From contig JAKSKX010000014.1 of the NCBI GenBank assembly GCA_024401535.1, forward strand, positions 1 to 64,000: a stretch of DNA of 64,000 nucleotides. The letters are read 5' to 3'. This DNA comes from Paludibacteraceae bacterium (GTDB lineage Bacteria > Bacteroidota > Bacteroidia > Bacteroidales > Paludibacteraceae). Numbering within the stretch: position 1 is the stretch's first letter; every line of letters begins with the position of its first letter. The notes beneath the pieces are model-generated. The model worked only from the letters and a program-made list of their open reading frames with translations. It made no database searches and was not told where the DNA came from. The position numbers and the translations under genes were made by a program. Shown here in pieces: positions 1 to 64,000 of this stretch.

Positions 1-99
1 AAGGACGAGACAAAGACTCTTACAGACTCGCAGATTGACGGAATCATGCAGAAGATGATCAAGAACTTCGAGAACAAGCTAGAGGCTAAGATTAGATAA
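1..99 (+). CDS. pheT: Phenylalanyl-tRNA synthetase beta subunit, 3' end (partial)
   Basis: An open frame enters at base 1 and ends at TAA 97-99, giving the last 32 residues. The stretch TLTDSQIDGIMQKMIKNFE followed by a basic end resembles the C-terminal anticodon-binding (FDX-ACB, B8) end of PheT, where 'TLTD..ID.IM..LI..FE..L.A.IR' is typical in Bacteroidota. PheT forms the alpha2-beta2 enzyme that charges tRNA-Phe in the cytoplasm. Only the tail is visible, so the call rests on recognising this motif. It lies 35 bp before yebC on the same strand. Confidence 0.75.
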   Translation, partial: KDETKTLTDSQIDGIMQKMIKNFENKLEAKIR

Positions 100-134
100 T
101 AGATAATTAAAACACATATAATTTTTACAGAGAC

Positions 135-863
135 ATGGGAAGAGCGTTTGAGTACCGCAAGGCTACAAAGCTTAAGAGATGGGGTCACATGGCCAAGACT
201 TTCACTAAGATTGGTAAGGAAATCACTATCGCTGTTAAGGCAGGTGGTCCAGACCCAGATGGTAACCCAAGACTAAGAGCATTGATTCAGACTGCCAAGT
301 CTGAGAACATGCCAAAGGATAACATCGAGCGTGCTATCAAGCGTGCAACAGATAAGGATACTGCAGACTACAAGGAGGTAATCTATGAGGGATACGGTCC
401 TGCTGGTATCGCTATTTTCGTAACTACTGCAACTGACAACACTACTCGTACTGTTGGTAACGTACGTAACTACTTCAACCGTAACGGTGGTCAGCTTGGA
501 ACTCAGGGTAGCCTTTCATTCCTTTTCGAGCACAAGTGCATGTTTACTGTTGCTGACAAGGATGGTCTTGACCTTGAGGAGTTCGAGCTTGAGCTTATCG
601 ACTATGATGTAGAGGAGGTTGAGCGCGATGACGAGGAGAAGACAATCTTCATCTCTGCTCCTTTCGAGAGCAACAGCAAGATCCAGGCTTACCTTGAGGA
701 GAATGGTTTCGAGATCAAGTCAGTTGAGTTCGAGTACCAGCCTAACGACTACAAGGAGGTTACTGCAGAGCAGCGTGAGGCAGTTCAGAAGATCCTTGAC
801 AAGCTTGAGGACGATGACGACGTTCAGGCTGTATTCCACAACATGAAGGAAGAGGAGGAGTAA
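135..863 (+). CDS. yebC: YebC/PmpR-family protein
   Basis: 242 residues, normal length for the family. The N-terminus MGRAFEYRKATKLKRW is the signature YebC start, followed by GHMAKTFTKIGKEI and the conserved core (AGGPDPDGNPRLR, NMPKDNIERAIK, YEGYGPAG, NRNGGQLG). YebC proteins are cytoplasmic. They were long annotated as transcription regulators, and newer work links some of them to helping ribosomes stalled at proline stretches; which applies here cannot be read from sequence. The C-terminus is acidic (DDDD and EEEE runs). The gene follows pheT by 35 bp with no terminator between, so it may be cotranscribed, and it ends in a strong terminator. Confidence 0.95.
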   Translation: MGRAFEYRKATKLKRWGHMAKTFTKIGKEITIAVKAGGPDPDGNPRLRALIQTAKSENMPKDNIERAIKRATDKDTADYKEVIYEGYGPAGIAIFVTTATDNTTRTVGNVRNYFNRNGGQLGTQGSLSFLFEHKCMFTVADKDGLDLEEFELELIDYDVEEVERDDEEKTIFISAPFESNSKIQAYLEENGFEIKSVEFEYQPNDYKEVTAEQREAVQKILDKLEDDDDVQAVFHNMKEEEE

Positions 864-888
864 TCCACATCCATTCATACAAAACAGA

Positions 889-914
889 AAGGCGACTTTT
901 CAGTCGCCTTTTTT
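889..914 (+). terminator. Rho-independent terminator after yebC
   Basis: Nine-bp perfect stem AAGGCGACT / AGTCGCCTT with a 4-nt loop, then a run of T. It starts 26 bp after the yebC stop. Confidence 0.92.
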
Positions 915-959
915 GTTATCCAATTACCACTGCTTTACAAGGGGAAACAAACCGCAAAC

Positions 960-1001
960 AAAAGGGAAGGCGGTAATCCACGAAAGATTACCGCCTTTCC
1001 C
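960..1001 (-). terminator. Terminator after the repeat-protein operon
   Basis: Stem GGGAA-GGCGGTAATC / GATTACCGCCTTTCCC with one bulged base. Read on the minus strand it is followed by TTTTGTTTG, as expected just after the minus-strand gene that stops at 1026. Confidence 0.8.
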
Positions 1002-1025
1002 ATATATCAGTAAAATAGCCTTGCC

Positions 1026-4000
1026 TTACTTTCTTATCAAGTACTTCCTACCGTTCTTGATATACAATCCGTTTGGCAAAGAATTCAAGTCTGTGTTCTT
1101 TCCGATATACATTCCCGATGCCGAATATACATCACCGTCATTCTCATCCTCAGAAACAACGATTTCAAGGCCTGTAGCGTTCTCGTAACCGAATGATACG
1201 GCAACGTCACTGTTAGGCAACCAGAAGTCGTATTTGGCCATCAATTTAGTCTTGTTCAAGTCAGTGACACCGCTTGTGAACTGACAGCTTACTGTTCCCA
1301 TATAGCTGCCAACTGCATCCTCGTTGTCTGATGTAAACTTGACGCTTGCAACGGTCTTAGAGAAGAAGATTGAATCACCAACCTGAGAGAACTTGACACC
1401 CTTGACCAAAGCGTCACCAAGAAGTGTTGTACCAAACTCATCAACAGTAGAGAAGTCATGAATCATGACATCTGCCGTATTGTTAGAGTAGAACACAACT
1501 GAAATCTTTCCTATCGAAGAAGAACAGTTGCTCTCGTTCACATAGATATAAATTGAATCCGTGTAAGAGACTGAATCAACCACGATTGGAACAGAAGGAA
1601 TATCTCCACCACCTGTGTTAAGGTCAGTGTATCCGAACTGAACGCCTACGACCTGACCGATGCTTCCGCTCATATCAATGTCAATCAAAGCAGTCAGCTT
1701 GCGCTTGTCAAGGGAAGAAGACACATGAGTCAATGAAACTGGGATTTCTCCGAGCATAGCACCCATCTCGCTGTCGATAGTAATTGACTTCTCTCCGCTC
1801 AACCTTACGCTGTCATTGTCAACTGTGTAAGTAATACCAGGAACAACGATGTCACCAACCTCGATAGCCTCGTCACCGCTACCCATCACAAAGTTCTTGA
1901 TAGATAATGTACATGTTCCATCCTCAGCATAGTCAACAACGATGTCTGTCAACTGTGCAGGTGCGGAGTTGCCGTCAACTGACACAACCAAGGAATCAGT
2001 ATAGACTGCAGTGCCAGGTGTAAATGTAAGCACCGGCGAAGTGTTAAGGTTAGTGTTTCCGAACTCAACATCAACGACCTGACCAATGCTCTCGCTCATA
2101 TCAATGCCGATGTAGGCAACGAGCTTGCGCTTGTCAAGAGATGAAGATACATGATTAAGCTTTACTGGGATTTCTCCGAGCATAGCACCCATCTCGCTGT
2201 CAATAGTAATTGACTTCTCTCCGCTCAACCTTACGCTGTCATTGTCAACTGTGTAAGGGATACCAGGAACGATGATATCACCAACCTCGATAGCCTCGTC
2301 TCCGCTACCCATTGTAAAGTTCAGGATAGACAATGTACAAGTACCGTCAGTTGCATAGTCAACGATAATGTCAGTCAACTGCGCAGGAGCCCTGCTTCCA
2401 TCTACTGACACAACCAAAGAATCAGTATATACAGCCTTGCCAGGAGTGAACTTGTCGCCACCCTGCTCCTTAGCATAACCGAACGTAACATTGATTATCT
2501 GTGCTAGAGTCTGCTGCATATCTATGTCTATCACAGCCTTCAACTGCTTGTAGTTAAGCGTAGAAGAAGCGGAATAGATAGAGACTGGAACCTTGCCCAA
2601 GTCCGGACCAAGAGCGTCTGGATCGTCTGAAGTAATTGCTATTGACTTTTTGCCGGATATACGAATGCTGTCATTGTCAACAGTGTAAGTCATTCCGTCT
2701 AGAACAATGTCTCCGACCAAAACAGACTCGTCATCAGAAATCAAAGTGAAGTTAGGAATAGACAATGTGCAAGTTCCATCAGACTTGTAGTCAACATTGA
2801 TAGTTTGGCGCTGAGGTGCTGTAGAGTTACCGTTTACAGAAACCTGAAGTAGGTCTGTATATGCAACAGACTTGTCAACAGGTTCGATTGGAACAACAGC
2901 AGGCTCACCGAACTCACCGACTAGAGTCTGCTTAAGAAGTGACTGAAGGTCAAGAGTCAACTTACCTACAAACTCAGTCATGCTCTTGTCAGCTACACCG
3001 GAAACAGAAACCTTGACCTTGCCAAAGTCTGTACCTACTGCATCAGGATTTGCCGAAGTAATGCTTACAAGTCTTGTTCCGCTAATATAAACACTGTCAG
3101 AAACAGTCTTATAGGAAACGCTGTCAAGCTTGATGTCTCCTATCAACTGACCTGAACAAGCGAAGTCTCTGAACAGAACAGTAGCATAGTTGTCAGAGTA
3201 GTACTTGATATTAACATCAGCTATATAGTCATCCTCAAGTACTCCATCCCTATATACGTTCATATTGTCCTTGTAATCACTTTCCTTGACAGGGGTAACC
3301 ACCTCGACAGGAATCTCTGGAGCAACTGGACTGATACCGAATGTAACGTCAACCATCTGGTTCAAGCTTGAAGTCATGTCAATCTGTATCTTCATGACCA
3401 ACTTGTCGTATGACTTGGATGAAGCCGCAGAGACAATCTTAACAGGCACCAATCCAAGACCTGTACCAAGAGCCTCAGGATTATCTGAAGTGATGTTAAT
3501 GTTTCTTGAACCTGATAGTCTTATGCTGTCTTTTTCAATGATATATACAATGCTGTCAAGTACAATGTCTCCAATCAAAGAACCTCCGAAAGAGAAGTTT
3601 CTTATGGACAATGTAGCATAGTTGTTGTCATAGAAGTCAACCGACACAGGCTGAGCCATTGGTGCATTGGACTCACCGTTCACGCTAACTATCAAAGTGT
3701 CGGAAAACTCTGCTGTCTTTAGCAGCTGCACCTTAGGAGCGACATAGTAACCGAACTTCAAGACAATGCTCTCGCTAAGTAGTTTCTGCATGTCGATGTC
3801 GATAACTGCAGTCAACTTGCTGTAGTCCAAAGACGATGCAGAAGCCCTGATCACGATAGGAATCTCTCCCAACGAAGGTCCCATAGCGTCAGGATTTGAA
3901 GAAGTTATGACTGTTGACTTGCTTCCGGATATGCGTATGCTGTCCTCTGAGACAGTATAGTTCACTCCGTCAAGTACAATATCTCCAACCAAGTCACCTC

Positions 4001-6542
4001 CTATAGAGAAGTTAAGAATGGATAGCTTGGCTTCCCCGTTGTCATAATAGTCAACTGTGATAGTCTCCTTAGTTGCATCGCTCTCCTCTCCGTTTACCGA
4101 TAGCACGAAAGTATCAGTGTACTTCGCAGACTTCACCAAATCCCTGTAACCGAAAGCTACACCTACCATCTGCTTCAAAGTTGTCTTTGTCAAGTCGATA
4201 GTCAGGTTGGCTGTCATCTTGTCGTATGCAGTAGAGATTGCCGCGTCTTTAAGCTCTATATCCATCTCTGGGAAGAACTCGCCTATTGCTTCGACGTTGT
4301 CAGACACAAATGAAGTTGTCCTTACTCCCGAGACGTGTATGCTGTCACCACTGATTGTGTAGCTCAAGCTGTCCATGACAATATCTCCCAACAACTGTCC
4401 GTCAAGAGTGAAATCCTTGATAGAGAAGTTCACTGTCTCGTCATCATAGAAGTCAGTTCTAACCAACTGCTTGAAAACCGGCTGGCTCTCACCATTGATT
4501 GTAATAAGAAGGTTGTCTGTGAACTCCTTTGAGTCTATAACAGTACGTCTGTGGTTCTCGTCATTGTAAGTACCGAAACTGTATGTGCAATCACCGCCTA
4601 CAAATTCAGCAACCAACTTGAAGTATGTAAGTGTAGATGCTCCATTCACAGCACCATCCTTGACCAAGAACAAGCTGTCTCCCTTGGTATAAGGTATGTT
4701 TTCATAGAACAATGTATCACCCTCGGAAACGGCAAGAGCTATGTTTGCCACTCCTATGTTGTAGTAGTCAACCTTGACACTTGTCTGGTATGGCTTGATG
4801 TATCCAGTACCGCAGTTTGGAACAATATAGTCATTATATACGGCTGTCTTCTCTATTCTTGGAATAACACAAGTACCGTATTCGATAGTGTCCTTAGGGC
4901 CTTCAAACAAGATTGTAGAGGCAGATGCGACATACTTAATATTTATAGCATTATTATCAGCAGTGATGAAATATGTGTCATTGTCATCAGATGTCCATTC
5001 AAAGCCCGCACATACCTTATCATCTAATCTTACATCAACTGTATTGTTACTGTATATCTCTACCGAAGCCTGAATTTCCTCATCCAGTCTGACACCGTTC
5101 CTGATAGCACAAGCACTGCCAGAGTAGGACTTGACCAAGACTACGGGAGCAACGTACTCGTAACCGTACTGCAGGTCAACCACTATAGCCGAAGAAACCT
5201 GTATGTTCATCAAAGCCTGCATCTTGCTGTAGTCAAGCGAAGATGTACCCGAAACCTTAACTGGGACTGCACCCATCATCGCATAGCTTCCACCAAGAAC
5301 AACCTTGCTCTCGCCAGAGAATCGGATGCTGTCCTCGAATGTTGTATAGGATGCGCTTACAGCCACATCTCCGACATTTACAGAGCCTATTGTCAAATCC
5401 TTTAGAACGATTGAGCAGCTACCGTTGTCAAAGAAGTTCACAACAGCCTTCATGTCCTCTGTATTGGTGATGTTACCGCCAATGTTGGAAATGACGTTGT
5501 CAGTGTATTCGGCAGTTTTCAGAAGTTCTGCACCAGCCTTGAACTTGAACACGTACTCGTGCTTGTTCGCTGGGTTTACTGAAATGTCGTTACCCTCGAC
5601 AAGGATAGTCAGTGTGTTGTTTCCGCTGTCAAAAGTCTTTGTTACAGTTGCTGCCTTTGCGTCAGTAGTGTACTCCACAGCCATAAGCTCGTCGTATGGA
5701 GCGTCAACATCGTACATGTATGTACCCTTGTCAAAACCTGCAACCTCTGTACCCCCAAGCTTGACTGACAACAGGCTCGAGTTATAGATAAGCTCGACAT
5801 CGTCTATTGTCAAGTGGTCTTTCATAGTTGCTCCCGGTGTTGGGTTTGTAGAGAACGACACAAGAAGGTACCTGTCAGTATAGCTTACATTAGGTTCCTT
5901 GTAGCTTACAGCCTGGACGTTGCGCACCCAGTCCTCTGACACCCCGATAGGGAACTTGTTCTCTGCAGTCAGGTAGTCACCTACCCAGTTGGTCTTGTTG
6001 CTCTTGTCATACTCAGCCTGATAGGTGTCGATATAGTTCACCGGACCGTGTATGATGAAGTTTGCATTAGCCCCGTAAGTGCCGTCCTCGCCCCTCTCGA
6101 ACTTGGTATAGAACGAGATTGAGTCAGGCAGACCGGCAAGCTTCAAATGCTGGTTAGCAGTACCTATCTGGCTCTCGTTGTGGTTACCCTTGGCTGTTGC
6201 CGAAGTGGCTCCTGCCACAACAACACCCGAAGTAAGGTTTCCGTTAGCCTTGACTGTAATCAAGCCCAGAGCCTTGAACTGTATCGAACTGATCATGCAG
6301 GCTGACTCGGAGTTGTGTCCCTCAACCTTCTGCACCTGTTCCTTTGTATGGCCGTTCACCTGTCCCTTGTAGTTACCTATGGCAAGGTCAAAGGAGTGGA
6401 ATCCGTTACCTGGCTCAGACTCCGAAGTCCACGGCATCTCGAAGTCTCCGTTGGGTATCTGGTAAACTCCGTCCTCTGCCATGACTGACAGCGGAGCAAC
6501 CATCGCTACCGACGAAAGTATATGTGTAAAAATCCTATTCAT
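1026..6542 (-). CDS. Giant secreted protein: PCMD-like N-terminus plus tandem calycin-like barrel repeats
   Basis: 1838 residues with a signal peptide (about 1-22, cut after SVMA). Residues ~25-250 begin IPNGDFEMPW and resemble the PCMD (putative carbohydrate metabolism) domain. From ~339 to ~1780 come about eleven units of ~142 residues, nine clear and two degenerate. The pattern is YTD.L.VSVNG....., DYY.DG...LSI.NF, VGDIVLD...YTV..DSIRLSG, LGEIPV, KL.A.IDIDM, V.FGY, which matches calycin-like beta-barrel domains of Bacteroidales. The C-terminus (GLYIKNGRKYLIRK) resembles a short sorting tail, suggesting but not proving type IX export. Units at ~1361-1503 and ~1504-1646 are nearly identical even in DNA. 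It is the last gene of a three-gene operon; a surface or glycan-related role is inferred. Confidence 0.8.
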   Translation of the reverse strand: MNRIFTHILSSVAMVAPLSVMAEDGVYQIPNGDFEMPWTSESEPGNGFHSFDLAIGNYKGQVNGHTKEQVQKVEGHNSESACMISSIQFKALGLITVKANGNLTSGVVVAGATSATAKGNHNESQIGTANQHLKLAGLPDSISFYTKFERGEDGTYGANANFIIHGPVNYIDTYQAEYDKSNKTNWVGDYLTAENKFPIGVSEDWVRNVQAVSYKEPNVSYTDRYLLVSFSTNPTPGATMKDHLTIDDVELIYNSSLLSVKLGGTEVAGFDKGTYMYDVDAPYDELMAVEYTTDAKAATVTKTFDSGNNTLTILVEGNDISVNPANKHEYVFKFKAGAELLKTAEYTDNVISNIGGNITNTEDMKAVVNFFDNGSCSIVLKDLTIGSVNVGDVAVSASYTTFEDSIRFSGESKVVLGGSYAMMGAVPVKVSGTSSLDYSKMQALMNIQVSSAIVVDLQYGYEYVAPVVLVKSYSGSACAIRNGVRLDEEIQASVEIYSNNTVDVRLDDKVCAGFEWTSDDNDTYFITADNNAINIKYVASASTILFEGPKDTIEYGTCVIPRIEKTAVYNDYIVPNCGTGYIKPYQTSVKVDYYNIGVANIALAVSEGDTLFYENIPYTKGDSLFLVKDGAVNGASTLTYFKLVAEFVGGDCTYSFGTYNDENHRRTVIDSKEFTDNLLITINGESQPVFKQLVRTDFYDDETVNFSIKDFTLDGQLLGDIVMDSLSYTISGDSIHVSGVRTTSFVSDNVEAIGEFFPEMDIELKDAAISTAYDKMTANLTIDLTKTTLKQMVGVAFGYRDLVKSAKYTDTFVLSVNGEESDATKETITVDYYDNGEAKLSILNFSIGGDLVGDIVLDGVNYTVSEDSIRISGSKSTVITSSNPDAMGPSLGEIPIVIRASASSLDYSKLTAVIDIDMQKLLSESIVLKFGYYVAPKVQLLKTAEFSDTLIVSVNGESNAPMAQPVSVDFYDNNYATLSIRNFSFGGSLIGDIVLDSIVYIIEKDSIRLSGSRNINITSDNPEALGTGLGLVPVKIVSAASSKSYDKLVMKIQIDMTSSLNQMVDVTFGISPVAPEIPVEVVTPVKESDYKDNMNVYRDGVLEDDYIADVNIKYYSDNYATVLFRDFACSGQLIGDIKLDSVSYKTVSDSVYISGTRLVSITSANPDAVGTDFGKVKVSVSGVADKSMTEFVGKLTLDLQSLLKQTLVGEFGEPAVVPIEPVDKSVAYTDLLQVSVNGNSTAPQRQTINVDYKSDGTCTLSIPNFTLISDDESVLVGDIVLDGMTYTVDNDSIRISGKKSIAITSDDPDALGPDLGKVPVSIYSASSTLNYKQLKAVIDIDMQQTLAQIINVTFGYAKEQGGDKFTPGKAVYTDSLVVSVDGSRAPAQLTDIIVDYATDGTCTLSILNFTMGSGDEAIEVGDIIVPGIPYTVDNDSVRLSGEKSITIDSEMGAMLGEIPVKLNHVSSSLDKRKLVAYIGIDMSESIGQVVDVEFGNTNLNTSPVLTFTPGTAVYTDSLVVSVDGNSAPAQLTDIVVDYAEDGTCTLSIKNFVMGSGDEAIEVGDIVVPGITYTVDNDSVRLSGEKSITIDSEMGAMLGEIPVSLTHVSSSLDKRKLTALIDIDMSGSIGQVVGVQFGYTDLNTGGGDIPSVPIVVDSVSYTDSIYIYVNESNCSSSIGKISVVFYSNNTADVMIHDFSTVDEFGTTLLGDALVKGVKFSQVGDSIFFSKTVASVKFTSDNEDAVGSYMGTVSCQFTSGVTDLNKTKLMAKYDFWLPNSDVAVSFGYENATGLEIVVSEDENDGDVYSASGMYIGKNTDLNSLPNGLYIKNGRKYLIRK

Positions 6543-6558
6543 ATCCTTAATTCTATAA

Positions 6559-7506
6559 TTACAAACCTACGAACAATCCCAACGAGAAATAGATTGGGTA
6601 CATCTTGAAACTGATAGTCTCGAAATTGTCTGGGAACACGCTGTTCAATCCCCAGTCCAGATTGGCGAACGCACCGAAGTGCTTTGTTATCTTGTAGTCT
6701 GCGGCAAGCTCTGCGCCTACCAAACAGTTCCTCATGTCGTCCGAAAAGTCATACACAGCGTATGTGTCCTTAGAGAACTCCACCTTCTGGCCAGTGGGAG
6801 TGTCAACTCTCAGGTAACCGTCATATACGCTACCCTCGAAGCTCTTCTTTATGTTGAACTGAAGGTATGGTCCGACTCTCAGGTCAAAGCGCGGAGTGAC
6901 GCGGAACATGGCCTCTACGGGAACCTTTATGGACACTGTCTTGGCATTGGTCTCGTCAATACCGGTGTAGTATCCGGCCATCTCCTCGCCTTCCTGGACA
7001 ATGCTCATGTGGTAGTTCTTAACCCTTGCAGTGGTCTTCATGCCCTCGCAGGCAACACGCTCGCCAAGGTATATGCCCACACGCTGGTTGAAAAGCTTGT
7101 AGCCGTAGAACTCCTGCATGAACGCACCGTTAAGGCCGAAGCTGACAATCTCCCTTATTTCCTGTGGGATTGGGAACGGAGAAGTTCCACCCATGCACAT
7201 ACCCATGCGTACACCATAACCCCAACCCTTGACTGTTGTGTTGTAGTCGGCGAACGAAGGCTTTACCTTCTCCACGGGCAAGGTGTCATAATGGAATGCA
7301 AGGACATCGCTCTCGAAGTCACCGCTCTTGACAGGTGCAATAACCGAATCGACCGGTTCAACAGCAGCCACGGTATCCGATACATATACCACCTTTTCAT
7401 CCTCGATGATGACAAGTTCACCGTTATTCTGTACTGTCACTGTATCCTGCGCGTTTACAGCCAAGCATGACAGCGCAAACATATATGTCAAAAATCTCTT
7501 TCTCAT
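6559..7506 (-). CDS. Outer-membrane beta-barrel protein (PorT/OmpW-like)
   Basis: 315 residues with a signal peptide (~1-19, MRKRFLTYMFALSCLAVNA). After a periplasmic linker (~20-95) the rest alternates in amphipathic strands rich in Gly and aromatic residues (GWGYGVRMGMCMGG, RFDLRVGPYLQFNI, HFGAFANLDWGLNS) and ends in YPIYFSLGLFVGL with a final hydrophobic strand, typical of outer-membrane beta-barrels. It sits 6 bp after the PCMD lipoprotein and 16 bp before the giant repeat protein, so the three are likely cotranscribed and may work together at the cell surface. The precise function is unknown. The closest recalled groups are the outer-membrane beta-barrel (PorT-like) families of Bacteroidetes. 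Confidence 0.75.
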   Translation of the reverse strand: MRKRFLTYMFALSCLAVNAQDTVTVQNNGELVIIEDEKVVYVSDTVAAVEPVDSVIAPVKSGDFESDVLAFHYDTLPVEKVKPSFADYNTTVKGWGYGVRMGMCMGGTSPFPIPQEIREIVSFGLNGAFMQEFYGYKLFNQRVGIYLGERVACEGMKTTARVKNYHMSIVQEGEEMAGYYTGIDETNAKTVSIKVPVEAMFRVTPRFDLRVGPYLQFNIKKSFEGSVYDGYLRVDTPTGQKVEFSKDTYAVYDFSDDMRNCLVGAELAADYKITKHFGAFANLDWGLNSVFPDNFETISFKMYPIYFSLGLFVGL

Positions 7507-7512
7507 AACCTA

Positions 7513-8646
7513 CTACTCTTTGTCGTCAAACACCAACTTTAACTCGTCAACAGAGAATGTACTGCCGACTGCACCAGAGAACACACCACCCTCTACGCTC
7601 GAAGAGAACACCACAGCGATGTTGTATCCGAACTCTGCAAGCAAATCGTCGCTGACCTCCTTGGTGTATGTGAACGGAATAGAGACTTCCTTCCACTCAT
7701 CCTCGGAAAGCTTAGCGATGTCATCGTCGCTGATGAAGGCATACGCAACGATGTTAGGGTTAGTCTTGCCGTCGTCACCGTGCAGAAGTACGGGCTGTCC
7801 GTTGCTGTCAGTGTTGCGGTAAAGCACTGCATAGAAGTCCGGCTTGTCCTTCTTGTCAACCACCTTGCCGTTCTTGTCCTTATATACGTCACCGGCCTTG
7901 TACTTTGCCATGAACTTGACCTTGTAAGGCTTCAACTGGAAAGGCACACCGAACACAGTTGCCGCCATTGCGTCCTGAAGCGCATTGCTCACATCGAAGC
8001 TTCCGACAAACAGGTTTCCTGCGGCTATAGGCATACCGACCATAGCACCGAAGGAACCGGTGCTGCGAGTGATTAGCTGGACACCCTTTCCGTCATAGCC
8101 CTCGGCAGAGACCGTAGGATAGTCAGCCGGCTTAGCACTGCTGCGGCTAAGCTTGTATCCCGGATTACCAGTTGCCCAGAACTCGGCGTCATTGCCCTGC
8201 TTCCAGACATAGTACTTGTCAACACCCTTCTCGTTGAAAAGCTCGACATTCTCGAATTCCTCGTGACCGTCCCAGCACGCAAAGGTCTTGAATCTGATTG
8301 AGTACTGCTTGTTCCACTTCTTGTCCTCGCTCTTTGTTGTTGCAAGCAGCAGGGTCTCGCCGCCAACCAGCTCGCTGATTGTGTCGATAGTCGCGCCCTC
8401 AGTAAGCTCGAACTCGAAGCTGAGCTTTGAAAGGTCCGCAGTCTCCCTGACCTTGAACACAACCTTGCTCTCGGAAGTCGAAACCTCCTTGATTGTATCG
8501 TTTAGTGAATAGAACACCTCTGAAGGCTTCGGAGTATGCACCACAACCCTTAAAAGGTCACACTCTGCATTCGGAGCCTCGTCCTGAATGCACGAAGTCA
8601 TGCCCGCCAACAGAAGCAAAGCTAAAGAGTATAAAGTCTTTCTCAT
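7513..8646 (-). CDS. PCMD-domain lipoprotein
   Basis: 377 residues. The lipobox GMTSC puts the lipidated cysteine at residue 19. Residues ~25-125 form a beta-rich domain, and ~130-375 look like the PCMD domain of Bacteroidales surface lipoproteins (FENVELFNEKGVDKYYVW, FWATGNPGY, GKGVQLITRSTGSFG, LFVGSFD, PFQLKPYKVKFMAKY, YAVLYRN, FSVDELKLVFD). The layout resembles carbohydrate-binding jelly-roll domains, and the family name is only a putative one. It is the first gene of the operon, with a good promoter 30 bp upstream (8676-8707). The giant protein two genes on also begins with a PCMD-like region, which strengthens the functional link. Ligand unknown. Confidence 0.82.
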   Translation of the reverse strand: MRKTLYSLALLLLAGMTSCIQDEAPNAECDLLRVVVHTPKPSEVFYSLNDTIKEVSTSESKVVFKVRETADLSKLSFEFELTEGATIDTISELVGGETLLLATTKSEDKKWNKQYSIRFKTFACWDGHEEFENVELFNEKGVDKYYVWKQGNDAEFWATGNPGYKLSRSSAKPADYPTVSAEGYDGKGVQLITRSTGSFGAMVGMPIAAGNLFVGSFDVSNALQDAMAATVFGVPFQLKPYKVKFMAKYKAGDVYKDKNGKVVDKKDKPDFYAVLYRNTDSNGQPVLLHGDDGKTNPNIVAYAFISDDDIAKLSEDEWKEVSIPFTYTKEVSDDLLAEFGYNIAVVFSSSVEGGVFSGAVGSTFSVDELKLVFDDKE

Positions 8647-8675
8647 GTCAATTAGTTACATTTCTTAAAATCGAG

Positions 8676-8707
8676 CAAAGTTACTAAAAAACCGGCACAC
8701 TTCCAAA
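8676..8707 (-). promoter_or_regulatory. Bacteroidota promoter for the PCMD operon
   Basis: On the minus strand TTTG (8704-8707) is followed after 20 bp by TAACTTTG (8676-8683), matching the TTTG-N19/20-TAnnTTTG consensus of the primary sigma factor. The start codon is at 8646. Confidence 0.75.
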
Positions 8708-8797
8708 CTTACAAGACTTTTGTTTTCAACAAAATATGTCCGGCGCAAGAAAAGAATGATGCGGGCAAGCATCCCCTACCGCAAGCATCCGTACAAA

Positions 8798-8828
8798 AGA
8801 AAAGGAGGCGGCCGTAAAGCCACCTCCC
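8798..8828 (-). terminator. Terminator after purC
   Basis: Minus-strand stem GGAGGTGGC / GCCGCCTCC (one G-U pair, loop TTTACG) followed by TTTTCTTTTG, 25 bp past the purC stop. Confidence 0.85.
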
Positions 8829-8852
8829 TATGAATTTCCCAAAGAAATTATA

Positions 8853-9803
8853 TTACTTCTTCAAATAATCGCTTACATTCTTCTCAATTCTCTGCGCAAG
8901 AGACGAAGCGTCAGCAGACTTCTCGAACTTTTCTCCGGTGATGTTCTCGTAAAGCTCAATGTAACGGTTAGAAATCGACTCTACGATAGCATCGGTCATC
9001 TCAGGCACCTGCTGTCCAGCCTTGCCCTGGAAACCGTTGTCCATAAGCCACTCGCGAACGAACTCCTTGGAAAGCTGCTTCTGAGGCTCACCTGCCTTGA
9101 ATCTCTCCTCGTATCCGTCAGCATAGAAGTAGCGCGAAGAGTCAGGAGTATGAATCTCGTCCATAAGGATGATTTTGCCGTCAGCCTTACCGAACTCGTA
9201 CTTAGTGTCAACAAGGATAAGTCCGCGCTTTGCAGCGATTTCAGTACCTCTCTGGAAAAGGGCAAGAGTATATTTCTCAAGCACAGCATACTCCTCGGCA
9301 GAGACAAGTCCCTGGGCGATAATCTCCTCCTTAGAGATGTCCTCGTCATGCTTTCCGATTTCAGCCTTAGTGGTAGGAGTGATGATAGGTGAAGGGAACT
9401 TCTGGTTCTCCTTCATACCCTCAGGAAGCTTAACGCCGCAGATTTCACGCACACCGCTCTTGTAGGCTCTCCATGCGCTACCGCAAAGGTAACCGCGAAC
9501 AATCATCTCGACAGGATAGCCCTCGCACTTGATACCCACAGTAACCATAGGGTCAGGAGTGGCAAGCTTCCAGTTAGGACAAATATCAGTAGTTGCATCA
9601 AGGAACTTAGCCGCAATCTGGTTTAGCATCTGTCCCTTAAATGGAATACCCTTGGGAAGGATAACGTCGAACGCAGAGATACGGTCTGTAGCCACCATAA
9701 CAAGACGGTCGCCCGACACTGAATATACATCTCTAACCTTACCGTGGTACACACTTGTCTGACCTTCGAAGTTGAAGTCAGTCTTTGTTAATGCATTGTT
9801 CAT
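8853..9803 (-). CDS. purC: Phosphoribosylaminoimidazole-succinocarboxamide synthase
   Basis: 316 residues from ATG 9803 ([12 protein letters not shown]). An in-frame extension to 9854 is hydrophobic and not part of the family. PurC makes SAICAR from CAIR, aspartate and ATP in purine synthesis. Visible signatures are [11 protein letters not shown] near the N-terminus (ATP-binding loop), [18 protein letters not shown], the [13 protein letters not shown] segment, [11 protein letters not shown] and the later [11 protein letters not shown] motif, all in family order. Length suits the ~310-residue Bacteroidetes form, which is longer than the ~240-residue enterobacterial one. It lies 61 bp after the glycosyltransferase on the same strand and may be partly read from that promoter. 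Confidence 0.96.
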
Positions 9804-9864
9804 TTCTATATACAATAATGTTATATAAACTCCAAATATGAAGATAGACGTCACAAGATGACGC

Positions 9865-10935
9865 CTACACCAAACTCTTAATCAAATCCACAACCTTCTC
9901 TGCACTGCGCTCGAACGAGAAACGCTTCACGTTCTCGAATCCCTTGCGTCGGAACTCGTCGGACTTGCTGTCGCTGGTAACCAGCTCGACCACGGCATCA
10001 GCGAACTCTTCGGCCTTCAACGGGTTGCAGAGTATTGCGCTGTCGCCAAGAACATAGGGCAGAGAGCAAGTGTTTGTCGAAACGACAGGACAACCGCATA
10101 TCTGAGCCTCTAGCACCGGCAGTCCGAAACCTTCGTAAAGGCTAGGGAACAGGAATGCCCTGGCGTTGGAATAGTATCTCACCAAGTCCTCGTCACCGAC
10201 ACGTCCCACCAAATGAACCTTGTCACAGTGCTTGAACTCATTGACCAGGTCGCTTACCTCAGTGAAGCATGAAAGCCCGTCAATGTCGCCGATTACAACA
10301 AGCTCAAGGTCCTGAACCCTCTTGCGGGCGAGGTTGAAAGCCTCAAGCGCAACCTTGAAGTTCTTGTTCTCCTTGAGAGTCGATACAGCAAGTATGTAGT
10401 TCTTGGCTCTTAGTTCCGCATCCTCGACAGGTCCCTCGACATCGAACGTAGAACCCGGAACCACAGAAATTCTGGACTGGTCGATGTTGTAGTAGCTTGC
10501 AATCTCCTGCTTAGAGAACTCGCTCACAGTCATTATCTGTCGAGTGCGTGGCAAAGCCTGATGCATTGCGATATAGTACCATGCACGGAATGCGAAGGTA
10601 AACGTCTTCGGATAGCGGACAAAGGTAATATCGTGCAAAGTGAGAATCTTGTTGGGATAGAAGATCGGAGGCACACCACAAAAGCAGCAGAGCAACGGGC
10701 TTCCGTTCCTTTTCAGCCATTTGGGAAGCTCTATCTGCTCCCAGTAGTGACCGGAATGGGAGCCGATCTTCTCTATATTCAATCGAGAGTCGAGCTGCTC
10801 GTCAGTAATGTCAGAAGGCACCACCACCTTCATCTCGTCACCAAGCAGCTTTTGCAGACGAAAAGAAACCTCGAGCGCATACCTCTGCACCCCAGTCATC
10901 TTTTGTGTCAGGAATCTACCGTTTACAATAATCAT
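9865..10935 (-). CDS. Glycosyltransferase family 1/4 (GT4-like)
   Basis: 356 residues from ATG 10935; a TTG three codons upstream is less likely. The N-terminal half holds a GT-B acceptor domain ([23 protein letters not shown]). The C-terminal half has the GT4 donor domain: [55 protein letters not shown] (shown here in pieces), then [14 protein letters not shown]. The E-x7-E element (EGFGLPVLE) binds the nucleotide-sugar. Likely role: transfer of a hexose, such as mannose, to a growing surface polysaccharide at the inner membrane. Nothing around it identifies the glycan, as neighbours are purC and a glycan-binding lipoprotein. Confidence 0.88.
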
Positions 10936-11029
10936 CTCTCTCAAATTCTTGTGTTTTTATGGTCTTGCCAGAAGACTAGCCTAATTCAAACACCCCTGAA
11001 ACAGGGCGCCACACCCAAATTAAGCACGG

Positions 11030-11037
11030 CAAAGGTA
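11030..11037 (-). promoter_or_regulatory. Probable -7 promoter element (GT4 gene)
   Basis: TACCTTTG on the minus strand, about 95 bp before the GT4 start. No good TTTG at the -33 position. Confidence 0.45.
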
Positions 11038-11121
11038 ATACATTATATCAAGAATAAGGCACTACCGAATGAAAAAAATATCCTAATAAGTTATAACTAA
11101 CTGCTTTGTAGCAAAGTATGT

Positions 11122-11149
11122 GCAGTGGGCAAGTGTTGAAACCCACTGC
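11122..11149 (-). other. Hairpin downstream of the glycan-binding lipoprotein
   Basis: Perfect 8-bp inverted repeat GCAGTGGG / CCCACTGC with a 12-nt loop, 43 bp past the stop at 11192. It lacks a T-run on either strand, so it is not a classic terminator but may stabilise the 3' end. Confidence 0.4.
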
Positions 11150-11191
11150 AAACATACCGTTATTTTCAAAAAGTATCCAGTAATGGTGCTA

Positions 11192-12250
11192 TTATTCCTC
11201 TATTGCAGGCACGATGCGCAGGTTGTCCACGCACATATAGACGTGTGCAGGATTGCTGTCGTCAACTGCTCCCATCTGCAAGAACGAGAAGTTCACGCTT
11301 GTCAGAAGGTCCATCTTTAGCTCGTGAAGAATCTCGTCTGTCGTAGAGTTGTGCTTGAACTCTGACAAAGGAATTGTTACAGTCTCCCATCCGTCAGTAT
11401 AGAATCCCTTGCTTAGGTCCTTGCCCTTGTTGTTTCCGGCTACGGAGTATCCCTTGCCAGTCCAAGGCTCCCAGAAGCAGATTACAGACTGCTCGCGACC
11501 GTGCTTGTTGTCAGCCTTGGCAGGGCCGCAGAATATCTCAGTACGCACACCCTTGTATGGAGCCTCCTGAGGGATGTAGCACTCGAACTTCAAGACAAGC
11601 TCGTCAAGAGGTCTGTCAAGGAAATGAAGTCCGGCTACAGACACATTGCCCCTGCCTCCCTCGTCAAAGTTAGACATGTACTGAAGCCACATGTTCGAGT
11701 CGAAAGACCATGAGTTCTTGTAGTCGCCGTAAAGTACGCCGTACTTGCCTGAACATCCTGCAGGCAATGGAGCCTCAAGCTTCTGGCCTGGAACAAGTGA
11801 CTCCACTAGCGCATCCCCGTTCTGCGGGTCGTATGGCGAATAGCCTCCCCAAGTCTGGAAACACTTGTCAAAGTCTATAATCTGGTTTCTCATGTCACGG
11901 AACTGGAACGGTGAACGGCTCTCGCCACCAAGGTTGGACACCTTGATCCTTCCGCTCCATGCGTTCCTTGGAACTATGCAGACAATAACAGAGTCGTTGC
12001 TCTGGTCAGCCACCACGTCAGCCTCGACCAGCTCCTCATAGAACTGAGTCTCGAACTCCACTTTGGCATTCTTCAGGTTGCTTCCATAGATAACAGCCTT
12101 CTGGCCTGCAGGAACGAACTCGCTCTTCATTCCGCTGATTACAGGAGCGTCGATATCAACTGCCTCTACGCGCTGCGCCTGGTTGCAGCTGCCCATCGAA
12201 AGTGCCATCAACGACAACATGCCCATACCGGCAAATATCTTAGTATTCAT
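11192..12250 (-). CDS. Glycan-binding surface lipoprotein (SGBP-B-like) with IPT domain
   Basis: 352 residues, lipobox SMGSC with Cys22. Residues ~35-115 form an IPT/TIG Ig-like fold (APVISGMKSEFVPAGQKAVIYGSNL). Residues ~120-350 resemble the C-terminal glycan-binding domain of surface glycan-binding proteins such as SGBP-B of xyloglucan utilisation loci: FDKCFQTWGGYSP, WSFDSNMWLQY, LVLKFECYIP, WEPWTGKGYS, GWETVTIPLSEF, VYMCVDNLRIVP. Such proteins capture polysaccharide at the cell surface. They are usually encoded beside susC/susD pairs, but none is present here, so this is an orphan. The preceding 116 bp are AT-rich with no clear promoter. Confidence 0.78.
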   Translation of the reverse strand: MNTKIFAGMGMLSLMALSMGSCNQAQRVEAVDIDAPVISGMKSEFVPAGQKAVIYGSNLKNAKVEFETQFYEELVEADVVADQSNDSVIVCIVPRNAWSGRIKVSNLGGESRSPFQFRDMRNQIIDFDKCFQTWGGYSPYDPQNGDALVESLVPGQKLEAPLPAGCSGKYGVLYGDYKNSWSFDSNMWLQYMSNFDEGGRGNVSVAGLHFLDRPLDELVLKFECYIPQEAPYKGVRTEIFCGPAKADNKHGREQSVICFWEPWTGKGYSVAGNNKGKDLSKGFYTDGWETVTIPLSEFKHNSTTDEILHELKMDLLTSVNFSFLQMGAVDDSNPAHVYMCVDNLRIVPAIEE

Positions 12251-12366
12251 ATCGCTTTAGTTTATATTGTGTTCAAAAATTATTCAAAAGAATATAGAAA
12301 TTTTTATTTATGAAAACTTTTTTCGCTCTTTTTCACATAAACTTGTCGAAAAACACAAAAAAGCAC

Positions 12367-13323
12367 CTATTTGAAATAGTAATCGGCTATTTCCTGAAGG
12401 CTGAACTTGGGATGTCCGTACTTCCACATTCGCTCGTTGAGTATGCTGTTATAGTTTCCTATATACTTGCACAGAGCCCACCTGGTGCGCTGGAAAAGAG
12501 ACAGCGGAACTACGAGGGAAAGCAGGAAATAGAAGTTCATTGTCAGCCTGTACTTGACCAGAGACAGACCGTGCAGGTAATAGAAGTGTGTCAGTATCTC
12601 GTTCCACTCCTCCTGTCCCTTCTCGTTGGACTTGTCCCAGTCCTGCGACGATGCAGATGGCTCGACTATCTGGCACGACACACTGTCAACGAATATGGAC
12701 TTGTAGCCATAGCTCCACCCCCTGAGAGCAAGCTCCAGGTCGGCAGACTTGTGAGCAGAGAACATCGTGTCGTATCCGCCCAAAGAGAGCATCACCTCCC
12801 TGTTCATGAGCAGGTTCCCCCTCTGCAGCATGACGCTTGCGCCACCCTCGTCCCTGACGTCAGGCTCCATGCCAATCCTTCCGGAGCCGAACACCGGAAG
12901 CATCCTGCGGGACAGCTGGCCGCCACTGCCCATGAGCCTTGCTGAGCACATATAGACATTCTCGCGAGCCACATGGGGCATCATGTCGTCAAAGTATCCG
13001 GCAGGCAGAAACAAGCCCTGCGTAAGCAGAAGGACATAGTCGTAGCGGCTCTTGAACATACCCTTGTTAGCCGCCTCGAGGTAGTATATCCGCTTGTTCA
13101 CAGAGAACACCTGGACAGACGGGAAATGCTCGCTCACAAGTCTGTGCGAGCTGTCAGTCGAGGCGTCATCCACTGCGATGACCTCGTACTCGTCTATGCA
13201 GTTTGACTTGTACAGAGCCTCGTACACAGTGCCTAGAGTCTGCAGGATTGTCTGCTCGGCATTGTGGAACGGTACGACTACCGACACGCTGTATTTGGTT
13301 TTCTGATTGTCTATATCACTCAT
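12367..13323 (-). CDS. Glycosyltransferase family 2 (GT2)
   Basis: 318 residues. The GT-A fold starts at residue ~11: VSVVVPFHNAEQTI, then YEVIAVDDASTDSS (nucleotide-binding DD), LEAANKGMFKS and YDYVLLLTQG where DxD normally stands. The acidic catalytic region is HKSADLELALRGWSYGY (ED/DLE-like). A hydrophobic stretch near residues 262-278 (LTMNFYFLLSLVVPLSLF) could lie against the membrane. Cytoplasmic-face transfer of a sugar to a surface glycan or lipid carrier is the likely role. The canonical DxD is replaced by TQG, so donor handling may differ. It has its own -7 element just upstream. Confidence 0.85.
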   Translation of the reverse strand: MSDIDNQKTKYSVSVVVPFHNAEQTILQTLGTVYEALYKSNCIDEYEVIAVDDASTDSSHRLVSEHFPSVQVFSVNKRIYYLEAANKGMFKSRYDYVLLLTQGLFLPAGYFDDMMPHVARENVYMCSARLMGSGGQLSRRMLPVFGSGRIGMEPDVRDEGGASVMLQRGNLLMNREVMLSLGGYDTMFSAHKSADLELALRGWSYGYKSIFVDSVSCQIVEPSASSQDWDKSNEKGQEEWNEILTHFYYLHGLSLVKYRLTMNFYFLLSLVVPLSLFQRTRWALCKYIGNYNSILNERMWKYGHPKFSLQEIADYYFK

Positions 13324-13331
13324 TTCAGGTG

Positions 13332-13339
13332 CAAAGATA
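13332..13339 (-). promoter_or_regulatory. Probable -7 element (GT2 gene)
   Basis: TATCTTTG on the minus strand 9 bp before the GT2 start, with a weak ATTG at the -33 distance. The transcript would have almost no leader. Confidence 0.5.
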
Positions 13340-13406
13340 CTCTAATTTTGTTCTGGGAGCAATGCTTTGGCACAAATTTGTCGCTTCAAGAAGCCAAAAG
13401 CCAGTA

Positions 13407-13457
13407 CTAAAAACTCCCCACGTGACCTTTGAAAAGGTGCAACGTGGATAGTTTTAG
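13407..13457. other. Long nested hairpin between divergent genes
   Basis: In the 370-bp gap between the GT2 gene and the next lipoprotein, arms CTAAAAACT...CCACGT pair with ACGTGG...AGTTTTAG, and an inner stem ACCTT-TGAA-AAGGT closes the structure. Apart from the two promoter elements, nothing else is seen in this gap. Confidence 0.55.
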
Positions 13458-13656
13458 CTTGTCTAACTAATTAAAAAACATGTATGAAACATATTCCACA
13501 CTATATATGCAAAAAGTGTGCCGCAAAGTATGACTGGCTGTTTTGTCAGGACCAATCGGGGTATTTCGGCAAAGTATCTGACTCGCCTTCAGGTTAAAAA
13601 AAGTTAAATATAGGACCTTACCGGCACTCATACATACTATATCTGCCACAAATGTG

Positions 13657-13664
13657 TATCTTTG
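13657..13664 (+). promoter_or_regulatory. Probable -7 element (unknown lipoprotein)
   Basis: TATCTTTG, 29 bp before the start at 13694, in a suitable position for a TSS about 13670. No TTTG at -33. Confidence 0.5.
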
Positions 13665-13693
13665 CAGACATATAACCAACATAACAACGCAGA

Positions 13694-14395
13694 ATGAAAC
13701 TCGTCAACATCATCTCATTTCTTGGCATGGCGTCTCTTTTCGCATCATGCATGAACTCTCAGCCACAGGCAGAGGCAGTTGAATCACACGATGAACCTCA
13801 ATCCCAAATCGACTCTGCAGGAATAAAGCGTGCGACGATCAACGAAGTGCTGTCTAAAAGCAAACCACTTGCTCTGCCTTACAAAGTGGACTTGAGCTTA
13901 GATTGTTATGACAACAAACGAGACATGTATAGCAGCATGTGGAGTATGAGGGAAAACCCCATGTACAACTACGAAGACAACGAGTTCCTGTTCTACAACC
14001 AGGTCTTGGGCTATCTGCCTGACACAACGAACTTCTATGCTTTTGTTGCCTTTAACACAGAAACAGACGATTATACTCCTGCGCTAATAACATACGACAA
14101 GCAGTGCAATGTCATCGATGTCAAGAGAATCAGGCTTCACAGTGCATTCGATATCGTGCAGGACATACTTGAAGACGAGAACTACATGATCATAGACAAG
14201 AATCTTGACTTGGACTACTACTGTCATATCGTCAAGCACTGGGAAGACATAGTGGACCAGGACTCTATGACAATCGACTCAGAGCTTGAGGTCAAGAACC
14301 ACGGACAGATACTCCCTAACGGCAAAATCCAATATGAAGACAGCACCCAGGTAGTCTTGAAGGGATGGGAGAAGAGATGGGATAATTTGCATTAA
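13694..14395 (+). CDS. Unknown lipoprotein
   Basis: 233 residues. A signal peptide ends in LFASC with Cys19, so the protein should be lipidated and held in the periplasm or outer membrane. The mature part is acidic and Tyr/Asp-rich (YDNKRDMYSSMWSM, YYCHIVKHWEDIVDQD) with no family I recognise. It has its own promoter and stands alone between oppositely oriented genes. After its stop come three 12-bp tandem repeats. Codon use and the presence of a proper signal peptide argue for a real gene. Function cannot be stated. Confidence 0.7.
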   Translation: MKLVNIISFLGMASLFASCMNSQPQAEAVESHDEPQSQIDSAGIKRATINEVLSKSKPLALPYKVDLSLDCYDNKRDMYSSMWSMRENPMYNYEDNEFLFYNQVLGYLPDTTNFYAFVAFNTETDDYTPALITYDKQCNVIDVKRIRLHSAFDIVQDILEDENYMIIDKNLDLDYYCHIVKHWEDIVDQDSMTIDSELEVKNHGQILPNGKIQYEDSTQVVLKGWEKRWDNLH

Positions 14396-14402
14396 GGCAG
14401 TA

Positions 14403-14438
14403 TCTCCCAACTTTTCTCCCAACTTTTCTCCCAAGTTT
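14403..14438. repeat. Three tandem 12-bp repeats
   Basis: TCTCCCAACTTT occurs twice, then once with one change (TCTCCCAAGTTT), just after the unknown lipoprotein's stop. Two copies of ATTATGCATTATGA follow at 14451 and 14494. Confidence 0.8.
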
Positions 14439-14513
14439 TATCCAAACATCATTATGCATTATGAAACGAAGTTCGACGATGCGAAGCGAGTCAATTATGC
14501 ATTATGAATTAGC

Positions 14514-15626
14514 TCAGAACAGCACGTCCAACAGGTCCGCATTCTCGCCGCACGCACCCGACATCCTAAGCCTTTCCATGCAGTCGTTCACGACCACGTT
14601 AGGCATGCCTGCGACAGCCTCGCGCCAATGCTCGGTAGCCTTGCCCGAATCGGGAATCACCTCGACACAGAACCCCGAGAGCGGAGCCAGAAGGTCCTTG
14701 CGCAACATTGCGCATCCGCCCGTGGCAAGGAATATAGGCGGCTCGAATGACTGAGTGTCCCTGCACCTTCTTCGCTCGGCAAGTATGGAGTCTATTCGCA
14801 TGGCTATCGCAGTCTTTTGGCTCTCGACGACATAGACCTTATCAACCTTGTCGCAGCTGGTCGCCAGAATGTGCAGACCGAACAGGCAATGCTCTCTTTG
14901 GGTGTTATCTCGGACATAATTTTTCTTACCGTCCAGACCTATGTTTCCCACCCAGTTTATTGAGCCGTTATCCTTGACTCTGTGCGCTGTCTCGGGGTTG
15001 AACTGCATAATCTTCCCCTCCCTCACATCAAGCTTCTCGTCAATCTCCCAGAATATGGCCGAGCCGTTCAGGTTGCGGTACTGTCCGCTGTTGTGGAATG
15101 TGCCGACCATGTATGTCCCGTACATCTCGTTCACGACAGTCCTCCACACAAGGCTGGGCAGAAGGTCGCTGTACTTCCTGCAGAACATACCCACAAGTCC
15201 GAGGAACAGCGTGTTGAAATCCACGCACGAAGGGTTTAGCGAGAGCGACGGCTTGACATCCTCCCACGGGATGCGGAGTGGGACGAGCTTGGGCAAGGGC
15301 CTTGGCGGACAGGCGCAGTCATCGACCAGGTGGCTGAGTCGCTCGGCGTCAAGGCGGTTGTTCAGGAAGTACTCGTAGGGCGTCAGAGGGCTGTTGTTTG
15401 CGTTCAGCGGACATGACGCATAGTCGCAGTACCCGACTGTGGGGTCTAGCGGCTCGCCGGTTGTCACGTGAACGAATGGAGTGAAGCACCTTGCGGTCCA
15501 TCGGCTGCTTGCGCTGAGGCACGCCGGACACTGTGTCTTGTGCTTGAACCTGTCGCCCTGCTTGGGCAGGTAGTAGAGTTGGGAAAGTCTGTATGCCAGG
15601 CTTTTCCCTGAAATCTGTTTGTTCAT
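14514..15626 (-). CDS. DUF6371-like protein with zinc finger and Toprim-like region
   Basis: 370 residues. The N-terminus carries a Cys pattern C33-x2-C36 ... C67-x4-C72 (CPAC, CDYASC) like the CHC2 zinc finger of primases. The C-terminal half has VYVVESQKTAIAM, which resembles the glutamate-containing first strand of Toprim domains, followed by a Gly-rich turn (LATGGC) and VIPDSGK where the Toprim Asp motif would fall. Proteins of this layout in Bacteroidetes are labelled DUF6371 and often lie in mobile or accessory DNA. No primase activity is shown. The flanks are repeat-rich, so recent acquisition is possible. A 29-residue membrane peptide may be cotranscribed upstream. Confidence 0.65.
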   Translation of the reverse strand: MNKQISGKSLAYRLSQLYYLPKQGDRFKHKTQCPACLSASSRWTARCFTPFVHVTTGEPLDPTVGYCDYASCPLNANNSPLTPYEYFLNNRLDAERLSHLVDDCACPPRPLPKLVPLRIPWEDVKPSLSLNPSCVDFNTLFLGLVGMFCRKYSDLLPSLVWRTVVNEMYGTYMVGTFHNSGQYRNLNGSAIFWEIDEKLDVREGKIMQFNPETAHRVKDNGSINWVGNIGLDGKKNYVRDNTQREHCLFGLHILATSCDKVDKVYVVESQKTAIAMRIDSILAERRRCRDTQSFEPPIFLATGGCAMLRKDLLAPLSGFCVEVIPDSGKATEHWREAVAGMPNVVVNDCMERLRMSGACGENADLLDVLF

Positions 15627-15648
15627 AAAGATATAATTTGCATAAAAG

Positions 15649-15674
15649 CATCCTGCATCCGCAGACGCAGGATG
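15649..15674 (-). other. Hairpin upstream of the DUF6371-like gene
   Basis: Perfect 8-bp stem CATCCTGC / GCAGGATG. On the minus strand it is followed by CTTTTATG, so it could act as a weak terminator or attenuator between the small peptide and the larger gene. Confidence 0.45.
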
Positions 15675-15744
15675 ATGGAAATAAAATTTCCCTTACCTAA
15701 AACTTAAAAACTTGAGAATCCGAAAACATATAGCCGAACGGGTG

Positions 15745-15834
15745 TCAGCCGGCTACCCACATTGCCACTCCGCAGACTCCGGCACACACCAGAAGCTGTA
15801 TGAGCAAATAGAGAATCATGTCTGAATTTTGCAT
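15745..15834 (-). CDS. Candidate 29-residue hydrophobic peptide
   Basis: An ATG at 15834 opens a 29-codon frame ending in TGA. The product starts MQNSDMILYLLIQLL and is a single hydrophobic helix ending GVAMWVAG, so it would span the inner membrane. A TAnnTTTG element lies about 100 bp upstream, and the DUF6371-like gene starts 118 bp downstream on the same strand. Small Bacteroidetes genes of this kind are easily missed. Evidence is limited to a good start, a coherent membrane helix and promoter placement. Confidence 0.35.
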   Translation of the reverse strand: MQNSDMILYLLIQLLVCAGVCGVAMWVAG

Positions 15835-15935
15835 AATCAACTAAAGATTTGTTAGTTAAACACAAACGAACTTAAAAAAAATGTCGCATCCGCCAGGTTA
15901 GGAGGCAAATGCCATGTAATCGAGTAAGATGTTGC

Positions 15936-15967
15936 AAAGTTAGCGCTTTCCACCGAAACAAGCAAGC
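15936..15967 (-). promoter_or_regulatory. Probable promoter for small peptide and DUF6371-like gene
   Basis: TAACTTTG at 15936-15943 (minus) with CTTG 20 bp upstream at 15964-15967, one base off the usual TTTG. Confidence 0.55.
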
Positions 15968-16165
15968 TTTCGGGCGACTTTTTGCGTATGAGTTTCATAA
16001 TTGGCTGTATTTCAAGAGGTCACAAAAACCTTACGTTCGGAAAATAAATTTCATAGCATTTTCAGGCAAAAGCAGTGTCTTTTCACGACTCTGAAACACG
16101 GTCAAAGACATCCGGGGAAGCACCCTTCCACACCATGCTTCCGCATCCGAAAAAATGTGTGTGCG

Positions 16166-16234
16166 GTGCGGAAGGAAGCACCTTCCACACCCCAACTTAG
16201 GTATATTACAATATATACCTAAAAGCGTGGAAGC
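16166..16234. repeat. Palindromic repeat unit, copy A
   Basis: A 69-bp unit made of GGAAGGA-type and CCTTCC arms, a spacer CCAACTTAGG and an AT-rich palindrome TTAGGTATAT / ATATACCTAA, ending in GCGTGGAAGC. It shares its order and most bases with copy B, 332 bp away. Confidence 0.8.
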
Positions 16235-16497
16235 ACACCCCTTCCACAACTTTTGCGGAAGGAGTGGAAGACCAGCACAAACCAGGCATGGAGGACAGGT
16301 GCGGAAACATCCACCTCCGAGACCTGACTACCACCCATTCGGAAAGAGCAGGCAGGTCATGTCCGAGCCATGCCTCTTCCCTTCCACAAAACACGCATTC
16401 AGAAACATCGTCTTCCATTCCATGACAGTCACATGAAAAGACTCTCAGGGAAGCACACAAACATGACCGTGGAAGCATCATGATTTTTGTGTGTATG

Positions 16498-16569
16498 TTG
16501 CGGAAGGAAGCTCCTTCCACACTCCAACTTAGGTATATATACTTCGTATATACCTAAAAGTGCGGAAGC
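16498..16569. repeat. Palindromic repeat unit, copy B
   Basis: A 72-bp unit with a perfect hairpin GGAAGGA-AGC-TCCTTCC and a second palindrome TTAGGTATATA / TATATACCTAA with a TTCG-containing loop, then GTGCGGAAGC. The outer sequence matches copy A while the loops differ. Confidence 0.8.
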
Positions 16570-16719
16570 TACGGTAATTCCATAAATCGTGGAAGATGGA
16601 ATTTTAGTGGGTTCATTGCACGTGGTTTGAGTGGGGATTTGGAGAGGGTTTGTGGGAGTTGGGGAGGATTTTAGCCGGGGATTGAAATCCCCGTCTGGAC
16701 AGAGAAAAGCCACTACGTG

Positions 16720-16783
16720 GCTACGCGACCGAGACGTGTCAAAACGACATTATGGTGACGCATCACACACGTTGTCGCGTAGC
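16720..16783. repeat. Inverted repeat, 10-bp perfect arms
   Basis: GCTACGCGAC (16720-16729) and GTCGCGTAGC (16774-16783). A small palindrome CCAC-TAC-GTGG abuts the left arm, and partly complementary CGAGACGTGTC / GACATCTCTCG lie just inside and outside. Confidence 0.7.
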
Positions 16784-16843
16784 GACATCTCTCGGTCCAG
16801 CCGTGGGTTTGACTCGATAAAATCGTCGTCGATATAAACATTT

Positions 16844-16935
16844 AACCCACGGATATAACGCACGGCAAACATATAAAAAACGAACTATCAACCCACGGGT
16901 ATTACGCACGACAAACACAATAAAAACGAACACCC
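16844..16935. repeat. Two tandem 46-bp repeats
   Basis: Units starting at 16844 and 16890 share AACCCACGG, TACGCACG, CAAACA and AAAAACGAAC. A reverse copy of the CCGTGGGTT core lies at 16801. This is the last structured element before the parC promoter. Confidence 0.75.
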
Positions 16936-17025
16936 CTCCCCCCCGATTTCCCTCCACCCAACACACTATCTATCACGAAATAAGAAAAGTTTTTTCCGTG
17001 TCCAACGAAAATAACTCCTCCAGAA

Positions 17026-17057
17026 TTTGCAAATGAGCGAGAGTTTCACTATCTTTG
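17026..17057 (+). promoter_or_regulatory. Bacteroidota promoter for the parC operon
   Basis: TTTG (17026-17029), 20 bp, TATCTTTG (17050-17057): a full consensus match. Predicted TSS near 17064, start codon at 17090. Confidence 0.85.
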
Positions 17058-17089
17058 CACACAAATAAAATGGATAGAAAACAGAACTT

Positions 17090-19816
17090 ATGAAGAGAGA
17101 TGACGAAGATATAGAAGAAATGGAGAATGAAGGCGAAAGCCAGGACCCATCCTCTGCTGCGGGCAGCCTGCCGGAAGAGCCGCTCGCCGATTCCGACTAC
17201 AAGGTTCAGGACATGAACGATGCGGAAATCACGCACCACCTTGGCGGAATCTATCAGAAGTGGTTCCTTGAATACGCTTCGAGTGTTATCGTGGACCGTG
17301 CCGTGCCTTACCTAGAGGACGGACTCAAGCCCGTACACCGACGCATCCTCTATACCATGGGAAAGCTCGAGAACGGACACCACAAGAAGGTGGCCAACAT
17401 CGTCGGTCAGGTCATGGCCTACCATCCTCACGGCGATGCGGGAATCTATGGCGCGCTCATCACTCTCGGACAACAGAACCTGCTTATCGACACCCAGGGT
17501 AACTGGGGTAACATATTCACCGGCGAGGGCGCTGCCGCAGGCCGTTACATCGAGGCACACCTGACAAACCTCGCCCGTGACATCCTGTTCAACGACAAGA
17601 TTACCGAGTGGAAAAGCTCTTATGACGGCACTGACAAGGAGCCCGTGTTCCTTCCCGTAAAGTTCCCGCTACTGCTTACACAGGGAATACTCGGTGTGGC
17701 TGTGGGACTCCAGTCTCTGATTCTGCCCCACAACTTCTGCGAGCTTATAGAGGCTTCCATCAAGTACCTCAAGGGCGAGGACTTCGAGATATTCCCCGAC
17801 TTCCTTACAGGCGGTATGATTGACGTGAGCAAGTACAACGACGGAAAGCAGGGAGGTATGGTGCGTGTGCGCTCGCATATCGAGAAGGAGGACAACAAGA
17901 CACTTGTCATCAAAGACCTTGCACACGGCGTCACTAACCGACAGCTCAAGGCTTCGATAGAGGCTGCCATAGACAAGGGAAAGATAAACATCAAGAAAAT
18001 CGAGGACCTTACCTCTATGGAGGTCAGGATTGTGCTTACTTTGGCAGACAAGGTCTCTCCGGACAAAACCATCGACGCACTGTACGCATTCACTGACTGC
18101 GAAAAGAAGATATACACCAACTGCTGTGTAGTGGAGGCTGACGAGACAGGCAAGAAAACGCCTATATTCATCGGCGTGAGCGACGCTCTGAAGCACAGCA
18201 CAGACCGTACTGTGAACCTTATCCGCAAGGAGCTTGAGGTACAGCTCGGGGAGTTGAAGGAGAAGCTCAACTACTGCTCGCTTGAAAAGATATTCATCGA
18301 GGAGCGAATCTATAAGGACAAGGAGTTTGAAAACGCCCCTAGCGTGGCTGTGGCAATAGAGCATACTACCAAGAGACTGCAGCCGTTCCTGAACCTGCTT
18401 GTGCGTGACCTTACAGAGGACGACGTGGCTAGGCTGATGGAAATCCGAATGAAGCGTATCCTGAAGTACTCCAAGGACGACGCTGACAAGATTATCGCAA
18501 ACCTCAAGAAGTCCATCAAGGAAATCGAACACAAGCTCAAGCACATGGTCGAGACTACAATCGAGTGGTTCGAGGGACTTATGGCAAAATACGGCGCAGA
18601 GCATCCCAGACTTACCGAAATCAGAACTTTCGACAACGTGGTGGCTACGAAGGTTGTCGAGGCAAACGAGAAGCTATACATCAACCGTGAGCAGGGCTAT
18701 GTCGGATACGAGCTCAAGAAGGACGAGTACATCTGCCCTTGCTCGACTATAGACGACATTCTTGTCATCTACAAGGACGGTACGTACAAGATCACAAAGG
18801 TCAAGGAAAAGGACTACGTCGGCAAGAACATACTCTATGTGAACGTCTATAAGAAGAACGACAAGCGCATGGTCTATAACGTGGTATATCGCGACGGCAA
18901 GGGCGGTCCAAGCTATATGAAGCGCTTCGCTATCACAGGCGTAACAAGGGACAAGGAGTACGACATCACAGCCGGTACTCCAGGCAGCAAGATTCTGTAC
19001 TTCACCGCCAACTCCAACGCCGAGGCTGAGAGCATACACGTCGATCTGAAGCCTAGGTACAAGATGAAGGTCGGTGTGCTTGACCGTGACTTTGCAGAGA
19101 TAAGCATCAAGAACAAGAACGCAAAGGGAATACTTCTGACCAAGAACGAGATTCTGAAGATTTCACTCAAGAAGCGCGGTGCTTCGACTATGGGAGGAAG
19201 GAAGGTGTGGTTCGACACTACAATACAGCGTCTCAACTACGAGGGACACGGCGAGTTCCTAGGCGAGTTCCAGAGCGAGGACAAGATACTCTACATCACC
19301 AAGAACGGAGAGTACAACTTCACCGGATTCGAGGACTCTGTACACTTCCCTGAAAACCTGCTAAGGCTAGAGAAGTTCAAGGCTGACAAGGTCTGGACTG
19401 TATGCCTTTACGACGCAAACGAGAAGTACGCATACGTCAAGAGGTTCGTGTTTGAAAGCACCAGCAAGCAGGTGTCTTTCCTTGGCGACAACCCTAAGAG
19501 CGAGCTTATACACATCACCGACACAGCATTCCCTAGGCTCGAGGTAACATTCGGCGGTGCTGACGCAGAGAGGGAGAAGCTAGAGATAGACGCAGAGGAG
19601 TTCATCGGTGTCAAGGGCATCAAGGCCAAGGGCAAGAGAATTTCCCAGTACAAGGTTGAAAGCGTGCTTGAGCTTGAACCTACACGATTCCCTGAACCTG
19701 AACCGGAGGAGGATGCTGAGGAAACGGAAGAGGCTGAACCAATAGTGGATGCTGACGACGACAACAGCGACGACAAGGGCGGCAACGACGAGAGCGGACA
19801 ACTAACTTTATTCTAA
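17090..19816 (+). CDS. parC: DNA topoisomerase IV subunit A
   Basis: 908 residues. An acidic leader (~1-45) precedes the breakage-reunion domain: GLKPVHRRILYTMG, YHPHGDAGIYGAL (quinolone-pocket region), QGNWGNIFTGEGAAAGRY with catalytic Tyr153, and FPLLLTQG. A coiled-coil segment (~430-490) is followed by a C-terminal beta-pinwheel (~530-850) and an acidic tail ending QLTLF. It cuts and passes double-stranded DNA together with ParE to unlink sister chromosomes. ParC rather than GyrA is preferred because DTQGNWG and PVKFPLLL are typical of Bacteroidetes ParC. Where E. coli has the quinolone-binding serine there is alanine, and the second acidic position is glycine. It is first in an operon with a TonB-domain protein, radA, trmB and dnaG. 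Confidence 0.93.
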   Translation: MKRDDEDIEEMENEGESQDPSSAAGSLPEEPLADSDYKVQDMNDAEITHHLGGIYQKWFLEYASSVIVDRAVPYLEDGLKPVHRRILYTMGKLENGHHKKVANIVGQVMAYHPHGDAGIYGALITLGQQNLLIDTQGNWGNIFTGEGAAAGRYIEAHLTNLARDILFNDKITEWKSSYDGTDKEPVFLPVKFPLLLTQGILGVAVGLQSLILPHNFCELIEASIKYLKGEDFEIFPDFLTGGMIDVSKYNDGKQGGMVRVRSHIEKEDNKTLVIKDLAHGVTNRQLKASIEAAIDKGKINIKKIEDLTSMEVRIVLTLADKVSPDKTIDALYAFTDCEKKIYTNCCVVEADETGKKTPIFIGVSDALKHSTDRTVNLIRKELEVQLGELKEKLNYCSLEKIFIEERIYKDKEFENAPSVAVAIEHTTKRLQPFLNLLVRDLTEDDVARLMEIRMKRILKYSKDDADKIIANLKKSIKEIEHKLKHMVETTIEWFEGLMAKYGAEHPRLTEIRTFDNVVATKVVEANEKLYINREQGYVGYELKKDEYICPCSTIDDILVIYKDGTYKITKVKEKDYVGKNILYVNVYKKNDKRMVYNVVYRDGKGGPSYMKRFAITGVTRDKEYDITAGTPGSKILYFTANSNAEAESIHVDLKPRYKMKVGVLDRDFAEISIKNKNAKGILLTKNEILKISLKKRGASTMGGRKVWFDTTIQRLNYEGHGEFLGEFQSEDKILYITKNGEYNFTGFEDSVHFPENLLRLEKFKADKVWTVCLYDANEKYAYVKRFVFESTSKQVSFLGDNPKSELIHITDTAFPRLEVTFGGADAEREKLEIDAEEFIGVKGIKAKGKRISQYKVESVLELEPTRFPEPEPEEDAEETEEAEPIVDADDDNSDDKGGNDESGQLTLF

Positions 19817-19834
19817 CAAACAAGAGACAAAGAG

Positions 19835-20413
19835 ATGAACAGATACATTTCACTGATAGTCGGACTACTGTTCGGTATTGCGGTGATGGCTCAGGACAAG
19901 TACCTGCAGTACGAGAACCTATACCCGAACTGCGTGGACAATATGCCATCAAAAATCTACAGCCCCAACAAGAAGCCCAAGGAGCTGAACATGCCAGAGT
20001 TCCCCGGCGGTGGCGCTGTGGAGCTGACACGCTACGTGTTCCACAACATCGAATATCCGGAGGTTATAGACTCTGTGGCAACAGACTCGGTCACTCACGA
20101 GGACATAACTTACCTTGTCAGGGGAACTGTTCTCTGCCGTATCACCGTGGACAGATGCGGACGTGCGCAGAACCCTCAAATCATCCAGAGCGTAGCTCCA
20201 GAGTATGACGCTGAAGCACTAAGAATCATGGAGGGACTGCCGGTGTTCAAACCCGGAGACCTGAACGGCGAGGAGAGAGTCAAGGTTGACCTTATCATCC
20301 CCGTACACTTCAACAGAATACACCCCAAGCCAGTTGTGGATGACGGATACTACGACTACCAGGACTATGGCAGTTATGACAGCTATGACAGCTATGACAG
20401 CTACAGCTACTAG
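19835..20413 (+). CDS. Secreted TonB C-terminal-domain protein
   Basis: 192 residues with a signal peptide (~1-20, ending GIAVMAQ). Residues ~70-165 form a TonB_C domain: VRGTVLCRITVDRCGRAQNPQIIQSV, YDAEALRIMEGLPVFKPG, VKVDLIIPVHF (read in pieces). It lacks the membrane anchor and Pro-rich linker of a true TonB, so it probably acts in the periplasm or at the outer membrane, with a role that is unknown. The C-terminus is a low-complexity YDSYDSYDSYSY tail encoded by 9-bp repeats (SYD units). It lies 18 bp after parC, and its stop codon is 8 bp from the radA start. Confidence 0.8.
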   Translation: MNRYISLIVGLLFGIAVMAQDKYLQYENLYPNCVDNMPSKIYSPNKKPKELNMPEFPGGGAVELTRYVFHNIEYPEVIDSVATDSVTHEDITYLVRGTVLCRITVDRCGRAQNPQIIQSVAPEYDAEALRIMEGLPVFKPGDLNGEERVKVDLIIPVHFNRIHPKPVVDDGYYDYQDYGSYDSYDSYDSYSY

Positions 20414-20421
20414 TGAAGAAT

Positions 20422-21810
20422 ATGGCAGGCAAGTATAAGAGCGTATATTTCTGCTCCAACTGCGGAGGGGAATCCAGCAAGTGGCTTGGCAAATGCCCTG
20501 CCTGTGGCGAGTGGAACACATTCGTCGAGGAGGTTGTAAAGAAGGAATCTACAGCCCAGGCAGCTGCAAAGGGCAAGAGCCCTATGTCTCTTGTCGAAAC
20601 CAACGGCAAGAGCAAGCCTACCCTCATAGAGAACGTAGAGACCACTGACGAGGTTAGGTACGACACTGCCTGCGGTGAGTTCAACCGTGTGCTTGGCGGC
20701 GGACTGGTTCCAGGCTCGATGGTGCTTATCGGCGGTGAGCCGGGAATAGGCAAGAGTACGCTTGTGCTACAGGTGGTGCTTAACATCGTGGGAAAGAAAA
20801 CCCTCTATGTGAGCGGAGAGGAAAGCCTGAAACAGCTCAAGATGAGGGCTGAAAGGCTTGGAACATACAACAACAAGCAGTGCTTCTTTGTCAGTGAGAA
20901 CTCGCTTGAGGAGATATTCGTACACATCAAGAATGTTGAACCTGAACTCGTAATAATCGACTCCATACAGACAATCAGCACAGAGGCTGTCGAGTCCAGT
21001 CCAGGCTCTGTATCGCAAGTCAGGGAATGCGCCGCATCAATACTCAGGTACGCCAAAGAGTCCAATGTACCCGTACTTGTAATCGGACACATAACCAAAG
21101 ACGGAACCATAGCCGGACCAAAGATTCTGGAACATATCGTCGATACGGTCCTTCAGTTCGAGGGTGACCAGCACTATATGTACCGAATACTTCGTGCCAT
21201 CAAGAACAGATTCGGAAGCACCTCTGAGATAGGCATATTCGAGATGATGGGAAGCGGACTCAGAGAGGTGACCAACCCTTCGGAAATGCTTCTGTCCGAA
21301 CATACGCAGAACCTGAGCGGCACTGCCATAGGTGCCATGATGGAGGGCGTGAGACCTTTCCTTATCGAGGTGCAGAGCCTTGTCAGCACAGCTGCTTACG
21401 GAACTCCGCAGAGGTCTGCTACCGGCTATGACACACGCAGACTGAACATGCTGCTGGCAGTACTCGAAAAGAGAGTGGGATTCAAGCTAGCCCAGAAGGA
21501 CGTGTTCCTGAACATTGCAGGCGGTATCAGGGTGAACGACCCTGCGCTGGACCTTGCTATCATTAGCTCGGTGCTGTCCTCGAACATGGACATACCTCTT
21601 GACCCGCACACGTGCCTTGCCGGAGAGGTCGGTCTGTCAGGCGAGATAAGGCCTGTGAACCGCATAGAGCAACGCATTATGGAAGCTGAAAAACTCGGCT
21701 TCAAGCGAATCATCATCCCTAACTTCAAGAACTTGGACTTGAAGGGAACAAAGATTAAGGTGGAGACTGCAAACACCGTGGCAGACGCATTCAAGATGCT
21801 GCTCGGATAA
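20422..21810 (+). CDS. radA: DNA repair protein RadA (Sms)
   Basis: 462 residues from ATG 20422 ([16 protein letters not shown]). A GTG at 20413 overlapping the previous stop is a less likely start. RadA is a branch-migration ATPase in recombination. Domains in order: zinc finger CSNCGG...CPACG; RecA-like core with Walker [11 protein letters not shown] and Walker B-like [10 protein letters not shown]; the RadA-specific KNRFGST motif; and a Lon-type C-terminal domain ending [15 protein letters not shown] and [13 protein letters not shown]. Length and motif order fit the family exactly. It is the third gene of the parC operon and leaves 29 bp before trmB. Confidence 0.97.
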
Positions 21811-21839
21811 CAACTTTACAAATTTTAGAACTTCATTAT

Positions 21840-22607
21840 ATGAGCAAGAACAAGCTTTCAAAATTCGCAGACATGGACGGTTACCCTCACGTCTTTCAAT
21901 GCCCCTACTACCAGCTAAGGGAGGAAAAGGGTGGCAGACACGAGATGAGCGGAAAATGGAGGGATTTCTTCGGAAACGACAACCCCATAGTACTCGAATT
22001 GGGATGCGGACGTGGTGAATACACTGTCGGTCTTGCAGCTATGTACCCGGACAAAAACTTCATCGGCGTAGATATCAAAGGCTCAAGAATGTGGGCAGGT
22101 GCAACAGAGTCTCTAGAGAAAGGCATGAAGAACGTGGCTTTCATACGCACCAACATCGAAGCCATTGACGGATTCTTTAATGCAGGAGAGGTCAGCGAAA
22201 TCTGGATAACCTTTCCTGACCCTCAGATGAAGAAGGTAAACAAGAGGCTTACCGGAACTCGCTTCATCCAGAACTACCAAAAGTTCCTCAAGGACAATGC
22301 GACTATACACCTCAAGACTGACTCGCAGTTCATGTTCACATACACCTGCGAAATGGTCAGGAGCAACGGATTTGAAGTGCTTTACCAGACTGACGACCTT
22401 TACAACTCGTCATTCTCGGACGACAAAATTCTGTCTATTCGCACTTACTACGAACAGCAGTGGCTTGACCGTGGCCTTTCAATCAAGTACATCAAGTTCG
22501 CATTCAATCCTCGCACGGAATACATCGAGCCGGACATAGAGATTGAATTCGACTCTTATCGCAGCTACAACCGCAGCAAGAGGAGTGGCAACGACAAGGG
22601 CAAGTAA
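21840..22607 (+). CDS. trmB: tRNA (guanine-N7-)-methyltransferase
   Basis: 255 residues. TrmB makes 7-methylguanosine at position 46 of tRNAs using S-adenosylmethionine. The Rossmann methyltransferase core shows [12 protein letters not shown] (SAM loop), [12 protein letters not shown] and [10 protein letters not shown] (the TrmB PDP(W)xKxxH-like signature, here [12 protein letters not shown]), then [12 protein letters not shown]. The C-terminus is basic ([15 protein letters not shown]). It is soluble, has no signal peptide and lies in the parC-dnaG operon, 21 bp before dnaG. Confidence 0.95.
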
Positions 22608-22628
22608 AAACCTCTCACAGCAGCACTC

Positions 22629-24887
22629 ATGATAAAACCCGAAGTAATACAGAGAATCAAGGAAACCGCAACCATTATGGATGTGGTGTCCGACTACGTG
22701 TCGCTTCGCAGAAACGGTGCTACTTACAAGGGACTATGCCCGTTCCATAACGAGAAGACTCCATCGTTCATCGTGACTCCAGCCAAGAACATCTGCAAAT
22801 GCTTCGGATGTGGAAAGGGAGGAAGCCCGATAAACTTCGTGATGGAAATCGAGCACGTCAGCTACGCCGAAGCTATAAAGCTGCTCGGCAAGAAATACGG
22901 AATCGAAGTCGAGGAAAAGGAACTTACCGAGGAGGAGAAGCTTGCACTGTCAAAACAGGAGAAACTGGGCAAGGCTACCGAATGGCTCCAGGAAATTTTC
23001 GTCAAGAACCTCGAGACCGAGGAGGGACGTGCCGTAGGTCTATCATACTTCCAGCAGAGAGGACTTACAGACGCAACAATCAAGAAATTCGGACTGGGCT
23101 ACGCACTGGTTGACAGAAACAGCTACTGGCCCAGAGCAGAAAGGGAAGGCTTTCTGCAGTCGCTTGTCGAACTTGGACATGTAAGCCAGGGCAACTACGG
23201 CACTTCGGACTTCTATGCCGCCAGGGCCATATTCCCAATACACTCCATCTCCGGCAAAGTCATCGCTTTCGGAGCCAGAGGAATACGCCAGGAGGACATC
23301 GACAAGGGAAAGTACAGAAACTCCCCTGAAAACGAGCTATACAAGAAATCCAACACACTGTACGGACTATGCTTTGCCAGAACCGCCATACACAGGAAGG
23401 AGAAGGCATACATTTCCGAAGGCTACCTGGACGTGATTTCCATGCACCAGGCCGGCATAGAGAACATCGTGGCTCCATGCGGAACAGCACTGACCGAGGG
23501 ACAGGTAAGACTGCTCAAACGCAACCTGCCTTCCAAGGGCAACTCTGACAGCGAGGAGAAGTTCGTGACAATGCTCTATGACGGCGACAAGGCCGGCATG
23601 AACGCCGCTATCAAGAACGGCAAGCTGCTTTTGTCAGAGGGGCTTAACGTGAGCCTTATAATACTGCCCGAGGGCGAGGACCCGGACTCTTTCGCCCAGA
23701 GCCACAACGCGAACGAGGTCGAGGATTACCTTGACAGCAACGAGCAGGACTACATAATCTTCCGTGCCAACCTGCTTAGGGACGAGGCAGACAACGACCC
23801 GCTGAAGCGAGCCACTGCTGTCAAGACCATAGCAGAGGTAATCGCTGTGATTCCGGACGCCATCAAGCGCGTTGAGTATGCCAAAGCTGTATCCAAGATT
23901 CTCGACACAGAAAACTCCATAGTTATGGAGTATGTGGGAAAGGAAAGGGCCAAGCAGGCAGAAAACAAGCAGAAGGAAGCCTTTAGGGAACAGCAGAGGA
24001 AGGAAATGGAGAAACGCCAGGCTGCGGTCCAGCAGCAGTTCCCACAGCAGGCGCAATACCCACAGGGATACTACCCTCAACCGGGCTACTACACACAGCA
24101 AGGCGGATACCCTGCGCAGTACCCTGCACAATATCCGCAGTACCCACAGTACGGGCAACCCCAGGGATTCCAGGCACAACCCCAGGAGGAGATGCCGGAC
24201 GAAGCGTTCTTCGGCACCGGCTCGCAACCCGGCGAGGAGCCAAAACAACAGGAGCTTACGGGAATAGACAGATTCTCGGAAAGCCTGCTGTCTGACCTAT
24301 ACAGGAAGGAAAGGGACATCATCGAACTGGTTATGTCTTCGGACAACAACAAGATTATCGAGCTTCGCAAGACCGACGACAACAACAATGAATGCAAGGA
24401 GTACCTCACTGCGGCAGGCTACTTCGAGTATGAGTTCAACGAGGAGAAGATTTACCTTACCCACCCGATATTCTCGGCAATGCTGAAGGAGGCGAGCAAG
24501 GTGATGAGGGAGGAGACACTGTCACAGCGCACACTGTCCGACTACTTCCAGAAGCACGAGAACACCGACTTCAACGACGCATCGGTAAGCATAGAAATGG
24601 ACAAGATGAAGTGGCACGACCTTCTTTCCGACAAGGGTGCAAAAGAAGTCGAGGAGAAGGAGTCCAGCGACATCATCGCCAACATAAAGTCACTGATAAA
24701 CAAGTTCAAGACCGAGTTCCAGAAGGACAAGCTAGCCAATCTGAACAAGGAGCTTAGCGACCCTGAGGTGCTTGGCGACGCAGAGCAGACAACAATGATA
24801 CTTAGGAACATTGGGGAACTCAACCGATCCATCAACGCAATTCAAATAGCAGACGGGGTTAATAATGTTATAAAAATAAGAAACTAA
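22629..24887 (+). CDS. dnaG: DNA primase with an unusual Q/Y/P-rich linker
   Basis: 752 residues, longer than the usual 600-680. It makes RNA primers for replication. The CHC2 zinc finger is CPFHNEKTPSF ... CKCFGCGKGG (~39-68), followed by the Toprim-containing catalytic core: EGYLDVISMHQAG, VAPCGTALT and the acidic MLYDGDKAGMNAA. Residues ~466-525 form a low-complexity Gln/Tyr/Pro segment (YPQGYYPQPGYY, YPAQYPAQYPQYPQYG) between the core and the C-terminal helicase-interaction domain (~545-750). It is the last gene of the operon; no terminator was seen before the sRNA locus 50 bp on. Confidence 0.95.
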   Translation: MIKPEVIQRIKETATIMDVVSDYVSLRRNGATYKGLCPFHNEKTPSFIVTPAKNICKCFGCGKGGSPINFVMEIEHVSYAEAIKLLGKKYGIEVEEKELTEEEKLALSKQEKLGKATEWLQEIFVKNLETEEGRAVGLSYFQQRGLTDATIKKFGLGYALVDRNSYWPRAEREGFLQSLVELGHVSQGNYGTSDFYAARAIFPIHSISGKVIAFGARGIRQEDIDKGKYRNSPENELYKKSNTLYGLCFARTAIHRKEKAYISEGYLDVISMHQAGIENIVAPCGTALTEGQVRLLKRNLPSKGNSDSEEKFVTMLYDGDKAGMNAAIKNGKLLLSEGLNVSLIILPEGEDPDSFAQSHNANEVEDYLDSNEQDYIIFRANLLRDEADNDPLKRATAVKTIAEVIAVIPDAIKRVEYAKAVSKILDTENSIVMEYVGKERAKQAENKQKEAFREQQRKEMEKRQAAVQQQFPQQAQYPQGYYPQPGYYTQQGGYPAQYPAQYPQYPQYGQPQGFQAQPQEEMPDEAFFGTGSQPGEEPKQQELTGIDRFSESLLSDLYRKERDIIELVMSSDNNKIIELRKTDDNNNECKEYLTAAGYFEYEFNEEKIYLTHPIFSAMLKEASKVMREETLSQRTLSDYFQKHENTDFNDASVSIEMDKMKWHDLLSDKGAKEVEEKESSDIIANIKSLINKFKTEFQKDKLANLNKELSDPEVLGDAEQTTMILRNIGELNRSINAIQIADGVNNVIKIRN

Positions 24888-24940
24888 ATATCAGCTTCTT
24901 ATAAACTTTTTACACAACTATTTCTATAAAAAGCCAAGTT

Positions 24941-24956
24941 TGGCACGCTATTTGCA
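24941..24956 (+). promoter_or_regulatory. Sigma-54 promoter, copy 1
   Basis: TGGCACG-N4-TTGCA, an exact match to the RpoN -24/-12 consensus with invariant GG and GC at the right distance. The GC at -12 places the TSS near 24967. No gene start follows for 250 bp, while an intrinsic terminator does. Confidence 0.88.
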
Positions 24957-24966
24957 ATTTAATATA

Positions 24967-25118
24967 GCGAACACTTGACTTTGTGAAGAGTTGGTGTTCT
25001 AGTTTAGTCCTAATATTATAAATCCTTTTTGTACTACAGTATTAAGTAAACATGTAGTGTTATTTTTTTGAATTAAATCGTTGGTAGGTTTATCCAATTC
25101 CTGCCAACGCTTTTAATT
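24967..25118 (+). ncRNA. Candidate sigma-54-dependent small RNA, copy 1
   Basis: About 150 nt from the predicted TSS to the terminator. A 5' hairpin (GAACAC / GTGTTC) carries TTGTGAA in its loop. Then comes a block at 25000-25038 (TAGTTTAGTCCTAATATTA..., then AATCC, T-run, GTACTACA) shared almost base for base with a second locus at 45588-45622 on the other strand. No reading frame is conserved between the two copies. The locus lies between dnaG and the DprA-like gene. Existence of the RNA is inferred, while promoter, conserved block and terminator are seen. Confidence 0.72.
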
Positions 25119-25120
25119 TT
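25079..25120 (+). terminator. Terminator of sRNA copy 1
   Basis: Ten-bp stem CGTTGGTAGG / CCTGCCAACG (one G-U pair) and an 11-nt loop, followed by CTTTTAATTTT. Confidence 0.85.
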
Positions 25121-25216
25121 ACAGACAGCATGACATTCGTAGTCAAGAACATCAACATAACCATATTCACTAAAAAGGGAGTCTCAGCCCAACAATCACA
25201 CGTTTAATTTATCCAA

Positions 25217-26092
25217 ATGAAAGACATTCTCAACTTACTTACAATCCAGAAAATCAAGGGATTCGGCCAGTCTCGCATCAAGTCATTCTATTCACCAGAA
25301 CTGACTGACGAACAAATTATGCTCTATACAAACACACAAAACTACCTGGCACTCAAGCAGGAGACATGGAGGGAGATGTCAGTACTTGAAGGCTATGGAA
25401 TCAAGGCTATATCATACCTGAACGAACCATTGAGAGGCATAGCTGACGCACCTATGGTGCTGTTCTATAAGGGCGACATATCGCTGCTTAACAAAGACAT
25501 ACTCAAAGTCGCAGTCATCGGCACAAGGGACTTCACACCCGAAATCGAGGAGAAAGAAAGAAGAATAGTAAGGGAAATAACCAGGCAGGCTGTGACAGTA
25601 AGCGGCCTTGCTATGGGGTGCGACGCCATAGCCCACGACGAGACAATCAGGAGCGGAGGAAAAACCATAGCCATACTGCCATCCTCAATCCAGACAATAA
25701 AGCCGGCAACGAACTACAACCTGGCACAGGAGGTGCTGAGGACCGGGGGGCTTCTGCTCAGCGAATACATGTTCAACGCCACAGCCACATACGAAATCAA
25801 GCACAGGTACATAGAAAGGGACAGACTCCAGCCGCTGTTCTCGAACGGTGTGCTTCTATGCGCAAGCAAAACCGACGGAGGCTCCAGAATAGCCGTAGGC
25901 CACGCTTCAGCGATGAACAGACCGGTCTGCGCACTCGACTTCGGGGACACCGGCACGGACCAGAGATTCGAGCTGAACAGGAAACTTGTCAAGGAAGGAA
26001 CAGCCTCAAAAATAGACACTTGCGAGGATATGGCAAGGTGGCTTGAAAGGGTTAGGGAAACAAGACCGGCAACACAGCTGAGCATCTTTTAA
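25217..26092 (+). CDS. DprA/Smf-like DNA-processing protein (short form)
   Basis: 291 residues. The Rossmann core of DprA is present from ~95: LKVAVIGTRDFTPE, VSGLAMGCDAIAHDETIRSGG, KTIAILPSS, LLLSEYMF, and ASKTDGGSRIAVGHAS. DprA loads RecA on single-stranded DNA in natural transformation. A helical N-terminus (~1-90) replaces the usual SAM-like domain, and no winged helix follows the core, so the protein is ~80 residues shorter than a typical DprA. It ends in QLSIF, which matches the beta-sliding-clamp binding pentapeptide. DprA-like proteins also occur in phage-defence settings, but no partner gene is adjacent. A 25-codon frame (25130-25207) lies just upstream. Confidence 0.85.
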   Translation: MKDILNLLTIQKIKGFGQSRIKSFYSPELTDEQIMLYTNTQNYLALKQETWREMSVLEGYGIKAISYLNEPLRGIADAPMVLFYKGDISLLNKDILKVAVIGTRDFTPEIEEKERRIVREITRQAVTVSGLAMGCDAIAHDETIRSGGKTIAILPSSIQTIKPATNYNLAQEVLRTGGLLLSEYMFNATATYEIKHRYIERDRLQPLFSNGVLLCASKTDGGSRIAVGHASAMNRPVCALDFGDTGTDQRFELNRKLVKEGTASKIDTCEDMARWLERVRETRPATQLSIF

Positions 26093-26129
26093 AAAGGCTT
26101 GGTTCGGACACGTTTTTCTGCGGATTTTT

Positions 26130-26161
26130 CTTGGATGTTAGCGAAATTTTCACTAACTTTG
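26130..26161 (+). promoter_or_regulatory. Probable promoter for DUF6057 gene pair
   Basis: CTTG (26130-26133), 20 bp, TAACTTTG (26154-26161). The start codon is 40 bp downstream. Confidence 0.6.
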
Positions 26162-26200
26162 CAGTACTAATTTCACGTAAAAATTCTAAGTAAAAATCCG

Positions 26201-27967
26201 ATGTTGGAAACACTCAAAAACAAGCAGACAATAATAGCCTCGGTATTGTGGCTGGCATTCGCCATAGCATTCCTTGGGGTATATGAACAAGATATAATCT
26301 ACAACCTGCATCTGGGCTCGTTCTTCTGTAACGCAGAGTACTATCACGACAAGGTGATAATCGAGGACGGCCACCTGACTTACCTGGCAAGGTACCTAAG
26401 CCAGTTCTTCATCTACCCTTTGCCATCGACAATAGCATTGAGCGTGGTCTTGTGCGGCATATCAATCTGGTTGTCAAGAATCATAGAGTACAAGCCTGGC
26501 AACGTCATGATGGCGTTCTTGCCGGCATTCCTTTGCGCGCTACTTATCGGCATAGTCGGAAAGCACATGCACAACGCTATACGTGACGTGCTTACACTTC
26601 CCTGCATGGGACTGTTCCTGATTGTGGGCAACATGTGGGTTGCCAAGAAGATGCAGGACAGAAAGGACATCATGTTCCTCTACATCGACGTGGCTCTAGT
26701 AACCTTTATAGGCTTCATCATCGGCGGAGTTGTCGGATTCTTTGCAGGGCTAGGAATGGCATGCACAGCAGCAACAAGGAACTTGAAGCAGGGAGCTGTC
26801 TGCCTGGCAGTAGCAGTAGCCTGCACGCTATACATGACTTGGTGGTACAGTGACACTAGGTACTGGCTAACACCGTTGACCAACTTCGACTACAAGGCCG
26901 TAGCAGTCACAGAGCTGTTCGTGTTCCTTTCACCCTCAATTCTTATCCTTGACAAGAAGATGAAGTCAAGCGACAAGCTACCAAACGCAAGAAATGTTAA
27001 CGACAAAATCTACGGATTCAAGTTCTTCAACATCGCATTGGCAGTGATAGCAGCATGCGCAACATACTTTTCAAGCGAGAGACACAGCGCATTCAGAGGC
27101 GAGTGCAAGCTTACCAGACTGATGGTGAACAACGACTTCAAGGGCATGGTCAAGGCAGCCAAGGAGATTGAGGAGCCTAACTGGGCATGCTACGGACTAA
27201 GGCTTATCGGACTCGACCAGACAGGAAAGCTGGAGGAGGATATGTTCAAGTACACTTGCAGAAAATCTGATTTCCCTATCACATACGAGTTCCATTACCC
27301 TTGGCTCAACCTTTACGCAGGTCAGCCGCTATACTCTCTGTCGTACGCTATGGACTACCACCTGTTCAAGGAGGAGAACTACCTGAACATGATGGCTATG
27401 GCCTATGACTACATACTTGTCGGGGAGAAGGAAGCTGCAGAGAAGATACTAAGCAAGATGGATGACAACATCGTTTACAGAAAGTGGTGCGAGAAAATCA
27501 GAAAGCACTATGGCTCACACATAGAATTCGCACAGACACACAAACAGTTCGGAAAGGCAATGATGGGTGCCTTCAGGGAAAACATCGTAATTGGCCAGAT
27601 ACCTTTCGAGGCAACCTTCAAACTGTCGAACAAGATGAACGGTGTAAACATCTCCAGACGCGTGTATTTGACTCTATTCGAAAAGGACATGGAAGGATTC
27701 AAGATACTGATGAACGCAGTGGGAGACAAGTACAACGGCGCACTACCGGAACCTATACAGGAGGCCATCTGCATCCTTGCAATTAACGGCGACAACGACC
27801 TGCTCGAGAAACTGCCTGTATCTCCAATTATAGGAACGAGGGCAAACAACATACTCGGCGATATGAGGAAAGGAATGGATTACGACCAGATAGCTATGAA
27901 ATACGGTGATTCATATTTCACATACTTCTTCTTTGCAGTTAAGCCGGAAAGAAACAACAATCAATAG
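26201..27967 (+). CDS. DUF6057-like multi-pass membrane protein
   Basis: 588 residues. The N-terminal half (~10-290) has eight or more hydrophobic helices (for example IIASVLWLAFAIAFLGVY, FLPAFLCALLIGIVGK, FIGFIIGGVVGFFAGLG). The C-terminal half (~300-580) is soluble and helical, with short repeats of the kind seen in tetratricopeptide domains (EENYLNMMAMAYDYILVGEKEAAEKIL). I recognise the DUF6057 layout common in Bacteroidales, whose function is unknown. It leads a two-gene unit with a beta-propeller lipoprotein 16 bp downstream that carries a CxxCH motif, suggesting the pair acts together at the inner membrane and periplasm. It has its own promoter. Confidence 0.7.
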   Translation: MLETLKNKQTIIASVLWLAFAIAFLGVYEQDIIYNLHLGSFFCNAEYYHDKVIIEDGHLTYLARYLSQFFIYPLPSTIALSVVLCGISIWLSRIIEYKPGNVMMAFLPAFLCALLIGIVGKHMHNAIRDVLTLPCMGLFLIVGNMWVAKKMQDRKDIMFLYIDVALVTFIGFIIGGVVGFFAGLGMACTAATRNLKQGAVCLAVAVACTLYMTWWYSDTRYWLTPLTNFDYKAVAVTELFVFLSPSILILDKKMKSSDKLPNARNVNDKIYGFKFFNIALAVIAACATYFSSERHSAFRGECKLTRLMVNNDFKGMVKAAKEIEEPNWACYGLRLIGLDQTGKLEEDMFKYTCRKSDFPITYEFHYPWLNLYAGQPLYSLSYAMDYHLFKEENYLNMMAMAYDYILVGEKEAAEKILSKMDDNIVYRKWCEKIRKHYGSHIEFAQTHKQFGKAMMGAFRENIVIGQIPFEATFKLSNKMNGVNISRRVYLTLFEKDMEGFKILMNAVGDKYNGALPEPIQEAICILAINGDNDLLEKLPVSPIIGTRANNILGDMRKGMDYDQIAMKYGDSYFTYFFFAVKPERNNNQ

Positions 27968-27983
27968 AAAAGAGAAAACAAAG

Positions 27984-29564
27984 ATGAGAAACTTACTATA
28001 CAGCATATTTGCCTGCACTGTAGCGGCACTCCTATCTGCCTGCACAGCCGTAGTTCCCAAGGAGAGCACTAGCATTGACTCTCTGCCACAGATTTACCCG
28101 GACTACACAAACGTCACCATTCCAGTGAACATAGCTCCATTGAACTTCAAGATAGAGAGCAACGGCGACAAGTTCGTAGTCAAGGCTACATACGGAGACA
28201 AGGAGAGAGTCTTTGGTGCTGACAGCGAAGGAATAGTTAAAATCAGCTCTAAGACATGGAAGGAAATGACAAACCTAGCCAACGGGGAAAGCATAAGATA
28301 CGACATCTATGCAAAGCAGGGCGAAAAATGGGTTAAGTACAACACCTTCAGACAGACTGTTGTCAGCGACTCAATAGACAACTTCTTGACATACAGACTT
28401 ATTGAGCCTCTTTACAAGAACGTAGGTCACATGGGCATCTACCAGTACAACACAGAGACTTCCCAGGAAAAGGCAATATTTGACTACCGCAAGAATCAGA
28501 TTAGCCGTGACTATGACCACACATACTGCATGAACTGCCACACATCACAGAGAAGCAACCCTGCTAACAGAATGTTCTATGTGCGTGGAAAAAAGGGAGG
28601 TATGATGCTAACCTACAACGGAGAGACAAAGTTGGTCAACACCAAGTGCGGAGACATGAAATACTCTACTGCATACGCATCCTGGCACCCTACACTGCCG
28701 CTTATAGCCTGTACTTCAGAGAACGTCAGACAATCGTTCCCATCCAACGACAACAAGAAAATTTACCAGTTTGACAGATACGGTGACATCATGCTCTATG
28801 ACGTGGAGAAAAACGAAGTCACAGCTCTATACAAGACACCTAACAGAACAGAAGGTCTATTGACTTGGAGCCCAGACGGTGAATACCTTTACTACTGCTA
28901 CACGGACTCTGCCATCACTGAGCCAAGTACTGCAACAAAGCAGAGATACAACATCGCCAGAGTCAAGTTCAATGCCAAGGACAAGAGCATTGGCGAATCA
29001 GAGCTATTGGTAAACGCAACTTCTGTTGACAGCAGTGCAGCGTCCCCTAAGGTCAATATAGACGGAAAGCACATGATGTTCAGAATGGGAAAATACGGAA
29101 TGTATATGCAGACTAACAAGACTGCAGACATATACATGATGAATCTTGACACAAGGAAGTACTACGCTCTAGACTCTCTTAACTCAACACAGGCAGACCA
29201 TTTCCACGACTTCTCTAGTACAGGAAGATGGATCGTATTCGAGAGCAAAAAGGAGGACGGAAACTATGCCAAGGTATATTTCAGCTACTTCGACAAGGAC
29301 GGTGTTGCACACAAGCCTTTCGCCATTCCCCATGAGAACCCTCTATGGGACAAGGAACTTATGAAAAGCTACAACTGCACAGAGTTCTGCACTGCAGCAA
29401 ACGACAAGGCTCCAAAAGACTACCACAAGATTATCGAGGACGAGCCACTAAAACAAGCATCCTATGGCAGCCCTATCGACACGTCAAGCATCAACGGAAC
29501 AAGCGGTGCTTCACAGGTTAACGGCGTTGCAGGAGCTTCTGTAGTTTCCCCTAAAAAGAAGTAA
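27984..29564 (+). CDS. TolB-like beta-propeller lipoprotein with CxxCH motif
   Basis: 526 residues from ATG 27984; longer in-frame starts lie inside the previous gene. Lipobox ALLSAC with Cys20. Residues ~45-135 form a beta domain. From ~150 on, PD40-like blades recur (TAYASWHPTLPLIACTS, GLLTWSPDGEYLYYC, SAASPKVNIDGKHMMF, FHDFSSTGRWIVFES). C182-x2-C185-H186 (YCMNCHTSQ) is a c-type haem attachment motif, the only one in the protein. Related genes have been labelled cytochrome c biogenesis, but function is unproven. It follows the DUF6057-like gene by 16 bp. The C-terminus is a Ser/Gly-rich tail. Confidence 0.78.
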   Translation: MRNLLYSIFACTVAALLSACTAVVPKESTSIDSLPQIYPDYTNVTIPVNIAPLNFKIESNGDKFVVKATYGDKERVFGADSEGIVKISSKTWKEMTNLANGESIRYDIYAKQGEKWVKYNTFRQTVVSDSIDNFLTYRLIEPLYKNVGHMGIYQYNTETSQEKAIFDYRKNQISRDYDHTYCMNCHTSQRSNPANRMFYVRGKKGGMMLTYNGETKLVNTKCGDMKYSTAYASWHPTLPLIACTSENVRQSFPSNDNKKIYQFDRYGDIMLYDVEKNEVTALYKTPNRTEGLLTWSPDGEYLYYCYTDSAITEPSTATKQRYNIARVKFNAKDKSIGESELLVNATSVDSSAASPKVNIDGKHMMFRMGKYGMYMQTNKTADIYMMNLDTRKYYALDSLNSTQADHFHDFSSTGRWIVFESKKEDGNYAKVYFSYFDKDGVAHKPFAIPHENPLWDKELMKSYNCTEFCTAANDKAPKDYHKIIEDEPLKQASYGSPIDTSSINGTSGASQVNGVAGASVVSPKKK

Positions 29565-29586
29565 GGATTAAAGAACAGAAAAGACT

Positions 29587-30957
29587 ATGAGATTTGACGA
29601 GATAAATTTCACACCCTCACTGCTCGACGGACTCGACGCGATGAATTTTCAGGAGATGACTCCTATTCAGGAGCAGTCTATGCCTGAGATTTTGAAGGGT
29701 AATGACCTGATTGCCTGCGCACAGACAGGTACGGGAAAAACTGCAGCATACCTGCTCCCACTTATAAACAGGCTAATAGAAGACACTACCGGGGATGACA
29801 AGGTTAGAGCCATTGTAATGGCTCCAACACGCGAACTAGCCCAGCAGATTGACCAGCAGCTAGAGGGATTCTCTTATTTCGTTTCTGTGTCATCTGTCGC
29901 AGTATATGGCGGAAACGACGCCTCTGCATGGTCAACACAGAAACAAGCCATGCAGAACGGCACTGACATTGTCATAGCCACTCCCGGCAGATTGATTTCA
30001 CATATCAAGATGGACAATGTTGACTTCTCTGGTGTCAAGTATTTTATCCTGGACGAGGCTGACAGAATGCTTGATATGGGATTCTATGAGGACATTATAT
30101 CTATAGTCAAGAAACTACCCGTAGAGAGACAGACAATCATGTTCTCTGCAACTATGCCGGACAAGATAAAGAGACTTGCAAACAACATCCTTCGCAACCC
30201 TTCATTTGTGAACGTGGCTATTTCAAAGCCAGCTGAGGGAATAGAGCAGTCTGCCTATGTCTGTTACGAGCCACAGAAGCTCGGTTTGATAAAATATCTT
30301 GTAAAAGAAAAGTCACAGGACAAGACAATCATCTTTTCTTCCAAAAAACAAAAGGTAAAGGATATTTATCACATGCTTTTGAGACAGGGAGTAAAATGCG
30401 GCTGTATGCACGCAGACCTTGAACAGAACGAGAGGGAAGAGGTCATGCTCGACTACAAAAGCGGCAAAATAAATGTTCTCGTAGCGACTGACATCGTCGC
30501 AAGAGGCATTGACATCGAGGGTATAGACCTTGTCGTTAACTATGATGTGCCTCATGACGCTGAGGATTACATTCACCGAATAGGACGTACTGCCAGGGCT
30601 AACCGTGAAGGTGCAGGAGTAACCTTTGTGTCACCGGAAGACCAGGACAAGTTCTTTATGATAGAGAAATTCCTTGACAAGGAAATCACCAAGGCTCCAG
30701 TACCAGAGGAATTGGGAGAGACTCCAGAATATGCCCCTAAGCGCAGCAACGGAAACAGCAGAAACCATAATAGGAATAACAGGCGCAGGCGTCCGAACAA
30801 CAACCAGCAGAAGCCGGAACACAAAGACAATTCCGAGCAGAAGCAAAACGCTGAAGTACAAGGCAATGAGCATAAGCGCCCTAAAAACAATCATCGCAGA
30901 GCCTTCCACAAGAGGAACAATAAAACTAAGGCTGCTACAGATGACGCTCAGGGATAA
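29587..30957 (+). CDS. DEAD-box RNA helicase (RhlE-like)
   Basis: 456 residues. All helicase motifs are present in order: Q motif (MTPIQEQSMP), I AQTGTGKT, Ia APTRELAQQ, Ib TPGRL, II DEAD in FILDEADRMLDMGF, III SAT, IV IIFSSKK, V ATDIVARGID, VI HRIGRTAR. The C-terminal ~80 residues are disordered and basic, rich in Arg/Asn (HNRNNRRRRPNNNQQ) and His/Lys, and probably bind RNA. The role is ATP-dependent RNA remodelling in ribosome assembly or mRNA decay; the exact paralogue cannot be named. It lies 22 bp after the propeller gene on the same strand. Confidence 0.94.
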   Translation: MRFDEINFTPSLLDGLDAMNFQEMTPIQEQSMPEILKGNDLIACAQTGTGKTAAYLLPLINRLIEDTTGDDKVRAIVMAPTRELAQQIDQQLEGFSYFVSVSSVAVYGGNDASAWSTQKQAMQNGTDIVIATPGRLISHIKMDNVDFSGVKYFILDEADRMLDMGFYEDIISIVKKLPVERQTIMFSATMPDKIKRLANNILRNPSFVNVAISKPAEGIEQSAYVCYEPQKLGLIKYLVKEKSQDKTIIFSSKKQKVKDIYHMLLRQGVKCGCMHADLEQNEREEVMLDYKSGKINVLVATDIVARGIDIEGIDLVVNYDVPHDAEDYIHRIGRTARANREGAGVTFVSPEDQDKFFMIEKFLDKEITKAPVPEELGETPEYAPKRSNGNSRNHNRNNRRRRPNNNQQKPEHKDNSEQKQNAEVQGNEHKRPKNNHRRAFHKRNNKTKAATDDAQG

Positions 30958-30989
30958 ACGATTTAATAATTAAATTAAACTACGAAATT

Positions 30990-33653
30990 ATGCCACAGGT
31001 TACATTCATACTAAAGTCAGACAGCAGCATAAAGGACACGATATATATTTGTGGCTCGTGTGCTGAACTTGGGTTCACCGAAGACAACGCTCTTCCGCTT
31101 ACTCTTAACGAGGATGGAGAGTGGAGACTTACCGTAAACATAAACAGAAGCAGTATAAGATACTCATACTTCACTAAAAAAGAGGACAAGATTGATGGGG
31201 AGGCATGGATGTCCAGACGCATCACTCTGCCGTCCGCTCTATACCCCAAAGTAGCAGTACAGGACACTTACATGCACGTTGCAGGTGAAAGGAACGTAAT
31301 GCGCACAAAAGTGTTCACCGAGGCTGTCTGCTACCATCCGAAGAACTCTACGTTCGAGAGAAGGTCCTCTCCGGTTATTTTCAATGTTGCAATGTCCAAC
31401 CTGCTTTCTGAACACGAACTCTGCCTGATAGGTGACCGCTCGGCTCTCGGAAAATGGGACGAGGAAGACGCAATCGTTCTGCAGTGCATAGAACCGCCAT
31501 ACTGGTGCGCTCAGCTTGACGCAGGAAAGCTAAAGAAGGGAGCCGAATACAAATATATCATACGAGACAAGAACACTCATCAAATCCTTTCCTGGGAGGA
31601 TGGTCCTAACAGAACATTCAAAATCCCTAAGGGGGGACACAACATGATAATTGTATCGGAGGGAGAGCCAAGATTCCTACTGCCTCCATTCAAGGGTGCC
31701 GGTGTAGCCATCCCTGTATTCTCTTTGAGAACGGAGCAAAGCTGTGGCTGTGGCGAGTTCAACGACTTGAAGTGGCTTGCAAACCTGGCAAAGGAAACAG
31801 GTCTGAAAATGATTCAAACCCTTCCGATAAACGACACAACAAGCCGATGGAACTGGAAGGACTCGTATCCATACAGTGCAATATCAACATTTGCACTTCA
31901 TCCGATGTATATCAATATCGAGAGTGTGGGCGTAGTGCCTGACAAGGCCGCATACGACAAGGTCAAGGAAGAACTAAACTCTTTTGAAACAGTGGACTAT
32001 GAAACTGTGATGAGAGTCAAAATGACACTACTAAAAGAGATGTTTGCCCGTGACGGAAAACAGACATTCTCCACTCACCAATACCAGGACTTTTTCGAAG
32101 CCAACTCTCACTGGCTAAAGCCGTACGCAGCATTCTCTTACTTCAGAGACAAGAATGGTACCTGCGAAACAGCAAGATGGGGAGAGGCGGCAAAGTACTC
32201 TGACGAACTCATAGAGAAAGTATGCAGTCCGGACTTTGAGGACTATGACAAGATAGCTCTTAACTTCTTCATCCAGTATCACTTGGACAAGCAGCTCAGA
32301 GCGGCTGCAACATACTGCCATTCTTTGGGCATAGCCTTGAAGGGAGACATTCCAATCGGCATGGACTTGAACAGCGTGGATGTATGGCAGCACCCGGAGC
32401 TGTTCGACGCCAAAGGTAGCGCAGGAGCTCCGCCAGATGACTTCACTCGCTTAGGACAGAACTGGGGATTCCCAATCTATAACTGGAACGAAATGGAGAA
32501 GGAGGACTATGCATGGTGGAAAGCTCGTTTCCGCAAGATGTCCGACTACTTCGACGCATATAGAATCGACCATATTCTCGGCTTCTTCAGAATTTTCCGT
32601 ATTCCTAAGGAGTATGTTTGGGGACTTATGGGTCAGTTCTCCCCTGCCCTGCCGCTATCTAAAGATGAAATACTTGAGTACAGCGTTGAGTTCAACGAGG
32701 AGAACATGTGCCATCCTGACTTCTCGGACGAAACATTGAGAGAGATGTTCGGAGATGAATACATGCTTGTCAAAGAAAAATACATGACAATGATGGGCAA
32801 CAAGCGTATTTTGAAGCAGGAGGTTAACTCACAGCAAAAGATACAATACTTGCTACCATACTCAACTGACGCGGAAAAAAGAATCAAGGACGGACTAATG
32901 GAGCTTATGTGCAATGTTCTGTTCGTTCGCGACTATCAGGACCCTACGAAGTTCCATCCACGCATCACACTACAGACCACACTTGCATACTCACACTTGA
33001 GCGAGGACCAGAAGAACAAGATAAACAAGCTTTACAACTACTTCTACTACCAGCGCCACAACGAGTTCTGGAAGAACCAGGCTATGAAGAAGCTTCCAGC
33101 TTTAGTCCACTCCACACAGATGCTTTGCTGTGGCGAGGACCTTGGAATGGTGCCGGAGTGTGTGCCTCACGTAATGAAGCAACTTGACATACTATCTCTT
33201 GAAATTCAGCGTATGCCTAAGGAGATGTACGTTGAGTTTGGCAACCTTGACAGAGTGCCGTACAAGTCGGTTTCAACCACTTCTACGCACGATATGAGCG
33301 GCATACGCGCATGGTGGGAGGAAGACAGAGCAAGAACACGCAGATACTTCAATAACGAGCTACACGAGTACGGAGAACCGCCTTTGTTCTGCGAGCCTTG
33401 GATATGCGAGAGAATTATCACAAACCACCTGCAGAACAATGCAATGTGGGTAATTCTACCAATTCAGGACTGGATGTCTATAGACGGAAACATTCGCTGG
33501 AGCCAGACTTTCAAGGAGCGAGTGAACAACCCTGCAGACCCAGACAACTACTGGCACTACAGAATGCACGTAAGCATAGAGGAACTGCTAAGCAGAAAGG
33601 ATTTCACAAGCAAAATCAAACAACTGAACAAGCGAAGCGGAAGAGCATTCTAA
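30990..33653 (+). CDS. malQ: 4-alpha-glucanotransferase with two N-terminal CBM20 domains
   Basis: 887 residues. Two starch-binding CBM20-like domains (~1-105 and ~125-230; LCLIGDRSALGKWDEEDAI is typical) precede a GH77 catalytic barrel. The nucleophile is Asp527 in DAYRIDHILGFF, the acid/base is Glu716 in CCGEDLGM, and the third carboxylate lies in STTSTHDMSG. The enzyme moves alpha-1,4-glucan segments (disproportionation) in glycogen and maltodextrin metabolism in the cytoplasm. Length and domain order fit the Bacteroidetes DPE2-like form. It is the last gene of a plus-strand run and ends in a strong terminator. Confidence 0.93.
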   Translation: MPQVTFILKSDSSIKDTIYICGSCAELGFTEDNALPLTLNEDGEWRLTVNINRSSIRYSYFTKKEDKIDGEAWMSRRITLPSALYPKVAVQDTYMHVAGERNVMRTKVFTEAVCYHPKNSTFERRSSPVIFNVAMSNLLSEHELCLIGDRSALGKWDEEDAIVLQCIEPPYWCAQLDAGKLKKGAEYKYIIRDKNTHQILSWEDGPNRTFKIPKGGHNMIIVSEGEPRFLLPPFKGAGVAIPVFSLRTEQSCGCGEFNDLKWLANLAKETGLKMIQTLPINDTTSRWNWKDSYPYSAISTFALHPMYINIESVGVVPDKAAYDKVKEELNSFETVDYETVMRVKMTLLKEMFARDGKQTFSTHQYQDFFEANSHWLKPYAAFSYFRDKNGTCETARWGEAAKYSDELIEKVCSPDFEDYDKIALNFFIQYHLDKQLRAAATYCHSLGIALKGDIPIGMDLNSVDVWQHPELFDAKGSAGAPPDDFTRLGQNWGFPIYNWNEMEKEDYAWWKARFRKMSDYFDAYRIDHILGFFRIFRIPKEYVWGLMGQFSPALPLSKDEILEYSVEFNEENMCHPDFSDETLREMFGDEYMLVKEKYMTMMGNKRILKQEVNSQQKIQYLLPYSTDAEKRIKDGLMELMCNVLFVRDYQDPTKFHPRITLQTTLAYSHLSEDQKNKINKLYNYFYYQRHNEFWKNQAMKKLPALVHSTQMLCCGEDLGMVPECVPHVMKQLDILSLEIQRMPKEMYVEFGNLDRVPYKSVSTTSTHDMSGIRAWWEEDRARTRRYFNNELHEYGEPPLFCEPWICERIITNHLQNNAMWVILPIQDWMSIDGNIRWSQTFKERVNNPADPDNYWHYRMHVSIEELLSRKDFTSKIKQLNKRSGRAF

Positions 33654-33663
33654 CCAATACAAC

Positions 33664-33696
33664 AAAAAGGCTGACTATTTTTAGTCAGCCTTTTTA
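33664..33696 (+). terminator. Terminator after malQ
   Basis: Stem AAAGGCTGACTA / TAGTCAGCCTTT with a TTTT loop and a T-run. It is also A-rich on the left, so it may serve the minus strand gene at 33720 as well. Confidence 0.93.
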
Positions 33697-33719
33697 GTAC
33701 CCTAATAAACAGTAAAAAA

Positions 33720-34187
33720 CTATTTTTCAGTATTCTTATTCTTCTTTAGGACAAAGTTGCAAGTGCATGAAAAACCACCCTTGAACTTAGCTCTTCTTTC
33801 ATGGCTTCCAGGTTTTATCTTGAAAGATTTTGGATCATTGAATAGTGCATTTTCATAGACACCTGACTTGTCAGTAGCTGTGACACAAATGTTATGTGGA
33901 ACACTGCATTCAACATGACTATCAAAAATGACATAATCTCCATTAGCATCAGAAAATGCCCTTCCTATAAAACTTGTATCAGGCGGAAGGGAATCAGATA
34001 CATTAACTAATGTTGTGTCAGCATAAAAGGCATGTAGTTCTATGTTATTCAACAGTTCTCCATCCTCATTACATACTCTGCCTTTAACTGTCATCTCCAG
34101 ATAAGGATCTTCACAAGCTAATGAGAAGAACATTACAGCTGCCCCGAATAATGCCTTAACGCTAAATGAATATATACTTTTGAACAT
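33720..34187 (-). CDS. Small lipoprotein (radical-SAM-associated lipoprotein type)
   Basis: 155 residues, signal peptide with lipobox SLAC, Cys25. The mature part has an Ig-like carboxypeptidase-regulatory fold: MTVKGRVCNEDGELLNNIELHAF, then GRAFSDANGDYVIF. It ends in a basic tail (FVLKKNKNTEK). It resembles the 'radical SAM-associated putative lipoprotein' group of Bacteroides and Prevotella, and resembles the next gene (34532-35008) in layout (K.SGKV.DEDGNPL, DGKYE/NGDYV, FTLKKN). The partner enzyme is not adjacent here; the only radical-SAM gene in view is 5 kb away. Function unknown; probably cell-surface. Confidence 0.68.
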   Translation of the reverse strand: MFKSIYSFSVKALFGAAVMFFSLACEDPYLEMTVKGRVCNEDGELLNNIELHAFYADTTLVNVSDSLPPDTSFIGRAFSDANGDYVIFDSHVECSVPHNICVTATDKSGVYENALFNDPKSFKIKPGSHERRAKFKGGFSCTCNFVLKKNKNTEK

Positions 34188-34297
34188 ATTTGTATTCTAT
34201 ATTACAACATTAACGATTTCAACTCATTTTAAGGGCATAGACTCAAACAATTACTAAAGCACCCCAAAACGAAAAAAATCAGAATCAATAACCACAG

Positions 34298-34305
34298 CAA
34301 AGTTA
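34298..34305 (-). promoter_or_regulatory. Probable -7 element (lipoprotein at 33720)
   Basis: TAACTTTG on the minus strand, ~110 bp before the start. No consensus -33 at 19-20 bp. Confidence 0.4.
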
Positions 34306-34407
34306 GTATTTATAAGCAAAAACAGCCCCAAATAGCAGAAAATAATAAATTAGCTACCCATAATAGGATAAATAGGAAAACAGCCCAAAACAACGCTAAA
34401 AAGACAC

Positions 34408-34443
34408 AAAAAAGGCAAGCTGCGAAAAGGAACACAACTTGCC
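34408..34443 (-). terminator. Terminator after lipoprotein 34532
   Basis: Minus-strand stem GGCAAG / CTTGCC with a longer loop, followed by TTTTTTG. The rest of the 344-bp gap between the two lipoprotein genes holds one promoter element and nothing else seen. Confidence 0.65.
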
Positions 34444-34531
34444 GAAGATTTAGGAAACGCGCTTAACTATACTATAAATAATTTTCTATCTGTATTTTGC
34501 AAACACTTGCCTGTGCTTAGAATTTTCTGCA

Positions 34532-35008
34532 CTATTGATTTTTCTTTAGTGTGAATCTATACTGTGTCATGTAACCACCATCGTAAACATCATGTCTTTT
34601 ACCTGGGGAAACCTTGAACCACTGCAATTTGTCAGTTGAATCTGGAGCATAGACATTATTGTCATCCAAGACCTTTAGACGATACTCACCACGTGGCTTA
34701 TCGTAGTCATAATTGTTCACTGCAATCTCGTACTTTCCATCCTTGCCAGTAGTTGCATCACCTAAGAAATATAACCTTAGTTCTTTACTATAATAAGAAG
34801 AATCAGCATTTATGGAATCAGAATGATAGACACGCAAAGAGTCCATTTCATAAGCCGAAACTTTCATATTTACCAAGGGATTTCCATCTTCATCCATAAC
34901 TTTACCGCTAAACTTCAGGTCGCAATAGGATTCATCGCACCCCTCGAAGCTAGAAGTAACAAAACCTAAAAAGAAAAGGCCGAATATTACACCGAAACTA
35001 CTTTTCAT
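34532..35008 (-). CDS. Small lipoprotein, paralogue of the previous type
   Basis: 158 residues from ATG 35008 (MKSSFGVIFG); an ATG two codons upstream (35014) is also possible, while the longer in-frame extension to 35236 runs through a terminator and AT-rich leader and is rejected. Signal peptide then Cys24 (SSFEGC). The core LKFSGKVMDEDGNPLVNMKV and GDATTGKDGKYEIAV is a carboxypeptidase-regulatory/Ig-like fold, and it ends YRFTLKKNQ, echoing the downstream lipoprotein. Same family guess: radical-SAM-associated lipoproteins. Upstream comes the SUMF1-like gene, separated by a terminator, so this gene has its own promoter. Confidence 0.66.
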   Translation of the reverse strand: MKSSFGVIFGLFFLGFVTSSFEGCDESYCDLKFSGKVMDEDGNPLVNMKVSAYEMDSLRVYHSDSINADSSYYSKELRLYFLGDATTGKDGKYEIAVNNYDYDKPRGEYRLKVLDDNNVYAPDSTDKLQWFKVSPGKRHDVYDGGYMTQYRFTLKKNQ

Positions 35009-35061
35009 TGGCATTAGAAGTAAAAAAAGTAAAAGAATAAAGCGTTCTATAATTTTGACTA

Positions 35062-35069
35062 CAAAATTA
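35062..35069 (-). promoter_or_regulatory. Probable -7 element (lipoprotein at 34532)
   Basis: TAATTTTG on the minus strand, ~50 bp before the start, with ATTG 18 bp upstream. Confidence 0.45.
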
Positions 35070-35168
35070 CAATTTATATTTAAAGAACAATGTTTTTTAC
35101 CAAAAAAAACACAAAAAGAACAGAAAAAGTTAATTTTACCGATAAATAATGGAATATATCGGACGAAA

Positions 35169-35202
35169 CAAAAAAAGAGGATATACCCTTCAGCATATCC
35201 TC
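35169..35202 (-). terminator. Terminator after the SUMF1-like gene
   Basis: Minus-strand stem GAGGATAT / ATATCCTC followed by TTTTTTTG, 20 bp past the stop. Confidence 0.9.
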
Positions 35203-35222
35203 CGTTGTACAAGTACGACAAA

Positions 35223-36410
35223 CTATTTGAAAACAACGCTAATTTGTTGCGGTCTGTCGTAATCTATACTTATTCGTGCATGAACAATCACATTATTATT
35301 ACAAATTATCGAATAACTATATCCATTCCAAATAAAGCCAAAATTATTAAGAACTCTACGGACATCTTTTAAAGCGCACCACTCAGGAAGCAATAAGCTT
35401 TCAGTTGCCAATCTCAATTCATTATCAGATGTGAATCTTGCAAACTTTAATAAATAAGAGACTCCGTTTGAGGCATCTTTGTATGACAAGACACCTTGTA
35501 AAGTATCCTCCTCTACAATTTCATAACCTTTCATTTTTTCCTTGACCTTATCCATTGTCAAGCCGAATATTGATTCAGGGGCAATGAAATTATCAAGCAG
35601 CTTAACCATTCTAGGCTCATCCTTTACAAGGGCAAGACGTATAGTCCTCCATGAAACCTCACGATAAACGAAATTTGTAGCTCCTCGAATTTCAATAGTA
35701 CGACCATACGGATTACTTTGCTTCCATCCGCCGCCTCTAACTCCGAAATAATCTCTTCTCTTTACGCTATCGGTATCAGCGAAATAGTAGTCAGAGCAAT
35801 ATTCCTCCAAGTTACCGCTCATGTCATATATACCAAGTTCATTAGGCTTCTTGGAAGCTACCTTATGCGTCCAATTATCACCTTTAGAGTTACCGGAGTT
35901 CCAACCGACATCATCAAAGTTATTGCTACCGCTGAACACGTAGTTATGGCTCTTATTACCGCCTTTTGCAGCCCATTCCCACTGAATCTCTGTAGGCATG
36001 GCGAATCTCATACCTTTAGGTAGTTTGTCTTTCAATATTGTATTTAACTTTTCAGCGAATTCATATCCATCAGACCAAGAAACGCCATCTACAGGATATT
36101 GGGGATCACGGAACATCTCGCTAGGATTGGTGTCACAAACAGCCTCATATAACGCCTGAGTCACCTCCGTTTCTCCTATATAGTATGTTTCAACAGAGAC
36201 CTTATGGGAAATCTCTTTTTCGTTTGCTTCAGGTCTATAGTTGGGGAGTTTTGGATTGGTGCTTTGTCTTCCAAGCCAGAACTTTCCACCATTCACCTTT
36301 ATCATCTTGAATGATACATCTTTGACTTTGAATGTCAATGATTGGGCATTGCATAGTAACGAACCCATAGCTAAAACGAAAGACAGCAATATGCCTATAC
36401 CTTTATTCAT
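35223..36410 (-). CDS. Secreted SUMF1/formylglycine-generating-enzyme-like protein
   Basis: 395 residues with a signal peptide (~1-22, ending CNAQ). Residues ~30-260 form the SUMF1 fold: MIKVNGGKFWLG, YYIGETEVTQALYEAV, YPVDGVSWSDGYEFAEKLN, RFAMPTEIQWEWAAKGG, LGIYDMSGNLEEYCSDYY, RGGGWKQ. It lacks the paired catalytic cysteines of true formylglycine generators as far as I can align it, so it is likely a non-sulfatase SUMF1 protein (sugar- or partner-binding, as in gliding/T9SS-associated relatives). A ~110-residue C-terminal extension has no family I recognise. Terminators on both sides mark it as monocistronic. Confidence 0.8.
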   Translation of the reverse strand: MNKGIGILLSFVLAMGSLLCNAQSLTFKVKDVSFKMIKVNGGKFWLGRQSTNPKLPNYRPEANEKEISHKVSVETYYIGETEVTQALYEAVCDTNPSEMFRDPQYPVDGVSWSDGYEFAEKLNTILKDKLPKGMRFAMPTEIQWEWAAKGGNKSHNYVFSGSNNFDDVGWNSGNSKGDNWTHKVASKKPNELGIYDMSGNLEEYCSDYYFADTDSVKRRDYFGVRGGGWKQSNPYGRTIEIRGATNFVYREVSWRTIRLALVKDEPRMVKLLDNFIAPESIFGLTMDKVKEKMKGYEIVEEDTLQGVLSYKDASNGVSYLLKFARFTSDNELRLATESLLLPEWCALKDVRRVLNNFGFIWNGYSYSIICNNNVIVHARISIDYDRPQQISVVFK

Positions 36411-36420
36411 AACATAAAAA

Positions 36421-36451
36421 TTATAAAAGGGGACACAATAATTGTATCCCC
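36421..36451 (-). terminator. Terminator after the phosphohexomutase gene
   Basis: Minus-strand stem GGGGATACAA / TTGTGTCCCC followed by TTTTATAATTTTT. Confidence 0.85.
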
Positions 36452-36474
36452 TCTATACATTAAAACTATATCTA

Positions 36475-38217
36475 TTAAAGACCTAGAGACTTCTTGATAG
36501 CTTCAATCTTCTCTGCTGCCTTCTTGTTCTGGTCAGCATAGTCAGCAGCTGACTTCATAGTACCCTTAACCTCGCAGTAGAACTTGATCTTAGGCTCGGT
36601 ACCTGAAGGACGTACAGAAACCTTAGTTCCATCCTCACAGAACCACTGAAGTACATTGCTAGTTTCAGGCATGTCAAGCTTCTGCTTACCGGCAGCAGTA
36701 GTCATCTCAAGAGACTTGTAATCCTTGACTACAGTTACCTTGCTGCCACCAAGATCCTTAGGAGGATTAGAACGGAAGTTCTCCATCATTGCCTTGATCT
36801 CGTCAGCACCAGACTTACCTGGCTTAGTTACGTTGATAGTGTGCTCCTTAGAGAAACCGTACTCCTGATAGATCTGCATCAATAGATCGTAAAGAGTCTT
36901 ACCCTGATCCTTAGCCCAGGCAGCAATCTCACAAATCAAACAAATTGAAGCAGGAGCATCCTTATCACGAACCTTGTCAAATGGAAGGAATCCGAAGCTT
37001 TCCTCACCACCACCGATGTACTTCTTCTTACCCTCAGAGATAGCGATCTCACGAGCAATCCACTTGAAACCAGTGTAGCAGTCACGAAGCTCGATATTGT
37101 TCTTCTTAGCAATCTCAGCAATAACTTCAGTTGTAACGATAGTCTTTACAAGGAACTCGTTACCCTTCATCTTGCCAAGCTTCTTCATGTTAGTAATGAT
37201 GTAGTAGCAGAACATCATTGCTGTCTGGTTACCATTAATAATCATCCACTCGCCCTTGTTGTCGCGGCATACGATAGCAAGACGGTCAGCGTCTGGGTCA
37301 GTAGCGACAACCAAGTCAGCGTTAAGCTTAGTACCAAGCTTCATACCAAGAGTCATAGCCTCAGCATTCTCTGGATTAGGGCTTACTACTGTAGGGAAGT
37401 TACCGTCAACAATCATCTGCTCTGGAACGACATTGATGTTCTGGAATCCCCATGAACGCAAGCATAGAGGAACGATTACACGACCTGTTCCGTGCATTGC
37501 AGAATATACGATGTTAAGGTCCTTCTGGCGGTTGATAACCTCCTGGTCGATTAGCGCCTCATGAACAGCTGTCATGTAGTCGAAATCCATCTCACCACCG
37601 ATGATCTTGATTAGGTCCTTGTTGCCTGCGAACTTAACGTCCTCAACCTTAACCTTGTTAACCTCGTCAATGATACCCTTGTCATGTGGAGCTAGCACCT
37701 GTGCGCCATCCTCCCAATAAGCCTTGTATCCGTTGTACTCACGAGGGTTGTGGCTTGCAGTCACGTTAACACCAGCCTGAGCCTTTAGCTGACGAATAGC
37801 GAAAGAAATCTCTGGAGTTGGGCGCAAAGCCTCGAATAGATATACCTGAATGCCGTTAGCAGAGAAAATGTCAGCTACAGTCTCAGCGAATAGGCGCGAA
37901 TTGTTACGACAATCGTGACCTACAACAACTGAAATCTGCTTACGGTCTGCAAAATTCTTCTTTAGATAGTTAGCAAAACCCTGAGTGGCCATACCAACTA
38001 CATATTTGTTCATACGGTTAGTTCCGGCCCCCATGATACCACGAAGTCCACCAGTACCAAACTCAAGATCGCGATAGAATGCATCAATAAGAGCTGTCTT
38101 ATCCTCTGCATCAAGTAGAGCCTTAACCTCTTTCTTTGTCTCGTCATCGAAGTTACCGTTAAGCCAAACCTGGGCCTTAGATGTTACTTCATTCAATAAT
38201 GCTGAATTGTTATCCAT
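36475..38217 (-). CDS. Phosphoglucomutase/phosphomannomutase (alpha-D-phosphohexomutase)
   Basis: 580 residues, as in the long bacterial phospho-sugar mutases. It interconverts hexose 1- and 6-phosphates, feeding glycogen and nucleotide-sugar routes. Motifs: FGTGGLRGIMGAGTNRMN, the phosphoserine loop TASHNPREYNGYKAYW with Ser155, metal-binding DPDADRLAIV, sugar-binding GGEESFGFLP and phosphate-binding RPSGTEPKIKFY. It lies alone, downstream of tRNA-His, with no TAnnTTTG element in the 130 bp before it that I can assign. The choice of substrate (glucose or mannose) cannot be read. Confidence 0.94.
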   Translation of the reverse strand: MDNNSALLNEVTSKAQVWLNGNFDDETKKEVKALLDAEDKTALIDAFYRDLEFGTGGLRGIMGAGTNRMNKYVVGMATQGFANYLKKNFADRKQISVVVGHDCRNNSRLFAETVADIFSANGIQVYLFEALRPTPEISFAIRQLKAQAGVNVTASHNPREYNGYKAYWEDGAQVLAPHDKGIIDEVNKVKVEDVKFAGNKDLIKIIGGEMDFDYMTAVHEALIDQEVINRQKDLNIVYSAMHGTGRVIVPLCLRSWGFQNINVVPEQMIVDGNFPTVVSPNPENAEAMTLGMKLGTKLNADLVVATDPDADRLAIVCRDNKGEWMIINGNQTAMMFCYYIITNMKKLGKMKGNEFLVKTIVTTEVIAEIAKKNNIELRDCYTGFKWIAREIAISEGKKKYIGGGEESFGFLPFDKVRDKDAPASICLICEIAAWAKDQGKTLYDLLMQIYQEYGFSKEHTINVTKPGKSGADEIKAMMENFRSNPPKDLGGSKVTVVKDYKSLEMTTAAGKQKLDMPETSNVLQWFCEDGTKVSVRPSGTEPKIKFYCEVKGTMKSAADYADQNKKAAEKIEAIKKSLGL

Positions 38218-38347
38218 CGTTATAGTTTGTTTATAATTCTATGCAAAGATATGTTATTTAACTTATTTTATTAGCATAGTAATGCAAAATTTGTACCAAT
38301 ATCAAACAAAAAGACTATTTTTCTCGACAAACGAAAGAATAAACGAC

Positions 38348-38381
38348 AAAAAAAAGGCTTTCAAGATTTCTTGAAAGCCTT
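38348..38381 (-). terminator. Terminator after tRNA-His
   Basis: Twelve-bp perfect stem AAGGCTTTCAAG / CTTGAAAGCCTT with an ATTT loop, then TTTTTTT on the minus strand, 8 nt past the CCA end. Confidence 0.95.
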
Positions 38382-38388
38382 ACCAATC

Positions 38389-38466
38389 TGGGGTGGGCGA
38401 TGGGGATCGAACCCACGACCCTCAGGACCACAATCTGATACTCTAACCAACTGAGCTACGCCCACC
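38389..38466 (-). tRNA. tRNA-His (GTG)
   Basis: A cloverleaf fits with anticodon loop TTGTGGT (anticodon GTG), T-loop GGTTCGATCC and D-arm AGCTCAGTTGGTTAGAG. The acceptor is GTGGGCG / CGCCCAC, with the extra 5' G(-1) diagnostic of histidine tRNA opposite C73, and CCA encoded. There is an A-C mismatch at the bottom of the anticodon stem. Confidence 0.95.
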
Positions 38467-38505
38467 ATCTTGGTTGCATCACCGTATCCTTTGGTTTTGC
38501 GGTTG

Positions 38506-38536
38506 CAAAGGTAGTACTTATTTTAATACCTGCAAA
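38506..38536 (-). promoter_or_regulatory. Bacteroidota promoter for tRNA-His
   Basis: TTTG (38533-38536), 19 bp, TACCTTTG (38506-38513) on the minus strand, ~40 bp before the tRNA. Confidence 0.8.
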
Positions 38537-38603
38537 ACATTTTTAAGTTTTTTTTCAAAAAAAGTACAATTTATTGCATTTTCTACGGAACTTCAACGAC
38601 TTA

Positions 38604-39098
38604 CTACATAAAATCCATATCGGACAGTTCATCATCCTCCTTTTCTTCGTCCTGGAGCAGCTCTCTCATTCCGTTAAAAGCGCGCTCAAGCTTTGTCATC
38701 TCCTTGGAAAGGAAAACGTAGAATTCATGCCAGTCCTCTTTTCTGTGTATGTCCAAATTCGGTTTGTGCTTGTATATTCGAGACACAGGAGTGCCGCATT
38801 CCTTAACAAAATAGTCCTGCCAAATTGGTTCATCGAAGTGTTCCTCGACGACAACCTTATATTGTTTGAGCAGTTCGTACTTCTCTTTTCTCTTCTGCTC
38901 GTTCTTGTGGTTTATCTCAAGAATAACATAAGCGCCATCACGTCCAGCACCGAATTTCATTTCAACATGCTTAATTTTTGTGTTATAGAGAATCCACTTG
39001 CGGTGCTTGTATTTGAATCTCGGCAACTTACTGCAGAATTCGTCAAATCCGTTCCAAAAATCGCGCTTTAATGTTTTTACTTCTTCTCTCGAATACAT
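38604..39098 (-). CDS. DUF4268-like protein
   Basis: 164 residues from ATG 39098 (MYSREEVKTLKRDFW); the 13-residue extension upstream is hydrophobic and not like the family. The pattern FWNGFDEFCSKLP, KWILYNTKIKHVEMKFGAGRDGAYVILEI and IWQDYFVKECG matches DUF4268 proteins, a Bacteroidetes-rich group related to nuclease-fold domains in restriction contexts, but no partner nuclease or methylase is nearby. Charged and soluble, with an acidic end (DEEKEDDELSDMDFM). It lies 72 bp after the Cys-motif gene on the same strand. Function unknown. Confidence 0.72.
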   Translation of the reverse strand: MYSREEVKTLKRDFWNGFDEFCSKLPRFKYKHRKWILYNTKIKHVEMKFGAGRDGAYVILEINHKNEQKRKEKYELLKQYKVVVEEHFDEPIWQDYFVKECGTPVSRIYKHKPNLDIHRKEDWHEFYVFLSKEMTKLERAFNGMRELLQDEEKEDDELSDMDFM

Positions 39099-39170
39099 GA
39101 CTCTTGTTTTTAATTCGCTTGCAAAGATAAGAAACAATTAACAATTTATGGCAAACAAGAAGCCATATAA

Positions 39171-39542
39171 CTACTCTAAATTGTATTTTGAAATTTGAGA
39201 GAAGTCGTTTGATGTTCTTGAAATCTCCACAGAATCTTTGCGTACAAAATCTGGTTCTCCGCACTCTCCTTCCATATCATTATTGCAGGAGGCAGCAGAC
39301 AAAGTCATTCCTGCCGCAATGGCTATCTTTGCAAGTGGTGCAATTCCCACAATCTTTGCGTTCTTCTTCTCTTTGATTTTTCGGGTAAGTTCGGCAAGTT
39401 CAGCCTCGCATTTAGGGCATGTTCCTTGACATTCGCCTTTGAATTTACATTCCGTAGGTTCGTAGTCTATGCCATTTGCCTTTGCTATTTCATATCTTAT
39501 GCGCTTTAGTTCGTCGCATACTATTCTTCCTTTTGTTTTCAT
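39171..39542 (-). CDS. Cys-motif protein paired with radical-SAM enzyme
   Basis: 123 residues. The N-terminus CDELKRIRYEIAKANGIDY leads to a four-cysteine cluster C32-x5-C38-x3-C42-x2-C45 (ECKFKGECQGTCPKCE), likely binding zinc or an Fe-S cluster. After a charged helix (~46-62) comes a hydrophobic stretch (~64-84) ending LSAASC (Cys86), which looks like a lipoprotein signal end but sits in mid-protein. The tail is polar. I recall such proteins next to this radical-SAM gene in several Bacteroidales, without known function. Only 4 bp separate it from that gene, so the two are translated together. It may be the enzyme's substrate or cofactor-bearing partner. Confidence 0.72.
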   Translation of the reverse strand: MKTKGRIVCDELKRIRYEIAKANGIDYEPTECKFKGECQGTCPKCEAELAELTRKIKEKKNAKIVGIAPLAKIAIAAGMTLSAASCNNDMEGECGEPDFVRKDSVEISRTSNDFSQISKYNLE

Positions 39543-39546
39543 TTTG

Positions 39547-40164
39547 TTATTTATTTATGTCGGTTTTATATTCAAACAAGTCAAAGTTAGTAAATCCCAT
39601 AGTTTTCAGAAGCTCTACACTTTTCTCCTGGTCATCCTTATTGTTGAACCCGGGAATCAGGGGGACACGAATGTGAACTTTGTCAGCAATGTTACTGAGA
39701 AACCTCAAATTAGCCATTACCAGAGCATTGTCCCTGCCTGTGTAGGCTTGATATGTTTCTGGGTTCGTGTCCTTGATGTCTATTATCCAATGGTCTATTA
39801 TTGGCACCAGAGCCTCAACATTCCTTTGTGGTACATTTAGTGCAGTTTCTAACGTTAGTTTCCAACTATTACCACAAATGGTTCTGAACTCATTCAAAAA
39901 CTCGTACCTCAGACAAGGCTCTCCTCCACCGAAGCAGACACCTCCGTTTGTTGCAAGAAAGTAAAGTTCATCCACTTTCACAAGCTCGTAAAGTTCAGCA
40001 GGGGTGTAGATTGTCGTCTTAGATTCTTGCCTCAACGACTGCGGATTCAGGCAGTACTTGCAGTTAAGCGTACACGCATGAAATGCGGCAAGGGTTGTAA
40101 TTCCCTCTCCATCAACTGTCATTCTGTGTCTGGCTACACCGATAAATGGAGCTTTCTGATTCAT
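39547..40164 (-). CDS. Radical-SAM enzyme (pyruvate-formate-lyase-activase-like)
   Basis: 205 residues, compact. The [4Fe-4S]/SAM motif is C31-x3-C35-x2-C38 (ACTLNCKYCLNP), followed by VCFGGGEPCLRYEF, the GGE SAM-binding turn, and LETALNV, IIDHWIIDIKDTNPETY and VHIRVPLIPGFN, as in glycyl-radical-enzyme activases and 7-carboxy-deazaguanine-type short radical-SAM proteins. No glycyl-radical enzyme is nearby. The downstream Cys-motif protein (4-bp gap) is the obvious partner, so a dedicated modification system is possible. The upstream gene is a TonB-dependent receptor 50 bp away on the same strand. Confidence 0.85.
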   Translation of the reverse strand: MNQKAPFIGVARHRMTVDGEGITTLAAFHACTLNCKYCLNPQSLRQESKTTIYTPAELYELVKVDELYFLATNGGVCFGGGEPCLRYEFLNEFRTICGNSWKLTLETALNVPQRNVEALVPIIDHWIIDIKDTNPETYQAYTGRDNALVMANLRFLSNIADKVHIRVPLIPGFNNKDDQEKSVELLKTMGFTNFDLFEYKTDINK

Positions 40165-40214
40165 GCGAACAAGTTTGTCGGTTCCAAAGGTAATGAAAGA
40201 GAATGAGAAAATGA

Positions 40215-42281
40215 TTATTTAGATGTAATATTTTTCGCCTTCTTCCAAATCAAGTACCTCAACGCGACATAGAACTGTCTGCCCGGCATAGGCCAGCCCT
40301 CTGCAACCTGGAATTTATTGTTGAATATGTTTCTGCACTCAGCATCCACAGTCACTCTCTTTATCTGACAAACTATTTTCAAGTTTGTGCTGTTATACGA
40401 AGGCAGAGCCTCAGTTCTGCCGTCTTCTGTCAATCCGTTGTGTTTCCCTACGAAAAGATGATTTGGAGAAATCATCCATTCAAGTTTATCTCCGGACTTG
40501 AATGACGGAGTTTCAAAGCTGAACACATACTTTGCCTTGGCAGAAACATTAGCGGAATATGGCACAGGTTCATTATAAGAGCTGTTAGACGGATCAGTCA
40601 CATTTCTGTCGTCACTCAACAACATTTCAAGTTTCAGCTGATGGTTGTCGAATTGCAAATCAGCACAAAAATCCAATCCCTTGCAACGAGTATTCCCATA
40701 ATTTACCGGGAACCATCTGCCTGTGAAGTACGAAGGAATATAAAGCAATCTGTTCTCCACATCCTCTATATGTCCTTTAACCTTAAAACTCAAATCAGTA
40801 TTATGCTGCAACACGCACTGACCATTCTCATGGGAATGAGTTGAATGAAAAAAATCATATTCCAATGAAAGATTAAACTTCTTAAAATAAGATGTCTGCA
40901 AACTATACCCCTCCGCTGCAGCATAACAAATATCATTGAGCGACGGAGTATGGAAATCGATACTATAATCTGGTCTTATTCTGATAGAATTAGACTTTGT
41001 CCCATACAAACAGTAAAGACCTTTCACATGATAAGTCATCTTGTCCAACGGGAGAGACATAAGTCTTACATTATCCTCTATATGTGAATATGACGCTTGG
41101 GCGTATGCAAACAACTTATGGCTGCTGAGCACATCGCCATACGCACTCCATTCATTATGGAAGTTCAAATTAAGGGATGTCTTGCTCTGTAATCGAGACA
41201 TATAAGAAATATCCCTTGGCTCTGCATTAAGATCATTCCATCCAATTTCGGACTCTATGGAAGGAGTTAAATTCAAACGATGACGCACATACAAATAGCG
41301 ACAAGCCACAGCGCCATGCACACCCTGTTGCAAAGAACCTATATTCATATAAGACGGAACTATTGCATCATTGTTTCCGCTATAGTCCAACCTGTCATTT
41401 GTATAGTTGACAGATCCGGCAGCTTCAAGTCTCCTGGTACGCATACGCATAGAAGGTACCGAATCCAAAAGGAATTTATGCGAGTACTTGAGTGTTGTAA
41501 AGAAATTTCTTTCCTTTTCTCCTAACGAATCGCTATAGGCATGAGGAAAGTCACCGGAGACACTGCCTGGCAACCCGCTTTCCGAGTCCTTGAAAAATGC
41601 TAACAGTTCAAAATCCTTGTATGCGGCACCTCCGTATAGACGGAAGGAAGTGACATCAGAATTTCTGCGCACTCCAGATGTATCTCCATGCTGTGTATGG
41701 CATTCAAACGGATAGTCTCCTTTCGTCCTTAGAAATGATGCGTCAATGAAACCATGATCTTTGAAATCAGCACTTGCCTCCGCCCTGAAAGTACCGAACG
41801 AACCTACACCAATTCCAACATCTACAGCTGTCTCTTTCGGTCTTGAATCTGTCACCTTATCAATATATGCAGGAGTACTTAGAGAATAGTAAACACTAGC
41901 ACTTCCAAATCTTTTGAAAGACAACATATCAATATCCGTCATTGGACCATGTAAATTGGACACAGGAAAACCATCAACACCTATATCCATAGGACGAGAA
42001 CCCAACGAAGCGATATTTATTGTCTTCAAGCCTCCTAACCCGCCAAAATTTTGCACATACAGGCCATGCAACCAGTCACAAAAATAGTCAGACTTAAGCA
42101 ATGACTTTGAAAAAAGCTTATAAGAAGGGTACTCCCATATCAGCACACTGCAACCATGCAATGTAGATGTCTTGACTGTAGAATCTTGGGGAAGAATGGT
42201 ATCCGAAGCACTCTGCTCTGCCCTGCAGTCAATACTGACCAAAGCAAGAAACAGAAATATATTAGCGAATAATGTTCTCAT
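40215..42281 (-). CDS. TonB-dependent outer-membrane receptor (BtuB-like plug)
   Basis: 688 residues with a signal peptide (~1-21). The plug domain (~40-160) shows YVQNFGGLGGLKTINIASLGSRPMDIGVDGF, read in parts, close to the BtuB/siderophore type (GG...TI.IRG....V.IDG). About twenty beta-strands follow, ending in EGWPMPGRQFYVALRYLIW, the usual C-terminal receptor signature with an aromatic terminal strand. The substrate is unknown; it is not a SusC (no carboxypeptidase-like N-domain) and no SusD is adjacent. It may be cotranscribed with the radical-SAM pair 50 bp downstream. The -7 element lies 21 bp upstream. Confidence 0.85.
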   Translation of the reverse strand: MRTLFANIFLFLALVSIDCRAEQSASDTILPQDSTVKTSTLHGCSVLIWEYPSYKLFSKSLLKSDYFCDWLHGLYVQNFGGLGGLKTINIASLGSRPMDIGVDGFPVSNLHGPMTDIDMLSFKRFGSASVYYSLSTPAYIDKVTDSRPKETAVDVGIGVGSFGTFRAEASADFKDHGFIDASFLRTKGDYPFECHTQHGDTSGVRRNSDVTSFRLYGGAAYKDFELLAFFKDSESGLPGSVSGDFPHAYSDSLGEKERNFFTTLKYSHKFLLDSVPSMRMRTRRLEAAGSVNYTNDRLDYSGNNDAIVPSYMNIGSLQQGVHGAVACRYLYVRHRLNLTPSIESEIGWNDLNAEPRDISYMSRLQSKTSLNLNFHNEWSAYGDVLSSHKLFAYAQASYSHIEDNVRLMSLPLDKMTYHVKGLYCLYGTKSNSIRIRPDYSIDFHTPSLNDICYAAAEGYSLQTSYFKKFNLSLEYDFFHSTHSHENGQCVLQHNTDLSFKVKGHIEDVENRLLYIPSYFTGRWFPVNYGNTRCKGLDFCADLQFDNHQLKLEMLLSDDRNVTDPSNSSYNEPVPYSANVSAKAKYVFSFETPSFKSGDKLEWMISPNHLFVGKHNGLTEDGRTEALPSYNSTNLKIVCQIKRVTVDAECRNIFNNKFQVAEGWPMPGRQFYVALRYLIWKKAKNITSK

Positions 42282-42301
42282 GATACATAATGTTTATGTG
42301 G

Positions 42302-42309
42302 CAAATGTA
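42302..42309 (-). promoter_or_regulatory. Probable -7 element (TonB-dependent receptor)
   Basis: TACATTTG on the minus strand, 21 bp before the start codon. Confidence 0.5.
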
Positions 42310-42378
42310 GTAAAAACTTTAGAACGATCAAACATAATATAAGGCATAATTTACTATACCACCTATCTATATTCTTTG

Positions 42379-42386
42379 TATCTTTG
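42379..42386 (+). promoter_or_regulatory. Probable -7 element (ung)
   Basis: TATCTTTG, 34 bp before the chosen ung start at 42420. This supports the downstream ATG over an earlier in-frame start at 42384, which would overlap the element. Confidence 0.6.
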
Positions 42387-42419
42387 CGAAAAACTATAAC
42401 CAATAAAAAAGAAACAAGT

Positions 42420-43082
42420 ATGGATGTTCGAATAGAACAGTCTTGGAAAGAAGTGCTGGCTGAAGAGTTTGAAAAGCCATATTTCGAACTGCTGACACAA
42501 TTCATAAGGAAGGAGTACAAGGAACATGTCATATACCCTCCAGGTTCAAAGATTTTCGCGGCTTTCGACCTGACTCCGTTCAAGGATGTCAAGGTGGTGA
42601 TTCTTGGGCAAGACCCTTATCACGAGCCGGGTCAGGCCCATGGACTAGCTTTCTCTGTTCAACCCGGTGTGCAGATACCTCCATCTCTACAAAACATATT
42701 CAAGGAGATTTCAGACGACATGCATACACCATACCCGGACAACGGACTGCTTGAAAGATGGGCTAAACAGGGAGTGTTACTGCTAAACAACGTGCTTACA
42801 GTCAGACACGCATCGCCTTTGAGCCATAAGGACAAGGGATGGGAGGAATTCACTGACAGAGTTGTCGAAATAATCTCATCGCAGAAAGAGAATGTTGTGT
42901 TTCTGCTATGGGGCTCTCAGGCACAGAGGAAAGGTCAAGTCATAGACACCAAAAAACACCTTGTACTGAAAGCGCCACATCCTTCGCCATTGTCAGCATA
43001 CAGAGGTTTTCTGGGATGCAGACACTTCAGCAAGACAAACGAATATCTGCGCCAGCACGGAATGGGTGAAATTATATGGTAA
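42420..43082 (+). CDS. ung: Uracil-DNA glycosylase
   Basis: 220 residues from ATG 42420 ([10 protein letters not shown]); the earlier in-frame start lies inside the promoter. Family 1 UDG removes uracil from DNA in base-excision repair. Both signature motifs are intact: the water-activating loop [18 protein letters not shown] with Asp65, and the Leu-intercalation loop [24 protein letters not shown] and [11 protein letters not shown] also fit the family. Length is normal and the protein is cytoplasmic. It is transcribed alone, divergent from the TonB-dependent receptor. Confidence 0.97.
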
Positions 43083-43092
43083 ACAACAAAAT

Positions 43093-43123
43093 AGAAAGGG
43101 CGATGCTCCGCACCACCCTTTCT
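43093..43123 (-). other. Hairpin between ung and dapL
   Basis: Perfect 8-bp stem AGAAAGGG / CCCTTTCT. On the minus strand it is followed by ATTTTGTTGTTT, so it may terminate dapL, although 98 nt lie between the stop and the stem. Nothing else is seen in this 138-bp gap. Confidence 0.45.
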
Positions 43124-43220
43124 CAATGTTTGCTTCCTCAATTATCAAGGAAAATAATGATTATTTGTATAAAAATAAGATAACCGTTGTTGTATGTGAT
43201 TATAAAGTCGTTCGTGATAA

Positions 43221-44441
43221 TTATCCAAGCCTTTCCATTGCCTTGATTGTTGCCTCTCTGCCACCAAGAGCGGAGAAACGTATATAACCTTCACCACTGG
43301 TACCAAAGCCTACACCAGGAGTTGCAACGATATTCTTTTCCTTCAACAGGTAGTCAAAGAACTGCCAAGAGTTCATGCCTGCAGGAGTCTTTGCCCAGAT
43401 GTATGGACTATTCTTACCACCAAATACTGTATAGCCGGCCTTCTGCAAACCTTCGCGAATGATTCTTGCGTTCCCTAGGTAGTAGTTGATAGCATCCTTA
43501 ACCTGCTTCTTACCCTCCTCAGAGTAAACAGCCTCTGCGGCACGCTGGATGATGTATGCAGTTCCGTTGAACTTTGTACACTGGCGTCTGTTCCACAAAC
43601 CGTTTAGAGCAACCAGCTCACCCTTCGCGTTCCTTGCCTTGACAGTCTTAGGAATAACTGTTAGACCGCAGCGAGTACCTGTAAAGCCTGCGCTCTTAGA
43701 GAAACTTCTGAACTCTATTGCGCAATCCTTAGCACCCTCAATTTCGTATATAGAATGAGGAACGTCATCCTCTGTAATGAATGCCTCGTAAGCTGCATCA
43801 AACAAAATTAGAGCATCATTTGCCTTAGCGTAGTCAACCCACTGCTTCAACTGATCCTTAGTAAGAGTTGTTCCAGTCGGATTGTTAGGAAAACACAAGT
43901 AGATGACATCAACCTTCTCCTTAGGCAAAGAAGGGACAAAACCATTCTCTGCTGTGCATGGAAGGTAAACAATCTTGCTCCACTGACCATTCTCAAGCAA
44001 GTCACCGGCTCTGCCTGCCATAACATTTGTGTCAATATACACTGGATAGACAGGATCTGTAACAGCAATGATATTTCCAAGTCCAAGTATGTCTCCGATG
44101 TTTCCAGTATCGCTTTTTGCACCGTCGCTGATGAACATCTCGTCAGTGTCAAGAGTAACTCCACGTGTATTGAAATCATTCTTGATGATAGTTTCAATCA
44201 AGAACTTGTAGCCCTGCTCAGGTCCGTAACCACGGAAAGTTTCGCTGCTTGCCATCTCGTCAACGGCCTTGTGCATGGCCTTGATAACCGCATCGCAAAG
44301 AGGCAGAGTCACATCACCTATACCCATGCGGATAACCTCTGCCTGTGGGTTCTCCTCCTTATACTTCGCTACCCTTTTTGCAATCTCTGAGAAAAGATAG
44401 CTTCCGGGTAGTTTCTGGAAATTATCATTTATTGTCACCAT
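43221..44441 (-). CDS. dapL: LL-diaminopimelate aminotransferase
   Basis: 406 residues from ATG 44441 ([20 protein letters not shown]); the longer frame has no family match upstream. DapL converts tetrahydrodipicolinate directly to LL-diaminopimelate in lysine and cell-wall synthesis, a route found in Bacteroidota, chlamydiae and plants. Signatures: [59 protein letters not shown], and the PLP-binding Lys in [14 protein letters not shown]. It lies 31 bp downstream of dapF, and the two form a diaminopimelate operon. Confidence 0.97.
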
Positions 44442-44472
44442 TTTATTATCCTTATTATTTTCTATCGTTGAA

Positions 44473-45309
44473 TTATATTTCCACTTCGCCTTCGAATACG
44501 GTAGTTGCCCCACCGGTCATATAGACGTGATTGTCGCTCTCTCTCCATTCGATTGTCAAGTCACCTCCACGCAAGTGAACGGTAACTGTTCTGTCAGTCA
44601 AACCATTTAGAACACCTGCAACGCCTACGCCGCAAGCACCTGTGCCACAAGCCATAGTCTCACCTGCCCCACGTTCCCAAACACGCATCTTGACTTCCTT
44701 TCTGCTTATCACCTCGACGAACTCAGTGTTAGTTTTGCGAGGGAATGCAGAATGACACTCGTACGAAGGTCCTATCTTTTCAAGATCTAGTGAATCTATA
44801 CCTGTTGTGAATATAACCGAATGAGGGTTTCCCATACTCACGCAAGTTGTCAAAACCTTCTTGCCAAGCACCTCTATCTCCTGAGCCACAACCTTGCCCT
44901 TGTCAAAGATTGTCGGGATATTCAAGCCTTTCAATATAGGTTCACCCATATCCACAGTAACAGTCTCGACCTTACCGTCTGCACCTAGGTGGACATTCAG
45001 AACCTTAGTTCCAGCCAAAGTTTCGAGAGTGAAGCTAGTCTTTTTAGTCAGACCTTTGTCATAAACAAACTTAGCCACACATCGTGAAGCGTTACCACAC
45101 ATCTCAGCCTCGGAACCGTCCGAGTTGAACATACGCATACGGAAATCACATTTCTCGCTAGGCATAATCAAGACTAGTCCGTCAGAACCTATACCTGTGT
45201 GTCTGTCACTAAGTTTTATAGCAACATTCGAAATGTCCTCTATTTTTTCTTTCGAAGCATCTACATAGATGTAGTCGTTCGATATCCCGTGCATTTTTGT
45301 GAATCTCAT
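44473..45309 (-). CDS. dapF: Diaminopimelate epimerase
   Basis: 278 residues. DapF interconverts LL- and meso-diaminopimelate using two cysteines as acid and base: Cys71 in EMCGNASRC and Cys221 in MACGTGACG. Other family marks are [14 protein letters not shown] at the N-terminus, [35 protein letters not shown] and [10 protein letters not shown]. Both halves of the pseudo-symmetric fold are present and length is normal. It is transcribed first and dapL follows, so substrate made by DapL is used by its upstream neighbour's product. Confidence 0.97.
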
Positions 45310-45350
45310 ACGCTATACCTCGATTCTGTGTTAATTTAGTTTTGACTTTG

Positions 45351-45358
45351 CAAAGGTA
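45351..45358 (-). promoter_or_regulatory. Probable -7 element for dapF-dapL
   Basis: TACCTTTG on the minus strand, 42 bp before the dapF start. No clear -33. Confidence 0.5.
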
Positions 45359-45525
45359 TAGCATTTGGGAAAGTTAAACGGGAAAGAATAAAAGTTTGAA
45401 AGCAAATCTTTAAGTTTAATTACATTTAAACAAAATAAACATATCAAAACATATAAATCAAAAGAATAAACAGATATTTTGCTTACAATCTATAAGCAAG
45501 AACACCATTCCCAACTATAACGACA

Positions 45526-45564
45526 CAAAATAAAAAACGGGATAAAGTATTTCTACCTTATCCC
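45526..45564 (-). terminator. Terminator of sRNA copy 2
   Basis: Minus-strand stem GGGATAAGGTA / TACTTTATCCC with a GAAA tetraloop (one G-U pair), followed by GTTTTTTATTTT. Confidence 0.93.
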
Positions 45565-45660
45565 ATTTTTCAACTACAACTTTCATTGCAGTACAAAAGG
45601 ATTTAATATTAGGACTAAACTACAAAAGAAACTCCGTTTCACAACGCAATGTCTTTACGC
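45530..45660 (-). ncRNA. Candidate sigma-54-dependent small RNA, copy 2
   Basis: About 130 nt, in the 463-bp gap between tex and dapF. The order matches copy 1: sigma-54 promoter, 5' hairpin region with TTGTGAA (45638-45644, minus), a conserved block at 45588-45622 (TAGTTTAGTCCTAATATTA, then AATCC, T-run, GTACTGCA), and an intrinsic terminator. Hairpin arms and the terminator differ from copy 1 while the block and loop are kept, which is the pattern expected of an RNA family. A 23-codon frame overlaps the 3' part (ATG followed by AAAGTTGTA) but is absent from copy 1. Its downstream end lies ~220 nt before dapF. Confidence 0.72.
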
Positions 45661-45670
45661 TTATTATAGT

Positions 45671-45686
45671 TGCAAAAAGCGTGCCA
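45671..45686 (-). promoter_or_regulatory. Sigma-54 promoter, copy 2
   Basis: TGGCACG-N4-TTGCA on the minus strand, identical to the promoter at 24941 in all conserved positions, with flanking GTTTGGCACGCT also shared. TSS predicted near 45660. Confidence 0.88.
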
Positions 45687-45772
45687 AACATTACAAAAGA
45701 AGCGAACTAATATCAAAAAAGTTTATATTTTATTGTATTTCAACCTAATAACAATCACTTCAACAATATAAA

Positions 45773-47905
45773 CTATTCAATTGCTAGCGATATTCGGCCT
45801 GTTTTAGCATCGACATCTACAACTTTCACTTCTATCTGCTGTCCTACATGATACAAAGTTGTCGGATCAGTCCCTCTTTTGCAGTTCATTTGCGAGACAT
45901 GCAGAAGTCCATCCTTATGAACTCCAATATTAACGAAAGCTCCGAAGTTAGTGACATTCGACACAATTCCCGGCACAACCATACCTTCTCTGAGATCTGA
46001 CACCTCATGAACATCTGCGAACGAGAACTGTTTAAGAGGCTGACGAACATCTAGTCCGGGCTTGTCCAACTCATTCATTATATCTTTAAGGGTTGGAATA
46101 CCTACAGAATCGGAAACATACTTGTTTATGTCAATATTCTTTCGTTTGGAAGAGTCTGCGATAAGTTCCGCAACGGATGACTTGGAATCTTTTGCCATCT
46201 TCTCTACAATCTTATAGCTTTCGGGATGAACAGCCGTATTGTCAAGAGGATTTTCCGCACCTCTAATCCTCAAGAATCCGGCGCACTGCTCATAGGCTCT
46301 TGCGCCAAGACGTGGAACTTTCTTCAGCTCCGCACGGGACTTGAACATTCCATTCTCAGTTCTATAGTTCACAATAGCCTGGGCCAATGCTGGGCCAAGA
46401 CCAGACACATAGGAAAGAAGGTGTTTGCTCGCAGTGTTCAAATTCACTCCAACCATGTTCACAGCACTCTCAACCACCCTGTCTAGCGAATCCTTGAGCT
46501 TCTTTTGATCGACATCATGCTGATACTGGCCGACACCTATGCTCTTGGGATCTATTTTCACAAGCTCAGCCAAAGGATCTTGAAGTCTTCGGCCTATAGA
46601 CACCGCTCCTCTGACTGTAACGTCTTCGTTCGGGAATTCCTCCCTAGCTGTCTCACTTGCCGAATAGATTGACGCACCGCTCTCGCTGACAACATAAACC
46701 TCCACATTGTCAAGTTTTGCTTTCCTTAAAGCATTGCGCACAAACTGTTCAGTTTCTCTGCTCGCAGTTCCGTCTCCGATAGATATTGCCTCTGTCTTAT
46801 ACTTTGCAATCAAGTCAAGAAGTTTGACCTCCGCATCTGCAGTCTTAGACACCGGCGGATGAGGGAACACGACGTCATGGCAGAGCATATCGCCATTCTT
46901 ACCAAGACACACAACCTTGCATCCGGTTCTGAATCCTGGGTCAAGAGCTATTACATTCTTTTCCCCCAACGGAGACGACAGCAGAACCTGTTTCAAGTTC
47001 TTTGCAAACACATCTATTGCCACTTCATCGGCTTTCTCCTTGCTTAGATTTGCAAACTCTGTCTCTATGGCAGGGGTTACATAATCCTTGTACGCGGACT
47101 TGACAGCTTCGCCCACAAGGGAGTTAGACTCCGAGAACTGACCTTTCACAAACAAGTCCTCAATACTCTCCAGACACCTCTCGTCCTCGCATTCAACCTT
47201 GACCTTCAGGAATCCCTCTCGTTCGCCTCTGCGCATTGCAAGAAGCCTGTGCGAACTGCATCGTGACAAAGGCTCGGAATTGTCGAAATAGTCCTTGTAC
47301 TTTATTGCGTCCGACTCGTCCTTCTTCTTTTTGTCAACCTTAGACGTTATTACTGCGCCTCGACGGAAAGAGTTGCGCACACGATTTCGCACCCTTACAT
47401 CCTCGCTTATCCACTCTACGATAATATCCTTTGCTCCAGATATGGAAGCCTCAACATCGTCGCCAAACTTTGCGGCAAGAGTTTCCAGCATAGCATTGCT
47501 TGACTGCGCCATTATCATCTTAGCTAGAGGTTCAAGCCCCATAGCTCGAGCCTTCTCAGCCTTTGTCTGTCTCTTGGGTTTGTACGGCAGATACAGGTCC
47601 TCTAGTTCCGTCATTGTTTGTGCATCGTTTATCCGCTTCAACAGTTCCGGTGTTAGTTTTCCCTGCGACTCTATCTGCTTGGCTATAGCATCTCGGCGCT
47701 TCTCAATCTCCTGAAGCTCCTTGTATAGTTTGTCTATTTCACCAATCTCCACTTCGTTCATGCCGCCAGTCCTCTCCTTTCTGTATCGACTGATGAATGG
47801 GATTGTGCATCCGTCATTAAAAAGTTCAAGTGTATTCTTCACGTTCTCTGCTCTCAGATTTAATTCTCTGGCTATTCGTGAAGCAAAATCCATGATGTTT
47901 TCCAT
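45773..47905 (-). CDS. tex: Tex-like RNA-binding transcription accessory protein
   Basis: 710 residues from ATG 47905; ATG 47893 is also possible, and the upstream extension to 47941 overlaps a terminator hairpin. Tex is a conserved nucleic-acid-binding protein involved in transcript handling. In order: N-terminal helical region with TIPFISRYRKERTGG; a YqgF/RNase H-like domain (VIALDPGFRTGCK, ISIGDGTASRET); helix-hairpin-helix motifs (LLSYVSGLGPALAQAIVNYR, FKSRAELKKVPRLGARAYEQCAGFLRI in parts); and a C-terminal S1 domain (GMVVPGIVSNVTNFGAFVNIG). Length and order are as expected. It follows gyrB on the same strand. Confidence 0.94.
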   Translation of the reverse strand: MENIMDFASRIARELNLRAENVKNTLELFNDGCTIPFISRYRKERTGGMNEVEIGEIDKLYKELQEIEKRRDAIAKQIESQGKLTPELLKRINDAQTMTELEDLYLPYKPKRQTKAEKARAMGLEPLAKMIMAQSSNAMLETLAAKFGDDVEASISGAKDIIVEWISEDVRVRNRVRNSFRRGAVITSKVDKKKKDESDAIKYKDYFDNSEPLSRCSSHRLLAMRRGEREGFLKVKVECEDERCLESIEDLFVKGQFSESNSLVGEAVKSAYKDYVTPAIETEFANLSKEKADEVAIDVFAKNLKQVLLSSPLGEKNVIALDPGFRTGCKVVCLGKNGDMLCHDVVFPHPPVSKTADAEVKLLDLIAKYKTEAISIGDGTASRETEQFVRNALRKAKLDNVEVYVVSESGASIYSASETAREEFPNEDVTVRGAVSIGRRLQDPLAELVKIDPKSIGVGQYQHDVDQKKLKDSLDRVVESAVNMVGVNLNTASKHLLSYVSGLGPALAQAIVNYRTENGMFKSRAELKKVPRLGARAYEQCAGFLRIRGAENPLDNTAVHPESYKIVEKMAKDSKSSVAELIADSSKRKNIDINKYVSDSVGIPTLKDIMNELDKPGLDVRQPLKQFSFADVHEVSDLREGMVVPGIVSNVTNFGAFVNIGVHKDGLLHVSQMNCKRGTDPTTLYHVGQQIEVKVVDVDAKTGRISLAIE

Positions 47906-47921
47906 TTCGGCACTAATTAAG

Positions 47922-47956
47922 GTAAAAACAAAGAGAGCCACAAATGCAGCTCTCTT
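47922..47956 (-). terminator. Terminator after gyrB
   Basis: Minus-strand stem AAGAGAGC / GCTCTCTT with a 10-nt loop, followed by TTGTTTTT, 25 bp past the gyrB stop. Confidence 0.75.
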
Positions 47957-47980
47957 GTTAAAAGTATAGTAATTGTCAAA

Positions 47981-49933
47981 TTATGCGTCAATCTCTGCAT
48001 ATACTGCATTTTCTTCGATAAACTTACGGCGAGGAGCAACATCATCTCCCATAAGGATAGAGAATGTCATATCTGCCTCGGTAAAGTCCTCGAGAGTTAC
48101 CTGCTTCAAGGTACGTTTGTCCGGATCCATTGTTGTTTCCTTCAACTGTACTTCGCTCATCTCTCCAAGTCCCTTGTATCGCTGAATCTTGATTCCTGTC
48201 TCGCTTCCTCCACCATACTGCATGATGAACTTGTCACGCTGATTGTCATCCCAGCAATACTCCTCTACCTTACCCTTCGAGCATTTGTAAAGCGGAGCCA
48301 TCGCAATATACACATAGCCCTTCTCTATAAGCTCTCTCATTCTGCGGAAGAAGAAAGTCAAAATCAAAGTGTCGATATGCGAACCATCGACATCGGCATC
48401 GGTCATGATGATAATCTTATGATAACGAAGCTTAGACAGATTCAATGCCTTTGGATCTTCCTCTGTACCGATGGTTACACCAAGAGCAGTATAGATGTTT
48501 CTGATTTCCTCGCTGTCAAGCACTCTGTGGTCGGCGGCCTTCTCTACGTTCAAAATCTTACCTCTCAAAGGAAGAATAGCCTGGAAATGACGGTCACGTC
48601 CCTGCTTTGCAGTACCACCGGCAGAGTCTCCCTCGACAAGGAACAACTCACATTTCTCAGGATCTTTGTCCGAGCAGTCGGCAAGTTTTCCAGGAAGTCC
48701 AGCACCAGAAAGAGGATTCTTTCTCAACACCATCTTACGGGCGTTAGCGGCAGCGATACGAGCCTTTGCGGCAAGAACCACCTTGTCGATGATTAGCTGT
48801 GCCTGCTTAGGATTTTCCTCTAGGTATGCCTCTAGAGCTTCTGCAACAGCCTTGTCAACGACACCTTGAACTTCGCCGTTACCAAGTTTTGTCTTGGTCT
48901 GACCTTCGAACTGAGGCTCAGCAACCTTAACCGAAATTACGGCAGTAAGTCCCTCTCGGAAGTCCTCTGGGTTGATTTCAACCTTTGCCTTCTCAAGAAT
49001 CTTCTTGTCATCAGCGTACTTCTTTAGAGTACGAGTCAAGGCACGACGGAAACCGTTAACGTGTGTTCCGTGCTCTATTGTGTTGATATTGTTTACATAC
49101 GAAGTAAGGCTCTCGTTCGAAGTAGTATTGTATGTCATGGCAATCTCGACAGGTGTTCCATACTTGTCAGTATTGATATGGATAACCTCGGGAACAAGAC
49201 GCTCCTTTGCTCTCTCGATATATTCTACGAACTCACAGAGTCCCTTCTCTGAATAGAAAAGCTCCTTCTTGAACTCACCATTCTCCAAAGTCTCTCTCTT
49301 GTCAGTCAAAGAGATGCGGATTCCGGCATTCAAGTAAGCCAATTCACGAAGTCTGTGGGACAAAGTCTCGAACTTATATTCTGTTTCAGTAAAGATTGTT
49401 CCGTCCGGGTGGAAAGTCACACTTGTACCAGTACCCTCGGCAGGTCCCATCTCCTTGACAGGGAAGGCAGGTTTACCCTTGCTGTACTCCTGCATATACA
49501 GTTTGCCACCACGCTTAACCTCTACATGCAAGAAGTCTGAAAGAGCGTTCACACAGGAAACACCCACACCGTGAAGTCCTCCGGAAACCTTGTATGTGTC
49601 CTTGTTGAACTTACCTCCGGCATGAAGTACGGTTAGAACAACCTCCAACGCTGAGCGCTTCTCCTTAGGATGCATATCGACTGGGATACCACGACCATCA
49701 TCGACTACGGTGATCGAGTTATCCTCGTTGACAAACACATCTATATTGTGACAATAACCAGCAAGAGCCTCATCAATAGAGTTATCCACAACCTCGTTAA
49801 CCAAATGATGCAATCCCTTCGGACCGATATCACCGATATACATCGCAGGACGCTTTCTTACTGCCTCCAGACCTTCAAGCACCTGGATACTACTACCTGA
49901 GTATTCCTCTTCTGTTTTATTTTCTGCGCTCAT
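47981..49933 (-). CDS. gyrB: DNA gyrase subunit B
   Basis: 650 residues. GyrB is the ATPase subunit that drives negative supercoiling. The GHKL ATPase domain shows VRKRPAMYIGDIGPKGLHHLVNEVVDNSIDEA, read in parts, then DDGRGIPV, LHAGGKF and GGLHGVGVS (ATP lid). The transducer domain follows, then the Toprim domain with LVEGDSAGGTAKQGRDR and IIIMTDADVDGSHI, ending in IQRYKGLGEM and DPDKRTL. This short form lacks the ~170-residue insert of E. coli, as in Bacteroidetes. GyrB rather than ParE is supported by the KLxxQRY-type end and by the free-standing parC elsewhere in the window. Confidence 0.95.
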   Translation of the reverse strand: MSAENKTEEEYSGSSIQVLEGLEAVRKRPAMYIGDIGPKGLHHLVNEVVDNSIDEALAGYCHNIDVFVNEDNSITVVDDGRGIPVDMHPKEKRSALEVVLTVLHAGGKFNKDTYKVSGGLHGVGVSCVNALSDFLHVEVKRGGKLYMQEYSKGKPAFPVKEMGPAEGTGTSVTFHPDGTIFTETEYKFETLSHRLRELAYLNAGIRISLTDKRETLENGEFKKELFYSEKGLCEFVEYIERAKERLVPEVIHINTDKYGTPVEIAMTYNTTSNESLTSYVNNINTIEHGTHVNGFRRALTRTLKKYADDKKILEKAKVEINPEDFREGLTAVISVKVAEPQFEGQTKTKLGNGEVQGVVDKAVAEALEAYLEENPKQAQLIIDKVVLAAKARIAAANARKMVLRKNPLSGAGLPGKLADCSDKDPEKCELFLVEGDSAGGTAKQGRDRHFQAILPLRGKILNVEKAADHRVLDSEEIRNIYTALGVTIGTEEDPKALNLSKLRYHKIIIMTDADVDGSHIDTLILTFFFRRMRELIEKGYVYIAMAPLYKCSKGKVEEYCWDDNQRDKFIMQYGGGSETGIKIQRYKGLGEMSEVQLKETTMDPDKRTLKQVTLEDFTEADMTFSILMGDDVAPRRKFIEENAVYAEIDA

Positions 49934-49991
49934 TATATAATATAGTATGATTACTAACTCTTTTAGAACACCTGTGCAGTGTTACAACACG

Positions 49992-49999
49992 CAAAGATA
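49992..49999 (-). promoter_or_regulatory. Probable -7 element (gyrB)
   Basis: TATCTTTG on the minus strand, 59 bp before the start. Confidence 0.55.
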
Positions 50000-50496
50000 A
50001 TAAAAAAATTAATACAATGCCATTTTTTCCGAAAAATTGAATTTAACGATAAATAAGAAACTCACTATAGGCACATAAGGAATAGTACATGAAGGGCAAA
50101 AAAGCCACACAAACGACTTTTTTAACCAAATACTCACAAACAGCCAAGCCGCAAGCTCTTTTTTCGAACATATCGAGAGACTTGCCGCAACTAAAAACCG
50201 CATTTGTTTTTTCAATCAACCGCACAAGCAAACCACAACTTTCACGGAGAACTCAGAACTACCTCCGTTCAAAAAATATCCAGTAATTTTCATCCGGCAA
50301 AACACCGAAAGAGAAAACACAAGAGTAAAATCTCTGCACATAACAGCATTCATCGAAATGTAAACTGCAAAGTCCCAAAACATCTTTCCACAAACAAAAC
50401 AACAAAAAATGCCAATTCAAGCAAAGGAAACACTTCAGCAAAAGAACTAGAAAATCAACACTTTAGAAACATTTTCTAAAAAAAGTTCACAAAACA
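50000..50496. other. Intergenic stretch without a supported gene
   Basis: About 500 bp of AT-rich DNA between the gyrB promoter and the tRNA promoter. Several open frames of 60-90 codons exist on both strands, but they lack good starts, family matches or promoters. A short hairpin ACGGAG / CTCCGT spans 50234-50267. Confidence 0.6.
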
Positions 50497-50528
50497 TTTG
50501 GTCAGTAAACTCAAAAGCACTAATTTTG
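50497..50528 (+). promoter_or_regulatory. Bacteroidota promoter for the tRNA cluster
   Basis: TTTG (50497-50500), 20 bp, TAATTTTG (50521-50528), 37 bp before tRNA-Asp. Confidence 0.85.
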
Positions 50529-50565
50529 CATCGCAATCAAGAAAAAGAGGTTGCAAAAACATAAT

Positions 50566-50639
50566 GGTGTGGTAGTTCAGCTGGTTAGAATACATGCCTG
50601 TCACGCATGGGGTCGCGGGTTCGAGTCCCGTCCATACCG
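50566..50639 (+). tRNA. tRNA-Asp (GTC)
   Basis: 74 nt; anticodon loop CTGTCAC (GTC), acceptor GGTGTGG / CCATACC with one G-U pair, D-arm GTTCAGCTGGTTAGAAT and T-arm CGCGGGTTCGAGTCCCG. CCA is not encoded. Confidence 0.97.
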
Positions 50640-50644
50640 CAAGA

Positions 50645-50677
50645 AAGACGCACGGTGATTTACTGCGCGTCTTTTTG
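50645..50677 (+). terminator. Terminator-like hairpin after tRNA-Asp
   Basis: Stem AAGACGC / GCGTCTT followed by TTTTG. It lies between tRNA-Asp and tRNA-Thr, so read-through would be needed for one transcript, or tRNA-Thr has its own promoter. Confidence 0.7.
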
Positions 50678-50705
50678 TTATAAGAAAACGGAGGCTATCA
50701 GACTT

Positions 50706-50778
50706 GCCGATGTGGCTCAGTTGGTAGAGCGTCGCATTCGTAATGCGCAGGTCACGAGTTCGAGTCTCGTCATCGGCT
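50706..50778 (+). tRNA. tRNA-Thr (CGT)
   Basis: 73 nt; anticodon loop TTCGTAA (CGT), stem CGCAT / ATGCG, acceptor GCCGATG / CATCGGC, standard D and T arms. A T-run (CTCCTTTTTTA) follows directly. Confidence 0.97.
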
Positions 50779-50878
50779 CTCCTTTTTTATTTAATTTTTA
50801 TTTTGTTCTCCTCTGTTTCATTCGTGATGAAAGGCAGGGGATTTTTTAGCGAAAGCGGGTAATTTGATTATAATGGTT

Positions 50879-50950
50879 GGCTTCGTAGTTCAACGGATAG
50901 AATACGAGTTTCCTAAACTTTAGATCCGGGTTCGATTCCCGGCGAGGCTA
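50879..50950 (+). tRNA. tRNA-Arg (CCT)
   Basis: 72 nt; anticodon loop TTCCTAA (CCT), T-arm CCGGGTTCGATTCCCGG, D-arm GTTCAACGGATAGAAT, acceptor GGCTTCG / CGAGGCT with two G-U pairs. Confidence 0.93.
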
Positions 50951-50958
50951 CACAAGGC

Positions 50959-50997
50959 AAAGGCTTGCGAACCAACAAACGGATTGCAAGCCTTTTT
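50959..50997 (+). terminator. Terminator after tRNA-Arg
   Basis: Stem AAAGGCTTGC / GCAAGCCTTT with a 17-nt loop, then TTTATTTTTT. Confidence 0.88.
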
Positions 50998-51015
50998 ATT
51001 TTTTAGGGGACACTC

Positions 51016-51546
51016 ATGAAAGAAAACCACAAGACTGGGAAGGGTTACTTTGACTTGCTGATAAAGAACATGAGCAAGACTAAAACATACTTCATCCTGA
51101 TACACGTAGCAATATTCATCATTGTTTCTTTATTGGCTTTGGGCATTCTGGAAGTATTTCACATTTCTTTCAGCGGAAGTACGAGTATCGATTTGCATTT
51201 GGTTGTAGCTGCCGGCATAGGATTTGTCTCAACCTTGCTGGCGTATGTGCTTCTGAACGATTTAATCATGTTTCTAATAAGCGACAGAACTAATCGGAAC
51301 CTCCTAGAAAATGCAAGCAAAGACGAACTAGCCAACGCGTACTTCATCCTTGGTCTCACAACAGAAGCGACAGATGAAGAAATAGAAGCGACAACGGAAG
51401 AAATTTGCGAAATGCTAAACAAGAAATTTATGGGAGTTGAGAAAGATGACCTTTATGCCAACATCGATTTGGCAGACGACGCTTGCAAACTAATCCTCTC
51501 AAAGAGAGGCAAATGCATCGAACATCAAGCACACCGTCAACTCTAA
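51016..51546 (+). CDS. Membrane protein with degenerate J-like domain
   Basis: 176 residues. Two membrane helices (~25-50 FILIHVAIFIIVSLLALGIL, and ~60-85 VVAAGIGFVSTLLAYVLL) are followed by a soluble part. Residues ~107-170 read ANAYFILGLTTEATDEEIEATTEEICEML and later NIDLADDACKLILSKRGK, which copies the spacing of J-domain helices I, II and III (YxxLG....T..EI...Y), but the catalytic HPD tripeptide is absent. No exact family is recognised. It lies just after the tRNA terminator and 98 bp before the kinase-like gene, with a possible promoter in between, so its link to the downstream cluster is by position only. Confidence 0.6.
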   Translation: MKENHKTGKGYFDLLIKNMSKTKTYFILIHVAIFIIVSLLALGILEVFHISFSGSTSIDLHLVVAAGIGFVSTLLAYVLLNDLIMFLISDRTNRNLLENASKDELANAYFILGLTTEATDEEIEATTEEICEMLNKKFMGVEKDDLYANIDLADDACKLILSKRGKCIEHQAHRQL

Positions 51547-51594
51547 AGCCAAATTTTTATCCATATATATCACCTCACAAACAAGATATTTTTG

Positions 51595-51602
51595 TAAATT
51601 TG
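51595..51602 (+). promoter_or_regulatory. Probable -7 element for the kinase/PqqD/ABC cluster
   Basis: TAAATTTG, 42 bp before the start at 51644. No TTTG at the -33 distance. Confidence 0.45.
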
Positions 51603-51643
51603 CAAGAGGGAATACTTTGAGCATACAAAAGGGGAATATAAAT

Positions 51644-52534
51644 ATGCAATCATATATCTATAACATAGCCGAATGGAAAGTAACAGTTTGTTTCCTTGAG
51701 CCAAATCAGGAAGCAAACATTGAAATGCTTCCATCCTTCCAAAACTTTCGAGTTGCAGAGTCTGACTGCGAGCCGCTGTTCACAATGACAGTGGACCAGT
51801 CCCTTGAACTTGTAAGTAAAGATGACTGCACGTACACTAACACAGAGCAGACTAACAACGGAGACATCAAGGTAAGCAAAACCCAAGACAAAGGCTATCA
51901 GTTCACGATATATGACCTGCACGGAGATATTTGCGCCATGATGCAGAGCAACGACAGCTTCAGCGACTGCAAATGCAGAGTGTATGGCAAAGCAAGCCAA
52001 CGAAGTTTCGGCATGAACAACGCAATGATGCTGGCCTACGCCTTTGCAGGGGCAAGACACAAGACGATTTTGGTTCATGCGTCCGTAATTCGCCACAAAA
52101 ACAAGGGCTACGCTTTTGTAGCACGAAGCGGTACAGGGAAAAGCACACAGACTCAAAACTGGCTTAAAACTATTGAGGACTGCGACTTGTTGAACGATGA
52201 CAACCCGGCTGTCCGTGTCATTAACGGAGAGGCTTGGATATACGGAACTCCCTGGAGCGGCAAAACCCCTTGCTACAAGCAGGAGAAAGCTCTGCTCGCC
52301 GCAGTTACCAAGATAGACCGCAAACCCACAAACTATGTGGAGGAAGTGCCTAAACTTGTCGGATTCAACCATCTGTTGTCTTCTTGTTCGGTTCTTCGCT
52401 GCGACAAAGAGACCTACCTTGGCATATGCGACACAGTCTCTGCGGTTTGTACTGTGGCAGGCAACTACATCCTGCACTGCACAGCCGCCCCGGAAAGCGC
52501 ACTTGTATGCTACAAGGGAATATCAAACAAATAA
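51644..52534 (+). CDS. HPr-kinase-like protein of RiPP-tailoring type
   Basis: 296 residues from ATG 51644, preceded by a GGGGAA run (one of few Shine-Dalgarno-like sites here); an upstream TTG start is less likely. The C-terminal half carries an HprK-type P-loop ARSGTGKST (160-168), preceded by VHASVIRHKNKGYAFV as in that family, and Asp185-Asp186 in LLNDDNPAV, then GTPWSGKTPC. The N-terminal ~110 residues have no recognised fold. HprK-like proteins of this size sit in lasso-peptide and other PqqD-linked clusters, where some phosphorylate a peptide serine, unlike true HprK of sugar regulation. First gene of a four-gene operon; the substrate is not visible. Confidence 0.78.
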   Translation: MQSYIYNIAEWKVTVCFLEPNQEANIEMLPSFQNFRVAESDCEPLFTMTVDQSLELVSKDDCTYTNTEQTNNGDIKVSKTQDKGYQFTIYDLHGDICAMMQSNDSFSDCKCRVYGKASQRSFGMNNAMMLAYAFAGARHKTILVHASVIRHKNKGYAFVARSGTGKSTQTQNWLKTIEDCDLLNDDNPAVRVINGEAWIYGTPWSGKTPCYKQEKALLAAVTKIDRKPTNYVEEVPKLVGFNHLLSSCSVLRCDKETYLGICDTVSAVCTVAGNYILHCTAAPESALVCYKGISNK

Positions 52535-52562
52535 ACTTCACACAGACTAATCATACTGAACT

Positions 52563-54146
52563 GTGAATCATATAGAATTTGCCATAGAACTTTTGAAAAA
52601 AGGCCGCACTGTCAACGTCATTGGACGAGGCAACAGCATGCGTCCCTACTTGGTGCATGAACGCGACAAGATTGTATTCAAGCCAGTTGACTCTGTCAAA
52701 GCAGGTGACGTTGTTCTTGCAAAATTCCCTAACAAATACATTATTCACAGAGTGGTCAAGGTAGATGGAGAGAACGTAACCATGATGGGCGACGGCTGTA
52801 CAACTTGCGAGAAATGTACTTTGAACGACATATTCGGCAAGGCAGAAGGCTTTATCCGCAAAGGGAGAGAGACTATGGACCGAGCAGACAGTTTCGGCTA
52901 CAAGCTCTATGCGTGGACATGGATGCATCTGCCGTTGACTTTTCGTAAATGTTTTCTTGGCATTCATGACATTATATTTTTGTCTCGCAAGGACCTAACA
53001 AGAATTTCGCCAACAGAGGATGAAACAGAACTATTCGTTGCTTTATTGAAAATTTCTCTATGGGGAGCCTCAACAAAAGAAGCTGAGCAGATATTAAACA
53101 GCAAAAATATAGGATGGGATGTCATTCTGGACATGGCAAATCGCCAGACAGTTACAGGCATAATTGCCGATGCAGTAAGACAACTTCCTGAAAACCTGAA
53201 ACCAGGGGAAGAAATTTGTGACAAGCTATCTTCTTTCTTGAGGAAACTACTAATGCAGCATGAGAAATTTAATTCTGTTGCAGTACGTTCTATGGAAATC
53301 TTCAAAGCTAACGGCATTCCTGCCGTACTGTTGAAAGGTCAAGGAACTGCGGCACACTACCCTAATCCAATATTGCGCCAATGCGGAGACATCGACATAT
53401 ACGTCGGCCCAGAGAATTACGAGAAAGCCCGCAAATGCATAGTAGAACTTGTCGGAGAAAAGGGTGTTGACCCTCATGACATAAAAGAAAAACATGCTAA
53501 TGCACATTACGGAAATATAGAAATTGAAATGCACAAAAATGCAGAAATCCACCATAATATTTTCGTCAAGAATAGCTATATCAAGTATTGTGAACATTGG
53601 CTGAACCCAGAATTGTGCGACAAAGCAAGGATACAAGACAAAGAAATAGATATACCACAACTACAATTCAACACAATATACACTTTCTTCCATCTTTGGC
53701 ATCATTTTGTTTGCGGAGGCGTTGGTTTACGACATGTTATCGATTGGTGCATACTTTTGCATAGGGCACACAAGATAATAGACAACAAGCAACTTGAAAC
53801 AGATATAAACAAATACAAAATCCTCAGAGGATGGCAGACCATAGGTTGGATTGCAGTAAACAAATTAGGATTTTCCAAGGAAGAAATGCCGTGCTATTCA
53901 GACAAATACGAGAAAGAAGCTCTATTGGTATGGGATAAGATCATGAAAGGAGGAAATTTCCAAAGGCCTTTTCAAAAGAGACTCGGCAAGCATCATTGGA
54001 TGTTGAGTAAAATTATCTCATTCTGCTACACAATATCAGATGTTGTAAGACTGTATCCACTGATTGGCCATGAGTTTCTGCATGTACTCTTGTATATGTT
54101 TAATAGAGGCACTAATACGACAATAAAGATATTGAATCAAAAATAA
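52563..54146 (+). CDS. S26-like peptidase domain fused to a nucleotidyltransferase
   Basis: 527 residues from GTG 52563; an in-frame stop lies two codons upstream. Residues ~1-110 resemble an S24/S26 signal-peptidase fold: GRGNSMRP with candidate nucleophile Ser25, AGDVVLAK, IIHRVVKVDG with His62 where the general base falls (the Ser-His form of Sec11/SipW enzymes), then MMGDG. No membrane anchor is seen. Residues ~230-510 match the uncharacterised NTP_transf_5 family: AVLLKGQGTAAHYPNPILRQC, then the metal-binding Asp276-Ile-Asp278 (GDIDIYV). In lasso-like clusters such proteins accompany HprK-like kinases. Middle gene of the operon, 28 bp after the kinase and 9 bp before pqqD-like. Confidence 0.78.
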   Translation: MNHIEFAIELLKKGRTVNVIGRGNSMRPYLVHERDKIVFKPVDSVKAGDVVLAKFPNKYIIHRVVKVDGENVTMMGDGCTTCEKCTLNDIFGKAEGFIRKGRETMDRADSFGYKLYAWTWMHLPLTFRKCFLGIHDIIFLSRKDLTRISPTEDETELFVALLKISLWGASTKEAEQILNSKNIGWDVILDMANRQTVTGIIADAVRQLPENLKPGEEICDKLSSFLRKLLMQHEKFNSVAVRSMEIFKANGIPAVLLKGQGTAAHYPNPILRQCGDIDIYVGPENYEKARKCIVELVGEKGVDPHDIKEKHANAHYGNIEIEMHKNAEIHHNIFVKNSYIKYCEHWLNPELCDKARIQDKEIDIPQLQFNTIYTFFHLWHHFVCGGVGLRHVIDWCILLHRAHKIIDNKQLETDINKYKILRGWQTIGWIAVNKLGFSKEEMPCYSDKYEKEALLVWDKIMKGGNFQRPFQKRLGKHHWMLSKIISFCYTISDVVRLYPLIGHEFLHVLLYMFNRGTNTTIKILNQK

Positions 54147-54155
54147 TAAACAACT

Positions 54156-54422
54156 ATGAAAAAACAACAGGGTTACGAACTAAGAGATATATGTGGCGAA
54201 AAAGTTATCATCGCTACGGGGGTGGAAAGCATAGACGTCAACAGCATGATAGTCCTAAACGACACTGCAGCTTTCATGTGGGAAGCTATGGGAGACTCTG
54301 ACTTTGAAACTGAAGACATTGTAAAAAAGACTCTCGAAGTATATGACATCAACGAAGAACATGCCACAGAATCAGTGAACAAACTTTTGGACAAGATGAA
54401 AAAATGTGGAGTCGTGAAATAA
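54156..54422 (+). CDS. PqqD-like RiPP recognition element
   Basis: 88 residues. The pattern is YELRDICGEKVIIATG, MIVLNDTAAFMWEAMG, then DIVKKTLEVYDINEEHATESV and LLDKMKKCGVVK, matching the three-helix winged fold of PqqD proteins. PqqD-type domains bind the leader of a ribosomally made peptide and hand it to tailoring enzymes. Its presence is the strongest sign that this cluster modifies a peptide, though free PqqD-like proteins also exist without one. The ABC gene starts 19 bp before its stop, so the two are translationally coupled. Confidence 0.85.
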   Translation: MKKQQGYELRDICGEKVIIATGVESIDVNSMIVLNDTAAFMWEAMGDSDFETEDIVKKTLEVYDINEEHATESVNKLLDKMKKCGVVK

Positions 54423-56038
54423 ATCTTGCACTCTGGCTTTGGCACAGCGTCAAGGGACAAAGACGACGCATTACACTAAACTGTGCGATAGGTGTTTTTA
54501 GAATAGTCCTGTCGCTGAGTTTCGTGTACCTTTGCAAGCATATTGTTGACATAGCAACCGGCACTTCCCAGGGGGACATCAGGCAATGGACAATGATTCT
54601 TGTCGGCTATATTCTCCTGCAGCTTACTGTGACTCTTGTAAATGGCAGAATCAAAGAGCGCAACAGAATAGAGGTGACCAATCTCTTGCAAAAGCGTATC
54701 TTCGCAAAAGCTATGCGCAGTCAATGGAACGGACGAGACCGACTCCACACAGGCGACACAATGAGCAGACTGAGCGAAGACATACGAACAGTCTCAGCTA
54801 CTATAAGCGACCAGATTCCGAGAATCGTACTGGCTTCCGTCCAACTAATCTGCGCATCTATTGTACTATTCACGCTTGAAAGGAAACTGCTTTGGGTGCT
54901 GCTTGTGATAATGCCTATAGCGATCATTGTGAGCAAAGTCTATTTCCGAAGACTTCGCAAACTGACAGACAAGGTCAGACATCAGGAGGGAGACATACAG
55001 AGCCACATCCAGGAGCATCTGCTCAAGCGAATTCTTATTATTTGCATGAACAGAATAGACGATGCCATTATCATGCTGAACAACCGACAGGATGAGCTCA
55101 AAGACACCGTTGTGTCCAGAGTGAACTATACTACTCGTGCGAACATGTTCATTCAGGCAGGCTTCATGACCGGCTACAGCGTAACATTCTGTTGGGGAGC
55201 CTACGGAATCATGGCAGGTACTGTAACATACGGCATGATGACGGCATTCTTGCAGTTAGTCAACCAAGTGCAACTGCCTATCGTAAACATGAGCCATTAT
55301 TTGCCTCAAGTCATCCAATCCATATCTTCCATTTACAGACTGAAGGAAATCGACGAAGAATTGCAGATGGAGGACAACAGCGATGAAACCGCAAATATGA
55401 ACAAGGTATATGGCATAAAGATAGAAAACCTAACTTACACATATCCTGGCAATTCCGCACCTACAATAGACAATTTGAACGAGACATTCAATCCTGGCGA
55501 GCATATCGCCATAGTTGGACAAACTGGCGCAGGCAAAAGCACATTGATACGTCTTCTTCTCGGATTATTGCTACCGGACAAAGGTACAATATCAATCACG
55601 GACGGGCAAGACGTAGTATTCAAAAATACAAATCGAAAAACATTCTGCTACGTACCACAAGGAAACAGTCTGATGAGTGGAACGATAAGAGACAACCTGC
55701 TTCTTGGAAATCCCAAAGCAACAGAAGAAGACATGGCCAACGCACTTCGACTTGCAGCAGCCGACTTTGTGTTTGAGAGAGAGGAAGGGCTAAACACATC
55801 CTGCGCAGAACAAGGTAACGGACTTAGTGAAGGACAGGCCCAAAGAATTGCTATTGCACGCTCCCTTCTCCAGCCGGGAAACATCTACATATTTGACGAA
55901 GCGTGCTCAGCTCTTGACGAAGCAACGGAAACTCGCATTCTCAACAATTTGGATTCCCACCTCAAAGGCAAGACTGTGATATGGATTACCCACCATGAAT
56001 CCGTAAGGAAAAGAATGAACAGAATTGTAAGTATATAG
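54404..56038 (+). CDS. ABC exporter, fused permease and ATPase
   Basis: 544 residues. The membrane half (~1-310) has about six helices and a long loop (KERNRIEVTNLLQKRIF, GDTMSRLSEDI) as in type-I exporters. The ATPase half shows Walker A GQTGAGKST, signature LSEGQAQRIAIARS (LSGGQ variant), Walker B IYIFDEACSALDEAT and H-loop ITHHES, so it should be active. No N-terminal C39 peptidase is fused, in contrast to many bacteriocin exporters; the separate S26-like domain two genes upstream might take that role (inference). Overlaps the PqqD gene. Likely job: export of the peptide product of this cluster. Confidence 0.88.
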   Translation: MWSREINLALWLWHSVKGQRRRITLNCAIGVFRIVLSLSFVYLCKHIVDIATGTSQGDIRQWTMILVGYILLQLTVTLVNGRIKERNRIEVTNLLQKRIFAKAMRSQWNGRDRLHTGDTMSRLSEDIRTVSATISDQIPRIVLASVQLICASIVLFTLERKLLWVLLVIMPIAIIVSKVYFRRLRKLTDKVRHQEGDIQSHIQEHLLKRILIICMNRIDDAIIMLNNRQDELKDTVVSRVNYTTRANMFIQAGFMTGYSVTFCWGAYGIMAGTVTYGMMTAFLQLVNQVQLPIVNMSHYLPQVIQSISSIYRLKEIDEELQMEDNSDETANMNKVYGIKIENLTYTYPGNSAPTIDNLNETFNPGEHIAIVGQTGAGKSTLIRLLLGLLLPDKGTISITDGQDVVFKNTNRKTFCYVPQGNSLMSGTIRDNLLLGNPKATEEDMANALRLAAADFVFEREEGLNTSCAEQGNGLSEGQAQRIAIARSLLQPGNIYIFDEACSALDEATETRILNNLDSHLKGKTVIWITHHESVRKRMNRIVSI

Positions 56039-56068
56039 AATTCTTACCTTCCCATTTTAGACTTGAAC

Positions 56069-56866
56069 ATGAAAACAATAATTTTTCTGCACGGATTCTT
56101 TGCAAGCGGCAGCTGTGTGCCTGCTAAAGCTTTGAAAGACGCTTTAGAGGGGAAGGTGCGCGTTTTGACTCCTGATTTGCCGATGCACCCCAAAGAATCT
56201 CTTGAGTTCATACACCAGATGTGCGACAAGGAAAAACCAGAGCTTCTTGTTGGAAACAGTTGCGGTTCTTTTCTTGCGCAAATACTATCTCCTGTGGTTG
56301 GAGTTCCTGCTCTGCTCGGCAACCCACATTTTGAAATGACAAAGTTTTTGAGGGAAAGAATCGGCAAGCACCAATATAAATCTCCAAGAACAGACGGCAA
56401 ACAGGACTTCGTTATTGACGAAGAGTTAATCAGCGAATTTGCCGAACTTGAAGAAACAATGTTCAATTTCACCAACCCATACTACAAAGACAAAATTTGG
56501 GGAATATTCGGAGAGAACGACACATTGGCCCACTATGAACCTTTGTTCAGGGAACACTATGACAAATCCTTTCACTTTCCAGGGGCGCACACTCCTACAG
56601 ATGATGAGGTTTGTTCTTACTATATTCCTTTGATAGAGAAGATGTTGGAGTCTTTTCCTCGCAAGGAAGAAAGATTCTTTCGCCACTTCAAAGGAAACAG
56701 ATACAAGCTTCTGCACTCAGCCCTTGACTCGGAAACAATGGAAAGAATGGTGGTCTATCAAGCTTTGTACGGAGAAGAAAAGATTTGGGTTAGACCGGAG
56801 AAAATGTTCTTCGAGAAGATAACCAGAGAAGGCAACACATTCAACAGATTCGAAGAGACTGAATAA
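56069..56866 (+). CDS. YqiA-like alpha/beta hydrolase fused to DUF1653
   Basis: 265 residues from ATG 56069 (MKTIIFLHGFF); a TTG two codons upstream is unlikely. Residues ~1-190 form an alpha/beta hydrolase of the YqiA/YcfP esterase group: FLHGFFASG near the N-terminus, nucleophile elbow VGNSCGS with Ser64, the acid in FGENDT and His in FPGAHTPTDDE. Residues ~200-263 are a DUF1653 domain (HFKGNRYKLLHSALDSET, MVVYQALYGEEKIWVRPE), normally a free protein that binds unknown ligands. The pair as one chain is notable. It starts 30 bp after the ABC gene but is probably housekeeping, and overlaps the next gene by one base. Confidence 0.85.
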   Translation: MKTIIFLHGFFASGSCVPAKALKDALEGKVRVLTPDLPMHPKESLEFIHQMCDKEKPELLVGNSCGSFLAQILSPVVGVPALLGNPHFEMTKFLRERIGKHQYKSPRTDGKQDFVIDEELISEFAELEETMFNFTNPYYKDKIWGIFGENDTLAHYEPLFREHYDKSFHFPGAHTPTDDEVCSYYIPLIEKMLESFPRKEERFFRHFKGNRYKLLHSALDSETMERMVVYQALYGEEKIWVRPEKMFFEKITREGNTFNRFEETE

Positions 56867-57399
56867 TGGCACTATACATTGTAAGGCACGGACAGACAGA
56901 GGAAAACAAGCAGATGATTCTGCAGGGACACATGCCAGGGATTCTGACTGAAGAAGGAATAAAGCAAGTTACGGAAACAGCCGAAAAACTGGCAAAAATG
57001 GACATCAGATTCAGCTGCGTTGTGGCAAGCGACCTAAAGAGAGCAATGGACTCGGCAAAGATAATTGCCGACAAACTGGGCATTGAAGTCATTCCAATGG
57101 AGATTCTTCGAGAAAGAGACTGGGGAATATACACAGGCTTGACCGTAGAGGAAGCTCGAAAAACATACCGCATTAACGGGAAGTGGGTATTCCCTGACAA
57201 ATCTGCAGAGACTGAGGAGGGAATTCGCAACAGGGCAAATGATGCGCTTCAAAAATTGAAGGAGCTGTACCCTACCCAGAACGTCATTGTAGTCACTCAC
57301 GGCCAATTTGCACGTAACTTGTTTGCCGCTCACAACAACTGCAACTATAGGGAGATTACTTCATTCGCGAATGCTGAAATAAGAACTTTAGACTTTTAA
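56866..57399 (+). CDS. Histidine phosphatase family protein
   Basis: 177 residues. The phosphate-binding RHG motif IVRHGQTEEN with the phosphorylated His near residue 8, the acid region ERDWGIYTGLT and the second histidine VVTHGQFARN are all present, as in cobalamin/phosphoglycerate-mutase-like phosphatases. The substrate is unknown; candidates include small phosphate metabolites, and no cobalamin genes are nearby. Its ATG overlaps the stop of the hydrolase gene by one base, so the two are coupled. Confidence 0.9.
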   Translation: MALYIVRHGQTEENKQMILQGHMPGILTEEGIKQVTETAEKLAKMDIRFSCVVASDLKRAMDSAKIIADKLGIEVIPMEILRERDWGIYTGLTVEEARKTYRINGKWVFPDKSAETEEGIRNRANDALQKLKELYPTQNVIVVTHGQFARNLFAAHNNCNYREITSFANAEIRTLDF

Positions 57400-57417
57400 C
57401 TTAATAAGCACAATAAT

Positions 57418-57651
57418 ATGGCAAAATCAGTTTTGATAAAGGATACAACTGTTGACGAAAGAATAGAGATTGTACGCGATGCACTTGGGTTTGATTCTGA
57501 CTGCGAGGGTATAGACTTCTCGGACATGTACGACGACTATATCAGCGGCAAGAAAGAGTTGGCAGACATAAATAGAGAGTTCAGTGAAAAGCATTGCGCC
57601 AAATTCGTGGCAAGTGAACTAAAAGAACATTCCAGAGGTTGCGGATTTTGA
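57418..57651 (+). CDS. Small conserved protein of unknown function
   Basis: 77 residues starting MAKSVLIKDTTVDERIEIVRDALG, then SDCEGIDFSDMYDDYISGKKELADIN. I recall proteins starting this way in other Bacteroidales, annotated only as hypothetical. The end (SRGCGF) is in the frame read here. In the +1 frame a coherent stretch (IPEVADFDRTMEKSLIFNS...) runs on to 57751, which could mean a frameshift or a separate small product. It follows the phosphatase gene by 18 bp. Confidence 0.6.
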   Translation: MAKSVLIKDTTVDERIEIVRDALGFDSDCEGIDFSDMYDDYISGKKELADINREFSEKHCAKFVASELKEHSRGCGF

Positions 57652-57845
57652 CAGGACAATGGAAAAGTCCCTGATATTCAATTCAAAAATCGCTAATCTG
57701 GAAACAACTGAACTATACAAGCAGCAGAGGAATAGCAACGGTCCAATTTGACAAGCTTAGATTCAAATGCAGTGTGCAGGAGCACACACAAAGATGTTTT
57801 GCAAGCAAAAAACAAATGTCATTTGCGGTGCATTTCCCCTATTCA

Positions 57846-57884
57846 TAAAAAATATAGGTTACCGGTTCAATGCCGGCAACCTAT
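57846..57884 (-). terminator. Terminator after the GH16 gene
   Basis: Minus-strand stem ATAGGTTGCCGG / CCGGTAACCTAT with one mismatched position, followed by ATTTTTTATG, 25 bp past the stop. Confidence 0.85.
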
Positions 57885-57909
57885 AATCAAAAAATCACGA
57901 AAATACAAG

Positions 57910-59376
57910 TTAGCGCTTCATAACCTTCATAGCCTGATTCCCGTTCATGATGACAACATAAACCCCTTCTGGCAGTTTTTCCATACCGACCTCTGCGTTA
58001 TTTGAGCCGATGGTTTCTGTCAAGCAGCATACTCCACGTGAATCATAGACTTCAATATTGACATCTCTGCTTCCTTCCCCACTCCATATCAACTTGTTGT
58101 CTATAAAGTGAACAGGTCCTGAGCTTACGACATCCTCAGCAGAAGTAATAGTTTCTCCTGGCTGGAATATTCTCCATAGCGCAGAAGTCTTGTTTTCAGG
58201 CAAAGGAGCCTGGAACACATTACCCTGCGAATCTGCCTGAAGGAACTTTCCGCTATGTCGAGCCATCATAGTAACTACATTCGAATCATACTCGGACTGC
58301 TTTTCAAAGGCGAACTGCTGATGACCACCTCCGTTCCAGTTCCAGATTCCAGCTTTTGCGCCATCGTCCTTGCTGCTGTTTGCAATTTCAAGAACTTTGC
58401 CCGCAATGTTAAGTCGGAAAGTTCCGGAATACTGCTCGTATAAGTTTATCCATGCGTCATTGCTGTTGCAGTCAACCAGACTCAAGTCTCCCGTTACTCC
58501 GCTCATACATTTCCCTTCACTGACTGACATTACTTTGATTTGGTCCGAAGGAATCATCTCGCTTGCGTTCCTTTTCCACACACGCACCCAGTCGCACTCC
58601 AAAACAGCAGGATATCCATTGGTAATCTGTATGTTGTCACCAGCCCAACCACCAACTGCAAGGTTGATTATTATGTAGTTACCCTTGAGCTGGCTAATCT
58701 CGGAAGGTCGGTTGTATGTGGCAATGCACTTGTCGTCAAAATAGAACTTCAAGTAAGAGCTTGTCCACTCCAATCCATAAGTATGGAAGTCTGCACTCTT
58801 GTCCGGACCTGTGTGAGTACCTCCGAAAGAAGCCTCATGGTCCCAAGCAGAGCCATGTGAAGCATACCAGTCTGTCTTTGTATAGTGAAGATAATAGTGG
58901 TGGAGATTCCTCTCGTGCGGAACTTCAAAAATATCAATCTCTGGCGGCCAACCGTCCTGCAAAGTCCAGAAGGCAGGCCAAGTTCCAAGCTGCCAAGGCA
59001 TTTTGAAACGACCTTCTATATAACCTCCGTTCACCTCGAAATGACCTCGAGTGTCTATCGCACCGGAAGTATAGTCAAGCGAATATGTCTTTCCACCATT
59101 TGAACAAGTCGGAGGAGCATCCGGATGACGTCTTGACTCGGCTTTTATACGGAGTTTGCCATCGGACACCGAGACGTTTTCCTCTACGCAGTAAGCCTGA
59201 TGATTGTGAGTGTGTCCCCAGTTGTATGTAGGGTTCCACTTGCTCTTGTCCAGAGAAGTTCCCTCGAACTCATCGTTAAAGACCATCGTCCAGCCTGCCG
59301 AACTAGAGGGAGGTGCAGCAAAAGTTGAAGAGAAAAAAGACAATGCGGCAATAGCCACATAAGATTTTAGTTTCAT
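57910..59376 (-). CDS. Secreted GH16 beta-glucanase with ricin-type domain and sorting tail
   Basis: 488 residues with a signal peptide (~1-20, ending STFA). The GH16 catalytic jelly roll (~25-275) has the active-site strand PPEIDIFE with nucleophile Glu146, Asp148 and acid/base Glu151, plus WPAFWTLQDGWP and HTYGLEW. It cleaves beta-1,3 or mixed-linked glucans (specificity not read). Residues ~290-405 form a ricin-like beta-trefoil (SEGKCMSG, VLEIANSS, GGHQQFAFE), and ~410-488 resemble a T9SS C-terminal sorting domain (VNIEVYDSRGVCCLTE, LPEGVYVVIMNG). SprA, part of the T9SS pore, is encoded 900 bp away, which fits. Confidence 0.9.
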   Translation of the reverse strand: MKLKSYVAIAALSFFSSTFAAPPSSSAGWTMVFNDEFEGTSLDKSKWNPTYNWGHTHNHQAYCVEENVSVSDGKLRIKAESRRHPDAPPTCSNGGKTYSLDYTSGAIDTRGHFEVNGGYIEGRFKMPWQLGTWPAFWTLQDGWPPEIDIFEVPHERNLHHYYLHYTKTDWYASHGSAWDHEASFGGTHTGPDKSADFHTYGLEWTSSYLKFYFDDKCIATYNRPSEISQLKGNYIIINLAVGGWAGDNIQITNGYPAVLECDWVRVWKRNASEMIPSDQIKVMSVSEGKCMSGVTGDLSLVDCNSNDAWINLYEQYSGTFRLNIAGKVLEIANSSKDDGAKAGIWNWNGGGHQQFAFEKQSEYDSNVVTMMARHSGKFLQADSQGNVFQAPLPENKTSALWRIFQPGETITSAEDVVSSGPVHFIDNKLIWSGEGSRDVNIEVYDSRGVCCLTETIGSNNAEVGMEKLPEGVYVVIMNGNQAMKVMKR

Positions 59377-59581
59377 GTAATAGATTTATTAGGAATGTTT
59401 TGTATTTTGGGCGCTAAAATAATCATTTAAATTTTAAGTAGTAACATATCAGACAAAAAAAGTCTGTTTTGAGGGGATAATTGCACAACTCTGAGCAATA
59501 AAATGGGCTGACAAAATTCATTTCATCAATTCAAATTTTTTATTTTCCGCTAAAAAGTTTTCTTTGTTCTGCTTTTATTTT

Positions 59582-59589
59582 TATCTTTG
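59582..59589 (+). promoter_or_regulatory. Probable -7 element (ruvA)
   Basis: TATCTTTG, 63 bp before ruvA; a TTTG 15 bp upstream is too close for the consensus spacing. The rest of the 275-bp gap is AT-rich with nothing further seen. Confidence 0.5.
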
Positions 59590-59651
59590 CAACTTAATTG
59601 GAAGAATTGTAAATCGACGACTTGTTAACGAGTAATATATAACTTGTACTT

Positions 59652-60260
59652 ATGTATGACTATATAAAGGGAATATTGAGCGAGTTGACACCAACCACTT
59701 GTACTATCGAAGCGGGAGGCGTAGGTTATCTGCTTAATATATCGCTTACAACATATGCTTTTCTTGAACCGCTACAAGGCAAAGACAACACAAAAGTGTA
59801 CACATACCTTATAGTGAGAGAGGATGAACACCTGCTATTCGGATTCTCGGACAAGATGGAAAGAGAATTGTTCAAGCTTTTGATAAGCGTGTCCGGAGTA
59901 GGAGCAAACACTGCACGAACTATTCTTTCTTCGTACTCACCGGCAGAGCTGGCGCAAATTATTGAAAGCGACAACGCAAATGCAATCAAGAAAGTTAAGG
60001 GCGTAGGTACAAAAACTGCGCAAAAAATAGTTATTGACCTCAAGGACAAGATGAAGAACTTGGCGGCCGAATCAAACGGAGCACTCCCTTTATCTTCTGC
60101 TTCAAGTCCAAGCAGTCAGGTCAAGAACGAAGCTGTAATAGCTCTCACAATGCTCGGATATGTTCAGTCCGCAGCGGAAAAGGTTGTCGCCGAAATCATC
60201 AAGGGAGAGCCTTCTATTCCTGTAGAGAAGCTAATTAAGGAAGCGTTAAGAAAATTATAA
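59652..60260 (+). CDS. ruvA: Holliday junction branch-migration protein RuvA
   Basis: 202 residues, normal length. RuvA binds the Holliday junction and loads RuvB. Domain I is an OB-fold (MYDYIKGILSELTPTTCTIE). Domain II has two helix-hairpin-helix motifs, LLISVSGVGANTARTIL and IKKVKGVGTKTAQKIV. Domain III is the helical RuvB-contact (EAVIALTMLGYVQSAAEKVV). It is followed after 53 bp by sprA, an arrangement common in Bacteroidetes. Confidence 0.97.
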   Translation: MYDYIKGILSELTPTTCTIEAGGVGYLLNISLTTYAFLEPLQGKDNTKVYTYLIVREDEHLLFGFSDKMERELFKLLISVSGVGANTARTILSSYSPAELAQIIESDNANAIKKVKGVGTKTAQKIVIDLKDKMKNLAAESNGALPLSSASSPSSQVKNEAVIALTMLGYVQSAAEKVVAEIIKGEPSIPVEKLIKEALRKL

Positions 60261-60313
60261 ATAGAAAAGATTTTCACTGTATAAGACAGACAAAATCAAT
60301 TCATTACATAAAT

Positions 60314-63300
60314 AATGTCAATAGGTAACAAAAAAGATATAGTCAAATGGTTAGTGGCATGCTTTACGTTTGCCATCTCGACCGTCAGTTCTTTTGCTCA
60401 AGACGACATGGTGCTAACTACAGACGAGGACAAACCTGCCGTTGAAGAGTCAAGACACGACACTTCTAAACTAAGATACCCAATCAAGAGTACTGAAATT
60501 GGAGACTACGAAAACCTAAACAAACGTAGCGCGATTGATGTCAAGGAGGGGGCGGACTACACTTCGGAGGTGGAGTATGACCCTAACACAGGACTCTACA
60601 TTTTCTACCGCAAGATTGGAAACTTGGAGGTGGCAACCCCTTTTGCCCTTAACGCAACCGAATACACAGACTACATGCTTGAGCAGAGCATGTCAAACTA
60701 CTGGCTTGAAAAGAATGCCGAAAATGCTGACAAACGCGACAAACTGTCTCTCAGCAACATAGAGGTCGGCTTGGGTACAGCCGGAGACAAGATTTTCGGT
60801 CCCGGCGGTGTCAAAATAAAGACTCAGGGAACCGTAGAATTGAAGCTTGGAATGAGCTTTCTTAGACGTGAAAACCCAAGTATCTCGGAACGCAACCGCA
60901 AGAGCAAAAACTTTGATTTCGATGCCAAGATTCAGATTTCTGCAAACGGTACAGTCGGAGACCGAATCAAGTTCAACTTGAACTATAACACTGAATCCAC
61001 ATTCGATGCAGACAAGGAACTTGTAAAATTGGGCTACGAAGGCAAGGAAGACGACATAATCAAGAAGATTGAGGTAGGACATGTTTCTCTTCCTCTTTCC
61101 TCTACACTAATTCCGGGAAGCACATCCTTGTTCGGAATCATGACTCAGCTCCAGTATGGAAAGCTGAAAGTTTCCGCTGTTGTGTCAAAGCAGGAAAGCG
61201 AATCAAAGACAATAAGTACGAAGAATGGAAGTCAGACAACCGAATACATGATTTCCGCTCTCGACTATGATGAAAACCGACATTTCTTCATCGACGAGTT
61301 CTTCTACCACAACTACGACAAGTGGATGACAACTGCTCCGAACATCAATTCCGGAGTTGTAATCAAGAAAATAGAGGTCTGGGTAACAAACAAGAGCAAA
61401 AACTCTAACAGCCTTAACACGACAACACGAAACATTTTGGCGTTCAAGGACTTGGCCCAGAGCAAGAATCCTTTGTCAGGCACATATTTCAATGACGAGA
61501 AATCATTCCCGACAAACAAGAACGGAAACATGTACTCGGCATTGACTTCGAAAAGCAACGAGTTCCTTCGCGAGCCTTCTTCTGTTGACAATGTTATTGA
61601 AAAACTTGTCGAGGGCAACTTCGAATACCCTCTTGAAAACGGAAGCGACTACGAAGCCATTGTGAATGCACGAATGCTTTCTACAAACGAATATACATTG
61701 AACGAGGAGTTGGGATACATCTCCTTAAGAGCATCCGTTGACGATGACGAGGCATTGGCCGTAGCCTATGAATATACGTATAACGGACAGACTTTCAAGG
61801 TCGGAGAGCTAACAACAGACAACATCAACAAGAAGATAGCTACAGATTCCACTTCTGCCAGAAGCTCATCGTTGTTCGTGAAGTTGATCAAGGCAACATC
61901 AAACAATCCATCAAACGAGCATTTGTGGAAGCTGATGATGAAAAACGTCTATAACATAGGCGGCTACAACATCCAGGAGGACAAATTCAAGCTAGACATT
62001 CGATACAACTATCACGGAGACTCGACTTCATACTACAGAACCGACCTTCCTGCAGAAACTGGACTAGAGAACAAGCCTTTAATCCAGACATTGGGAATGG
62101 ACAGACTTAACAGCAGGCATCGTGCCGCCAAGGACGGAAAGTTCGATTTCTTGGAGGGACTTACTGTTCTTGCAGCTCAAGGTCGCGTCATACTTCCTTT
62201 GGTTGAGCCGTTCGGTTCCGGTTTGGAGAGAAGAATTCTGAACAAGGAAATCGCAAAGAAGTACACGTTCCCAGAACTTTACTCTTTGACAAAAACAGGA
62301 GCAGAAGAATTTGCGGAGAAGAACAAGTTCTATTTGAACGGAGAGTACAAATCCACTTCCGGAAGCGAAATCAGACTTAACGCAACACAAATTCCAAGAG
62401 GAAGCGTAAGGGTTACAGCCGGAGGACGCCAGCTTCAGGAAAATGTAGGCTATACAGTTGACTACAGCATGGGTATAGTCAGAATCCTTGACGAGAGCGT
62501 TTTGGCAAGCAACCAGCAGGTCAATGTAACTCTAGAGAGCAAGTCGATGTTCTCAACCCAACAGAAGAGTTTGGTAGGAACAAACCTAGAATATGCCTTC
62601 AACGACCACTTCTCTTTGGGTGCAACAATAATGCATCTTTCAGAGAAGCCGCTAACCGACAAGGTTGCCAACGGATACGAGCCTATTTCCAACACCATTT
62701 GGGGATTGAACGGTTCGTTCTCTACACAAAGCAACTGGTTGACTAAGATAACAAACGCAATACCAGGCATTAATGCCACTGCTCCTTCCCAATTCACTTT
62801 GAGCGGAGAGTTCGCACAGCTTTCTCCAGGCCACGGTTCAGGAATTGAGGACAAAACAGGAGAAAGCGCATCATACATTGATGACTTCGAAGGTTCCGAA
62901 AGCAAAATCAGCTTGATGGCGGCTACGTCATGGACTCTTGCTTCCGTTCCAACCAGAAAATACATGACACTGCAAACCCAACTAGGCGGTTTGAACCTTA
63001 TTCGCCCAAGGGACGCTTTCTGGGATCCAATTGACTCACTTGGAAGTATCAGATCCGGATTGCAGCGCGCTCACTTTGCATGGTACCATATAGACAATAT
63101 TTTCCAGAAGAAAAACGAAAATACATTAAAATCGATTTCTGCCGACGAAAAATCCAACCATTTCGTTCGTGAAATCAAGGAAACCGAGATTTTCCAGCAC
63201 AGAGACTTGGCCTGGGGTGAAACTACAACCCTTAATACCTTCAACCTTGCCTACTATCCAAGAGAAAGAGGTATGTATAACCTTGATGTTACACAGATTG

Positions 63301-64000
63301 ACCCGGAGACTGGACTTTTGCTACGCCCTGAAAATCGTTGGGGAGGTATCATGAGAAGACTTGACCAGACCGACTTCGAAAAAAGCAACATCGAATATCT
63401 GCAGTTCTGGTTGATGGACCCTTGGGCTGAAGCTGACAGCCTTGGCATAAACAAGAACTCGTATGGTAAGCTTGTATTCAACTTGGGTGAAATTTCTGAG
63501 GACATTTTGAAGGATGGACGACTTCAGCACGAGGACGGACTTCCAACAAGCAGCAACCAGCTGGTATGCGACGACTTGATTTGGGGTAGAACTCCACGCA
63601 AGACAAACTATAGCGCATTTGACAACAGCGAGCTTGCAAACCAAGACTACGGTCTAAACGGACTTAACGACAAGCAGGAAAAGACATATATGGCTTCGTT
63701 CGGACGCTTCTATCAGTACATGGACTCGTTAGCGAAAGCAAACAACATCAAGTCCGAATACATGAACAGAGTTCTTTCCGACCCTGCCGGTGATGACTTC
63801 CACCACTACCGCGGAGACGACTGGGATAGCGAGAGAATGGGTGTGCTTGGCCGATATAAGTTCTATAATGGAATGGAGGGAAACTCTACTGCCGACAACA
63901 ACAGCAAATACAGTTCCACTTCATCGACTTACCCTAATACCGAGGACTTGAACGGAGACAATAATGTCAACACAAAGGAAATGTACTACGAGTACGTTGT
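60314..64000 (+). CDS. sprA: SprA, type IX secretion translocon protein (5' part, runs off the window)
   Basis: 1229 codons are visible, open to the end of the window; full SprA is ~2350-2500 residues. The signal peptide (~1-28) ends SSFAQ. Conserved stretches near the N-terminus are LEVATPFALNATEYTDYML, LGTAGDKIFGPGGVKIKTQG and VEVGHVSLPLSSTLI-like IEVGHVSLPLSSTLIPG, typical of SprA (Porphyromonas Sov). SprA forms a very large single-chain outer-membrane barrel through which type IX cargo passes; it was first found in gliding motility, but non-gliding Bacteroidales also keep it for secretion. Likely cargo in this window is the GH16 enzyme and perhaps the giant repeat protein. Confidence 0.95.

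Follow-up and report, generated by a model that had tools for sequence, protein, structure and literature searches.

A multi-copy family of candidate sigma-54-dependent small RNAs in one genus of Paludibacteraceae

The genome of a Paludibacteraceae bacterium, whose contig JAKSKX010000014.1 includes the 64,000-nt stretch analysed here (the window), carries five copies of a structured RNA unit. Computation establishes the RNA family, the promoter element that precedes it, its secondary structure and its regulon context, and the comparative evidence supports well the reading of the unit as a small RNA (sRNA). We judge it rather likely that each copy is a stand-alone RNA of about 110-150 nt, induced by stress from a sigma-54 promoter and acting in trans, with a near-invariant block as its antisense seed. 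Its probable role is that of an RNA arm in the response to stress from protein damage.

Promoter elements, copies and loci

Copy 1 is preceded by an exact sigma-54-type element with a -24 TGGCACG and a -12 TTGCA (TGGCACGCTATTTGCA; 24941-24956, + strand), which confirms the perfect promoter described in the initial annotation, and copy 2 is preceded by its equivalent on the other strand, likewise an exact match (TGGCACGCTTTTTGCA; 45686-45671, - strand). These are the only two exact matches to TGGCACG-N4-TTGCA in the window; the chance mean of 4.6 per window refers to matches with up to two mismatches and is not applicable to exact ones. Throughout the source genome (2.96 Mb in 69 contigs, 91.5% complete) the exact pattern occurs seven times and its reversed form not at all. 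Five of the seven sites stand before RNA units (copies 1 and 2 in the window, a tandem pair on contig C9 and one copy on C45), one lies 5' of a gene for a small putative secreted protein, and one within an apparent coding gene. Sigma-54 promoter geometry sets the distance of the start site from the -12 element, and on this geometry transcription would begin at 24967 (+) for copy 1, 11 nt past the A of TTGCA, and at 45660 (-) for copy 2. The 5' hairpin of copy 1 begins 2 nt past its predicted start.

The units were collected with a covariance model, R1, built from six sequences in a trimmed alignment with a structure set by hand; an RNAalifold structure obtained on alignment A2 was dropped for its poor consensus, which lacked two-sided changes. 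R1 recovers all five copies in the source genome with E-values of 4.6e-6 or better, so that the two copies first annotated are both present but are not the whole set. Among 358 genomes of the family, the same search, of the kind which the initial annotation had proposed, returns 20 copies in nine genomes, and these are all nine genomes of the genus: five copies in the source genome, two in each of seven congeners and one in the eighth (64% complete).

A more permissive form of the element, TGGC[AG][CT][GA]-N4-TTG, lies upstream of the block, within 90 nt, in all 20 copies from the nine genomes. Where the distance was measured, in 12 distinct sequences, the -24/-12 element and the block were 49-67 nt apart. 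The expectation that TGGCAC-N5-TTGC would precede further copies holds exactly for the source genome, where the -12 box is TTGCA in five of five copies, but not for the 15 congener copies, none of which has the -12 C (their boxes read TTGTA, TTGAT or TTGTT). A further TTGGCA often lies a short distance 5' of the element in the congeners. The loss of the -12 C and the second TTGGCA speak for the element as an operator bound by a different regulator, instead of a sigma-54 site, an explanation to which we give very little credence: spacing and letters are those of the textbook promoter in all five copies of the source genome, rpoN and its activators are present, and five kinds of gene found behind the element belong to the experimentally mapped sigma-54 regulon of Flavobacterium psychrophilum.

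Within the unit, a 5' hairpin with a GNRA-like loop is followed by the 27-nt block, a second hairpin and a terminator hairpin. The block (UAGUUUAGUCCUAAUAUUAAAUCCUUU) is identical in 19 of the 20 copies, the exception being copy 1, whose candidate antisense seed, UAGUUUAGUCCUAAUAUU(AUA)AAUCCUUU at 25000..25028 (+), contains a 3-nt insertion unique to that copy; the 27-nt block of copy 2 lies at 45596..45622 (-). Written with gaps as TAGTTTAGTCCTAATATT[ATA]AATCCTTTT[T]GTACT, the block extends over 25000-25035 (+) and recurs at 45622-45590 (-), as had been noted from the letters of the window. The same gapped pattern occurs in two more places on another contig, and the fifth copy is divergent and stands behind a perfect site.

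The loci of the source genome are flanked by a primase-like gene and dprA, by a Tex-like gene and dapF, by glutamine synthetase III and an mnmG-like gene (the tandem pair), and by a pair of ORFs without names, the genes named without a Pfam result being what we take them to be. Copy 1 and its putative terminator are followed by a DprA-like gene (25217..26092, +; PF02481, 3e-41), and copy 2 by a diaminopimelate epimerase gene (44473..45309, -; PF01678, 2.8e-63). The tandem copies 3 and 4 occupy L037:1450-1920. In the congeners, a single locus is common to the A-type copies examined; most B-type copies lie 5' of an MFS transporter gene, and once the neighbour is a restriction gene. A SAM-II riboswitch (L011:1133-1191, -; 56.7 bits) lies near copy 5 on the opposite strand.

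Since copies 1, 2, 4 and 5 each have a co-directional gene about 100-350 nt downstream, the unit might be taken for the untranslated leader, or an attenuator, of the genes that follow (dprA, dapF, mnmG-like). We find this most improbable. The downstream genes differ among the four loci of the source genome and from those at the A- and B-type loci, terminator hairpins stand 3' of the RNA, and each of the tandem copies has a promoter element and a terminator hairpin of its own. What was found instead is a stand-alone unit, with a promoter, a conserved structure, a terminator (weak in copy 1) and no shared ORF.

Conserved structure and terminators

Folding supports a structured RNA at every copy tried. 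Copy 1 folds with a z-score of -4.5 against its own shuffles, and all eight RNAs folded were more stable than each of their 200 shuffles (z -3.2 to -7.1, to which the terminators contribute). When the 20 model matches (10 of them distinct) were aligned, 98.2% of cells were paired, and seven of the 11 pairs had changed on both sides, compared with zero to two for control structures slid along the alignment. The covariation score was 0.547, compared with 0.254 in shuffles. Out of 500 shuffles none was as high on these measures, and six were as high on further pair types; the alignment was fitted to R1, which favours the model structure in these comparisons. Helix 1 has two-sided changes in three of its four pairs, and the helix of the second hairpin likewise covaries. 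With 20 copies in nine genomes, the element before each of them, covariation in both hairpins and RpoN in every genome, the original reading of a structured non-coding unit behind a sigma-54-type promoter is supported.

The loop of the 5' hairpin reads GUGA or GAGA and in some copies contains an additional U. The hairpin appears in the minimum-energy fold of five of eight RNAs in one set (missing from copy 5, L020 and L021) and of six of seven in a second (missing from copy 5). In copy 1 it is placed, with a GUGA loop, at 24969..24999 (+) by the fold and the covariation of helix 1, and in copy 2, with the same loop, at 45625..45656 (-) by the folds. The second hairpin of copy 1 (ACUACA...UGUAGU, 25033..25058, +) is assigned by the family model, whose match spans 24978-25058 with 64.7 bits; in the minimum-energy fold of this copy, part of the block pairs downstream and replaces it. 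That of copy 2 (CUGCAAU-GAAA-GUUGUAG, 45573..45592, -) is seen in the folds and by covariation, within an R1 match at 45573-45647 of 97 bits. In five of seven folds the block itself forms a weak hairpin with a CCUAAU loop, followed by an open UCCUUU; copies 1 and 5 differ. The block hardly varies, and this hairpin is a prediction from folding.

The intrinsic terminator claimed for the unit is clear in copy 2 (45531..45572, -), where a terminator scan called it with 19 pairs, and is weaker in copy 1, where the strict scan made no call. The putative terminator of copy 1 (25079..25120, +) is a 10-bp hairpin (25079-25109) whose loop measures 11 nt, followed by a broken T tract, as read from the fold.

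The invariance of the block also keeps the frame FCSLVLILNPFVL open, and a very short peptide could be encoded by a stress transcript in this frame through the block. With an ATG, GTG or TTG start, the ORF is 12-25 residues long in copies 1, 2 and 4, and 25 in the A-type copy of L172. However, four of seven copies (copies 3 and 5, A24 and B20) have no such ORF of at least 10 residues in the FCSLVLILNPFVL frame, the near-identical tandem copies 3 and 4 differ by a frame-shifting base, copy 1 truncates the frame, and the stems covary by base pairing. We regard a peptide product as highly unlikely, and the exclusion of a gene product in the initial annotation agrees with our finding that no ORF of at least 10 residues is common to all copies examined.

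Distribution and relation to known RNAs

The RNA was found in one genus only, contrary to the suggestion that Prevotella and Bacteroides genomes might carry it. R1 found no copy in the 349 family genomes outside the genus, and among 393 order-wide genomes (in which the source genome and some family members were included) a credible match in the source genome only; both searches used stricter filters. Relatives with a diverged block would escape these searches. Four weak order-wide matches (E 0.03-0.1) were rejected, as the pattern search gave no promoter element before them and one fell in a direct-repeat array. This array, around position 1500 of L244 (-) in another Bacteroidales genome, is the source of a spurious R1 match. 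In the source genome, a weak match on C68 (E 0.2) was rejected since no promoter element was seen, and another on C17 (E 3.7) lies antisense to the 5'UTR of an esterase gene and was the source of the target lead described below.

Pattern searches were run beside the model. Seven stretches in the GTDB 220 contigs matched TTGGCACG-N4-TTGNA followed after 30-60 bases by TTTAGTCCTA, and they belong to metagenome-assembled genomes labelled Bacteroidales, Paludibacteraceae or Candidatus Scybalocola fimicaballi. With mismatches allowed, TAGTCCTAATATTAAATCC matched in 19 of 101 genomes; the matches in the 10 genomes outside the genus (13, against 7 for the reversed pattern in all) were attributed to chance, and no -24/-12 element was seen there by eye. 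The exact 33-nt block had no match in IMG/VR. At the gathering threshold, Rfam returned only four tRNAs in the whole window and only the SAM-II riboswitch in the five loci, and for copy 1 at E up to 10 it gave five chance-level matches, none of them credible. Rfam includes a Qrr model. In the literature, consulted mostly outside subscription papers, we found neither an RNA of this sequence nor anything on sRNAs of Paludibacteraceae.

The closest system is that of F. psychrophilum, a member of the same phylum. According to the accessible part of that study, its motif SM4 comprises -24/-12 elements and marks the promoters of groESL, lon, dnaK, grpE-dnaJ, htpG and clpB, as well as those of other exported-protein and gliding genes and of one putative regulatory RNA, Rfp36 (PMC9723704). 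The genus studied here resembles it in having -24/-12 elements before groES(L), lon, dnaK, htpG, clpB and an RNA, and in having a sigma-54 activator gene that adjoins lptE there and an lptE-like gene here, so far as the same text describes it (PMC9723704). It differs in that a single RNA is described there and a five-copy family with a near-invariant block here, and in that grpE lies behind SM4 there and was not seen behind the sites here; Rfp36 is likened to our family by description and not by sequence (PMC9723704, in its accessible part). A sigma-54 chaperone regulon is thus already known in Bacteroidota, and chaperone genes were enriched in predicted sigma-54 regulons of the phylum in a 2025 survey, as its available text reports (PMC12316311).

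Multi-copy sRNAs are also known in Bacteroidales. In the portion of the report available, the FopS RNAs of B. thetaiotaomicron form a multi-copy sRNA family which is bound by the RRM protein RbpB, pairs near mRNA start codons and has been deposited in Rfam (PMC11697453). From that portion (PMC11697453), FopS and GibS share with our family the organisation as paralogous copies in which a seed is conserved and the flanks vary, but they are transcribed from sigma-ABfr or PM2 promoters, whereas the element here is of sigma-54 type, their seed lies in a single-stranded 5' stretch, whereas here a 5' hairpin comes first, and they are bound by RbpB, whereas PF00076 occurs in none of the nine genomes here. 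The terms RpoN and sigma54 were not found in the available main text of PMC7366714 and PMC10994844. The view that no RNA of this kind had been described in Bacteroidota therefore stands as regards Rfam, which has no match, but not as regards the kind of RNA, in view of Rfp36 (PMC9723704) and the multi-copy sRNAs (PMC11697453), as far as the accessible parts of both go. The RNA family is new, within a known kind of system.

Outside the phylum, two multi-copy families offer further parallels. Vibrio Qrr1-5 are near-identical sRNA copies with their own sigma-54 promoters and a shared seed, gated by an activator; they differ in serving quorum sensing through LuxO and Hfq, and the parallel drawn here is one of organisation. 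Listeria LhrC1-5 are induced by envelope stress and pair with ribosome-binding sites through CU-rich loop motifs, but they are controlled by LisRK in Firmicutes and not by sigma-54.

Regulon context and proposed mode of action

The machinery for sigma-54 transcription is present throughout the genus. One RpoN (PF04552) is encoded in each of the nine genomes, and strong matches to PF00158 occur in all nine, two of them in the source genome; the remaining matches are weak (E 6.5e-9 or worse). The first activator (L143:5767-7011, on C67 of G000) is a receiver-AAA protein of 414 residues with a strong counterpart in nine of nine genomes. Pfam detected no DNA-binding domain in the protein of the source genome, for which reason it may act on sigma-54 promoters from solution. 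The second, a 424-residue AAA-Fis protein, is encoded next to a gene that we take to be lptE-like and has a strong counterpart in five of eight congeners, the three that lack one being the least complete genomes.

The pattern TTGGCAYNNNTTTTG has 105 matches in the nine genomes against 4 for its reversed form. Sorting of 104 of these (one, on C19 of G006, was left out) gave 89 distinct sites, including one at an unrelated locus. The RNA follows 15 of the 89, and chaperone or protease genes follow 17: dnaK (4), groES (5), lon (5), clpB (2) and htpG (1). A further 21 precede four other protein groups (beta-helix proteins, 7; TPR lipoprotein-like proteins, 5; small secreted proteins of two kinds, 5 and 4), and 36 carry no label, many of which lie inside coding frames and a few of which are probably missed members of these groups. 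One representative of each chaperone or protease group was confirmed with Pfam, and the other labels were assigned from N-terminal motifs. The source genome has 10 matches, four before the RNA, three before lon, clpB and dnaK, and three elsewhere; copy 1, which carries ATTTG, is not matched by TTGGCAYNNNTTTTG.

Look-alike putative secreted proteins of about 90-100 residues (L149:2397-2696, -; L210:313-612; L067:3800-4069) are in several cases encoded behind sites of this type, and the gene of L067 lies just 5' of a B-type RNA copy. Those of L149 and L210 had no match in Pfam or NCBIfam. A right-handed beta-helix protein (PF13229; L174:3-1454, -) lies behind the same promoter type and has look-alikes in other congeners.

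The presence of dnaK, groES, lon, clpB and htpG in the regulon points to protein damage or envelope stress as the most likely signal, and this link gives the sRNA reading a more specific form than it had in the initial annotation. Induction of the RNA by stress is read from these co-regulated genes, and, as sigma-54 promoters of this kind would fire through an activator, the RNA would be made only on a signal. Counted against stress induction is the heat response of Chlamydia, in which, as described in the accessible part of the report, the activator of rpoN rises but rpoN itself falls (PMC8762339). Nitrogen control was considered for the tandem copies, which follow glutamine synthetase III, and was dropped, since no such gene precedes the other copies and chaperones belong to the regulon.

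The search for targets covered the first half of the block, through its ATTAGGACTAAAC complement. In the source genome, a putative esterase (PF00756) is encoded behind a promoter-like TAtaTTTGC box, and the 5'UTR of its gene contains a 13-base exact complement of the block. The predicted duplex has an energy of -18.4 kcal/mol; for 1000 shuffled blocks the mean was -7.7 (sd 2.5) and the best value -19.2. Outside the RNA copies, this is the only exact site for the 13-mer in the source genome, and there is none in any of the eight congeners. With up to one mismatch, the ATTAGGACTAAAC complement of the block has 59 matches in the nine genomes, of which 20 are the family's own copies; the reversed pattern has 147. 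A depletion of targets was rejected as the meaning of this difference, for the forward pattern contains TAG/CTA words, which are rare in bacteria. The start of ackA matches the block at 15 of 16 bases in six congeners, and was dropped as a conserved target since the match does not rise above codon constraint, its lack of synonymous change being expected by chance (P about 0.13). No long conserved target for the first half of the block was found in the nine genomes.

These results bear on an explanation in which the RNA is also made from a sigma-54 promoter, with the near-invariant block binding a protein in the manner of a sponge and not mRNAs. CrcZ and 6S act as protein sponges, and the identity of the 27-nt block in 19 of 20 copies, the absence of a conserved long mRNA complement for its first half and the similar display of the CCUAAU loop and open UCCUUU in five of seven folds would all fit such a role. 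On the other side, RRM_1 (PF00076), the one RNA-binding family searched for, was found in none of the nine genomes by a search in which a Bacteroides control was positive, and no longer array of repeated motifs was seen. We consider a sponge unlikely, though less so than a leader, a peptide or an operator of another kind, and continue to favour antisense pairing in trans.

For such an sRNA, the following course of events can be proposed. One of the two enhancer-type activators would switch on, the likely trigger being protein damage or envelope stress, and RNA polymerase with sigma-54 would transcribe each copy. The RNA would fold into the GNRA-type 5' hairpin, the near-invariant block, the second hairpin and the terminator. 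The block, in most copies a weak hairpin displaying CCUAAU and then an open UCCUUU, would pair near the starts of target mRNAs, and this pairing could lower the translation of the targets while chaperones rise. The presence of several copies may serve dose and speed. As a tentative and more specific proposal, sigma-54 control of chaperones in this genus might include a non-coding arm in the form of a Qrr-like, multi-copy sRNA which works free of RRM-type RNA chaperones and, as the protein chaperones are induced, silences the translation of many mRNAs through twin UCCU motifs.

In enterobacteria, sigma-E sRNAs do likewise for outer-membrane proteins. To our knowledge, heat-shock regulation in Bacteroidota is little worked out and few sRNA regulators have been studied in the phylum. 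A chaperone-linked RNA family offers a handle on both, in that its start sites are predicted, its seed is defined, and one sigma factor and two candidate activators come into question. If the proposal is true, the pattern of a stress sigma factor coupled to a repressing RNA would extend to sigma-54 and to Bacteroidota.
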